From contig MGQQ01000027.1 of assembly GCA_001798855.1 (NCBI GenBank), forward strand, positions 1 through 39,642: a stretch of 39,642 nt of DNA, written 5' to 3'. The stretch is from Deltaproteobacteria bacterium RBG_16_49_23. GTDB lineage: Bacteria; Desulfobacterota; BSN033; UBA1163. A program made the translations under genes and the position numbers. Under the pieces are notes generated by a model that searched no databases, was not told where the DNA came from, and was given only the letters and a program-made list of their open reading frames with translations. This document shows positions 1 to 39,642 of the stretch, piece by piece; position 1 is the first letter of the stretch, and each line of letters begins with the position of its first letter.

Positions 1-86
1 ACTGGCAAAAGACTCTTTTTCTTTTTAAACGAAAATCAGTTACTTTTTCGTCCTGGATTTCTTTTCCCTATTGACAACGGGAGGCC

Positions 87-416
87 TTATAAGTGTTCGG
101 TGTTTACCTTTCTCTCCATTTCCCTTTGCTGTCCGAAGATTGTCCTGATGCTACCGTCTTTCGCGGCTACGGTAAATGTCTCCCCATCAATAAGGTACTG
201 AGCCTCCCATGCTATTTGGAAGTTCGTGGGGGTCTCCAGAATACTGAAGGTCTGACGTTCCCCATCCTGCGCAAGACAAAGCGCCAAGCTGTCCACCGGG
301 TCCAATATCCAAGCGTCCCCAGTCTGTGTGGAGAAGAAGACCAACCCGCCGAGGACAACAACACGGCTATCGTGGACCTGCGCTTTCTTAATGATGTAAT
401 CAGCCTCCCTGTTTAT
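87..416 (-). CDS. Small conserved hypothetical protein, apparent ATA start
   Basis: The reading frame gives about 109 residues and looks like a real protein, with a conserved-looking core VFFSTQTGDAWILDP, then a Cys and an NFQIAW segment. I recognise the general look of a widespread hypothetical family but cannot name a function. No ATG exists in frame. The frame is open upstream of the TTG at 344, and the upstream residues (EADYIIKKAQVHDSRVVVL) look like genuine protein. A perfect AGGAGGT ribosome site at 421-427 lies four bases before an in-frame ATA codon at 414-416. The gene therefore either uses AUA as start or has lost its ATG by one substitution; the fallback start is TTG at 344 (85 residues). 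It is separated from truA by 350 bases, so it is probably transcribed alone. Confidence 0.6.
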   Translation of the reverse strand: MNREADYIIKKAQVHDSRVVVLGGLVFFSTQTGDAWILDPVDSLALCLAQDGERQTFSILETPTNFQIAWEAQYLIDGETFTVAAKDGSIRTIFGQQREMERKVNTEHL

Positions 417-769
417 GCTGACCTCCTCGCGACTTAGGGATTCTTTGTTTTCGTCGTTTTATGTAATTTTTCCTTCACACCGAATAGATATTAGGCGGAA
501 ATATTATATTATGATAAGATAATTCTGCCTATTATTACATGCCTGATTCTTGCCTAACCCTTTAAATTTAAAAGAGAGATTATGATGAAAATTGTGGATG
601 TCCCTAATTCCTCCACAGAGCCCGGTTGTCGGTATTGTGATGCGGTCTAGGCTCCTCGAGACATCTTGTTTCGGTCTCCCCAACATGGTAGAACATTATC
701 AAATAAAGGATGGATTCGTCAAGATATTTGGAAGGCGCATATGAAGGAAGAGTTGATCCACTTGCCAGC
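417..769. other. Intergenic stretch without a recognisable gene
   Basis: Apart from the putative minus-strand promoter at 503-531, nothing convincing is visible. A 60-codon frame on the minus strand at 504-686 has no ribosome site and unconvincing composition. The segment is AT-rich in its left half, in contrast to the flanking genes. Confidence 0.4.
503..531 (-). promoter_or_regulatory. Possible promoter of the 87-416 gene
   Basis: On the minus strand there is a perfect TATAAT (503-508) with a 17-base spacer to TAGGCA (526-531), which matches four of six bases of the -35 consensus. The surroundings are very AT-rich. Transcription would start near 496 and leave an 80-base untranslated leader before the AGGAGGT site. 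The assignment rests on pattern only. Confidence 0.35.
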
Positions 770-1510
770 TTAATACTTTACTTCCTTCAAGAATAATCCG
801 TGGGCAGGGGCGGTGGGACCTGCCTCTTTTCTGTCTTTTGATTCAAGGATTCTTCGAAACGCATCCGCATCGATCTTCCCTCTTCCCACCTCGACCAGCG
901 TTCCAACGATGGCCCTGACCATCTGCTTCAGGAAACCGCTGGCTTCAATCTCGAATCGTATCAGACCATCCCTTCCCCTCTTCCATTCAGCCCGGAATAC
1001 TTTCCGGACAGCGGTCCTCGTTGGGGTCCCTGTTGAACGGAAAGATGAGAAGTCATGTTCACCGACCAGTTTCTGAGTCACTTTTTTTACCTCTTCCCAG
1101 TTCAACTTCTGCGGGATGTGCCAGGCATATCCGCGATGAAATACAGACCGGATGGGCGTATTGAGGATCCGGTACTCATAGATTTTGCTCCTGGCCTGTT
1201 TCCGGGCATGGAAATCCTCTCCGGACTCTTCTATTCCTTTGATCACGATGTCTGGAGGAAGAAGGCTATTCATGGCCCTCTGAATCGAACGAAGATCCAT
1301 CTCACTTCTGGTCTTGAAATGGGCTACCTGCCCAAAGGCATGCGCTCCTGAGTCAGTCCTTCCTGACCCGATTATACGGACACGCTCCCCTGTGAGAAGT
1401 GTCAATCTCTCTTCGATCATTCCCTGGATGGTAAGCCCCTTTGCCTGCACCTGCCAACCCAGGTAATTCGTTCCATCGTATTCAATAAGAAGTTTAATAT
1501 TACGCATCAT
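770..1510 (-). CDS. truA: tRNA pseudouridine(38-40) synthase TruA
   Basis: The 246-residue product has the usual TruA length. It isomerises uridine to pseudouridine at positions 38-40 of the tRNA anticodon stem-loop in the cytoplasm. The N-terminus reads KLLIEYDGTNYLGWQ, the typical first strand of the family, and the motif GRTDSGAHA (residues 50-58) carries the catalytic aspartate at about residue 53. Later segments such as RAEWKRG and the FLKQMVRAIVGTLVEVGRG helix (about residues 190-210) also match the family. Two adjacent ATG codons (1510 and 1507) are possible starts and the ribosome site is weak. A short tandem repeat separates it from the DUF362 gene upstream, so the two may be cotranscribed. 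No abnormality is seen. Confidence 0.96.
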   Translation of the reverse strand: MMRNIKLLIEYDGTNYLGWQVQAKGLTIQGMIEERLTLLTGERVRIIGSGRTDSGAHAFGQVAHFKTRSEMDLRSIQRAMNSLLPPDIVIKGIEESGEDFHARKQARSKIYEYRILNTPIRSVFHRGYAWHIPQKLNWEEVKKVTQKLVGEHDFSSFRSTGTPTRTAVRKVFRAEWKRGRDGLIRFEIEASGFLKQMVRAIVGTLVEVGRGKIDADAFRRILESKDRKEAGPTAPAHGLFLKEVKY

Positions 1511-1520
1511 CCATTAAAAT

Positions 1521-1550
1521 CGCATAGCGCATAGGGCATAGCGCATAGCG
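1521..1550. repeat. Short tandem repeat of GCATAGCG units
   Basis: The 49-base gap between truA and the DUF362 gene consists largely of repeated GCATAGCG / GCATAGGG units. It resembles the low-complexity spacer repeats found in many environmental genomes. No regulatory role can be assigned. Confidence 0.7.
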
Positions 1551-1559
1551 AAAGTGCTT

Positions 1560-2705
1560 TTACCTTTGACCTTTGACCTTTAACCTTTCACCCATAAACT
1601 TCGTTGCCCAGCCTGGTTGGATGGTGATTGCTCCTTCGGGACAGATCTCCTGACAGCAGAAACACCGGATACATTTCCCGTAATCAAACACCAACCCCTT
1701 CTCGCGTCTTTTGAGCGACTCTGGCGGGCAGATGTCTACACATTGATTGCACAGCTTGCATACCTCTTCATCGATCACCGGCTTTGTGCTCAGTGCATTT
1801 TTTAAAGGTTTCTTGATAAACCCGGGTAGATTCCAGTCGATCCGGGATAGATGAGGAAGATTAAATTTCTGGATCTTCACGTCCTCCAACCGCTCTCCCA
1901 CGACCGCCACTCCGTCCCTTCCTAACCCCTGCTCATAGGCTACCCGGTTCGTCAACAGAGACTTTCGTGAGATTCCCAAGAGGTCGCATACGATTTGATC
2001 AAGGCAGAGCGGGTCCCGGCTGGCCAGGATCAGTCCGAGCGGAATGGGATCACCGCTGTTGGGCCCATTGCCTTCCATTCCAACGACTCCATCCAGAATG
2101 GTAAGAGACGGCTGGATGATCTGATAGATGTCCACCAGCATCTGAGCAAAAACCTTCAGGTCGACCCCGGCTTTCAAATGCCACAGGGCTTTCCTCGGTC
2201 CCGGAACGCATCCGAAAAGGTTCTTCACACCGAGGGTCAGGAGCATCTGTGCGTGTGTTTTCCATTTGGGAAGATTGAAGACGACATCGGCTTCGAAAAT
2301 AGCCCGGTCAATCTCAATACTTTTAAAGATTCTTCCTTTCCTCTCAGTGGGTAGAACAGGCCTGTTAAATTCGACGATGGGACAACCCATTGCATCCGCA
2401 ACCCTTTTGATCCCGGCCTTCTCACAAACCCCGGTGGCATTGCCCATGCCCGGGCTGTCTCCGATGCATGGGGATCCCCCCTCTTCCCTGATCATCTGAA
2501 GGACTCCCTTGATGATAGAGGGATGTGTGGTCACAGCCTTTTCCGGAGCCTTCCCGTAAAGCAGATTGGGCTTGAGAAGGACACGGTCCCCTCTTTTTAC
2601 AAATGCTCCGATCCCTCCAAGGAAATCAATGGAGCGGCGGAGCGCTTTTAGAACCTCCTTCTCATCATAGGTTTGACATCTGATGATTGAAACAGTAGTT
2701 TGCAT
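1560..2705 (-). CDS. DUF362 protein with two C-terminal 4Fe-4S clusters
   Basis: The 381-residue protein starts with the DUF362 fold (for example RVLLKPNLL near residue 43, DSPGMGN near 83 and a VFNLPKWKTH segment) and ends in a bacterial ferredoxin domain. The two cysteine sets are CxxCxxCxxxCP at about 316-326 and CxxCxxCxxxCP at about 345-355, each fit for a [4Fe-4S] cluster. Members of this family are cytoplasmic and are thought to act in electron transfer; no substrate is firmly known. The last codons (GERLKVKGQR) are written in a heptamer repeat (1562-1589), which suggests that the original C-terminus was altered. It precedes truA with a 49-base gap. The family call is secure, the function is not. 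Confidence 0.9.
   Translation of the reverse strand: MQTTVSIIRCQTYDEKEVLKALRRSIDFLGGIGAFVKRGDRVLLKPNLLYGKAPEKAVTTHPSIIKGVLQMIREEGGSPCIGDSPGMGNATGVCEKAGIKRVADAMGCPIVEFNRPVLPTERKGRIFKSIEIDRAIFEADVVFNLPKWKTHAQMLLTLGVKNLFGCVPGPRKALWHLKAGVDLKVFAQMLVDIYQIIQPSLTILDGVVGMEGNGPNSGDPIPLGLILASRDPLCLDQIVCDLLGISRKSLLTNRVAYEQGLGRDGVAVVGERLEDVKIQKFNLPHLSRIDWNLPGFIKKPLKNALSTKPVIDEEVCKLCNQCVDICPPESLKRREKGLVFDYGKCIRCFCCQEICPEGAITIQPGWATKFMGERLKVKGQR
1562..1589. repeat. ACCTTTG heptamer repeat overlapping a gene end
   Basis: Four consecutive heptamers (ACCTTTG, ACCTTTG, ACCTTTA, ACCTTTC) run across the stop codon and final codons of the DUF362 gene. Confidence 0.75.
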
Positions 2706-2723
2706 TTGAATCTTTCACTCTCA

Positions 2724-2780
2724 CCCCCTGCCTACCGGCCCCGGTCCCGACCGAGGGCGGGGCAGGCAGGCGACCCTCTC
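2724..2780. repeat. GC-rich palindromic intergenic repeat
   Basis: CCTGCC at the left and GGCAGGCAGG at the right flank a GC-rich core containing CGGTCCCGACCG. A related CCTGCC...GGCAGG structure lies at about 24495-24535. It sits between the DUF362 gene and the PNPOx-like gene and could form a hairpin in RNA. Confidence 0.55.
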
Positions 2781-2884
2781 CCGTCCCCGCCATAATTCAG
2801 CGGGATCTTCGACAAGAGAGAGGGGAAATCGGGAGGGGATAAGGGATGAATGTTAAAGCAGGGGAAATTAGAAATACAAAATAT

Positions 2885-3355
2885 TTAACCCAATCTCTCT
2901 TTCCCAGTTATCTTACTGATCGATATTTCGATGACCGCTGTCTTTTTCAGAGCCTCCTCCGGAATGGCTCCATACCCGCCTTCGGGCTGATACTTCTCCA
3001 TCAGTCTCTCGAGGACCTTCCGTTTCTTATCCCTGTCCGTTAACTGGGCGGCCGTCCCCTTAATGATCACACTTCGAAAAAAATAGTTGGCTGCGCAGGC
3101 AGGTCCCTTCGCGGCCACGAAGGCAATCGGTTCATCCAGCTCAAAACAGACGGGGCTTCCCCTCCGAATATCATCTGATTTTTCCCCCTTCTTTGACGAA
3201 TGGATATAGATCTTTCCATCCAGATAGACAAAATTGACAGGCTTGATCACGGGGAACCCTTGCCGGTTGATTGTGGCGATCCTTCCAACGTCCTTATATT
3301 TTAACAGGGCCTCAATCGTTTCCTTATCCTTTATCTTTCTCTCCGCATGTCTCAT
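2885..3355 (-). CDS. Pyridoxamine 5'-phosphate oxidase-fold flavoprotein
   Basis: The product is about 156 residues when started at the ATG of MRHAERKIKDKE, which follows a GGAGAGGA ribosome site; a longer frame to 3427 runs into an intergenic palindrome and is unlikely. The order of elements fits the split-barrel family: an N-terminal helix, GRIATINRQGFPVIKPVNF, YLDGKIYIHS followed by GEKSDDI, then VCFELDEP and YFFRSVIIKGTA. This is the arrangement of the small NimA-like or heme/flavin-binding PNPOx-like proteins. They bind FMN, F420 or haem, and the substrate cannot be read from the sequence. It stands alone between palindromic spacers, so it is probably monocistronic. Confidence 0.85.
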   Translation of the reverse strand: MRHAERKIKDKETIEALLKYKDVGRIATINRQGFPVIKPVNFVYLDGKIYIHSSKKGEKSDDIRRGSPVCFELDEPIAFVAAKGPACAANYFFRSVIIKGTAAQLTDRDKKRKVLERLMEKYQPEGGYGAIPEEALKKTAVIEISISKITGKERLG

Positions 3356-3426
3356 GCTTCCTCTCCGATTCGATTTTAATAGGGGGCTCATAATTGAACA
3401 GGCATAATTGTGAAAATCTCCCCTCA

Positions 3427-3507
3427 CCCCTCTTTGCCCTCCGGGCCAGAGGCCCTATGGGCCGGAGGCCAAAGAGGGGAATTATCCCTCCCTTTGACAA
3501 AGGGAGG
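3427..3507. repeat. Two adjacent perfect intergenic palindromes
   Basis: CCCCTCTTTG (3427-3436) pairs with CAAAGAGGGG (3470-3479), with inner GC-rich arms as well. Immediately to the right CCTCCCTTT (3487-3495) pairs with AAAGGGAGG (3499-3507). They belong to the CCCCTC/GAGGGG palindrome family seen elsewhere in the window and could act as bidirectional terminators, though no clear T-run follows. Confidence 0.75.
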
Positions 3508-3589
3508 TTAGGAGGGATTTTATAAATCAATATAGCCACTATAAGAAGACTGTTTGTCATTCTGCCTACTGCTTACTGCCTTCTGCCTT

Positions 3590-4312
3590 CTAATGAATTC
3601 TGATCACTCCATCCTGAAACGTTGGGACGATGTTTGTGATATCAACCTGAGCGCAGTAAGCTAAATCCCCTTCAAATCCACGTTCAATCAGGTCCCTCCC
3701 ATGAGTGGAGAGACGGAAGGCCTCAACCAGATTCTCCTTGAATCTCTGATAGAGGATGAGCGCCGATTGGCTTGCATCCGTCAGGGTAACAGGCCCTTTC
3801 TCCTTGTTTAGGATGCGATCGATCAGCATTCCCCCACAAACCGTATCTTCGAGGGAAAACCTTCCCTCATCTCCTGAAGGATAGATCAGAAGATCCTGGG
3901 CCAGATCAAGGCATCGCCTGGCAATGGCTCCGATATTGAAGAAACTTCCTGCCATGACCTCTCTTCCGCAGGAAACTGAATGAAAGGCTTTGGTCCCATT
4001 GGTTGTGGTCAGGATCAACCTCTTGCCCTTCACCCTTACAGCTTCATACTCTCCCGGTGAATTACCCAGAGCGAATCCCTCGATTTTTCTGCTTCCTCTC
4101 TCACCTCCAAGAAGAGTGGTGTCCTGAGGAAATTCCTTCATCATTCGAAAAGCCTCTTCCACCGTGGCGACAGGGATGATCTCAATGGCCCCCTGGGACA
4201 GGGCCCGGACGATCACGGAGGTCGCCCTGAGAATATCGATGACGACGACCGTTCTTTCTGAAATAAGGTGAAGAGATGGTAAAAAGGGAATGAGGTGGAT
4301 ATCCGCCTGCAT
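3590..4312 (-). CDS. comB: 2-phosphosulfolactate phosphatase family protein (ComB-like)
   Basis: At 240 residues this has the standard length of the ComB family, Mg2+-dependent phosphatases that convert 2-phosphosulfolactate to sulfolactate, a step of coenzyme M synthesis in methanogens. The family also occurs in many bacteria that make no coenzyme M. Visible marks are VVIDILRATSV near residues 23-33, with an acidic residue likely to be at the active site, LLGGERG near 67, the GFALGNSPGEY segment, and LTTTNGTKA near 100-108. The gene runs divergently from the cytochrome cluster across a 150-base gap that contains the cluster promoter. No other coenzyme M or sulfonate gene is nearby, so the physiological substrate here is uncertain. 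Confidence 0.88.
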   Translation of the reverse strand: MQADIHLIPFLPSLHLISERTVVVIDILRATSVIVRALSQGAIEIIPVATVEEAFRMMKEFPQDTTLLGGERGSRKIEGFALGNSPGEYEAVRVKGKRLILTTTNGTKAFHSVSCGREVMAGSFFNIGAIARRCLDLAQDLLIYPSGDEGRFSLEDTVCGGMLIDRILNKEKGPVTLTDASQSALILYQRFKENLVEAFRLSTHGRDLIERGFEGDLAYCAQVDITNIVPTFQDGVIRIH

Positions 4313-4356
4313 AAAGGAAAATTATCATACCGGATCTTCTATTGCAAGCGCCCCTC

Positions 4357-4387
4357 TTGCATTTTAATTTATACTTTGTTATATAAT
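4357..4387 (+). promoter_or_regulatory. Promoter of the first respiratory module
   Basis: TTGCAT (4357-4362), a 17-base AT-rich spacer and TATATA (4380-4385, within TATATAAT) fit a sigma-70 promoter. The same hexamers and spacing recur at 7235-7263 upstream of the pentahaem gene. Transcription would begin near 4393, next to a hairpin. Confidence 0.6.
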
Positions 4388-4392
4388 TTTGG

Positions 4393-4415
4393 GGGCTAAA
4401 AAGCCCTCTTTTTTT
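4393..4415 (+). terminator. Terminator-like hairpin at the 5' end of the transcript
   Basis: GGGCT (4393-4397), a four-base loop and AGCCC (4402-4406) are followed by TCTTTTTTT. The shape is that of an intrinsic terminator, but no plus-strand gene lies upstream. It sits directly after the predicted promoter, so an attenuator or a 5' stabilising hairpin is as likely. Confidence 0.5.
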
Positions 4416-4466
4416 ATGAGCCAAGCGCACCTCCTGAAAACCGATAGACTGCATCGAATAGTAACC

Positions 4467-4979
4467 ATGCGGAAAATATCAACTATTATTGCATCTGTAT
4501 TTTGGTTAGGGGTCTTTTTAATCGTCTCTGCAAGAGTGGGCGCCCAGGAATTTCCCGTTCCTCCTCCTCCCTTTACAGAAGGGATGTTCCCCTGCAGCAG
4601 TTGCCACGCCTCCCTGGAAACGAACCGGAAAAAAAGAGAACTAAAAGAAGAACATTCGAACATCAAAATGCATCATGCGGAAGCCATGCGGTGGTGCCTC
4701 GACTGCCACGATGCGAAAAACCGCGATAAACTCCGCCTTTTTAACGGAGAACTCATCAACTTCACCGAGAGTTACCGGCTCTGTGGCGAGTGCCATGGCA
4801 ACCTTTACAGGGACTGGAGAGCGGGGATTCACGGAAAAAGAACTGGGTATTTCGCAGGGACCGGAAAGAGGACCTATCTTCTCTGTGCCCACTGCCATGA
4901 CCCGCATGAGCCAAAATTTAAAATGGTGATACCGGAACCCCCTCCGTTCCGGCCGACGGACAGACGAAATGAGAAATAA
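4467..4979 (+). CDS. Periplasmic tetrahaem c-type cytochrome
   Basis: The 170-residue product starts at the ATG of MRKISTIIASVFWLGVFL, a clear signal peptide; a longer frame from 4389 begins in the hairpin and is unlikely. Four CxxCH haem sites follow in order: CSSCH, CLDCH, CGECH and CAHCH, with further histidines able to serve as distal ligands (for example KMHHAEA). The gene overlaps the next one by 11 bases, so translation is coupled. With the Tat-exported Fe-S protein and the NrfD protein downstream it forms a three-gene quinone-linked module comparable to DsrJ-DsrO-DsrP or to the cytochrome/Fe-S/NrfD sets of Geobacter. Its likely role is to carry electrons between that complex and other periplasmic cytochromes. 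Confidence 0.88.
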   Translation: MRKISTIIASVFWLGVFLIVSARVGAQEFPVPPPPFTEGMFPCSSCHASLETNRKKRELKEEHSNIKMHHAEAMRWCLDCHDAKNRDKLRLFNGELINFTESYRLCGECHGNLYRDWRAGIHGKRTGYFAGTGKRTYLLCAHCHDPHEPKFKMVIPEPPPFRPTDRRNEK

Positions 4980-5874
4980 GAACCAAACCCGCAGGGAATT
5001 CGTCCGGAATCTTTCCGTCACGGCTCTGGCGGGCGCCTCACTCCCTCTTTTCTCCTCCTGTTCGAAAGAGGAAGCCGAAGATTTTCTTCAGAAGCATTTC
5101 CTGGAGATGACCGAAGAGGAAAAGAAGCAGGTCATCGCCAAGCTGGAACAAAGATACCTGGAACGATACGGAAGAAAATTTCAGATCAGCACGCAGAAAG
5201 CCCTTCCGGAAACTCTCTGGGGCTATGGCCTGGAGCTTTCACGGTGCGTCGGCTGCAGAAGATGCGTTTATGCGTGCGCCAATGAAAACAATACATCACG
5301 CTATGCCCGTCAGCTTCACTGGATCAGGGTCCTGAGACTCAAGAGAGGGAATCTCATCAATCTTGAAGACTCGGAGCATTATTACGCCCCTGAAACCGTT
5401 CCGGAAAAAGGGTTCATCTATCTGCCTGTTCAGTGCCAGCAGTGTCAGAACCCGCCCTGTGTGAAGGCATGCCCGATCCACGCCACCTGGCAGGAACCGG
5501 ATGGAATCGTCGTTGTCGACTACAACTGGTGCATCGGGTGCAGGTACTGTATCGCGGCCTGCCCTTATAAGGGAAGGGTCTTCAACTGGGCGGAGCCGAA
5601 TCTTCCTAAGGATGAGGTCAATCCCAACGTCCATTATCTTGGAAACCGGCCCAGGATGAAGTGTGCCGTCGAAAAGTGCACGTTCTGTATCCAGCGTGTG
5701 AGAGCAGGACGATACCCCGCCTGTGTGGAGGCCTGTCCCACCGGGTCAAGGAAATTTGGAAATCTTCTCGATCCCAAAAGCGAAATACGCTACATCATTG
5801 AACGCAAAAGGGTCTTCCGGCTCAGAGAAGAAATAAATACCGAATCGAAATTTTACTACTTTTTTGAATCGTAG
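4969..5874 (+). CDS. Tat-exported 4Fe-4S electron transfer protein (DsrO/HybA-like)
   Basis: The 301-residue protein opens with a twin-arginine signal, TRREFVRNLSVTALAG, ending in LFSSC, which could be a lipobox. Four cysteine groups follow: CVGCRRCVYAC (about residue 91), CQQCQNPPCVKACP, CIGCRYCIAACP and CTFC...CVEACP. This is the four-cluster ferredoxin layout of the PsrB/HybA/DsrO family that partners NrfD-type membrane proteins. A charged helical segment (residues 38-65, rich in Glu and Lys) precedes the first cluster. Placed between the tetrahaem cytochrome and the NrfD protein, it most likely conducts electrons on the periplasmic side of the membrane. The stop is eight bases before the best NrfD start. 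Confidence 0.92.
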   Translation: MRNKNQTRREFVRNLSVTALAGASLPLFSSCSKEEAEDFLQKHFLEMTEEEKKQVIAKLEQRYLERYGRKFQISTQKALPETLWGYGLELSRCVGCRRCVYACANENNTSRYARQLHWIRVLRLKRGNLINLEDSEHYYAPETVPEKGFIYLPVQCQQCQNPPCVKACPIHATWQEPDGIVVVDYNWCIGCRYCIAACPYKGRVFNWAEPNLPKDEVNPNVHYLGNRPRMKCAVEKCTFCIQRVRAGRYPACVEACPTGSRKFGNLLDPKSEIRYIIERKRVFRLREEINTESKFYYFFES

Positions 5875-5881
5875 GAAAAGA

Positions 5882-7144
5882 ATGGAAAGACTGGAAGGAT
5901 TATTGAAGGAGACCTGGCATTTTTATAAGAAAACCCTGGGTTTGGTCTCCAGGGGAAGTAAGATCTATTATGCCTGGTGTTTCTCCCTGCTTGCCATTAT
6001 CATCGTGGGCTTTATCTTCTATTGGGAGCAACATGAGATGGGCCTGATCGAAACGAACATGACCGACCAGGTTTCGTGGGGTCTCTATATTGCTAACTTC
6101 ACCTACCTCGTGGGAATGGCTGCCGCAGCCGTACTCCTGGTGATCCCCTCTTATATCTATCAATTCAAACCGATCAAGGAGATCGTCGTCCTCGGAGAGC
6201 TCTTTGCGGCCTCCTGCATGGTGATGGCCATTCTCTTCGTCATGGTGGATCTTGGAAGGCTCGACCGGGTCTGGCACATGCTTCCTTTTGTCGGATCGAT
6301 GAACTTCCCCGCTTCGCTTCTGGCCTGGGATGTTCTGGCTCTAAACGGCTATCTCTTTTTAAACCTCCTCATTCCGATTTACCTGCTGGTAAAATCTTAT
6401 TATGGAAAAGAACCCAACTGGAAATTCATCCTTCCCTTCATCCTCCTCTCCATCCCATGGGCTGTCGGAATTCATACCGTCACCGCTTTCCTGTACAACG
6501 GCCTCGCCGCCCGTCCCTTCTGGAATGCATCGATTCTGGCCCCCAGGTTTCTGGCAAGCGCCTTCTGTTCAGGTCCTGCCATTATCATCATCATTTTTCA
6601 GATCATCCGAAGGGTTTCCGCCATCAAGATAGAGGACAAGGCCCTCTTCAAGGTCGCAGAATTGATTGCCTATTCGATGTTTCTGAATCTCTTCCTTCTC
6701 GGTGCGGAGATATTTAAGGAATACTATTCCGGTACGGTTCATATGGCGTCCTTCAAGTACCTCTTTGAAGGCCTTCACCACCATAATGAACTCGTCCCCT
6801 GGATTTGGACGGCCATGGCGATGAACGTTACCGCCTTTATCCTCTTCCTGGTTCCATCAACGAGAAAACGTTTAAGCACCCTCAACCTGGGGTGTCTCCT
6901 GGTCATCGTAGGGGTGTGGATTGAGAAAGGGCCCGGGTTTGTCATTCCCGGATTCGTTCCAGACCCTCTCGGTGAGATTTATGAATATGTCCCCAATCTT
7001 GTAGAGCTCATGGTCTCTTTCGGCATCTGGGCGACAGGCCTCCTGATCTTCACCCTTTTGATGAAGGTGGCCATCCCTATTGAGACCGGGGAATTCAGCC
7101 ACACGGAATATGAGAAAGGGACCTACACCTTTAAACGTCACTAA
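5882..7144 (+). CDS. NrfD/PsrC-family membrane subunit, module 1
   Basis: About 420 residues with roughly ten hydrophobic helices, the DsrP/HybB type of NrfD protein that binds quinone or quinol in the membrane. I chose the ATG at 5882 because AGGAAAAG lies just before it; a TTG at 5864 inside the preceding gene is less likely. Recognisable pieces are YWEQHEMG near residue 40, WGLYIANFTYLVGMAAAAV near 62, VDLGRLDRVWH near 122 and the loop HMASFKYLFEGLHHHNELVPW near 290. The protein completes the tetrahaem / Fe-S / NrfD module and would exchange electrons between the menaquinone pool and its periplasmic partners. The direction of electron flow cannot be told from the sequence. Confidence 0.92.
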   Translation: MERLEGLLKETWHFYKKTLGLVSRGSKIYYAWCFSLLAIIIVGFIFYWEQHEMGLIETNMTDQVSWGLYIANFTYLVGMAAAAVLLVIPSYIYQFKPIKEIVVLGELFAASCMVMAILFVMVDLGRLDRVWHMLPFVGSMNFPASLLAWDVLALNGYLFLNLLIPIYLLVKSYYGKEPNWKFILPFILLSIPWAVGIHTVTAFLYNGLAARPFWNASILAPRFLASAFCSGPAIIIIIFQIIRRVSAIKIEDKALFKVAELIAYSMFLNLFLLGAEIFKEYYSGTVHMASFKYLFEGLHHHNELVPWIWTAMAMNVTAFILFLVPSTRKRLSTLNLGCLLVIVGVWIEKGPGFVIPGFVPDPLGEIYEYVPNLVELMVSFGIWATGLLIFTLLMKVAIPIETGEFSHTEYEKGTYTFKRH

Positions 7145-7234
7145 AAAAGCCTCAGCAACAGAGAAATAATGAATCCATGAAGGCAGGAAGTAAAGAATCC
7201 TCCTGGGTTCTTGGCTTCCTTATTATAAAATTGA
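7145..7234 (+). terminator. Imperfect hairpin after module 1
   Basis: AGGAAG and AAGAATCC on the left pair imperfectly with GGGTTCTT and CTTCCT on the right at about 7184-7220, followed by an AT-rich tract. The placement fits a partial terminator that separates the two modules. Confidence 0.4.
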
Positions 7235-7263
7235 TTGCATTTCAAAAGAAGTGCTGTTATATA
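7235..7263 (+). promoter_or_regulatory. Promoter of the Qrc-like module
   Basis: TTGCAT (7235-7240), 17 bases, TATATA (7258-7263). Both hexamers and the spacing equal those at 4357-4385. The spacer contains GAAGTGCT and the -10 region is followed by AGCTTC, which gives a short inverted repeat across the promoter. Confidence 0.55.
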
Positions 7264-7303
7264 GCTTCTTTGAGGGGGAAAACATCATAGAAGGAATGAA
7301 TAG

Positions 7304-7798
7304 ATGAAACCTTTCCTGATTGGATTGGCAATCGGGGTTTTTCTCCTGTTTCTCTTCATCAACTTCGGTTCAGGTTTCAGGCCTGAACAACCCATCTCAT
7401 TCAACCACAAAAAACATCAAGAACAAGGGATCGAGTGCACGGCCTGCCATTCTTATTTTAATGAGCAGACGTTTTCAGGCATGCCGAAAACGGGTGTCTG
7501 TATGGAGTGCCATAAGGATTCCGTCACCAAACATCCGGACGAAGAAAAGATCAGACAGTTTCAGAAAAAGGGAGAAGAGATCTCCTGGATACGGCTCTAC
7601 CGGCAGCCCGATCATGTCTTTTTCTCTCATAGCCGCCATGTGGCGCTAGCCGGAATGGAGTGTAAGAGTTGTCACGGAGACATCGGACAGAGTGAAAAAC
7701 CTCCATCAAAACCATGGGTGAAGATGACGATGAAATGGTGCATGGACTGCCACACAAAGACCAAAGCAAACAATGATTGTCTGGCATGCCACATCTGA
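7304..7798 (+). CDS. Membrane-anchored pentahaem cytochrome c (QrcA/ActA-like)
   Basis: The 164-residue product has one N-terminal hydrophobic helix (FLIGLAIGVFLLFLFINFG), which may be an uncleaved anchor, and five haem sites: CTACH, CMECH, CKSCH, CMDCH and CLACH, the last at the C-terminus. Histidine pairs such as FNHKKH and FSHSRH precede haem sites and look like distal ligands, as in class III and c7 cytochromes. It heads a set with a molybdopterin-fold subunit, an Fe-S protein and an NrfD protein, the same order as QrcABCD of sulfate reducers. The pentahaem number equals that of ActA of alternative complex III, while QrcA of Desulfovibrio has six. It likely joins the complex to soluble periplasmic cytochromes. 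Confidence 0.88.
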   Translation: MKPFLIGLAIGVFLLFLFINFGSGFRPEQPISFNHKKHQEQGIECTACHSYFNEQTFSGMPKTGVCMECHKDSVTKHPDEEKIRQFQKKGEEISWIRLYRQPDHVFFSHSRHVALAGMECKSCHGDIGQSEKPPSKPWVKMTMKWCMDCHTKTKANNDCLACHI

Positions 7799-7805
7799 AA
7801 TTAAA

Positions 7806-7920
7806 ATGGAATAATGGAACGTTGGAATAATGGAATGTTGGGGAAAAAATGAAAGAATAATTCTTTCACGAATTTTCTTTGACCCATTATTCCAATATTC
7901 CACAATTCCAATATTCCAAT
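7806..7920. repeat. Nested inverted repeat between qrcA-like and qrcB-like genes
   Basis: The left arm (about 7806-7843) repeats TGGAATAATGGAA-type units; the right arm (about 7884-7920) is the inverse, with TATTCCAATATTCCA units. Inside the loop is a perfect 19-base palindrome, TGAAAGAATAATTCTTTCA (7850-7868). Similar TTCCAATATTCCA spacers are common interspersed repeats. It could fold into a long RNA hairpin in the middle of the operon. Confidence 0.7.
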
Positions 7921-7929
7921 GAGTGTCTT

Positions 7930-10305
7930 ATGAAGTTCAATCGTCGTGATTTTCTGAAGATGGGGGGAGGGGCCGGAGCCGCCCTTGCCCTGGGTGGCGG
8001 CTTCTGGAAATGGTCCCAATTCCCCGCTGCCGAGAAACCGAATGCGCCAGGCGTCGACAAGTGGGTACCCACGGTCTGCGGCCAGTGTACGGGAGGCTGT
8101 GGAATCCTGGTCAGGATCATCAATGGTTGGGCTGTCAACATCGCCGGGAATCCCCTCCATCCTGTCAACCGGGGAACGCTCTGCCCCAAAGGCATTGCCG
8201 GACTTCAAGGGCTCTACGACCCTGACCGGATTCGCTCCCCACTGAAAAGGGTTGGAAAAAGAGGAGAAGGCCGTTTTCAGCCGATCACCTGGGAAGAGGC
8301 CCTGACCCTTGTTGCGGAACCGTTGAAGGACCTCCGGGAAAAAGGAGAGGCCCACCATCTTGTGGTCATGGGCGGAAGGTACCGGGGATTGATGCGATCG
8401 CTCTGGGATCGTTTCCTCAATGCTTTCGGTTCACCGAACTATATCGACAACCAATTTCAGTGGGAAGGACCGCCTGTGGAAGGCCTCTTCCTGACACAGG
8501 GGATCCGCGATTTCCCAGCCCTTGATTTTGAGAATGCACGCTACATCCTCTCTTTCGGCTCCGGTCTGCTGGAGTCTCCATGGTCTCCGGTCCAGATGTT
8601 AAGGGGCTACGGTCACTTCAGGAGGGGAAGACCGGGCATACGGGGAAGACTGGTCCAGATAGAATCCCGCCTCTCCTTCACCGCTATCAAAGCCGATGAA
8701 TGGGTCCCCGTGCAACCCGGCACCGAGGGAATCCTGGCCCTCGGCCTCGCCCACATGATCATCAAGGAGGGTCTCTATAATAAAGAGTTTGTCTCCGAAC
8801 ACTGTTTCGGATTTGAAAACTGGACAGACCCGGGCGGCCGGGAGCATCCCGGGTTCAAAGAGTTCGTCCTTGCCGACTACGAACCCGGTGTCGTTTCCAG
8901 ACGCACCGGTGTTCCCATCGATCTTCTCCTCCGTTTGGCAAGAGAGTTTTCATCGAGCCAGCCCTCTCTGGCTATCGGATACCGTGATCGTCCCTTTCAC
9001 CAGATGGCTGTTGCGGCGCTCAATGGATTGATGGGGAACATCGACACCTCCGGCGGAGTCCTGATCCCGAGATCCATCCCTTATCAATCCCTTCCTCCAT
9101 TCAGAGAGGATGCCATTGCTCAGCGAGGGAATTCACAGAAGAGGATCGATGAAGGGAAAGGGATGTCTGTGAGTTATCCCTATCTCATGGCCAGAAACAC
9201 CCTCTCCGGAAAACCTTATAAGCCAAAGGTCCTTTTTCTATACTACACCAATCCCCTCTTTTCCAATCCGGACCCCGGACTCTTCTCAAATGCCTTTCTG
9301 GAGATCCCTTTGATTGTCAGCTTTTCCCCTTATATGGACGACTCCACCCAGTTCTCAGACCTCATTCTTCCTGACCACACCCCCCTTGAAAGATGGCAGG
9401 ATGACCCGGTCTTTCTCAATAACGGATTCCCTGTCCTCGGGATCCGGCAACCGGTCCTCCATCCTCTCTATCGGACAAAGGCGACCGGCGATTTTCTTCT
9501 CGCCCTGGCCGGATCCCTGGGAGGTGAAATTCAGAAGGCATTTCCATGGAACGATTTTAAAGAGGTGATGAGTTATAGCCTCAAAGGGGTCTTCGAAGCC
9601 AGAAGAGGAGATACCTTCGGTCTCCAATTCGATGAGGCATGGACACGCCTTCTCCAGCGGGGAGGATGGTCGGTCCCTTCCTATAATAACTTTGAAGAAT
9701 TCTGGAAGTTTCTTCTGGAAAAAGGAGGATGGTGGGATCCGGTTTATGATTTTGGAGAGCGGGATCGGATCTTCCGGACGCCTTCCAGAAAATTCGAATT
9801 CTATTCGCAGGGATGGAAAAAGGTTCAATCTCCCTCCTCTGGAGAGTTGAAGGAGACCTCTTTTCTCCCCCGCTGGGAGGAGCCGAAGAAAGAGGGGGAT
9901 GAGAAAGCCTATCCCTTCCATCTTCACATCTTTAAAACGATGGCCCTGACAGGCGGGAGGAATGCCAATCAGCCCTGGCTTCAGGCCATTGCAGGACAGC
10001 ATCTTTTTGAAAAATGGGGGACCTGGGTAGAAATCAATCCGGAGACGGCAAAACGGATGTCCATCTCCGATGGAGACTGGGTATGGGTCGAATCTCCGAG
10101 GGGAAAGATCAGAGTAAAAGCAAGGCGCTATAAAGGGACGATGCCCGATGTTGTCAACATCCCCTTCGGACAGGGCCATAATTCCGGAGGCCGGTGGTCA
10201 AAAGGGCTGGGTGAAAATCCTTATCGACTCTTAGGGGATGATCTCGACCCCATGACCGGATATCCGGTCCATGGAGCCACACGGGTGAAAATCTACAAGA
10301 CATAG
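7930..10305 (+). CDS. Tat-exported molybdopterin oxidoreductase-fold subunit (QrcB-like)
   Basis: About 791 residues starting at MKFNRRDFLKMGGGAG, a twin-arginine signal; the frame upstream to 7879 lies in a repeat. A four-cysteine set CGQCTGGCG...LCPKG at about residues 47-85 would hold a [4Fe-4S] cluster. The molybdopterin-binding fold follows (ITWEEAL near 120, FGSPNYID near 167, later DLILPDHTPLERW and a C-terminal beta domain with VNIPFGQGHNSGG). Where PsrA/PhsA-type enzymes carry a metal-binding Cys after the FGxPN segment, this protein reads NQFQWEGPPVEG with no Cys, Ser or Sec in an obvious position. It is therefore probably structural and electron-conducting, as in Qrc and alternative complex III, and not a catalytic reductase. 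Confidence 0.88.
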   Translation: MKFNRRDFLKMGGGAGAALALGGGFWKWSQFPAAEKPNAPGVDKWVPTVCGQCTGGCGILVRIINGWAVNIAGNPLHPVNRGTLCPKGIAGLQGLYDPDRIRSPLKRVGKRGEGRFQPITWEEALTLVAEPLKDLREKGEAHHLVVMGGRYRGLMRSLWDRFLNAFGSPNYIDNQFQWEGPPVEGLFLTQGIRDFPALDFENARYILSFGSGLLESPWSPVQMLRGYGHFRRGRPGIRGRLVQIESRLSFTAIKADEWVPVQPGTEGILALGLAHMIIKEGLYNKEFVSEHCFGFENWTDPGGREHPGFKEFVLADYEPGVVSRRTGVPIDLLLRLAREFSSSQPSLAIGYRDRPFHQMAVAALNGLMGNIDTSGGVLIPRSIPYQSLPPFREDAIAQRGNSQKRIDEGKGMSVSYPYLMARNTLSGKPYKPKVLFLYYTNPLFSNPDPGLFSNAFLEIPLIVSFSPYMDDSTQFSDLILPDHTPLERWQDDPVFLNNGFPVLGIRQPVLHPLYRTKATGDFLLALAGSLGGEIQKAFPWNDFKEVMSYSLKGVFEARRGDTFGLQFDEAWTRLLQRGGWSVPSYNNFEEFWKFLLEKGGWWDPVYDFGERDRIFRTPSRKFEFYSQGWKKVQSPSSGELKETSFLPRWEEPKKEGDEKAYPFHLHIFKTMALTGGRNANQPWLQAIAGQHLFEKWGTWVEINPETAKRMSISDGDWVWVESPRGKIRVKARRYKGTMPDVVNIPFGQGHNSGGRWSKGLGENPYRLLGDDLDPMTGYPVHGATRVKIYKT

Positions 10306-10319
10306 CTCCCTTGCTTCTT

Positions 10320-10507
10320 GAGATTGTGTCTAATGGGAAAAACAGCAAAAAAATGTCATGCTGAACTCGTTTCAGCATCTAATAGTGAACGACTTAAGTA
10401 ATGTGACATTCTTATAGCTGTCATTCTGAGCGAAGCGAAGAATCTCAAAGCTGCGAGACCCTTCGCGGGTGCTCAGGGTGACAAAAAGAAGTTTGCAACA
10501 CAGTCTC
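10320..10507. mobile_element. MITE-like element A
   Basis: The left end GAGATTGTGTC (10320-10330) is an imperfect inverted copy of the right end ACACAGTCTC. The core carries CATGCTGAAC...TTTCAGCATC and the common GTCATTCTGAGCGAAG ... CAGGGTGACA stem. The element fills the gap between the QrcB-like and QrcC-like genes. No coding capacity. Confidence 0.6.
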
Positions 10508-10551
10508 CTTCCCGTCGGGGAAAGACAAGGGTGAGATGGTCGGAGTCATTT

Positions 10552-11235
10552 ATGCATAAGTGGGGAATGGTGATCGATCTGGATAAGTGCTCGGGGTGCC
10601 AGGCCTGTATGGCGGCATGCCACGCAGAGAATAATATCGCCATCATCGGGCCGGAAGAATCGGCCAAGGGCCGCACCATCCACTGGATTGAACTCCTTCC
10701 TTTTATCGAAGGCGAATATCCCCATATTAAAGCGAGGCTCCTTCCAAGGCCCTGCATGCATTGCGAGCATCCTCCCTGCATCAAGGTCTGCCCCGTAGGA
10801 GCAACCTATGCGAATGAGGAAGGGCTGGTGGGCATCGTTTATTCCCGGTGCATCGGCTGCCGTTATTGCACCACCGCCTGCCCTTACACTGTGCGGAGCT
10901 TCAACTGGTATGAACCCCAATGGCCGAAAGAGATGAAGGGCTCCCTCAACCGGGATGTCTCCGTTCGGGAGAAGGGAGTGGTGGAGAAATGCTCTTTCTG
11001 CCACCATCGTTTGCTCAAGGCGAGGGAGAGGGCAAAGGCTGAAAAAAGGGAACTTCTCTCGGAAGATTATATCCCGGCCTGTGTTCAGGCCTGTCCCAGC
11101 AACGCCATGTATTTTGGCGATCTCAACGACCCTTTCAGCACGGTATCGATCCTCTCGAGAGAAAGAAGGGCTTTCAAATTGCTGGAGGATCTGGGAACCG
11201 AGCCAAAGGTCATCTATCTTTCAGAGGGAATGTGA
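10552..11235 (+). CDS. 4Fe-4S electron transfer subunit (QrcC-like)
   Basis: I chose the ATG of MHKWGMVIDLDKCSGC (10552), six bases after a GGAG site, over a GTG at 10531 inside repeat-derived sequence. The 227-residue protein has four cysteine groups: CSGCQACMAAC, CMHCEHPPCIKVCP, CIGCRYCTTACP and CSFCHH...CVQACPS. It has no signal peptide, as expected for a subunit exported with a Tat-carrying partner or facing the inside. The layout is that of QrcC and of the Fe-S half of ActB. It overlaps the NrfD gene downstream by one base (TGATG), so translation is coupled. It should connect the QrcB-like subunit with the quinone site of the membrane subunit. Confidence 0.9.
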   Translation: MHKWGMVIDLDKCSGCQACMAACHAENNIAIIGPEESAKGRTIHWIELLPFIEGEYPHIKARLLPRPCMHCEHPPCIKVCPVGATYANEEGLVGIVYSRCIGCRYCTTACPYTVRSFNWYEPQWPKEMKGSLNRDVSVREKGVVEKCSFCHHRLLKARERAKAEKRELLSEDYIPACVQACPSNAMYFGDLNDPFSTVSILSRERRAFKLLEDLGTEPKVIYLSEGM

Positions 11236-12569
11236 TGGACGAAAAAGGTTTTAAGCTGGGCGATGATGCGATTTTGCTTCAGCCCATTCAGAGAACAGGG
11301 AAAACCTTCTATCTCACTCTCTTCTCATTAATTGCGGTCATCCTCTGGGCCGCCGCCGCTTACATTTACCAATACCAGGACGGCCTGGGGGTCACCGGGC
11401 TCTCCAGGCCCATCTACTGGGGGGTCTATATTACCAACTTCGTCTTCTTCATCGGCATCAGCCATGCGGGAACTCTCATTTCTGCCATCCTGCGGCTCGC
11501 CAAGGCGGAATGGCGGAGATCGATCACCCGGTCCGCTGAAGTGATCACCGTTCTCGTCCTCTTCTTCGGCGTTGGGAACATCCTCATGGACCTGGGAAGA
11601 CCGGACCGCATGCTCAATATTCTTCAATACCCTCACTTCCAGTCTCCCCTGCTCTGGGATGTTTTGAGTATCACCGTCTATCTGACCGCCAGTTCGGTCT
11701 ATCTCTACCTTCCGTTGATCCCGGATATCGCCATTCTCAGAGACCATGGGGGCAGATATCAATGGTTTTACCGGATCTTTGCCCTGGGCTGGAGGGGGAC
11801 GGAAAGACAGCGCCACCTCTTGGAAAGAGGAATTGCCTTTATGGCGATCCTCGTCATCCCTGTTGCCATCTCCGTCCACACGGTTGTCTCCTTTGTCTTC
11901 GCCATGACCATTCAGCCCATGTGGCATTCGGCCATCTTCGGCCCCTACTTCGTTACCGGAGCCATCTTCTCCGGGATCGCCGCACTCATCGTTGCGATGA
12001 ACCTGATTCGGAAAGTCTATCATCTTGAAGACTATCTGAGACCTGTCCACTTTAACAATCTGGGCATCCTCCTCCTGGTGATGACCCTTCTCTGGTTCTA
12101 TTTCACCTTCACGGAGTACCTCACCACCTATTACGGAGGGGAGCCCATCCATATGACCATCTTCTGGAACAAGTTTACGGGACATTTTGCTCCCTATTTC
12201 TGGGGGATGTTCCTTTTTTGCTTCATCATTCCGCTGCCGATCCTCAGTTTTGGGAAAACCCGGACCCCCTACGGGACCTTGATCGCGTCGATCTCGGTCA
12301 TCATCGGGATGTGGCTGGAGCGATATGTGATCGTCGTTCCCACACTCACCCATCCCAGGCTCCCCAATGAGGCGGTCCACTATTTCCCCACCTGGGTGGA
12401 ATGGTCCGTATTCGCCGGCTGTGTCTCCTTCTTTATTCTCCTCTACATGATCTTTACCAAATTCTTTCCGATTGTCTCCATCTGGGAGGTGAGGGAAGGA
12501 AGGGAAAAATCGATGGCCGAAGTCCAGGAGCGGATCAGGACCTATCTTCCGGGGATTGGGGTGGAATAA
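11235..12569 (+). CDS. NrfD-family quinone-reactive membrane subunit (QrcD/ActC-like)
   Basis: About 444 residues with some ten transmembrane helices. The stretch YWGVYITNFVFFIGISHAGT near residues 63-82 carries the SHAGTLISAILRL motif typical of ActC/ActF and QrcD, in which the conserved histidine is near the quinone site. Further landmarks are DLGRPDRMLN near 120 and the loop TTYYGGEPIHMTIFW near 300. The start is the ATG at 11235, which overlaps the preceding stop. This copy is clearly different from the NrfD protein of module 1, so the two modules are not a simple duplication. It closes the four-gene Qrc-like set; a MITE-like element follows. Confidence 0.93.
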   Translation: MDEKGFKLGDDAILLQPIQRTGKTFYLTLFSLIAVILWAAAAYIYQYQDGLGVTGLSRPIYWGVYITNFVFFIGISHAGTLISAILRLAKAEWRRSITRSAEVITVLVLFFGVGNILMDLGRPDRMLNILQYPHFQSPLLWDVLSITVYLTASSVYLYLPLIPDIAILRDHGGRYQWFYRIFALGWRGTERQRHLLERGIAFMAILVIPVAISVHTVVSFVFAMTIQPMWHSAIFGPYFVTGAIFSGIAALIVAMNLIRKVYHLEDYLRPVHFNNLGILLLVMTLLWFYFTFTEYLTTYYGGEPIHMTIFWNKFTGHFAPYFWGMFLFCFIIPLPILSFGKTRTPYGTLIASISVIIGMWLERYVIVVPTLTHPRLPNEAVHYFPTWVEWSVFAGCVSFFILLYMIFTKFFPIVSIWEVREGREKSMAEVQERIRTYLPGIGVE

Positions 12570-12605
12570 ACATCAATGCAAAATGATCAGTTAGCAATGA
12601 CCAAT

Positions 12606-12746
12606 GATGATGGTCTCGTAAAAAGTCTGAAACAGGAAAAATGTCATGCTGAACTTGTTTCAGCATCTAACAATTTTAAAGACTTACGAGACCCTGAAAC
12701 GAGTTCAGAAGGGTGACAAATCGGGACTTTTTACGAGATCATCATC
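12606..12746. mobile_element. MITE-like element B with 22-bp terminal inverted repeats
   Basis: The left terminus (12606-12627, GATGATGGTCTCGTAA...) and the inverted right terminus (12725-12746) differ at one base in 22, and the similarity runs a few bases further out. The core again holds ATGTCATGCTGAAC...TTTCAGCATC and GGGTGACA. 141 bp, no open frame. Confidence 0.75.
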
Positions 12747-12878
12747 AATGATCAATAAAAAAAGAGGAGCGGAACATGATTGATTACAAGGAGGGGTTTT
12801 ATTACTAATTGCCATCTGATTGCTAATTGCTAACTGACCATTGAACATTTTCCATCGATTTTTTAAACGGAGATCCCT

Positions 12879-14063
12879 ATGAATAGGAAAGCGATTATTG
12901 TCGCCGGAGCCGTTTCCCTCCTTATCGCCTCATCTGTCCTTGCTCAGACCCCTCTTCCTGACGATCCGGCCAAAGGGGCGCGCCACTTTGTGAACAAGGG
13001 GTGTGTGAAATGTCATGCTCTTAAAGGAGAAGGAGGAAAGACCGGCCCGGATCTCGGCAAAATCGACCTGGGCGATACCCAGCTCGATCTGGCGGCCAAA
13101 CTCTGGAATCATATTCCCTCGATGGTTGCAGGCATCGAGAGAGCAAAGATTCTGAAGCCCGACCTCACCGGCGAAGAGCTCGGCTCCATCGCCGCCTACC
13201 TCTACTTCCTCAAATACTTCGATGAACCCGGCGATGCAACTAAAGGCAAGTTCCTGTTTAATGAGAAGGCCTGCATTTCATGTCATTCCCTTACGGGAAA
13301 AGGAAAGGGGGGAGAATCGGGCCTGAATGAATTTCCGCAGAATATCTCTCCGGTCTTTTTAAGTATGCAGATCTGGAACCACGGTCCGGATATGATCGCC
13401 AACATGGTCAAGCTTGGGATTAAGTGGCCCGAATTCAAAGAGACCGAAATGATCGACCTCCTTGAATATATTAAAACCAACGCAAAGGGACCGAAAGAGG
13501 TCGCCTATATTAATCCGGGAAACCCGAGAGAAGGGAGAAAGACATTTCTATCGAAGGGATGCGGAGAATGCCACCCCATTCGCGGAGAAAAGGCTTCTGC
13601 CGGCGGAATCGATCTTTCGAAAAGATCGAAGGCCTATTACCGGAGCCTCACCCGTGTCACTTCCACGATGTGGAACAAGGGGCCGACCGTCCTGGCCAAA
13701 ATGTCCCAGACCAAAACCGGCATCCCGAAGTTCACACCCAAAGAGATGGCCGATCTCATCTCCTATCTCTACTTCCTCCATTTCATCGATGAACCGGGCA
13801 ATCCCGTCAATGGCAAAAAGAGATTTTCAGATCTCGTATGCGTCAGGTGTCATGGAATGGACGGAAAGCCGGGGGAGTTGATGACCATCGATCTCTCAAA
13901 ATATCAGGGCGCGACCAATCCCATGGAGATTGCCGCGGGCATCTGGAATCACAGCGTGGAGATCCGCAGGGCGACCGTGGAAAAAGGAATTCCATGGCCC
14001 CGGTTTAAAAAAGGGGAGATGGCCGACCTACTCGAATATCTACGGACCCCGAAGAAAAAATAA
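12879..14063 (+). CDS. Four-domain tetrahaem c-type cytochrome, copy 1
   Basis: The 394-residue protein has a signal peptide (RKAIIVAGAVSLLIASSVLA) after an ACGGAGA ribosome site. Four class I-like domains follow, with haem sites CVKCH, CISCH, CGECH and CVRCH. Each domain has the same order: a GxxxFxxxxCxxCH start, a WNH or WNKGP segment with a methionine soon after (likely the distal ligand region), and an EMADLxxYLYF-type closing helix. Domains 1 and 3 end in a FxDEPGxxxxGK linker. It forms a tandem pair with the next gene. A soluble periplasmic role as a multi-domain electron carrier between the Qrc-like complex and the b6-type complex is my inference; no partner is shown. Confidence 0.9.
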   Translation: MNRKAIIVAGAVSLLIASSVLAQTPLPDDPAKGARHFVNKGCVKCHALKGEGGKTGPDLGKIDLGDTQLDLAAKLWNHIPSMVAGIERAKILKPDLTGEELGSIAAYLYFLKYFDEPGDATKGKFLFNEKACISCHSLTGKGKGGESGLNEFPQNISPVFLSMQIWNHGPDMIANMVKLGIKWPEFKETEMIDLLEYIKTNAKGPKEVAYINPGNPREGRKTFLSKGCGECHPIRGEKASAGGIDLSKRSKAYYRSLTRVTSTMWNKGPTVLAKMSQTKTGIPKFTPKEMADLISYLYFLHFIDEPGNPVNGKKRFSDLVCVRCHGMDGKPGELMTIDLSKYQGATNPMEIAAGIWNHSVEIRRATVEKGIPWPRFKKGEMADLLEYLRTPKKK

Positions 14064-14118
14064 AGGCTCTTCCGGCTTTTGAGTGGGTTTATCCCCCTTT
14101 TTGTAACTCCCCTCTATT

Positions 14119-14139
14119 CCCCCCTTAAATTAAGGGGGG
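14119..14139. repeat. 21-bp perfect palindrome
   Basis: CCCCCCTTAA pairs with TTAAGGGGGG around a single A. Flanking CCCCTC and GAAGGGGGG extend the structure. It belongs to the GC-rich palindrome family and lies between the two tetrahaem genes. Confidence 0.7.
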
Positions 14140-14220
14140 AGGAAGGGGGGTTATTAAGGGTAGGGATAAAGACAGGCCCCATAGAAATGCTTGAAGAACC
14201 AAAATAGAAAGGGATTGAAG

Positions 14221-15378
14221 ATGAAGCGTCTTTCAATATTAACGATTCTCCTCTTATTAGGGACCGGATTGTTTCTTTGGAATCAGGCCATGGGAGTTGA
14301 GAAAGGGAGCGGATACATCCTCCCGGGAGAAATCAAAGAGGGATGGAAGGTCTTCACAACGAAACGATGCGGAGCCTGTCACGCCATATGGGGAGAGGGA
14401 GGCAAGGGAGGGCCTGACCTTGGAATCCTCCCGAAATCATACGTTAGCCCGGCGCAGCTCGCGGCTCTGATGTGGAATCACGGGCCGGAGATGTGGGGAA
14501 GGATGTCCGCCCAGAAAATCCCCCTCCGGAAAATTGAGAAGAAGGAGATGGCCGATCTCTTTGCCTTTCTTTATTTCATCCGTTACATGGATGAGCCCGG
14601 AGACGCTAAAAAAGGCAAGACCCTGATGGAGACCAAGGGGTGTGGGAAATGCCATACCGTTACGGAAGGAGCAAAGGTCGATCTCGGCCGCTGGGGAATG
14701 TATACCAACCCCATTCTCTGGGCCCAGATGATGTGGAACCATGAGCCCCAGATGGAACAGGCGATGAAGAAGAAGGGTTTGCCATGGGTTGAATTCAAGG
14801 AAAACGAAATGGCAGACCTCATCGCCTATATCCGGAGCCTGAGCGGAACGGTTGAAAAGATCTACCTCTCTCCGGGTGATCCCCGGTCCGGCGAAAAACT
14901 CTTTTCCCAGAAAGGATGCATCCGCTGTCACATCCCTTCAGGGGAGCTCGATCTGGGCAGGAAAAAGGATTTCCCACGCACACTGGCCCAATTGGCCGGG
15001 ATGATGTGGAATCACTCCCGCGAGATGTGGAAGGGAATGATGGAGAAAGGAATGGATCGCCCGACGCTTACGCCCCAGGAGATGGCCGATCTGGTGGCCC
15101 ATCTTTTCTCCACCCGGTACTTTGATGAGCCAGGCGATCCCGTCAGAGGAAAAGCCGTCTTCAACAAAAAACAGTGTCATCACTGCCACACCCGGGGAAC
15201 CCCCCCTGATCTCACGGCTCTCAAGGGACAGATCTCTCCGATCTTCATGGCCCAGACCATGTGGAATCACGGCCCCCAAATGCTGGAGAAGATGCGGAAG
15301 GTGAAGGCTTCCTGGAAGAAAATCGACGGCCGGGAGATGGTGGACCTGATGGAGTATCTCAATCGTGGGATGCCCTGA
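14221..15378 (+). CDS. Four-domain tetrahaem c-type cytochrome, copy 2
   Basis: 385 residues from the ATG of MKRLSILTILLLLGTGLF, a signal peptide; an upstream in-frame ATG-like start at 14191 would add ten polar residues. The haem sites are CGACH, CGKCH, CIRCH and CHHCH. The domain pattern equals that of the gene before it: MWNHGPEMW, MWNHEPQM, MWNHSREMW and MWNHGPQM occur once per domain, and KEMADLFAFLYF-like helices close each domain. The pair is an old tandem duplication, since the domains of one copy match the other in order but with many changes. Each protein itself came from repeated duplication of a single monohaem unit. Confidence 0.9.
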   Translation: MKRLSILTILLLLGTGLFLWNQAMGVEKGSGYILPGEIKEGWKVFTTKRCGACHAIWGEGGKGGPDLGILPKSYVSPAQLAALMWNHGPEMWGRMSAQKIPLRKIEKKEMADLFAFLYFIRYMDEPGDAKKGKTLMETKGCGKCHTVTEGAKVDLGRWGMYTNPILWAQMMWNHEPQMEQAMKKKGLPWVEFKENEMADLIAYIRSLSGTVEKIYLSPGDPRSGEKLFSQKGCIRCHIPSGELDLGRKKDFPRTLAQLAGMMWNHSREMWKGMMEKGMDRPTLTPQEMADLVAHLFSTRYFDEPGDPVRGKAVFNKKQCHHCHTRGTPPDLTALKGQISPIFMAQTMWNHGPQMLEKMRKVKASWKKIDGREMVDLMEYLNRGMP

Positions 15379-15480
15379 TGTAAACTCAATGCAAATTTTA
15401 AAATGAGCAATGTAAAATTAACAATACATTGAATTGATAATTGGTTATTGCTAATTGACCATTTTGCAATGGTTCTTTAA
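15379..15480. repeat. AT-rich interspersed repeat spacer
   Basis: The spacer holds several ATTGCTAATTG, GCAATG and CATTTTGCAATGG units in both orientations. A related ATTGCTAATTGCTAACTGACCATT stretch lies at about 12810-12845. It looks like a dispersed low-complexity repeat; no promoter can be claimed. Confidence 0.5.
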
Positions 15481-15492
15481 GTGGAGAAAAAG

Positions 15493-15966
15493 ATGGTTTC
15501 CATAGAATGGTTAAAAGAGACTGAACTGTTTAAAGGTTTGAAGGAAGATCAGTTAAAAACCCTGCTGCTTCTGTCTGCCGCTCAATCCTTTCCGGAGGGA
15601 AAAACGATCTTCAACCAGGGAGGAGAAGCCGCCCATCTCTATATCTTGATCCAGGGCTCGGTGGATCTGACCGTCAAGGCACAGGAGCAGATTGATTTCA
15701 TGACCTCCAAGATCGAAAAGGAAGGAGCGGTCTTCGGGACCGCTGCACTGATGGAGTCTTATCGATATAATGTCACAGCCACCTGTTTAAAGCCCTCCAA
15801 GGTGCTGATCATTGAGGCCGACCCGTTGAGAAGAGCCATGGAAAAAGATCCGGAAATGGGGATGGAGGTTATGAGGAAGCTGGCCACCATCTATTTCAAT
15901 CGTCTCAACGAGCTCCGCTCGGGAGTCTCCAACCTTCTCAAAATTTTTAAGATCAAAATGCCATGA
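15493..15966 (+). CDS. Cyclic nucleotide-binding-domain protein without HTH
   Basis: 157 residues from the ATG at 15493, which has GGAG six bases upstream; the GTG at 15481 is less likely. The whole protein is one cNMP-binding beta barrel: FPEGKTIFNQGGEAAHLYIL near residues 35-55, VFGTAALMESYRYNVTATC near 80-98, and a C-terminal helix. There is no room for the helix-turn-helix of CRP/FNR, so it should not bind DNA. It overlaps the next gene by four bases (ATGA). Such single-domain proteins next to redox operons are thought to regulate a partner protein allosterically. The canonical phosphate-binding RxS is not evident, so the ligand is uncertain. Confidence 0.87.
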   Translation: MVSIEWLKETELFKGLKEDQLKTLLLLSAAQSFPEGKTIFNQGGEAAHLYILIQGSVDLTVKAQEQIDFMTSKIEKEGAVFGTAALMESYRYNVTATCLKPSKVLIIEADPLRRAMEKDPEMGMEVMRKLATIYFNRLNELRSGVSNLLKIFKIKMP

Positions 15967-17726
15967 AGGAAACCGTTTCGACTCGATTCCATGTCCAGCT
16001 CCCGGACCAGCGGTGGTTCGAGGAGAATATCGGTTGTGAAAATGCCTGCCCTGTCAATACCCGGGCTCCCCGGTATATCTCAGCCATTTCCGATGAAGAT
16101 TATGATTGCGCCTTCGAACTCAACCGGGAGGACAACCTCTTCCCCGCCATCTTAGGACGGATATGTGTCCATCCCTGCGAAGAAAAATGCAGGAGAGGCC
16201 TGCTTATCGACGATCCCATCTCCATCTGTTCCTTAAAAAGGGCTTCTGCGGATCATAAAACTTCTCCTTCCCGGGAAGAGAAGCCGGTGAGAAAGAGGGA
16301 TAAAAGGATAGCCATCATTGGCGCCGGGCCTTCGGGTCTCTCTGCGGCAAACGATCTTGCGAGATTAGGCTATGCCGTCACCCTTTATGAGTCTTTCCCC
16401 ATCCCTGGAGGAATGCTCAATGTGGGCATCCCTGCCTATCGTCTTCCACGGGAAGTGGTGACCAAGGCGATTGAAGAAGTGGAGCGGTTAGGCGTAAGCA
16501 TCCTCACCGGAACCCCCGTTGGGAAAGATCTGAATTTAGAAAGATTGAGAAGGGATTATGATGCCGTCTACATCGCCGCGGGCGCCCACAAGGCTGAAAA
16601 GTTGGGAATCCAGGGAGAGAATCTGAACGGGGTCATCCATGGGGTGACCTTTATGCGCATGGTAAACCTGAAAGAGGATATCAAGATCGGCGAGCGGGTG
16701 GCTGTGGTGGGAGGTGGGAATACGGCCATGGATACGGCCCGTTCCTCCCTGCGTCTCGGGGCGAAAGAGGTCTCCATCCTTTACCGGCGAACAAGGGAAG
16801 AGATGCCGGTGGATCAAAGGGAGCTTGAGCAGGTGGAAGAGGAAGGAATCCAGATTCATTTTTTGACCTCTCCCATTGCCGTCCTCTCCAGAGACAACAT
16901 CAATGTCTCCGGCCTCCGGTGTGGTCGAAACCGTCAGGGGGATCCTGAGGCAGACGGAAGAAGAAGGCCCATCCCTATTCCAGGGTCGGAATTCGACATT
17001 CCGATTGACCTTCTCATTCCAGCGGTCAGCCAATCCCCTGATATTTCTTTCCTTCCCGAGGCAATCGGCCTTGAGATATCCCGGTGGGACCGCCTGGCCG
17101 TCAATCCTGAAACCTTTGAGACAAATGTACAGGGGATCTTTGCCGGAGGAGATTTTGTCACAGGTCCGAGAGATGTGATCCGTGTGATTGCTGACGGAAG
17201 AAGGGCTGCCCTTTCCATACATAAATATCTGAGCGGAGAAGTCTATCAAGGAAGACCCTCCCACTTTACTCCAGTCCACGAAGTCAGGGTCGATCCTGAT
17301 CTTGAAAAGATTCCCCGGCAGAAAGTAGATACGATCTCCATCGAGGAAAGAATGGTTCTCGATCGGGAGGTGGATCTGGGGTTTTCCAAAGAGCTGGCCC
17401 AGAAAGAAGCCTCCCGGTGCCTGCAATGCCACCTCTTCACCATCTTCGACCGGACCAAATGCATCCTCTGCGGAGGCTGCGTGGATATCTGTCCGAAGTT
17501 CTGTTTCAGGATGGCAAGGCTTGATGAGATAAAAAGAGACGAAAAGCTTTCAAAATGGGTTGAATCCCTTTATGGGGTATCTTTCGTAGAGGCAGAGAAG
17601 CGAAATCTGGCAACCGTCATCTTCAAAGACGAAAGCCGTTGCATTCAGTGCGGCCTTTGCGTTAAACGGTGCCCTACGGGGACGATCACCATGGAAGAAT
17701 ACCATCGTAAATCAACCTTTTACTAA
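15963..17726 (+). CDS. GltD-like NAD(P)H flavoprotein with N- and C-terminal Fe-S clusters
   Basis: The 587-residue protein begins with the Fe-S region of glutamate synthase small subunits (ENIGCENACPVNT near residue 21; CVHPCEEKCRRG near 68). An FAD-binding IAIIGAGPSGLSAA follows near 115-130, then the NAD(P)H-binding VAVVGGGNTAMDTARSS near 245 and the FAD-closing IFAGGDFVTGPRDV near 390. It ends in a two-cluster ferredoxin: CILCGGCVDICP and CIQCGLCVKRCP. This is the AegA/GltD-like architecture without a glutamate synthase large subunit. Located directly before cytochrome b6, it could pass electrons between NAD(P)H or ferredoxin and the b-type complex; this coupling is inferred from context only. 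It is cytoplasmic. Confidence 0.92.
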   Translation: MKETVSTRFHVQLPDQRWFEENIGCENACPVNTRAPRYISAISDEDYDCAFELNREDNLFPAILGRICVHPCEEKCRRGLLIDDPISICSLKRASADHKTSPSREEKPVRKRDKRIAIIGAGPSGLSAANDLARLGYAVTLYESFPIPGGMLNVGIPAYRLPREVVTKAIEEVERLGVSILTGTPVGKDLNLERLRRDYDAVYIAAGAHKAEKLGIQGENLNGVIHGVTFMRMVNLKEDIKIGERVAVVGGGNTAMDTARSSLRLGAKEVSILYRRTREEMPVDQRELEQVEEEGIQIHFLTSPIAVLSRDNINVSGLRCGRNRQGDPEADGRRRPIPIPGSEFDIPIDLLIPAVSQSPDISFLPEAIGLEISRWDRLAVNPETFETNVQGIFAGGDFVTGPRDVIRVIADGRRAALSIHKYLSGEVYQGRPSHFTPVHEVRVDPDLEKIPRQKVDTISIEERMVLDREVDLGFSKELAQKEASRCLQCHLFTIFDRTKCILCGGCVDICPKFCFRMARLDEIKRDEKLSKWVESLYGVSFVEAEKRNLATVIFKDESRCIQCGLCVKRCPTGTITMEEYHRKSTFY

Positions 17727-17735
17727 AATGAACCC

Positions 17736-17757
17736 CTCTCCCCTCCGGGGGGGAGAG
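17736..17757. repeat. GC-rich palindrome before cytochrome b6
   Basis: CTCTCCCC (17736-17743) pairs with GGGGAGAG (17750-17757), followed by the TTAGGGTGAGG tail seen in other members at 18511 and 27306. The tail also supplies the GAGGAG that may serve as ribosome site for cytochrome b6. Confidence 0.7.
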
Positions 17758-17781
17758 TTAGGGTGAGGAGTATGAATTAAG

Positions 17782-18501
17782 ATGAAAAAGGGAATCCTCC
17801 AGCGCATTTCAGATTCGGCGGTCTGGCGATCTATCTTCAGAACAGGGATTCCGGATACCGATCTGAAAAGATCGATGCTGATTTTTAACAACTTTTTCCT
17901 TCATATCTTCCCCGCAAAGATGAAGCGCCATGGACTTTGCTTCTCCTTTACCTTCTGTCTCGGGGGAATCTCCTGCCTTCTCTTCATCATCCTCACCGTT
18001 ACAGGAATACTCTTGATGTTTCTCTACACGCCTTCGATTGAAAGGGCCTATTTCGATATGCAGGCCCTGGCTCTTCTATTTAATGGGAAGATTTTAAGAA
18101 ACCTGCACAGATGGTCCGCCCACGGAATGGTCGCCACCGTTTTCTTCCATATGGTTAGAGTATTTTATACCCGTTCCTACCGGCCTCCGAGGGAATTTAA
18201 CTGGGTGGTCGGCATCGGCCTGCTGGTTCTGACGCTTGCCCTCAGTTATACAGGCTACCTCCTTCCCTGGGATCAGCTGGCTTACTGGGGGATCACCGTG
18301 GGAACAACTATTATGACCTATACCCCTTTTCTGGGGAGCTATATCCGTTTCTTTATGCTGGGGGCCGATGAAGTGGGCCACGAGGCCCTGCTCAGGTTTT
18401 ATGTCCTCCACTGTGTGGTCCTTCCTTTTTTCACCGGGCTCCTGATGGCCATCCACTTCTGGAGGGTGAGAAAGGACGGAGGAATCTCAGGGCCGCTTTG
18501 A
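17782..18501 (+). CDS. Cytochrome b6-type subunit of a quinol:cytochrome c oxidoreductase
   Basis: 239 residues with four transmembrane helices and the four haem-binding histidines of cytochrome b6: HRW and FFHMVRVF, 13 residues apart in the first pair, and FYVLH and AIHFWRVRK with 14 residues between them, the b6f-type spacing. The protein ends in [10 protein letters not shown], like plant and cyanobacterial b6. A cysteine in FTFCLGGIS sits where b6 has the cysteine that binds the extra haem c(i), so a high-spin c-type haem at the inner quinone site is likely. With subunit IV and Rieske genes downstream it forms the core of a split bc complex. The ribosome site is GAGGAG at an unusually long distance from the ATG. 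Confidence 0.94.
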
Positions 18502-18510
18502 ATTGCGGAT

Positions 18511-18557
18511 TTCCCCTCACCCCGCCCTCTCCCCTGAGGGGAAGGGGGAGGGGTGAA
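18511..18557. repeat. GC-rich palindrome between b6 and subunit IV
   Basis: An inner TCCCCTGAGGGGA palindrome is flanked by CACCCC on the left and GGGGTG on the right, giving a long hairpin between two genes that must be made in equal amounts. It is another member of the CCCCTC/GAGGGG family. Confidence 0.7.
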
Positions 18558-18586
18558 AGCAGAATTTGATAGAGAGGTTGCATTAA

Positions 18587-19132
18587 ATGGAAGAAAAGAA
18601 GCATCCCGTTTTTGTCAAGGATCCCAATAAGACCTACGGTTTGATGGAGATGGTGGATGGAACTTCGCCCATGACGGAAAAGCGGGTGGAAGATACGGTA
18701 GAGACCTTTCCCCATTACATCATTCTATTAACGATCTGCACATTAGCCGTCACCTTTATTCTCATGATCATCTCCCTCCTCTTCGATGCCCCTCTTGAAG
18801 AGCTGGCCAATCCTCTGGTCACTCCGAACCCGGGCAAAGCCCCCTGGTATTTTACGGGGATTCAGGAACTGATCCACTATACCGACAAACCAGTCATCCC
18901 CGGAATCATCATCCCCATCTGCATTGTTCTCTGGCTTTTTCTAATCCCTTATATAGACAAAAAACCCGGAACCAAAATCGGCTCCTTTTTAAACCGGATC
19001 TTTATAGGCGGCGAAAACCGGAAGGTGCTCCTTATACTCTTTACGGCCTTTATTATAGGAGCCCTGATCTTCACCGTCATAGGCGCTCTCTTCAGAGGAG
19101 AGAACTGGAATTTCGTTCTGCCATGGAAATAA
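18587..19132 (+). CDS. Cytochrome b C-terminal subunit (subunit IV-like)
   Basis: 181 residues with three hydrophobic helices (about 45-65, 105-125 and 145-165). The Qo-site region reads NPGKAPWYFTGIQELIHY where bc1 and b6f proteins have PEWY; here it is APWY, so the usual glutamate is absent and the glutamate of QEL a few residues later may take its place. This variant occurs in other bacterial split cytochrome b subunits, so it is probably functional. The N-terminal 40 residues are polar and likely cytoplasmic. The gene follows cytochrome b6 across an 85-base palindrome, and a MITE-like element separates it from the Rieske gene. Confidence 0.9.
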   Translation: MEEKKHPVFVKDPNKTYGLMEMVDGTSPMTEKRVEDTVETFPHYIILLTICTLAVTFILMIISLLFDAPLEELANPLVTPNPGKAPWYFTGIQELIHYTDKPVIPGIIIPICIVLWLFLIPYIDKKPGTKIGSFLNRIFIGGENRKVLLILFTAFIIGALIFTVIGALFRGENWNFVLPWK

Positions 19133-19160
19133 ATCCACCCCAAACATTCCCCTCCCTTGG

Positions 19161-19350
19161 GAGGCTGTGTCGCAATGTGGGAATTAAGATGTTTGTCATT
19201 CTGAACCCTTCGCTTACTGTCACTCTGAGCGAAGCGAGGAGTCTCTCTTTTCCGCTCAGGGTAAACTCCGTGAAGAATCTAATGATTTCAACTGAATCGA
19301 TCATAGAGATTCTTCGGCTATCGCCTCAGAATGACATTACGACACAGTCT
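19161..19350. mobile_element. MITE-like element C with 5-bp target duplication
   Basis: The termini AGGCTGTGTCGCAATG (left) and AGACTGTGTCGTAATG (right, inverted) match at 14 of 16 positions. CTTGG lies on both sides (19156-19160 and 19351-19355), as a target-site duplication would. The outer flanks CCCCTCC and GCGGGAGGGG are the two arms of a palindrome of the other repeat family, so the element appears to be inserted in its loop. Confidence 0.7.
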
Positions 19351-19382
19351 CTTGGCGGGAGGGGATAGAGGGGAGGGGGAAA

Positions 19383-19877
19383 ATGGATCTAAAAACTACG
19401 AACATGAATAAAACCATCTCCCGAAGACGATTGATAGTATGCGCCTGGATTGGGGCGGCGGTTGTTGTGATCGGCGAGCTGATCGTGGGCTCCTTTGCCT
19501 TCCTCTGGCCAAGAAAGACGCAGGGCAAAGGGGAAAAGATTTTTGTCGCAGGAAAGGTCAGGGATTTCAAGGTGGGTGAGGTCATCTATTTCCGTAAGGA
19601 GAAGACCTTCATCAAAAAACTGGAAGGAGGATTCCTGGCTTTTTCGGCTGTCTGTCCACACTTGAATTGTGTTGTCACCTGGAATGAAATGCTTAAAAAA
19701 TTCGAATGTCCCTGTCACGGAGCCAAATTTGACCCGAATGGAGAGGTGATCGAGGGGCCTCCCCCCCGCCCCTTAGACCTTTATAAACTCCAGATCGTCG
19801 ATGAAAAACTGGTGGTGGATACGGCAAGCCCCATGGTTAGAAAAAACTTCGATCCCTCTCAGATTGTGAAGGGGTGA
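19383..19877 (+). CDS. Rieske iron-sulfur protein
   Basis: 164 residues with an N-terminal SRRR followed by a single membrane helix (LIVCAWIGAAVVVIGELIVG), as for Tat-inserted Rieske proteins. The [2Fe-2S] ligands are in CPHLNC (about residues 92-97) and CPCHGAKFD (about 112-120); both histidines and the two disulfide cysteines are present. GPPPRPLDLYKL closes the domain. The start at 19383 has a strong GGGGAGGGGG site; an internal ATG at 19404 is possible. The gene is seven bases before the fused cytochrome. Together with b6 and subunit IV it makes a complete bc-type complex that would oxidise quinol and reduce a periplasmic cytochrome. Confidence 0.95.
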   Translation: MDLKTTNMNKTISRRRLIVCAWIGAAVVVIGELIVGSFAFLWPRKTQGKGEKIFVAGKVRDFKVGEVIYFRKEKTFIKKLEGGFLAFSAVCPHLNCVVTWNEMLKKFECPCHGAKFDPNGEVIEGPPPRPLDLYKLQIVDEKLVVDTASPMVRKNFDPSQIVKG

Positions 19878-19884
19878 GGAGACG

Positions 19885-20706
19885 ATGGAAAAAAAGATCT
19901 TGTTGGCCATGATCCTGACCGTAGCGATGGCTATCTATCTGTCCATCTACTGGTTCATGGAACCCCGTCGTGTTCAGAAAGAGGGTGAAACCATGCGGCT
20001 GGAAGCTGTTGAAAAAGGCAAACCCCTCTATCTGACCCACTGCGCCAGGTGCCATGGAGAGACAGGAGGCCCTCAAAAAAGGATCAACGCCATCAATTCC
20101 AAAAACTATCTTGAGGCTGTGGATGACGCCATTCTTTATAAGATCGTTGAGCGCGGAATCCCACGGAGCGGGATGGTTGCGCTCGGCGAAAAGGATGGGG
20201 GGCCGCTCAACCAGGAGGAACTTAAGAATTTGGTAGCCTTTATTCGAAACTGGGAGAAGAAAGCGCCGGTATTGCCGGAAGAGCCCCCGGCTAAGGAACG
20301 ATCCATCTTCATTCAGGAAGAAGTGGCCTATACCGGCTCCGAATCTTGCATCGGATGCCATGAAAGCCTCGATAAGAAACATGTCGATGCCTGGAGGAAG
20401 TCCTCCATGGCCAAACACGCCTTTTCCTACATCCGGACAGAGAAGGATAAAACCAAGTGCACACCCTGTCATGCCACCGGATATGACCCGGAAAAGAAAA
20501 CCTATAAAGAGGAAAACGTGGGCTGTGAGGCCTGCCATGGCCCGGGAGAAAAGTATCAGGAGATGATGATGGGAAAGGATGCCCTGGAAGGCGGGAAGAT
20601 CGCCAGGGAGAATGGCTTAAAATCCTGCACCCGATGCCATAAAGCCCATATCGGAAAAGAAGAACATATGGCTCTGGCAAGGAAAGGGCAACTGCCCTAT
20701 CCATAA
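19885..20706 (+). CDS. Five-haem cytochrome: class I domain fused to a c554-like tetrahaem domain
   Basis: 273 residues after a GAGGAG site. An N-terminal helix (LLAMILTVAMAIYLSIYWFM) anchors or exports the protein. Residues about 38-130 form a monohaem class I domain with CARCHGETG and an EELKNLVAFIRNWE closing helix. After a proline-rich linker (EEPPAKE) a second domain has CIGCH, CTPCH, CEACHGPG and CTRCH, the order seen in cytochrome c554-like and similar tetrahaem domains. It directly follows the Rieske gene, so it is the natural partner of the bc complex in place of cytochrome c1 or f. The second domain resembles parts of the octahaem proteins downstream, which suggests a direct electron path to them. 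Confidence 0.88.
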   Translation: MEKKILLAMILTVAMAIYLSIYWFMEPRRVQKEGETMRLEAVEKGKPLYLTHCARCHGETGGPQKRINAINSKNYLEAVDDAILYKIVERGIPRSGMVALGEKDGGPLNQEELKNLVAFIRNWEKKAPVLPEEPPAKERSIFIQEEVAYTGSESCIGCHESLDKKHVDAWRKSSMAKHAFSYIRTEKDKTKCTPCHATGYDPEKKTYKEENVGCEACHGPGEKYQEMMMGKDALEGGKIARENGLKSCTRCHKAHIGKEEHMALARKGQLPYP

Positions 20707-20741
20707 AAAAATAAATGACACAGGGAACCTGGATCCCTATT

Positions 20742-20884
20742 TAGTGTACTGCGTCAAAAGTTCCTTTCCTTTGATTGTCATTCCGGGCTTGACCCGGAAT
20801 CCAGTATTTCTGATCTGGATTCCTGCTTTCGCAGGAATGACGGCCTCGGACCTAATGTAAAGAAGCGTTGGACGCACTACATTA
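20742..20884. mobile_element. MITE-like element D around a GTCATTCC cruciform
   Basis: The left end TAGTGTACTGCGTCAAAAG and the inverted right end TAATGTAGTGCGTCCAACG match at 14 of 19 positions. Inside lie GTCATTCC...GGAATCCAG and CTGGATTCC...GGAATGAC, a widespread extragenic palindrome. It separates the bc complex genes from the octahaem genes. Confidence 0.65.
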
Positions 20885-20923
20885 GGAAGGGATGATATTT
20901 TAAGCAAAAGGAGGATAGATTCT

Positions 20924-22258
20924 ATGAAGAAATTTTTAATAGTGGGATGCTCTCTTTTCCTTTCTGTTCTGATCCTTATTCCCTCTTTGACCATGGCCCA
21001 GGCCGCTTATGTCGGCTCCAAGAAATGCATGTCCTGCCACAGCGTAATTTATGAGACGTGGAAGGATACGCTTCACAACAAGTCTCAGCAGGTCTTAAGT
21101 CGCACCAATGACGCGCTGGTAGTCAATTGGAAAGGCATGATCAAACTTAAAGCTGGAAATATCCCGGAGGTGATAGTCAAATTGGAGGATGCGCCCGGGG
21201 GCATTCATCAGGCCACCTTAGTCGATGCAAAAGATCCTTCTAAAGAGGCCTCTTATTCTGTGGTAAGGACCTATGGGGGCTGGGGCTGGAAACAACGCTA
21301 TCAAGTCAAGATCGGAAACCACCATTACATTCTTCCCTTCCAGTGGAACCAGGCGACCTCCCGGTGGGTCCCCTATAACCTGCAGAATTGGTATAATGAG
21401 GATGGCAGCATCAAACAACCCGCTGTAGGGAAATCCTTTGAAATGAGCTGCGCCGGCTGCCACAATACCGGCCTTGAATTGAAAAAGGTTGACTCAGGCT
21501 ATGAATCGAAATATATGGAGCTCAATACCGGATGCGAAAAATGCCATGGTCCCGGCTCGGAACACGTCAAGTCTCCCAAGACCAAAGGGAGAATCATCGA
21601 CCCCCGGAAACTGCCGTATGAAAGAGGCCTGGAGGTTTGCGGCCAATGCCATACAAGAGGGGTGAGCGTCCCGAATGGAACCTTTGAATACCCGTGGAAT
21701 GACAAAGAGAACAAACCCTATAAATTAGGAGAACCCCTCTCCAAATACTACCAATTTAAGCCGGGGCTCTGGGGAGATCCGCAGGCCCATTCTAAATCCC
21801 ATCACCAGCAGTGGCTTGACTTTCAAAAGAGCGGCCATTTCTACGGGCGGGTCCTCTGCTTTGATTGCCATAATCCCCATGGCGGGCCCAGTCGATCCCA
21901 GCTGACCAAGGCCGATTATAACAACACCCTCTGCCTCTCCTGCCATGCCAAAGATAAAAAGTTTGCCAATTCCTGGGCCATCCGGATCCATACCAAGCAC
22001 AACTATGCTCCGGAGACCAGAGGGATCAGCCGATGTTCCTCCTGCCATTTAGTAAAAACAGCCGCTTCAGCAGAGGCAGGAGATATTCACAACCACGACT
22101 TTGGGATCATCAGGCCGATGGTGAGCCTGGAGATGTTCGAGAAAGACCCGAAAAATGTGGTCCCCAATTCGTGCAATGGGTGCCACACCGAATGGGGGAA
22201 AGACAAGGCAGGATACCAGGCGGGCGTAAAAGCCTACGAGACTCTCTTCTCAAAATAG
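20924..22258 (+). CDS. Octahaem c-type cytochrome, copy 1
   Basis: 444 residues behind an AAGGAGG site, with a signal peptide ending in AMAQAAY-like sequence (SLTMAQAAYVG). Eight haem sites occur: CMSCH, CAGCH, CEKCH, CGQCH, CFDCH, CLSCH, CSSCH and CNGCH. After the first haem there is a beta-rich insert (residues about 60-155, including VVRTYGGWGWKQRYQVKIG) without haem sites. The CAGCHNTGLELKK and CEKCHGPGSEHVKSP segments are of the cytochrome c554/DmsE-like kind. No lysine-type CxxCK haem site is present, so the NrfA or octahaem nitrite reductase type of active site is not indicated. An electron storage or transfer role is more likely than catalysis, but this is not proven. Confidence 0.9.
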   Translation: MKKFLIVGCSLFLSVLILIPSLTMAQAAYVGSKKCMSCHSVIYETWKDTLHNKSQQVLSRTNDALVVNWKGMIKLKAGNIPEVIVKLEDAPGGIHQATLVDAKDPSKEASYSVVRTYGGWGWKQRYQVKIGNHHYILPFQWNQATSRWVPYNLQNWYNEDGSIKQPAVGKSFEMSCAGCHNTGLELKKVDSGYESKYMELNTGCEKCHGPGSEHVKSPKTKGRIIDPRKLPYERGLEVCGQCHTRGVSVPNGTFEYPWNDKENKPYKLGEPLSKYYQFKPGLWGDPQAHSKSHHQQWLDFQKSGHFYGRVLCFDCHNPHGGPSRSQLTKADYNNTLCLSCHAKDKKFANSWAIRIHTKHNYAPETRGISRCSSCHLVKTAASAEAGDIHNHDFGIIRPMVSLEMFEKDPKNVVPNSCNGCHTEWGKDKAGYQAGVKAYETLFSK

Positions 22259-22265
22259 AGGCAAT

Positions 22266-22292
22266 CCGCCCTCTTTTTTTAAAAGAGGGCGG
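22266..22292. terminator. Perfect 12-bp hairpin between the octahaem genes
   Basis: CCGCCCTCTTTT (22266-22277) pairs fully with AAAAGAGGGCGG (22281-22292) around TTT. The T-run lies inside the stem and not after it. It may act as a processing or stability element that sets the ratio of the two paralogues. Confidence 0.6.
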
Positions 22293-22337
22293 CAAAGAAG
22301 GGTCATTTAACAAAATAGCGAAAGGAGCTTGGATAGA

Positions 22338-23672
22338 ATGAAAAAAATGGTAGGGTTGAAATGGTTGGTCTTGGTCTCTGTTTTGGTTCTCCTTCCATCA
22401 CTTGCGATGGCTCAGGCAAAATACGTGGGCTCTGGGAAATGCGCCTCCTGCCATAAAGCTATTTATGGAACGTGGAAGGATACGCTTCACAACAAATCGC
22501 AGCAAATTCTGACCCCTGATAATGGCAGTGTTGTCGTCGACTGGAAAGGAACGGTCAAATTAAAGGCAGGCAAAATCCCGGAGGTCTCTGTCAAGTTAAG
22601 CCGGGGAGCTGACAGGTCCTATATGGCCACACTCATTGATGGAAAAGACCCATCCAAAGAAATCACCTATACCGTGGTGAGAACCTATGGAGGATGGGGC
22701 TGGAAACAGCGCTATCAAGCGAAGATGGGCAACCACCACTACATCCTTCCCATTCAATGGAACCAGGCCACTTCCAGATGGGTTCCTTACAACCTCCAAA
22801 ATTGGTACAATGAAGATGGAAGTATTAAACAGCCTTCTATGGATAAATCATTTGAAATGAGCTGCGCAGGGTGCCACAACACAGGGCTGGAATTGAAGAA
22901 GGTTGATAAAGGATATGAGGCCAGCTATACGGAACTCAACACCGGGTGTGAGAAATGTCATGGCCCTGGCTCCGAACATGTCAAATCTCCCCAGACCAAA
23001 GGGAAGATCATCAACCCCCGGAAACTGCCATACGAACGGGGCTTGGAAGTTTGCGGCCAGTGCCATTCCAGAGGGGTGAGCGTCCCTGAGGGGATCATCG
23101 GATTTCCCTGGAACGACAAGGATAACAAACCTTATCAACTGGGCGAGCCTCTCTCCAAATATTATCAATTCAAACCAGGGGAATGGGGAGACCCTCAAGC
23201 CCATGCCAAATCCCATCACCAGCAGTGGCATGACCTATTGAGGAGCGCACACTTCCAGGCCAGGGTCACCTGCTCTGACTGCCATAATCCTCATGGAGGG
23301 GCCGGAGGATTCCAGCTTGTCAAATCGGATTCGAATAACACCCTCTGTCTCTCGTGCCACGGAAAAGATAAGAAATTTGCAAGCCCTGCAGCGATCCGGG
23401 AGCATACCAAGCATAACTATGCGCCCGAGACAAAGGGCACCAGCCGTTGCTCCTCCTGCCATATGGTAAAGACGGCAGGCTCAGCCGAGGCAGGGGATAT
23501 TCACTCCCATGATTTCAAGATCATCAAACCCCATTTGAGTCTGGAGATGTTCAGAAAGGATCCTAAAAACATTCTTCCCAATTCCTGCAATGGATGCCAC
23601 AAAGACCGTGCAGGCGATGAGGCCGGATTTTTAAAGGGGGCGCAGGCTTATGAAGCAAAGTTTGGGAAATAG
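22338..23672 (+). CDS. Octahaem c-type cytochrome, copy 2
   Basis: 444 residues from the ATG at 22338, ten bases after an AAAGGAG site; an in-frame TTG at 22329 is too near the site. Eight haem sites: CASCH, CAGCH, CEKCH, CGQCH, CSDCH, CLSCH, CSSCH and CNGCH. The protein is co-linear with copy 1 and shares long identical blocks such as VRTYGGWGWKQRYQ and ATSRWVPYNLQNWYNEDGS, so the pair is a recent tandem duplication. Divergence is concentrated in the haem-free insert (residues about 55-100) and in the C-terminal 40 residues. The same haem layout implies the same basic function with a different partner or potential. Confidence 0.9.
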   Translation: MKKMVGLKWLVLVSVLVLLPSLAMAQAKYVGSGKCASCHKAIYGTWKDTLHNKSQQILTPDNGSVVVDWKGTVKLKAGKIPEVSVKLSRGADRSYMATLIDGKDPSKEITYTVVRTYGGWGWKQRYQAKMGNHHYILPIQWNQATSRWVPYNLQNWYNEDGSIKQPSMDKSFEMSCAGCHNTGLELKKVDKGYEASYTELNTGCEKCHGPGSEHVKSPQTKGKIINPRKLPYERGLEVCGQCHSRGVSVPEGIIGFPWNDKDNKPYQLGEPLSKYYQFKPGEWGDPQAHAKSHHQQWHDLLRSAHFQARVTCSDCHNPHGGAGGFQLVKSDSNNTLCLSCHGKDKKFASPAAIREHTKHNYAPETKGTSRCSSCHMVKTAGSAEAGDIHSHDFKIIKPHLSLEMFRKDPKNILPNSCNGCHKDRAGDEAGFLKGAQAYEAKFGK

Positions 23673-23714
23673 AAACAACGGGAGGAGAGGCTTCCAATCG
23701 CTTCTCCCCTTTTT

Positions 23715-23838
23715 GAGACTGTTTCGTAATTCGCCATTCGCCCTTCGACTCACCGTTCGCCCTGAGGCTCTCGAAGGGACGAACGGTTCACTCAGGCCAG
23801 GCTCTGTCGAACCATGAACGGACTTACGACACAATCTC
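23715..23838. mobile_element. MITE-like element E
   Basis: Left end GAGACTGTTTCGTAA, right end (inverted) GAGATTGTGTCGTAA: 13 of 15 match. The core contains CCTTCGACTC and TCGAAGGGACGAACGG, which pair in part. The flanks CTCCCCTTTTT and TATAAGGGAGAG form the arms of a palindrome, as with element C. Confidence 0.65.
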
Positions 23839-23866
23839 TTTATAAGGGAGAGAAAGGGAAAGCGAA

Positions 23867-24313
23867 ATGAAAAAACGGGTCTTCATCATCTCTTTACTAT
23901 TTCTTTTGGTCCCAACCATATCCATCGCCCAGGCGACCTACCAGAAAGAGGTTCGTCCTCTCATGGAGGCAAGATGTTCAAAGTGTCATGGGTCCGAGGC
24001 GCCTCTCGTGGATCAATTTAAGAAGGAGAAAGAGAAATTTACCAAGGAGAACAAAGGCCCCCGGATGGACCATTACGCCCTTTTACTGGAATTTGTGAAA
24101 GGCAAAGATGCCGGCGCCATCATGAGACGGCTCGATGATGGAAAAAGCAAAGAGGATAAAAAACCCGGGAATATGTATGTTTTTCTTGGAAAGGATGAAG
24201 AGGAGAGGCAGAAAAATCTGAAGACCTTCAAAGACTGGGTGGGCTCGTGGAATTTAAAAAGGAGAGCTGACCTGACCGAGGAAGAGTCAAAAAAGATCAC
24301 CGCCCCCCAGTGA
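23867..24313 (+). CDS. Small monohaem periplasmic cytochrome
   Basis: 148 residues with a signal peptide (RVFIISLLFLLVPTISIAQA) and one haem site, CSKCHG, at about residues 37-41. YQKEVRPLMEARCSKCHG is the usual opening of the cytochrome c group with a low haem-to-length ratio. The rest is highly charged, with many Lys and Glu, and a DDGKSKEDKKPGNMYVFLG segment in which the methionine could be the sixth haem ligand. It is the last gene of the cluster and is followed by a strong terminator, so it is cotranscribed with the octahaem genes. It may be a shuttle for them. The precise family is not recognised. Confidence 0.8.
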   Translation: MKKRVFIISLLFLLVPTISIAQATYQKEVRPLMEARCSKCHGSEAPLVDQFKKEKEKFTKENKGPRMDHYALLLEFVKGKDAGAIMRRLDDGKSKEDKKPGNMYVFLGKDEEERQKNLKTFKDWVGSWNLKRRADLTEEESKKITAPQ

Positions 24314-24342
24314 AATCCCCCCGGCTGGTGAGGAGAAAACTG

Positions 24343-24383
24343 AAATGGGAAGCAGGACATGGAATCTTGCTTCCCATTTTTTT
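24343..24383 (+). terminator. Strong rho-independent terminator of the cytochrome cluster
   Basis: AAATGGGAAGCA (24343-24354) and TGCTTCCCATTT (24368-24379) form a perfect 12-bp stem with a 13-base loop, followed by further T residues to 24383. It lies 30 bases after the last cytochrome gene and ends the 20-kb respiratory cluster. Confidence 0.9.
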
Positions 24384-24489
24384 CTCCTCCAGGGAGTATG
24401 TTCTCTTGACTGTAACCGGCAATCATAATAAATTGAGTTAATAATAGTTCCATAATTGAATAGACATCTGATTACCCCCATCCTTTCCC

Positions 24490-24586
24490 TCCCCCCTGCC
24501 TTCGCCGAAGCGGCTTCGCGCAGGCAGGCTGGAGGGGAGGGAGATTGTTGTGTTCCTCCCCTTTCAAGGGGGAGGTTAGGAGGGGG
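24490..24586. repeat. Two GC-rich palindromes before the carboxypeptidase gene
   Basis: CCTGCCTTCGC...GCGCAGGCAGG (about 24497-24530) is followed by CCTCCCCTTTCAAGGGGGAGG (24556-24576) with the TTAGGAGGGGG tail. The tail also supplies the ribosome site of the next gene. They resemble the elements at 2724 and 3487. Confidence 0.65.
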
Positions 24587-25447
24587 ATGGGAATTTGGAG
24601 AGTTTCGTTGAAGGCCGTATACACCATTACGCCGAGTTTGCTGATTAAAAAAAAGAAAGACTTCACGGCCGGCATAAAATACCTGGAGAAGCTGGGGTTC
24701 AAAGTTCTCAATAAGAGACCCATCACCAAACTACCTTCCACTCGTAGGAAAGTGGCGCAAGTCCACGCCGCCTTTTTGAATAAAAAAGTAGAAATCATTC
24801 TTGCCCAACGGGGTGGATACAGCTCCATGAAGCTGCTTCCCCATTTGGATTTCAACCTCATCCGCAGCAACCCCAAGCTCCTGGCCGGGTTCAGCGATCT
24901 CAGCGCCTTGCTCAACGTCCTCTTTGAACGGACCGGTTTGATTACGCTCCACTCGCCCATGGTCATCAATTTTTCTCCGCCTTCCAGGTTCACGATCCGC
25001 TCGTTCTTAAACGCTGTGAATGGGTTCCCCGACAGAAACCTGTTTGAAGGGGCGCCGGTGAAGGTTCGCCGCCATGGAAGAGCCCGGGGGCGCCTGAAAG
25101 GGGGGAATCTGATTACCCTCACCGCCCTCATGGGTACAGAATGGGAAATCGATACAGAAGGGGCGATTTTGTTTCTTGAAGACGTTGACGAAAAACTGTA
25201 TAAAGTCGATCGGTACCTGACCCAGTGGATTTTCGCTGGAAAACTGCGAAAAGTGAAGGGGCTCATCCTTGGGGATTTCAGAGGGATCAAGGATCAAGAT
25301 GTTTACAATATCTTATCCAGCCAGATGAAGATCGATTTCCCGCTGGTCAGTTGCCCCTATATCGGACACGTGAAGAACAAGATCACCCTGCCCGTCGGCG
25401 CCCGGGTGGAACTCAATACTATGCAAAAAGCGCTTACCCTTCTATGA
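24587..25447 (+). CDS. S66-family LD-carboxypeptidase (LdcA-like)
   Basis: About 286 residues from the ATG at 24587. S66 peptidases cleave the L-Lys/Dap-D-Ala bond of murein tetrapeptides during cell wall recycling. The catalytic elements are visible: the Ser in LLAGFSDLSALL (about residue 92), the Glu in FLEDVDEKLYKVDR (about 188) and the His in PYIGHVKNKITLPVG (about 262). The N-terminal strand reads KAVYTITPS, close to the family GDxIxIxxPS, but the usual proline-glycine-aspartate before it is missing, perhaps because a palindromic repeat overwrote the original start. The stop overlaps the SpmA-like start by four bases, so the two are translationally coupled. Confidence 0.87.
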   Translation: MGIWRVSLKAVYTITPSLLIKKKKDFTAGIKYLEKLGFKVLNKRPITKLPSTRRKVAQVHAAFLNKKVEIILAQRGGYSSMKLLPHLDFNLIRSNPKLLAGFSDLSALLNVLFERTGLITLHSPMVINFSPPSRFTIRSFLNAVNGFPDRNLFEGAPVKVRRHGRARGRLKGGNLITLTALMGTEWEIDTEGAILFLEDVDEKLYKVDRYLTQWIFAGKLRKVKGLILGDFRGIKDQDVYNILSSQMKIDFPLVSCPYIGHVKNKITLPVGARVELNTMQKALTLL

Positions 25448-26019
25448 ATACGATTTGGGTTTTGCTGATCGTAACCAGCGTTTTCTTCTCCTTCCTAAAC
25501 GGCAGGCTGGGCGAATTTACAAAGTCCATTTTTGAGGGCGCGAAATCGGCAGTCGAGGTGAGTCTCTTCCTTCTGGGCATTGTTTCCCTCTGGCTGGGAA
25601 TCACCAGAATCATCGAAGATTCGGGGCTGATCCACCGTCTCTCCGGCTTCTTTCAATATTTTGTGAGGCGGCTCTTTAAAAATATCCCCCCGGAACATCC
25701 TGCGATCACTTCCGTCACCTTGAACCTGCTGGCCAACTTTTTCGGGCTCGGGAACGCCGCCACCCCTCTCGGCATCAAGGCCATGCAGGACCTCAAAACC
25801 TTGCATCCGGGCGGTGAAACCATCACCTTTGAGATGATGGTTTTCATCGTAGTGAATACCGCCAGTATTCAACTGATCCCGTTCACCGTGATCGGCATCC
25901 TTGCAGATTACGGATCCAAAGATCCGTCGGCCATTGTCCTGCCGACCCTGCTGGCAACTTTCCTGTCGGCCCTCTTTGCTCTCGGAATCCTGTTCGCATT
26001 CAGGAGGGTCCTTAAATGA
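25444..26019 (+). CDS. spmA: Spore maturation protein A-like membrane protein
   Basis: 191 residues from the ATG of MNTIWVLLIVTSVFFSF, which overlaps the preceding stop (ATGA). The protein is a gate-domain (nucleoside recognition type) membrane protein with about five helices. LNGRLGEFTKSIFEGAKSAV near residues 18-37 and LLANFFGLGNAATPLGIKAM near 97-116 are characteristic of SpmA. The role of SpmA in Bacillus spore core dehydration is known only by mutant phenotype, and the family is common in non-spore formers, where a transport role linked to the envelope is presumed. Its coupling with an LD-carboxypeptidase suggests a wall-related function here, as an inference. Confidence 0.9.
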   Translation: MNTIWVLLIVTSVFFSFLNGRLGEFTKSIFEGAKSAVEVSLFLLGIVSLWLGITRIIEDSGLIHRLSGFFQYFVRRLFKNIPPEHPAITSVTLNLLANFFGLGNAATPLGIKAMQDLKTLHPGGETITFEMMVFIVVNTASIQLIPFTVIGILADYGSKDPSAIVLPTLLATFLSALFALGILFAFRRVLK

Positions 26020-26546
26020 AAACGGTCAGTTTGATTTCGCAGCTCATCATTCCGTTCTTTATCCTGTTTACGATTCTGTATGGGTGCGCCAGGAGGGTGA
26101 GAGTTTACGATTGTTTCATCTCCGGCGCAAAAGGCGGGCTGGGCGTGGTCATCAGGATATTTCCATACCTCCTGGCAATCTTCGTGGCGGTCAAAGCTTT
26201 TCAAGCCTCGGGGGCCTTTGAATTTGCCCAGGAACTTCTCCGGGGAGTCCTGGAAGCCTTCCATGTTCCCATCGATGTCGTCTCGATCAGCCTCATTAAA
26301 CCCCTGTCTGGAAGCGCTTCCCTGGGCGTGTTCACAAATATCGTCAAGACAAACGGTCCGGATTCCCTGGCCGGCAGGATTTCTGCGGTCATCATGGGGA
26401 GCGCGGAAACAACCTTTTACGTACTGGCGGTTTACCTGGGGGCGGTGGGGATGAAGAGGACAAGATATCTGGTTCCGGTCTGCATCCTCGCCGACCTGTT
26501 CGGGATCATCATCGCGATCAGCATTGTGAAATTCTTTTTTCATTAG
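26016..26546 (+). CDS. spmB: Spore maturation protein B-like membrane protein
   Basis: 176 residues, overlapping the SpmA-like stop by four bases. Typical features are an N-terminal helix, FISGAKGGLGVVIRIFPYLL near residues 34-53, LIKPLSGSASLGVF near 92 and an AVIMGSAETTFYVLAVYLG segment near 127-145. SpmA and SpmB usually occur as neighbours and probably form one complex in the membrane. The presence of both in the original order, with no sporulation gene nearby, says nothing about spore formation in this organism. Confidence 0.92.
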   Translation: MKTVSLISQLIIPFFILFTILYGCARRVRVYDCFISGAKGGLGVVIRIFPYLLAIFVAVKAFQASGAFEFAQELLRGVLEAFHVPIDVVSISLIKPLSGSASLGVFTNIVKTNGPDSLAGRISAVIMGSAETTFYVLAVYLGAVGMKRTRYLVPVCILADLFGIIIAISIVKFFFH

Positions 26547-26562
26547 GACTAATGGACTTGAG

Positions 26563-27258
26563 ATGTGCAGGATGCTTGGCTTGAAAAACTTCGTTTTTCG
26601 AAGACATCAGAAGATCCTGGAAAATTTCTTCGAACTGGCCAAAGCCGGGAAATTTCTGCCGGGCGATGCGCCTGGCCATCTGGACGGCTGGGGGATCGGG
26701 TTCTACAAGAACGGGAAAGCAGTTGTTCACAGGAGCGGAGGCTCCATTCTAGAGGAGAAGCAGGAATTCTTTGAAATCTGCGAAAAGGTTAAAGCGTCAA
26801 AAACCCTTCTTCTTCACCTTCGGAAATCCTCCTGGAGCGGCACTTCCAAGCTTGTTCATGCCCATCCCTTTGCGTCTGGAAATATTCTCTTCGCCCATAA
26901 CGGGACGATTCGGGATTTCAAACCCCTGCGTAAAGAGATCACCCACGATCGGCCATCCCCCGAAGCGCTGGACAGCGAAGTCTATTTCCGCTACGTGATG
27001 AATTTTATTCCTTTGGGCCTGGCGAAAGGTTTCCGGAAGGCAGCAGGCCATATTAAAACAAACCATACGCACTCCTCCCTGACCTGCCTTTTTGCCGACG
27101 GAAACCTGCTCTATGGGTTTCGGGAATACACCAAAGACCCATGGTATTATTCCCTGTATTATGCTTCCGATGAAGAGGCAAGCATCGTCGCCTCCCAGCC
27201 GGTTTCCCCGAGCCTGCGCTGGAAAATGCTCCCCAAGGGGAAACTCTTTGTCTTCTGA
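26563..27258 (+). CDS. Class II glutamine amidotransferase-like protein
   Basis: 231 residues starting MCRMLGLKN. After removal of Met1, Cys2 is the nucleophile of the Ntn-type glutaminase fold. The domain continues with DGWGIGFYKNGKAVVHRSGG near residues 44-62, LLLHLRKSSWSG near 80-92 and LFAHNGTIRDF near 110-120, as in YafJ/EgtC-like proteins. No synthetase domain is attached, so the acceptor of the ammonia or the bond cleaved is unknown. It follows the SpmB-like gene by 16 bases and is probably the last gene of this operon; a GC-rich hairpin at 27306-27328 comes after it. A gamma-glutamyl peptide in the cell wall is a possible substrate, by context only. Confidence 0.9.
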   Translation: MCRMLGLKNFVFRRHQKILENFFELAKAGKFLPGDAPGHLDGWGIGFYKNGKAVVHRSGGSILEEKQEFFEICEKVKASKTLLLHLRKSSWSGTSKLVHAHPFASGNILFAHNGTIRDFKPLRKEITHDRPSPEALDSEVYFRYVMNFIPLGLAKGFRKAAGHIKTNHTHSSLTCLFADGNLLYGFREYTKDPWYYSLYYASDEEASIVASQPVSPSLRWKMLPKGKLFVF

Positions 27259-27305
27259 ATTCCGAATTCCGACCCAAAAACAGAGATAGGAATTCTCCAT
27301 CAATC

Positions 27306-27328
27306 CCCTCTCCCTTGACGGGAGAGGG
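27306..27328. repeat. Palindrome after the amidotransferase gene
   Basis: CCCTCTCCC (27306-27314) and GGGAGAGGG (27320-27328) form a 9-bp stem around TTGAC, followed by TTAGGGTGAGGG. It could terminate the operon. An interrupted relative is found around element C. Confidence 0.75.
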
Positions 27329-27452
27329 TTAGGGTGAGGGTGATAAATCACCAGAATGGTTACCCCTCCCCTTATTAGTCCCCTCCCGCAAGGGGAAGGG
27401 ATTTACGGTGGACGGTAAAATTCTATGTCGGGATTTGGGTCCGATATATAGA

Positions 27453-27493
27453 TTGACAAATGTCATTTGTTGTAATACAATATGTATCACAAA
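27453..27493 (+). promoter_or_regulatory. Toxin-antitoxin promoter with overlapping operator palindromes
   Basis: TTGACA (27453-27458), 17 bases and TACAAT (27476-27481) form a near-consensus sigma-70 promoter. Three small inverted repeats cover it: TGACAAATGTCA over the -35, TTGTAATACAA (27470-27480) over the -10, and ATACAATATGTAT just after. Such sites suit a ribbon-helix-helix antitoxin that represses its own operon. Confidence 0.75.
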
Positions 27494-27515
27494 TAATGGA
27501 AAGGGGTGATGAAGA

Positions 27516-27767
27516 ATGCCTCTCAGCGTACGTCTCGATAAAAAGACCGATTCTTTGCTTGAGCAGACCGCCTTAACACTTAAGACTAGCAAGGCCGAAG
27601 TGATTAAACGATCACTCTCGGATTACTGTGCCCGTGTTCTCGCTGGAAGACGGAAGCAACCTTATGAAATGATAAAAGATCTATTGGACAAACCCGGAAG
27701 CGGAAGGAGTGATCTTTCTTCAAGAAGCGAAGAGATTCTACGGCAAAGATTCAGGAGGAAAACTTGA
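27516..27767 (+). CDS. Ribbon-helix-helix (CopG-type) antitoxin
   Basis: 83 residues after AAAGGGGTGATG. The N-terminus MPLSVRLDKKTDSLLEQTA gives a beta strand and first helix, and LKTSKAEVIKRSLSDYC the second helix, which is the ribbon-helix-helix DNA-binding layout. The C-terminal half is charged and probably flexible, and would wrap the toxin. The stop overlaps the start of the PIN protein gene by four bases (27764-27767). The palindromic promoter upstream fits autorepression. Confidence 0.88.
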   Translation: MPLSVRLDKKTDSLLEQTALTLKTSKAEVIKRSLSDYCARVLAGRRKQPYEMIKDLLDKPGSGRSDLSSRSEEILRQRFRRKT

Positions 27768-28177
27768 TTCTTATCGATACGGGTCCCATCGTTGCTTTAT
27801 TTGATAAGGACGACCGGTATCATACCCAATGCCTTGAAATTCTCAAGGAAATGAGAGAGCCTCTTGTAACCACATGGCCTGTCCTCACAGAATGTTTTTA
27901 CCTGCTAAATTTTTCATGGGAAGTTCAAGATAGTCTTTGGCTTTTTATCCGGAGAGGTGGAATCGAAATTTATCACCTCGGACAAGACCTCCTTATACGG
28001 TGCCACGAGTTGATGAAACAATATAGCGACCTGCCAATGGATTTAGCCGATGCAACCCTGGTGGCGCTTGCAGATTTTCTCGAAGTCCATAAAGTATTCA
28101 CCCTCGACCATAAGGATTTTTCAATTTACCGGTTCAAACAAAAAAAACGCTTTACACTTATCCCCTCAATAATTTGA
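27764..28177 (+). CDS. PIN-domain RNase toxin (VapC-like)
   Basis: 137 residues starting at a TTG codon that overlaps the antitoxin stop. The acidic residues of the PIN active site are present: Asp5 in ILIDTGPIVALFD, Glu43 in WPVLTECFYLL, Asp in MDLADATLVALA (about residue 97) and Asp in FTLDHKDFSIYRF (about residue 117). PIN toxins cleave tRNA, rRNA or mRNA in a Mg2+-dependent way when freed of antitoxin. The type fits a VapBC-like module with a CopG-type partner. The gene ends 30 bases before the fossil type I-E repeat. Confidence 0.9.
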   Translation: MILIDTGPIVALFDKDDRYHTQCLEILKEMREPLVTTWPVLTECFYLLNFSWEVQDSLWLFIRRGGIEIYHLGQDLLIRCHELMKQYSDLPMDLADATLVALADFLEVHKVFTLDHKDFSIYRFKQKKRFTLIPSII

Positions 28178-28207
28178 TTTTAACCATATCCCTCGTAATC
28201 CAAATTA

Positions 28208-28241
28208 ACCGGTTGATTCATCCCCGCGTGTGCGGGGAACA
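28208..28241 (-). repeat. Solitary type I-E CRISPR repeat
   Basis: Read on the minus strand it begins GTGTTCCCCGC, then ACAC, then GCGGGGATGAA, a textbook type I-E repeat with its GC-rich hairpin. The first 26 bases fit the canonical form; the last few (TCAACCGG) deviate from the usual CCG end. No second copy, spacer series or leader is present, and the sequence is unrelated to the 37-nt repeats of the large array. Confidence 0.85.
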
Positions 28242-28424
28242 CGTTCCGGGTTCCAGCATGATACAGACGAGCCCTCCTACAGGAATGTGAGTTCGAACTC
28301 CGTTTTTATCCACAACAACGAAGGCCCCATCGAGAACGTCAATGTTACCTTTTTCCACGTGGGCCACCGAAATGCGGTCCTTGATGGGAATAGGTTTAAG
28401 GGGAGGAAGAATGGGTTCGGTCAT
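28242..28424 (-). pseudogene. cas1: Truncated type I-E cas1 (first ~60 codons)
   Basis: The frame begins MTEPILPPLKPIPIKDRIS and runs through GNIDVLDGAFVVVD, GVRTHIPVG and CIMLEPGT, in clear agreement with the N-terminal domain of Cas1 of the type I-E system. After LEPGT the sequence changes at once into the I-E repeat, and translation ends in CSPHTRG from the repeat itself (formal stop at 28218). The catalytic C-terminal domain with the metal-binding Glu, His and Asp residues is gone, so this cannot integrate spacers. The start keeps an AAGGAAGTG ribosome site, which overlaps the end of the BRO-N gene. In intact I-E loci the order is cas1-cas2-repeat array, so one deletion from within cas1 to a repeat explains the remnant. 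Confidence 0.9.
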
Positions 28425-28431
28425 GGCGCAA

Positions 28432-29259
28432 TCACTTCCTTTCTATCTTCTTCATTCCCTGGGGAGTTGTCAGATAGTTTTCGCGTGAGACGACCCGCCT
28501 GCCGGTTTTCTGTTCAAGGTCTTTTCTTGCTTTGCCGGCGACTTCTCCTCCCTTACGTGCAGAATGCTTGCTTTCTTGAAATCCTTTCGCATCATCAACC
28601 CGCGTTATTTCGGTCGTAGCCGCTTCGCCCAGCATTGAAAATATGAGCTCGAGATCGTTCATATGATCCCGAAGATTTTCTCGTTTCAGCCCTTTTATTT
28701 TCTTGTGTTTTCCCGGTGTTATGCCGAAGGCGGCTTTTGCGATCTCGGCGGTAAGTATCGCGTACTCCCTCTCACGCCTTACCTCCCTATTTTTCCACTC
28801 CTCCGTAAGCTCTTCCCTGATAGCAATGCCGCGCATCCGCTTTTCAATCCAATCATCGGAATAACCCTTCGCCTTATAGAGTGTCCGCGTCCTCTTCGTT
28901 CCCAGCTCCGGGTCTTCGATCTCCTGCACCCGCTCGTAGCCAACCTTTGCCAGCCAGCGCTTGAAAGGCTCGGCTTTGGGCGAGGGAACTGACTGAATGA
29001 TGCGAAAGATGCCTTCAGTGTTGGCACAATCGGTTTCTCTCAGTTTTCCGTCCGGAGCAAGCAACTTCAACCCGTGACAAAGTGTCACGACTTCACTTCC
29101 TTCTCCCCTGAGTCTTTGTTTCAATTTCCTCCAGTATGCTCCAGCATCTGCGCTTTCAGTCAGAACAGCGCATACATCCACAATTGAAAACCACCACTCA
29201 TTGCTGTGAAGTGTCTTTCTAATTTCCTTCCCCTTAAAAACTGCTATATTTGTCTCCAT
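28432..29259 (-). CDS. BRO-N domain protein (phage antirepressor-like)
   Basis: 275 residues after an AAGGAGAT site. The N-terminal 110 residues fit the BRO-N domain: FKGKEIRKTLHSNEWWFSI, then VDVCAVLTESADAGAYWRKL and the FRIIQSVPSPKAEPFKRWLA motif near 90-110. The rest is helical and highly charged, with a conserved RERE YAILTAEIAKAAFGI-like segment, as in the BRO-type proteins found scattered in bacterial genomes. BRO-N occurs in viral and prophage regulators and is thought to bind DNA. No other phage gene is near. It lies between the trailer end of the CRISPR array and the cas1 remnant, seven bases before the latter, so it may have arrived with the event that broke the I-E locus. Confidence 0.87.
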   Translation of the reverse strand: METNIAVFKGKEIRKTLHSNEWWFSIVDVCAVLTESADAGAYWRKLKQRLRGEGSEVVTLCHGLKLLAPDGKLRETDCANTEGIFRIIQSVPSPKAEPFKRWLAKVGYERVQEIEDPELGTKRTRTLYKAKGYSDDWIEKRMRGIAIREELTEEWKNREVRREREYAILTAEIAKAAFGITPGKHKKIKGLKRENLRDHMNDLELIFSMLGEAATTEITRVDDAKGFQESKHSARKGGEVAGKARKDLEQKTGRRVVSRENYLTTPQGMKKIERK

Positions 29260-29285
29260 TGTAGGATCTCCTTATCGAATCTGTG

Positions 29286-32200
29286 CTTAATGACCTTGTT
29301 TTAATGGAATCCGCTTTCTAACGGTGATGATCATGAATCTTTGCCCTAAGTCAATGCGGTTTCAATCCTTGTTTTAATGGAACCCGTCCTCTAACCTGGA
29401 CTCCATCATCAGATTGAAAGGAGAAAGAGAGTTTCAATCCTTGTTTTAATGGAACCCGTCCTCTAACCAATGCTGATTTGCACCGTACTATAAGGTCCGC
29501 AATGTTTCAATCCTTGTTTTAATGGAACCCGTCCTCTAACTCAACAAGACTGTATCTACCCAGGGAGATATTCAGAGGGGTTTCAATCCTTGTTTTAATG
29601 GAACCCGTCCTCTAACCCACAAGCGAGCTTGAGACGGTCTTGGATTCGTCAGTGTTTCAATCCTTGTTTTAATGGAACCCGTCCTCTAACTCCGCTCCTA
29701 TCAAGGGTTTGCTGGCGATAGATTATGGGTTTCAATCCTTGTTTTAATGGAACCCGTCCTCTAACCCTTCTCACCGGCAGCCTCGGCTTCAAGGGCGGCC
29801 CTGTTTCAATCCTTGTTTTAATGGAACCCGTCCTCTAACGCAATATGGATTTTGGCAAGAAGTTTTTGAACCGGCAGTTTCAATCCTTGTTTTAATGGAA
29901 CCCGTCCTCTAACTCCTCCTTTCCCCGTAGGCCGGTAGGACAGCCAGGATTGTTTCAATCCTTGTTTTAATGGAACCCGTCCTCTAACATCCGCATTTAG
30001 GGCAGTACATTTTTACCTCTCTTGTTTCAATCCTTGTTTTAATGGAACCCGTCCTCTAACATATACATTAAGAGCGCATCTGGCAAAGGGGCCCTGTGTT
30101 TCAATCCTTGTTTTAATGGAACCCGTCCTCTAACTCCTATGCCACAGACAAACCAGAGCAGGCAAAGCAGTTTCAATCCTTGTTTTAATGGAACCCGTCC
30201 TCTAACTGTGTCGGGATACTTCTTTAGGCATCCCATCGATCTTGTTTCAATCCTTGTTTTAATGGAACCCGTCCTCTAACCTTCCCTCCTTGATCCACCC
30301 AATCATTGGAATTGGGTTTCAATCCTTGTTTTAATGGAACCCGTCCTCTAACGGGATGAAGATTTATTTCATGCTGCTAACTGTTTATTGTTTCAATCCT
30401 TGTTTTAATGGAACCCGTCCTCTAACTTGACCTGGTATGGCCGTTCGAGATCGAATCCTGGGGTTTCAATCCTTGTTTTAATGGAACCCGTCCTCTAACC
30501 CTTCTCACCGGCAGCCTCGGCTTCAAGGGCAGCCCTGTTTCAATCCTTGTTTTAATGGAACCCGTCCTCTAACCAACACTTGTAAAAACCACTTCTTGAC
30601 AGCCAACCTGTTTCAATCCTTGTTTTAATGGAACCCGTCCTCTAACACTCTTAACCGAGATTACTAAAACCTATCTCTATTGTTTCAATCCTTGTTTTAA
30701 TGGAACCCGTCCTCTAACAGAAATGATCTGTCTTGAAAAAATCGCTTGACTTTAGTTTCAATCCTTGTTTTAATGGAACCCGTCCTCTAACATACATGGA
30801 TAAATAGAAACATCTGAAGCATTCGTGTTTCAATCCTTGTTTTAATGGAACCCGTCCTCTAACCAGAATGCATGCCAGATATATTTTTCTTGCCTCCCGG
30901 TTTCAATCCTTGTTTTAATGGAACCCGTCCTCTAACCCGCTCTCTTTCAGGGCCGACCAGTGCAAAGCTACCTGGTTTCAATCCTTGTTTTAATGGAACC
31001 CGTCCTCTAACGTTGAGGGTCCGCTTATTTCATCCCATCCCATTATAGTTTCAATCCTTGTTTTAATGGAACCCGTCCTCTAACTATTTAATGCCTGCTT
31101 GTAAGATCGGGCTTGACTGTTGTTTCAATCCTTGTTTTAATGGAACCCGTCCTCTAACCAGGTAAGACGGCCCTGCTGTTAAACCTATGTTGGAGTTTCA
31201 ATCCTTGTTTTAATGGAACCCGTCCTCTAACGGGATGCACCTCAAAGGGTTCTCTGTCTGCGAAATTGTTTCAATCCTTGTTTTAATGGAACCCGTCCTC
31301 TAACTCGAATTTCATTTGGTGTCATAATTCAATTATAAAGTTTCAATCCTTGTTTTAATGGAACCCGTCCTCTAACATGACAAGTTTTTCATCGTTTTAT
31401 GCCGGCCCTGGTGTTTCAATCCTTGTTTTAATGGAACCCGTCCTCTAACAAAGAGAGAGTGTAGGGAGTTTAAACTGGAGAGGAGGGTTTCAATCCTTGT
31501 TTTAATGGAACCCGTCCTCTAACCTCGATTTCTATCATGGTCACCTCCCATTAATTTGGGTTTCAATCCTTGTTTTAATGGAACCCGTCCTCTAACCCCT
31601 TTGGTTGATGCTGGATATGGGAAAAAGGAGGTGTTTCAATCCTTGTTTTAATGGAACCCGTCCTCTAACTCAGACATTACAAAATTGGACACCAATGCAG
31701 GCGAGTTTCAATCCTTGTTTTAATGGAACCCGTCCTCTAACACAAGAGTTTACGGAAACCCTTCAACAAGCCAACTTGCCGTTTCAATCCTTGTTTTAAT
31801 GGAACCCGTCCTCTAACTGCCCGAAAGCCTCTGGGCTATTCCGAAGATGAGATGTTTCAATCCTTGTTTTAATGGAACCCGTCCTCTAACATTAAAATGC
31901 GAATTGCTTTTCGGAAAGATTGGATCGAGTTTCAATCCTTGTTTTAATGGAACCCGTCCTCTAACGACAAGAAAAAGCTCGTCGAGCGAGTGGCGCCAAA
32001 ATGTTTCAATCCTTGTTTTAATGGAACCCGTCCTCTAACAAAGGAGAACGAAGAGGGGGTATTGTAAGGGCAGATGTTTCAATCCTTGTTTTAATGGAAC
32101 CCGTCCTCTAACCAATCGGCATCCTCTCCGTAGGAAAGATACGGAGAAGTTTCAATCCTTGTTTTAATGGAACCCGTCCTCTAACGTGTGATTGTATCTT

Positions 32201-35200
32201 AATGTATTTCATCCTCCGAGTTTCAATCCTTGTTTTAATGGAACCCGTCCTCTAACATAATAATGATTCGTTTCATGGGAGCCCTCCTTTAAGTTTCAAT
32301 CCTTGTTTTAATGGAACCCGTCCTCTAACTACTGCAGAGGTATGTCATTGGAAGGTACTCCAAGGTTTCAATCCTTGTTTTAATGGAACCCGTCCTCTAA
32401 CTTTTACTCTGCATATCCCAAAAAACAAACCCAAACAAGTTTCAATCCTTGTTTTAATGGAACCCGTCCTCTAACAAACCGTCCCATATTTATCCAACAT
32501 AGGTTGAGAAGGTTTCAATCCTTGTTTTAATGGAACCCGTCCTCTAACACATAATGGAAAAACATAATGACAGAGGGAAAAAGAACAAAGTTTCAATCCT
32601 TGTTTTAATGGAACCCGTCCTCTAACGGCAAGAGACATCTGGGTAACGCCAGCCCTTAAAAGGTTTCAATCCTTGTTTTAATGGAACCCGTCCTCTAACT
32701 AGTGAGTAAGGCATTACCAGTCCCTTCGCTTGATGGTTTCAATCCTTGTTTTAATGGAACCCGTCCTCTAACTGAGCGGGTTTTACCGGCGGCACCGGGG
32801 CGGACTCGGTTTCAATCCTTGTTTTAATGGAACCCGTCCTCTAACTCGAGCGTGGTTATTTCATGAGCGCTCTGGATTCGTGTTTCAATCCTTGTTTTAA
32901 TGGAACCCGTCCTCTAACATCGATGCAGACCGATGTCGGGATCATCACTCCGGAGTTTCAATCCTTGTTTTAATGGAACCCGTCCTCTAACAATGGTTGA
33001 GCCATTTTATTGAACCTCCTTATTTTTGTTTCAATCCTTGTTTTAATGGAACCCGTCCTCTAACGTTTGGGACAACTTCGGCCTGTGCAAGCATGTCAAG
33101 TTTCAATCCTTGTTTTAATGGAACCCGTCCTCTAACATGAATTTCCTGGATGGACGAACAAGAAGCTACGGGGTTTCAATCCTTGTTTTAATGGAACCCG
33201 TCCTCTAACGATTCGATTACGGGGGATCGGAGAGAATGTTTGACAGTTTCAATCCTTGTTTTAATGGAACCCGTCCTCTAACTTCCGAACATCTTGCTGG
33301 AATGATTATGTCAAAGTTGTTTCAATCCTTGTTTTAATGGAACCCGTCCTCTAACAATCCCACCCTCTCCGCCAAATAGCCCTTGAAATTATGTTTCAAT
33401 CCTTGTTTTAATGGAACCCGTCCTCTAACTGAACTGCCCTTGTGGGGGAAAAATAATCAAGTTGAGTTTCAATCCTTGTTTTAATGGAACCCGTCCTCTA
33501 ACGATAAATCGTCAACCACTGCATTGCAGATAGGGTAGTTTCAATCCTTGTTTTAATGGAACCCGTCCTCTAACTCTTCGAGCTTTGTATCTTTCAGGCC
33601 CGTCCTTTGAAGTTTCAATCCTTGTTTTAATGGAACCCGTCCTCTAACCTTCAGGCTGGTATGTCGTCACCGGGCCATGCTGGTGTTTCAATCCTTGTTT
33701 TAATGGAACCCGTCCTCTAACTCATGTGCGCTGTCGGGTGCGTTGTGATTGAGCAGAGTTTCAATCCTTGTTTTAATGGAACCCGTCCTCTAACCTGTTC
33801 CGGCGCTCCCATCTGGTACAGTTATACTAAAGTTTCAATCCTTGTTTTAATGGAACCCGTCCTCTAACTCCTGCAGCAGGGCCCTGAGCTACAGGAGGTT
33901 TCCGAGTTTCAATCCTTGTTTTAATGGAACCCGTCCTCTAACGAATACTTCCTGGTGGGAAATTGCTGGCGATCGAGGGTTTCAATCCTTGTTTTAATGG
34001 AACCCGTCCTCTAACTCATCCCTCCCTTCGGCTTTGGCGATAGCTTGTCTGTTTCAATCCTTGTTTTAATGGAACCCGTCCTCTAACGGCAGAACAATAA
34101 ATCTCCCTGCCGCTGACATTGGGGTTTCAATCCTTGTTTTAATGGAACCCGTCCTCTAACTTATCCTCAGATTCCCCCCAGTACCTGGATATTGGCGGTT
34201 TCAATCCTTGTTTTAATGGAACCCGTCCTCTAACCGGGGAGCCGGGATGCAACGTCGTGACGCCGCTGGTGTTTCAATCCTTGTTTTAATGGAACCCGTC
34301 CTCTAACAGAATAAGCCTACCGTTGGAGACTCAATCAACAAGTGGTTTCAATCCTTGTTTTAATGGAACCCGTCCTCTAACTCTTGGAACAAAAGGCGGA
34401 GACCAGAACTACCCTCAATGTTTCAATCCTCGTTTTAATGGAACCCGTCCTCTAACACTTGTAGGTATGAAGTCTATGGCCATCCGTAGCAAGTTTCAAT
34501 CCTTGTTTTAATGGAACCCGTCCTCTAACAAGATAGGAATAGGCATGGCTGGAAGCCCCATCAGGTTGTTTCAATCCTTGTTTTAATGGAACCCGTCCTC
34601 TAACTGGGAAGTTACCAACTCAAAGGTGATTGCAATTTGTGTTTCAATCCTTGTTTTAATGGAACCCGTCCTCTAACAAAGAGTTGACGCAAAAGGCCAT
34701 TGAATTAGCCGAGTTTCAATCCTTGTTTTAATGGAACCCGTCCTCTAACTCATGTAAGATACTCTGCATAGCCACATTGTCTGCAAGGTTTCAATCCTTG
34801 TTTTAATGGAACCCGTCCTCTAACTTGAGCAAAAAAGCCAGGTCATTTGCAGTCCTCACATGTGTTTCAATCCTTGTTTTAATGGAACCCGTCCTCTAAC
34901 TTGTGCAGGGGGATAGTAGGTATCTTCGGGGAGTGATGTTTCAATCCTTGTTTTAATGGAACCCGTCCTCTAACATTACAGCGTAAGAACCGGAGAGAAG
35001 GGCGCATTTAAGTTTCAATCCTTGTTTTAATGGAACCCGTCCTCTAACCATCACTCGTATAACCTTCCAACCGAAACCCGGGAGTTTCAATCCTTGTTTT
35101 AATGGAACCCGTCCTCTAACTATTATTGAACTTTTCAATGTTAATAACTCTGTGGAGTTTCAATCCTTGTTTTAATGGAACCCGTCCTCTAACTTGATAA

Positions 35201-35339
35201 TGGTTGAGGCATGTTTGTTTCCTCCTTTTTGTTTCAATCCTTGTTTTAATGGAACCCGTCCTCTAACTTGACGGAGGTTAAGGATCGAGACATCGATGCT
35301 ATGTTTCAATCCTTGTTTTAATGGAACCCGTCCTCTAAC
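29286..35339 (-). CRISPR. CRISPR array: 82 intact 37-nt repeats plus one degenerate repeat
   Basis: By hand count 82 full repeats start at 29359, 29431, 29504 and so on to 35303, mean period 73.4 bases. Read on the plus strand the repeat starts GTTTCAATCCTTGTTTTAAT and ends GGAACCCGTCCTCTAAC. All appear identical except the copy at 34420, which has C for T at position 12. A degenerate copy at 29286-29322 marks the old, distal end. Spacers are 34-41 bases, mostly 35-37. On the minus strand the repeat ends in ATTGAAAC, the usual 8-base crRNA handle, so transcription runs from right to left and new spacers enter at the right, next to the cas genes. Two spacers (29766-29802 and 30500-30536) differ by one base. 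Confidence 0.98.
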
Positions 35340-35513
35340 CGCACCTGTTTCTTACTTTCTTGAAATATAGAGATTTTCTCGATTTTTGGGACTGGGTTTC
35401 TTATTAAAATTAAAGCGTCAAACCCAATAAAAATATCCAATTCTCCCCCTCTTTTTCATGGTTTCTTTTCAACAAACCTCCTATAATCTCAAATATTTCG
35501 ACCCCATATTACT
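35340..35513 (-). promoter_or_regulatory. CRISPR leader
   Basis: An AT-rich stretch of about 170 bases between the first repeat and the end of cas4, with no gene. Its position and composition are those of a leader that holds the array promoter and the integration signals. I cannot point to a convincing -35/-10 pair. Confidence 0.65.
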
Positions 35514-37399
<1,886 letters not shown>

Positions 37400-37411
37400 A
37401 ACACTGAAACC

Positions 37412-37981
37412 TCATGGTTTTTCATTAAGTTTAATTTGAATAGCCTCCCAGATTTCGTTCAGCCCCAAACGTCCTGCCCAGTGGTCAATATATGCACGGT
37501 CGATCTCCTCTCCACTTACCTCCAGAATTCCTGTAATATCACGGAGATGTTTTTCCGACCCTCCCTCTTTGTAGAACTCCATCTTTTTAATGATTACATC
37601 CTCGGGAGAGGCAAAATACGTATCTTGATCAGGGAATAGAGCGCCCCTGTTTCTACGGGCAAATTCCGTTTTAGAAAATGGCGTTGTCTTTAGCAGAATG
37701 ATGTCAATTTTCAGTCCGGAAGTGCTATGAAGAATGTTGAATTGACCTCGCCTTTTAATTTCCGCCTCTATCATTTCCTTGTCACAATAAAATTCAATTG
37801 ATGGGAAATAGGTGATGAAAGTTTCAACCTGCGCAGGGTTTATATCAGCTACGATATCAATATCTCTCGTGAAGCGAGGTTCGCCATAATATGCGGACGC
37901 TTGAGAACCGGTAATCATATAAGGAATCCCTGTAGCTTCTAAAGCTCGTATAACCAAACGGACGAGTTCACTTTGATCCAT
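37412..37981 (-). CDS. Nucleotidyltransferase-fold protein embedded in the cas operon
   Basis: 189 residues. ITGSQASAYYGEPRFTRDIDIVAD (about residues 23-46) has the GS-x(n)-DxD nucleotidyltransferase signature, and IDIILLKTTPF near 95 would give the third acidic residue. The domain arrangement is that of DUF6036/AbiEii-like proteins, many of which act in toxin-antitoxin or abortive infection systems by transferring nucleotides to tRNA or protein targets. It overlaps the small gene upstream by 14 bases and ends 12 bases before cas1, so it is probably cotranscribed with the cas genes. A role in the CRISPR response is not shown; it may be a passenger. Confidence 0.85.
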   Translation of the reverse strand: MDQSELVRLVIRALEATGIPYMITGSQASAYYGEPRFTRDIDIVADINPAQVETFITYFPSIEFYCDKEMIEAEIKRRGQFNILHSTSGLKIDIILLKTTPFSKTEFARRNRGALFPDQDTYFASPEDVIIKKMEFYKEGGSEKHLRDITGILEVSGEEIDRAYIDHWAGRLGLNEIWEAIQIKLNEKP

Positions 37982-38192
37982 ATGTAACCCGCTTCACAAT
38001 CTCTTTCCGGATCTCCTCTTCTGTCCATTCAGGATGCTTATTTTTCAGATAGGCCCTGATTGTCTTCTCATAAAAAGTCCACGCATCCCAGACCATGTTC
38101 AGGCGTTCCATGCCTGATTTTGCCTTCAGTATTTTTACAATCCTATCATCCACGACCTCGATCTGTCCTTTATCTAACCGCAACGTCTTCAT
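37968..38192 (-). CDS. Small partner of the nucleotidyltransferase
   Basis: 74 residues. MERLNMVWDAWTFYEKTIRAYL and HPEWTEEEIRKEIVKRV are the marks of a small helical family often found directly before DUF6036-type nucleotidyltransferases. The proposed role is that of cognate antitoxin or accessory protein, by gene pairing only. The start overlaps no other gene; 30 bases of repeat-like sequence (ACTGGTCACTGAACACTG) separate it from cas6. Confidence 0.75.
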   Translation of the reverse strand: MKTLRLDKGQIEVVDDRIVKILKAKSGMERLNMVWDAWTFYEKTIRAYLKNKHPEWTEEEIRKEIVKRVTYGSK

Positions 38193-38222
38193 TTTACTCC
38201 TTATCTTCTTACTGATAACTGG

Positions 38223-38906
38223 TCACTGAACACTGTTCACTCTCTTTACCGTCCCAAACCCCCGCGACACCGACTTCCCAATCCCCCAATAATCCGGAAT
38301 CTCAAAATTCACAGAGAAATTCCCAAGGAAGCCAAGCATGGGAGTACCTTTGAGAGATGTTTTAACTTCCTTGAGATTATTTATGTGAGCTTCGATGGGT
38401 GCAGGCACCGTATACCCCAAACTCTTCGACATCGAAATAATATTCCCGATGAGAATCTTCTCTAGGAGATCCTTCTTCTTCCCCCAGCCTCCAAGCATTT
38501 TGTATTTTTGGTAGTTCTTTTCATTTAAAGCAAGCCAGGGGGTGAGGAAGGAGTAGGATTGAACAGTCTCAGTGGTTTTTATTGAGATATGATGAAATTC
38601 TAATTCTGTATTGAGGATAGTATAATATTCATACCCTAAAAAAAGTGTTTTTGTTGCCAGTTCAAGATTGGCAAGGAGTTCTGCTCCATTTTTGAATCCA
38701 ACAAGCAGACATTCACCATTAATTATCTTATACTGTACAAGAGGATGGTGGTAATCAATTTTCCCGTCTTCACGATGTTGATGAAGTAATCGTTCTTCGG
38801 GATAGAGATTGGACACTGCTCCGCGCAAGTCTTTGGTTTTAACTTTCCGATCAAGCAGTCGGTCAAACTTGAGTTTGAGAATACAGAGTCTTATTTTATC
38901 ATTCAT
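38223..38906 (-). CDS. cas6: CRISPR RNA endonuclease, Cas6 (Cas6b-like)
   Basis: 227 residues. The N-terminal part has [18 protein letters not shown] and [20 protein letters not shown], as in the Cas6b group, and the C-terminus has the glycine-rich loop [16 protein letters not shown] of RAMP proteins. Cas6 cuts the precursor crRNA eight bases before the spacer, leaving an AUUGAAAC handle here. The catalytic histidine is probably among those near residues 42-52 or in EFHHISIK, but I cannot fix it. The start overlaps the cas3 stop by four bases. The order cas3-cas6-(insert)-cas1-cas2-cas4 is unusual for type I-B, where cas6 normally comes first. Confidence 0.85.
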
Positions 38907-39642
38907 AATATTAACACTTCCCCAGTAGAATCATCATCTAAAACCAAACCTTGATCCTTAGAATAAAATCTATCGTGTAATATCCACTGTCCCAAATATT
39001 CAGTTGCAATATCCTGTGGATCAAATCCGCGTTTTGCATATACACTAACCGAAATTTTTGTTATCCTGCCTGCAATTGCTCGCCATGCCTCTCTCCGCTT
39101 CCAACGGTCGTCTATATTATTTGCTTTTGTCATCTCATCTTTTAATTCAGGATCCTGTTTTATAACAAGAAAGGTGTATTTCTCCCGTTCTTTTCCCCGA
39201 AGTAGTTCTTTGACAGACTTATCTTCCTCCCATCTGGCAAATTTTTTAAGATGCTCCATCCCTGTATCCTTCTTTGTGGTCAACATCTCAAAGTAGCGAT
39301 CTGCAAGAGGTAGAATATCCTTTTCTTCAATCTCTGTAATCTCCTCTGTTAGTTGTCGGGTAACCTGCAAATGAACATCATCGTACACCATATCGGAATA
39401 CCGCTTCCCCTGTTCATTGCTCAGGTCAACGACCTCAACAGTTGCCGGATGAGATAGTCTGCCGTTGCGATTACAACGGCCAGCAATTTGGATTAAGCTG
39501 TCAAATGGAGCAAAGTCTCGAATTACAAAATCCATATCAATGTCACCCCCTGCCTCTATGCACTGAGTTGACACAACAATACAGGGATTATCTTCCTTGA
39601 TAGTCTTTATAGCATCTAACCTATCCTGTGGAGTTACATCTG
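38903..39642 (-). CDS. cas3: CRISPR-associated helicase Cas3, C-terminal part (runs off the window)
   Basis: About 245 residues are visible; the reading frame is open to the right edge, so the HD nuclease and first helicase domain lie outside. The visible part begins in the second RecA-like domain: [18 protein letters not shown] (helicase motif V region) and [16 protein letters not shown] (motif VI, with the arginine finger residues). The remaining 180 residues are the Cas3 C-terminal region. Cas3 unwinds and degrades target DNA after recruitment by Cascade. Cascade genes (cas5, cas7, cas8) are expected further to the right. No frameshift is seen. Confidence 0.92.

Follow-up and report, generated by a model that had tools for sequence, protein, structure and literature searches.

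Cas loci without a nearby array are common, and in the survey of Zhang and Ye (2017; PMC5294841) they make up 12% (236 of 2001) of type I cas loci. ORFs with a RhuM domain are reported in Bacteroides fragilis, where they lie between cas1 and cas9 (PMC5704556), and also next to R-M and PrrC-like genes (PMC3710099). The database PADLOC-DB contains candidate systems as well as known ones. Among open-access papers, we found no report of a Bro-N gene directly beside cas1e. Here we analyzed a contig of 39,642 nucleotides from Deltaproteobacteria bacterium RBG_16_49_23 (the whole stretch is called the window below), and we conclude that one locus in it is very probably the deletion remnant of a type I-E operon like that of Syntrophaceae UBA2208 (locus L004 of genome G013). 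The features are as follows, with strand in brackets.

27266..27440 (no strand): dispersed repeat element with many matches in the genome and in relatives, located where synteny breaks next to the putative remnant
27516..28177 (+): VapBC-like pair of small genes, ribbon-helix-helix-like and PIN; the PIN match is above the cut-off and the ribbon-helix-helix match just below it
28217..28242 (-): single type I-E repeat, its first 26 of 29 nt identical to the L004 repeats
28242..28424 (-): cas1e stub, codons 1-61, from TIGR03638, PDB Cas1 chains and alignment to the L004 cas1e
28432..29259 (-): intact Bro-N family (BRO) gene of 275 codons, from PF02498 and PDLC04920
29260..29281 (-): ribosome-binding-site region of the Bro-N gene, the 5' border of homology with relatives; the compared relatives diverge beyond it
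29286..29322 (-): last repeat of the neighbouring type I array, degenerate in sequence and immediately upstream of the Bro-N gene
29359..35339 (-): array of the other type I system, with 82 repeats of 37 nt (81 identical, one with a single change) and 81 spacers
35514..39574 (-): cas genes of the other type I system: cas3 (partial, near the contig end), cas6, an AbiEii-like ORF, cas1, cas2 and cas4

The open frame at 28424..28221 (-) has 68 codons, which read MTEPILPPLKPIPIKDRISVAHVEKGNIDVLDGAFVVVDKNGVRTHIPVGGLVCIMLEPGT followed by CSPHTRG and then a stop. Residues 10-62 match the Cas1e profile TIGR03638 in a profile search (1.2e-12; profile positions 2-55 of 269), and residues 8-65 match solved Cas1 chains in the PDB at about 1e-21 (four distinct Cas1 sequences); the Pfam profile search gave no match for the short stub. 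An earlier note on this DNA had taken the frame for the N-terminus of Cas1e and had named a lack of Cas1e similarity in residues 1-60 as grounds for giving that up; these matches bear its assignment out. The last seven residues of the frame, together with the stop, are a translated type I-E repeat, which comes directly after cas1e codon 61, as the note had read it, so that base 28242 is common to both. At 28218-28242 (-) the I-E repeat core is matched without a single mismatch, the number of matches expected from shuffles being 0.00. All 13 repeats of L004 read GTGTTCCCCGCACACGCGGGGATGAACCG, and the window agrees with them over the first 26 of the 29 bases but continues with TCA where they have CCG, so that the repeat is of the same type as those in the relative's array. 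The note had drawn the finding to 28208, which is 9 bases beyond the 26 that match the repeat. The VapBC-like pair lies on the far side of this single repeat.

We then compared the locus with its relatives. A scan of genome contigs with the stub protein provided the best 80 of at least 396 relatives, among at least 591 stretches, and the closest of these 80 by stub protein was L004. Its operon, with genes confirmed by profiles, has the order cas3-cse1-cse2-cas7-cas5-cas6e-BRO-cas1e-cas2e-array with 13 repeats, and the Bro-N gene directly before cas1e likewise has 275 codons. The alignment with a complete I-E locus that the earlier note had called for shows that the window is collinear with L004 at 86% DNA identity over 1033 ungapped bases (29274 to 28242) and then jumps to the repeat; the homology begins at the ribosome-binding site of the Bro-N gene and runs as far as codon 61 of cas1e, after which only the array repeats match. 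In 77 of the 80 loci the open cas1e frame extends over 302 codons or more, counted from the match; in L008, L077 and L080, which make up the rest, it reaches the contig end. The L004 Cas1e has matches (1e-8) in 46 of 395 genomes of the phylum sample, among which the match in the window is the only one that consists of the N-terminus alone. In L004 itself, positions 6966-7166 between cas6e and Bro-N look, by eye, like the tail of another cas6e, which would suit a replacement of the effector half upstream of Bro-N-cas1-cas2.

The earlier note had described the rest of cas1, cas2, the leader and the array as missing, and the other I-E genes for which we searched the source genome were not found in it either. 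This genome is a MAG of 3.83 Mb in 171 contigs and is 93% complete, so that missing genes could lie in gaps. The stub is the sole I-E Cas1 found in it, the other Cas1 match belonging to the neighbouring type I system, and the sole I-E repeat match (up to three mismatches) is the one in the window. Profile searches of the MAG for cas7e, cse1 and cas6e gave 0 matches; these three profiles match the L004 proteins, and each matches in two of 14 control genomes, the E. coli control not being one of them. Within the 17 genomes of the family, I-E cas7 and full Cas1e are present in G013 only. A functional I-E system would need a complete cas1e, at least two I-E repeats and Cascade (cse1, cas7e and cas6e), and the MAG offers 61 codons, one repeat and none of these three Cascade genes. 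With only a small part of Cas1 left, and with one repeat that has neither a leader nor Cas6e or Cascade to serve it, the I-E part at this locus is presumably dead and unable to give immunity.

How might such a junction have arisen? We propose that a deletion would have run from cas1e codon 61 to the 5' edge of one downstream array repeat, and that the same deletion would have taken cas1e from codon 62, cas2e, the leader and all repeats but one. The loss of cas3 to cas6e upstream of the Bro-N gene would be a separate, second event, as a result of which the trailer of the other type I array now abuts the Bro-N gene; the degenerate terminal repeat of that array is within about 5 bases of the homology border at 29281. 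The single deletion suggested in the earlier note thus stands for the cas1-to-repeat side, where it is supported as the simplest account of the junction, but does not cover the loss of cas3-cas6e. The note had also offered GTG as microhomology at the junction. This we reject, because GTG occurs at that cas1e position in none of the 80 relatives, and against L004 only one base (G) is common to cas1e and the repeat. Carriage of the junction by phage was rejected as well, a search of viral contigs having given 0 matches. Self-targeting was considered as a cause of the loss and set aside: we matched all 81 spacers in the neighbouring array against 223 loci, six loci of the own genome being left out, and none in L004 was among the best 15 matches listed. 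The best match listed was 19 nt in L163 (E 1.6e-4), a locus that holds a Bro-N gene and helicase-like ORFs; the best of the reversed spacers was 16 nt.

The age of the truncation was estimated from substitutions. The stub and L004 differ at 29 sites, 27 synonymous and 2 nonsynonymous (Nei-Gojobori), and one residue in 61 is changed. A stub that had drifted for the whole window branch would be expected to show about 47-78 nonsynonymous changes, and the nonsynonymous count bounds its neutral time to at most 8-13% of that branch, on the presumption that half of the divergence falls on the window branch. These few nonsynonymous differences show that the deletion took place recently in comparison with the separation from the UBA2208 lineage, although the substitution figures cannot tell whether the stub is now under selection. 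The word 'fossil' in the earlier note suggests an age that does not agree with a stub showing almost no decay. We regard the remnant as very probably real, as recent and as ordinary in kind.

The different type I system that the note had placed about 1 kb away is indeed there, with both array and cas genes, and its cas2 matches TIGR01573 (2.3e-14). Two spacers of this array (29766-29802 and 30500-30536) differ at one base of 37. The AbiEii-like nucleotidyltransferase ORF (37412-37981) lies between cas6 and cas1, which is again a position just before cas1.

The same genus provides two further loci of a related kind. DNA matches to the Bro-N piece were found in four of the 17 family genomes, namely the source genome, that of L004 and two same-genus genomes, and a class-wide protein search of 23 genomes found Bro-N in the same four. 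In L096, 31 nt of the cas1e start (27 identical) come after the Bro-N gene; about 197 bp of different DNA separate them from a further 29 nt of cas1e (23 identical), and next comes a cas3-like start with 47% identity over 38 residues to the cas3 of L156 (E 2e-5); genes of type I-C (cas3, cas5 and cas8) lie downstream. In L097, Bro-N is followed by 23 nt of the cas1e start (20 of 23 identical) and then by a cas3-like start with the region before it, both shared with L096 (83% over 115 nt). An I-C repeat with 3 mismatches comes about one spacer length (by eye) after this cas3-like start and is followed, by eye, by a spacer and a degenerate repeat.

L096:10759-11290: interrupted cas1e start and decayed cas3-like start upstream of the type I-C operon
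L097:5338-5474: type I-C counterpart, in which a cas3-like start of about 23 codons is separated by one spacer length from an I-C repeat

Taken together with the window, these loci indicate that in this genus I-E remnants adjoin the remains or genes of other type I systems. The Bro-N frame is open in all three same-genus genomes whose I-E genes are gone. The genome with L098 holds a second, broken Bro-N fragment on a separate contig (L098:9328-9650; 65% identity, in two pieces).

Several other origins for the window locus have to be weighed against deletion in place. It is conceivable, but in our view unlikely, that transfer or rearrangement brought the Bro-N gene and cas1e stub here as one unit. 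Outside the Bro-N-cas1e piece the window matches L004, L096 and L097 by short repeats only; its flank is syntenic with G013 up to 27266, where a glyS-like ORF (named by eye) and no CRISPR follows in G013; and Bro-N genes that accompany various CRISPR types or restriction genes are intermixed in the tree described below, all of which would suit a mobile piece. However, the end of the stub lies exactly at an I-E repeat, and deletion in place explains this simply.

A still less probable origin is an abortive Cas1-Cas2 event, or a break-repair event, at the repeat border rather than a random deletion by microhomology. This idea draws on the position of the join, within about 0-3 nt of the 5' edge of the repeat, and on L097, where about one spacer length separates the end of the I-C-like cas3 start from the I-C repeat. 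These are two cases only, however, and by our estimate a random end in a 61-nt unit would fall that near to an edge about one time in ten.

We consider it very unlikely that an assembler joined cas1e to a CRISPR repeat and unrelated flanks. Assemblies often break at CRISPR repeats, the sequence comes from a MAG, the stub has hardly decayed, and the junction is known from this one assembly, having been found neither in the 16 other family genomes nor anywhere else examined. Nevertheless, the one base shared at the junction against L004 is probably too little for a graph join, positions 28100-28500 contain zero N bases, the genome holds no other I-E repeat or searched I-E gene, and the two same-genus genomes have other truncated cas1e starts behind the same gene. 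Finally, a functional role for the small protein encoded by the 68-residue ORF, such as that of a Cas1e N-domain interfering with the Cas1e of incoming systems, is hardly credible: the frame is open, has a start codon and differs from L004 at one residue of 61, but its last seven residues derive from a CRISPR repeat, it is absent from the other 16 family genomes and it has existed for too short a time for selection on it to show.

Deletion from an I-E operon thus remains our preferred origin of the locus. The earlier note had overlooked the intact Bro-N ORF directly upstream, which holds its operon place, and we regard this gene, its place before cas1 and its survival as the more interesting part. 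The ORF matches Pfam PF02498 (1.1e-12, residues 13-105) and PDC-S13 of PADLOC (PDLC04920; 2e-121, residues 2-271), where PDC presumably denotes a candidate system. It occupies the same place as in L004 and 13 other I-E loci: in 14 of the 80 cas1e loci, which are no census since they were picked by likeness to the stub, a Bro-N homolog lies on the same strand and ends -8 to +32 bases from the cas1e ATG, overlapping it in nine. These 14 belong to Nitrospirae, Elusimicrobia, Desulfobulbaceae, Syntrophaceae or unplaced Delta- and Proteobacteria.

We also searched for Bro-N homologs irrespective of cas1e. At 1e-30 they occur at 64 places in 45 of the 395 phylum genomes, and 49 of the 64 places, the window and L096 included, were examined with wider flanks; the 15 dropped were the lowest-scoring, mostly partial matches, some with more than 60% local identity. 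Cas genes or an array are present in the fetched stretch for 16 of 29 homologs with at least 60% identity (raw counts) and for one of 20 below 60%, that one being a second copy in the same I-C operon; one genome (G102) enters both tallies, since L007 is identical to L155. The cas genes were sought with 16 queries and some stretches are short, so that misses are possible. In type I-C operons, Bro-N lies between cas7 and cas4 in L162 and, with further ORFs between, in L182, between cas4 and cas1 in L158, and between cas7 and cas1 among the genes resolved in L164. In L172 it adjoins an array whose repeat resembles that of type I-F. A restriction locus, L160, has the order hsdM-BRO-hsdS-hsdR, and in five others (L180, L174, L170, L157 and L173) the gene is beside methylase, helicase or restriction-like genes; homologs also occur in viral contigs (9 loci). 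ORFs of the RhuM family were seen in or beside two CRISPR operons, at L182:8987-9988 (Pfam, with a Fic domain) and at L156:9002-9544 (by eye). We conclude that the Bro-N family occurs in defence operons and can outlive the system around it. Against L004 and L096 its dN/dS is about 0.05-0.06, which may mostly record the time before the loss; the gene in the window is intact and is probably still expressed.

The relationships among these proteins are not simple. In a tree of 55 BRO proteins, labelled from neighbour genes and partly by eye, no label forms one clade. The I-E label needs 12 changes on the tree, where shuffled labels need 16.6 on average (no more than 12 in 3 of 500 shuffles); the corresponding values are 7 against 15.4 for unlinked genes (0 of 500), 9 against 9.4 for I-C (224 of 500) and 6 against 5.8 for restriction (500 of 500). 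Thus the I-E and unlinked labels are clustered, and the I-C and restriction labels are not. The window and L097 proteins are 47% identical in residues 29-85, where L097 is 86% identical to L023 (Nitrospirae); in residues 86-275 the values are 93% to the window and 85% to L023. Judging from these identities, residues 29-85 move separately from the rest of the protein, and an exchange of these residues alone may account for the position of L097 next to L023 in the tree. The most conserved stretch comes after residue 84.

Binding of DNA is the usual reading of the Bro-N family. The structure model of the protein is poor (mean pLDDT 61), and a Foldseek search with it gave no match at E <= 0.001; the best, at 0.014, was Deinococcus DdrC, a DNA-binding protein of the DNA-damage response. 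This weak match of a poor model is a lead only, and would point to DNA binding as the family reading does. A profile search against solved structures gave no match up to E 1, and the one match of a single-sequence search (E 0.69) was rejected as not credible.

Based on these results, we tentatively suggest, while holding it somewhat more doubtful than probable, that the Bro-N (PDC-S13) clade is a true accessory of defence operons, translationally coupled to cas1 in I-E, within I-C operons, by an I-F-like array and between hsdM and hsdS, with residues 29-85 as an exchangeable and maybe specificity-setting cassette, and that the gene is kept and reused when a system is deleted. If this is true, the remnant in the window would be one step of a turnover in which CRISPR systems swap around a persistent Bro-N gene. 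Apart from this, a young deletion and its intact relative show how a CRISPR operon is dismantled: the ends fall in cas genes, and one repeat and a neighbouring gene stay behind. The gene itself, which is uncharacterised, repeatedly stands ahead of the gene for spacer integration in CRISPR systems of more than one type and recurs in some restriction loci, and this recurrent position makes a defence role of Bro-N proteins testable.

Compared with known systems, the locus is most like the I-E system of L004, with which it shares the BRO-cas1e order, the 86% identity and the 26 of 29 repeat bases given above; L004 is complete, having all I-E cas genes and its 13 repeats, whereas the window has 61 codons of cas1e and one repeat. 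The remnants in L096 and L097 also have the Bro-N gene followed by the first cas1e codons, and L097 also has a type I-C-like cas3 start leading toward an I-C repeat, but their breakpoints and surroundings are different, and type I-C genes follow in L096 and a decayed piece only in L097. The isolated cas loci counted by Zhang and Ye (PMC5294841) are loci with at least three cas genes, while here there is one gene start and one repeat. Like the RhuM-type accessory genes, the Bro-N gene is found beside CRISPR and restriction genes, although RhuM (PF13310) is a separate Pfam family.
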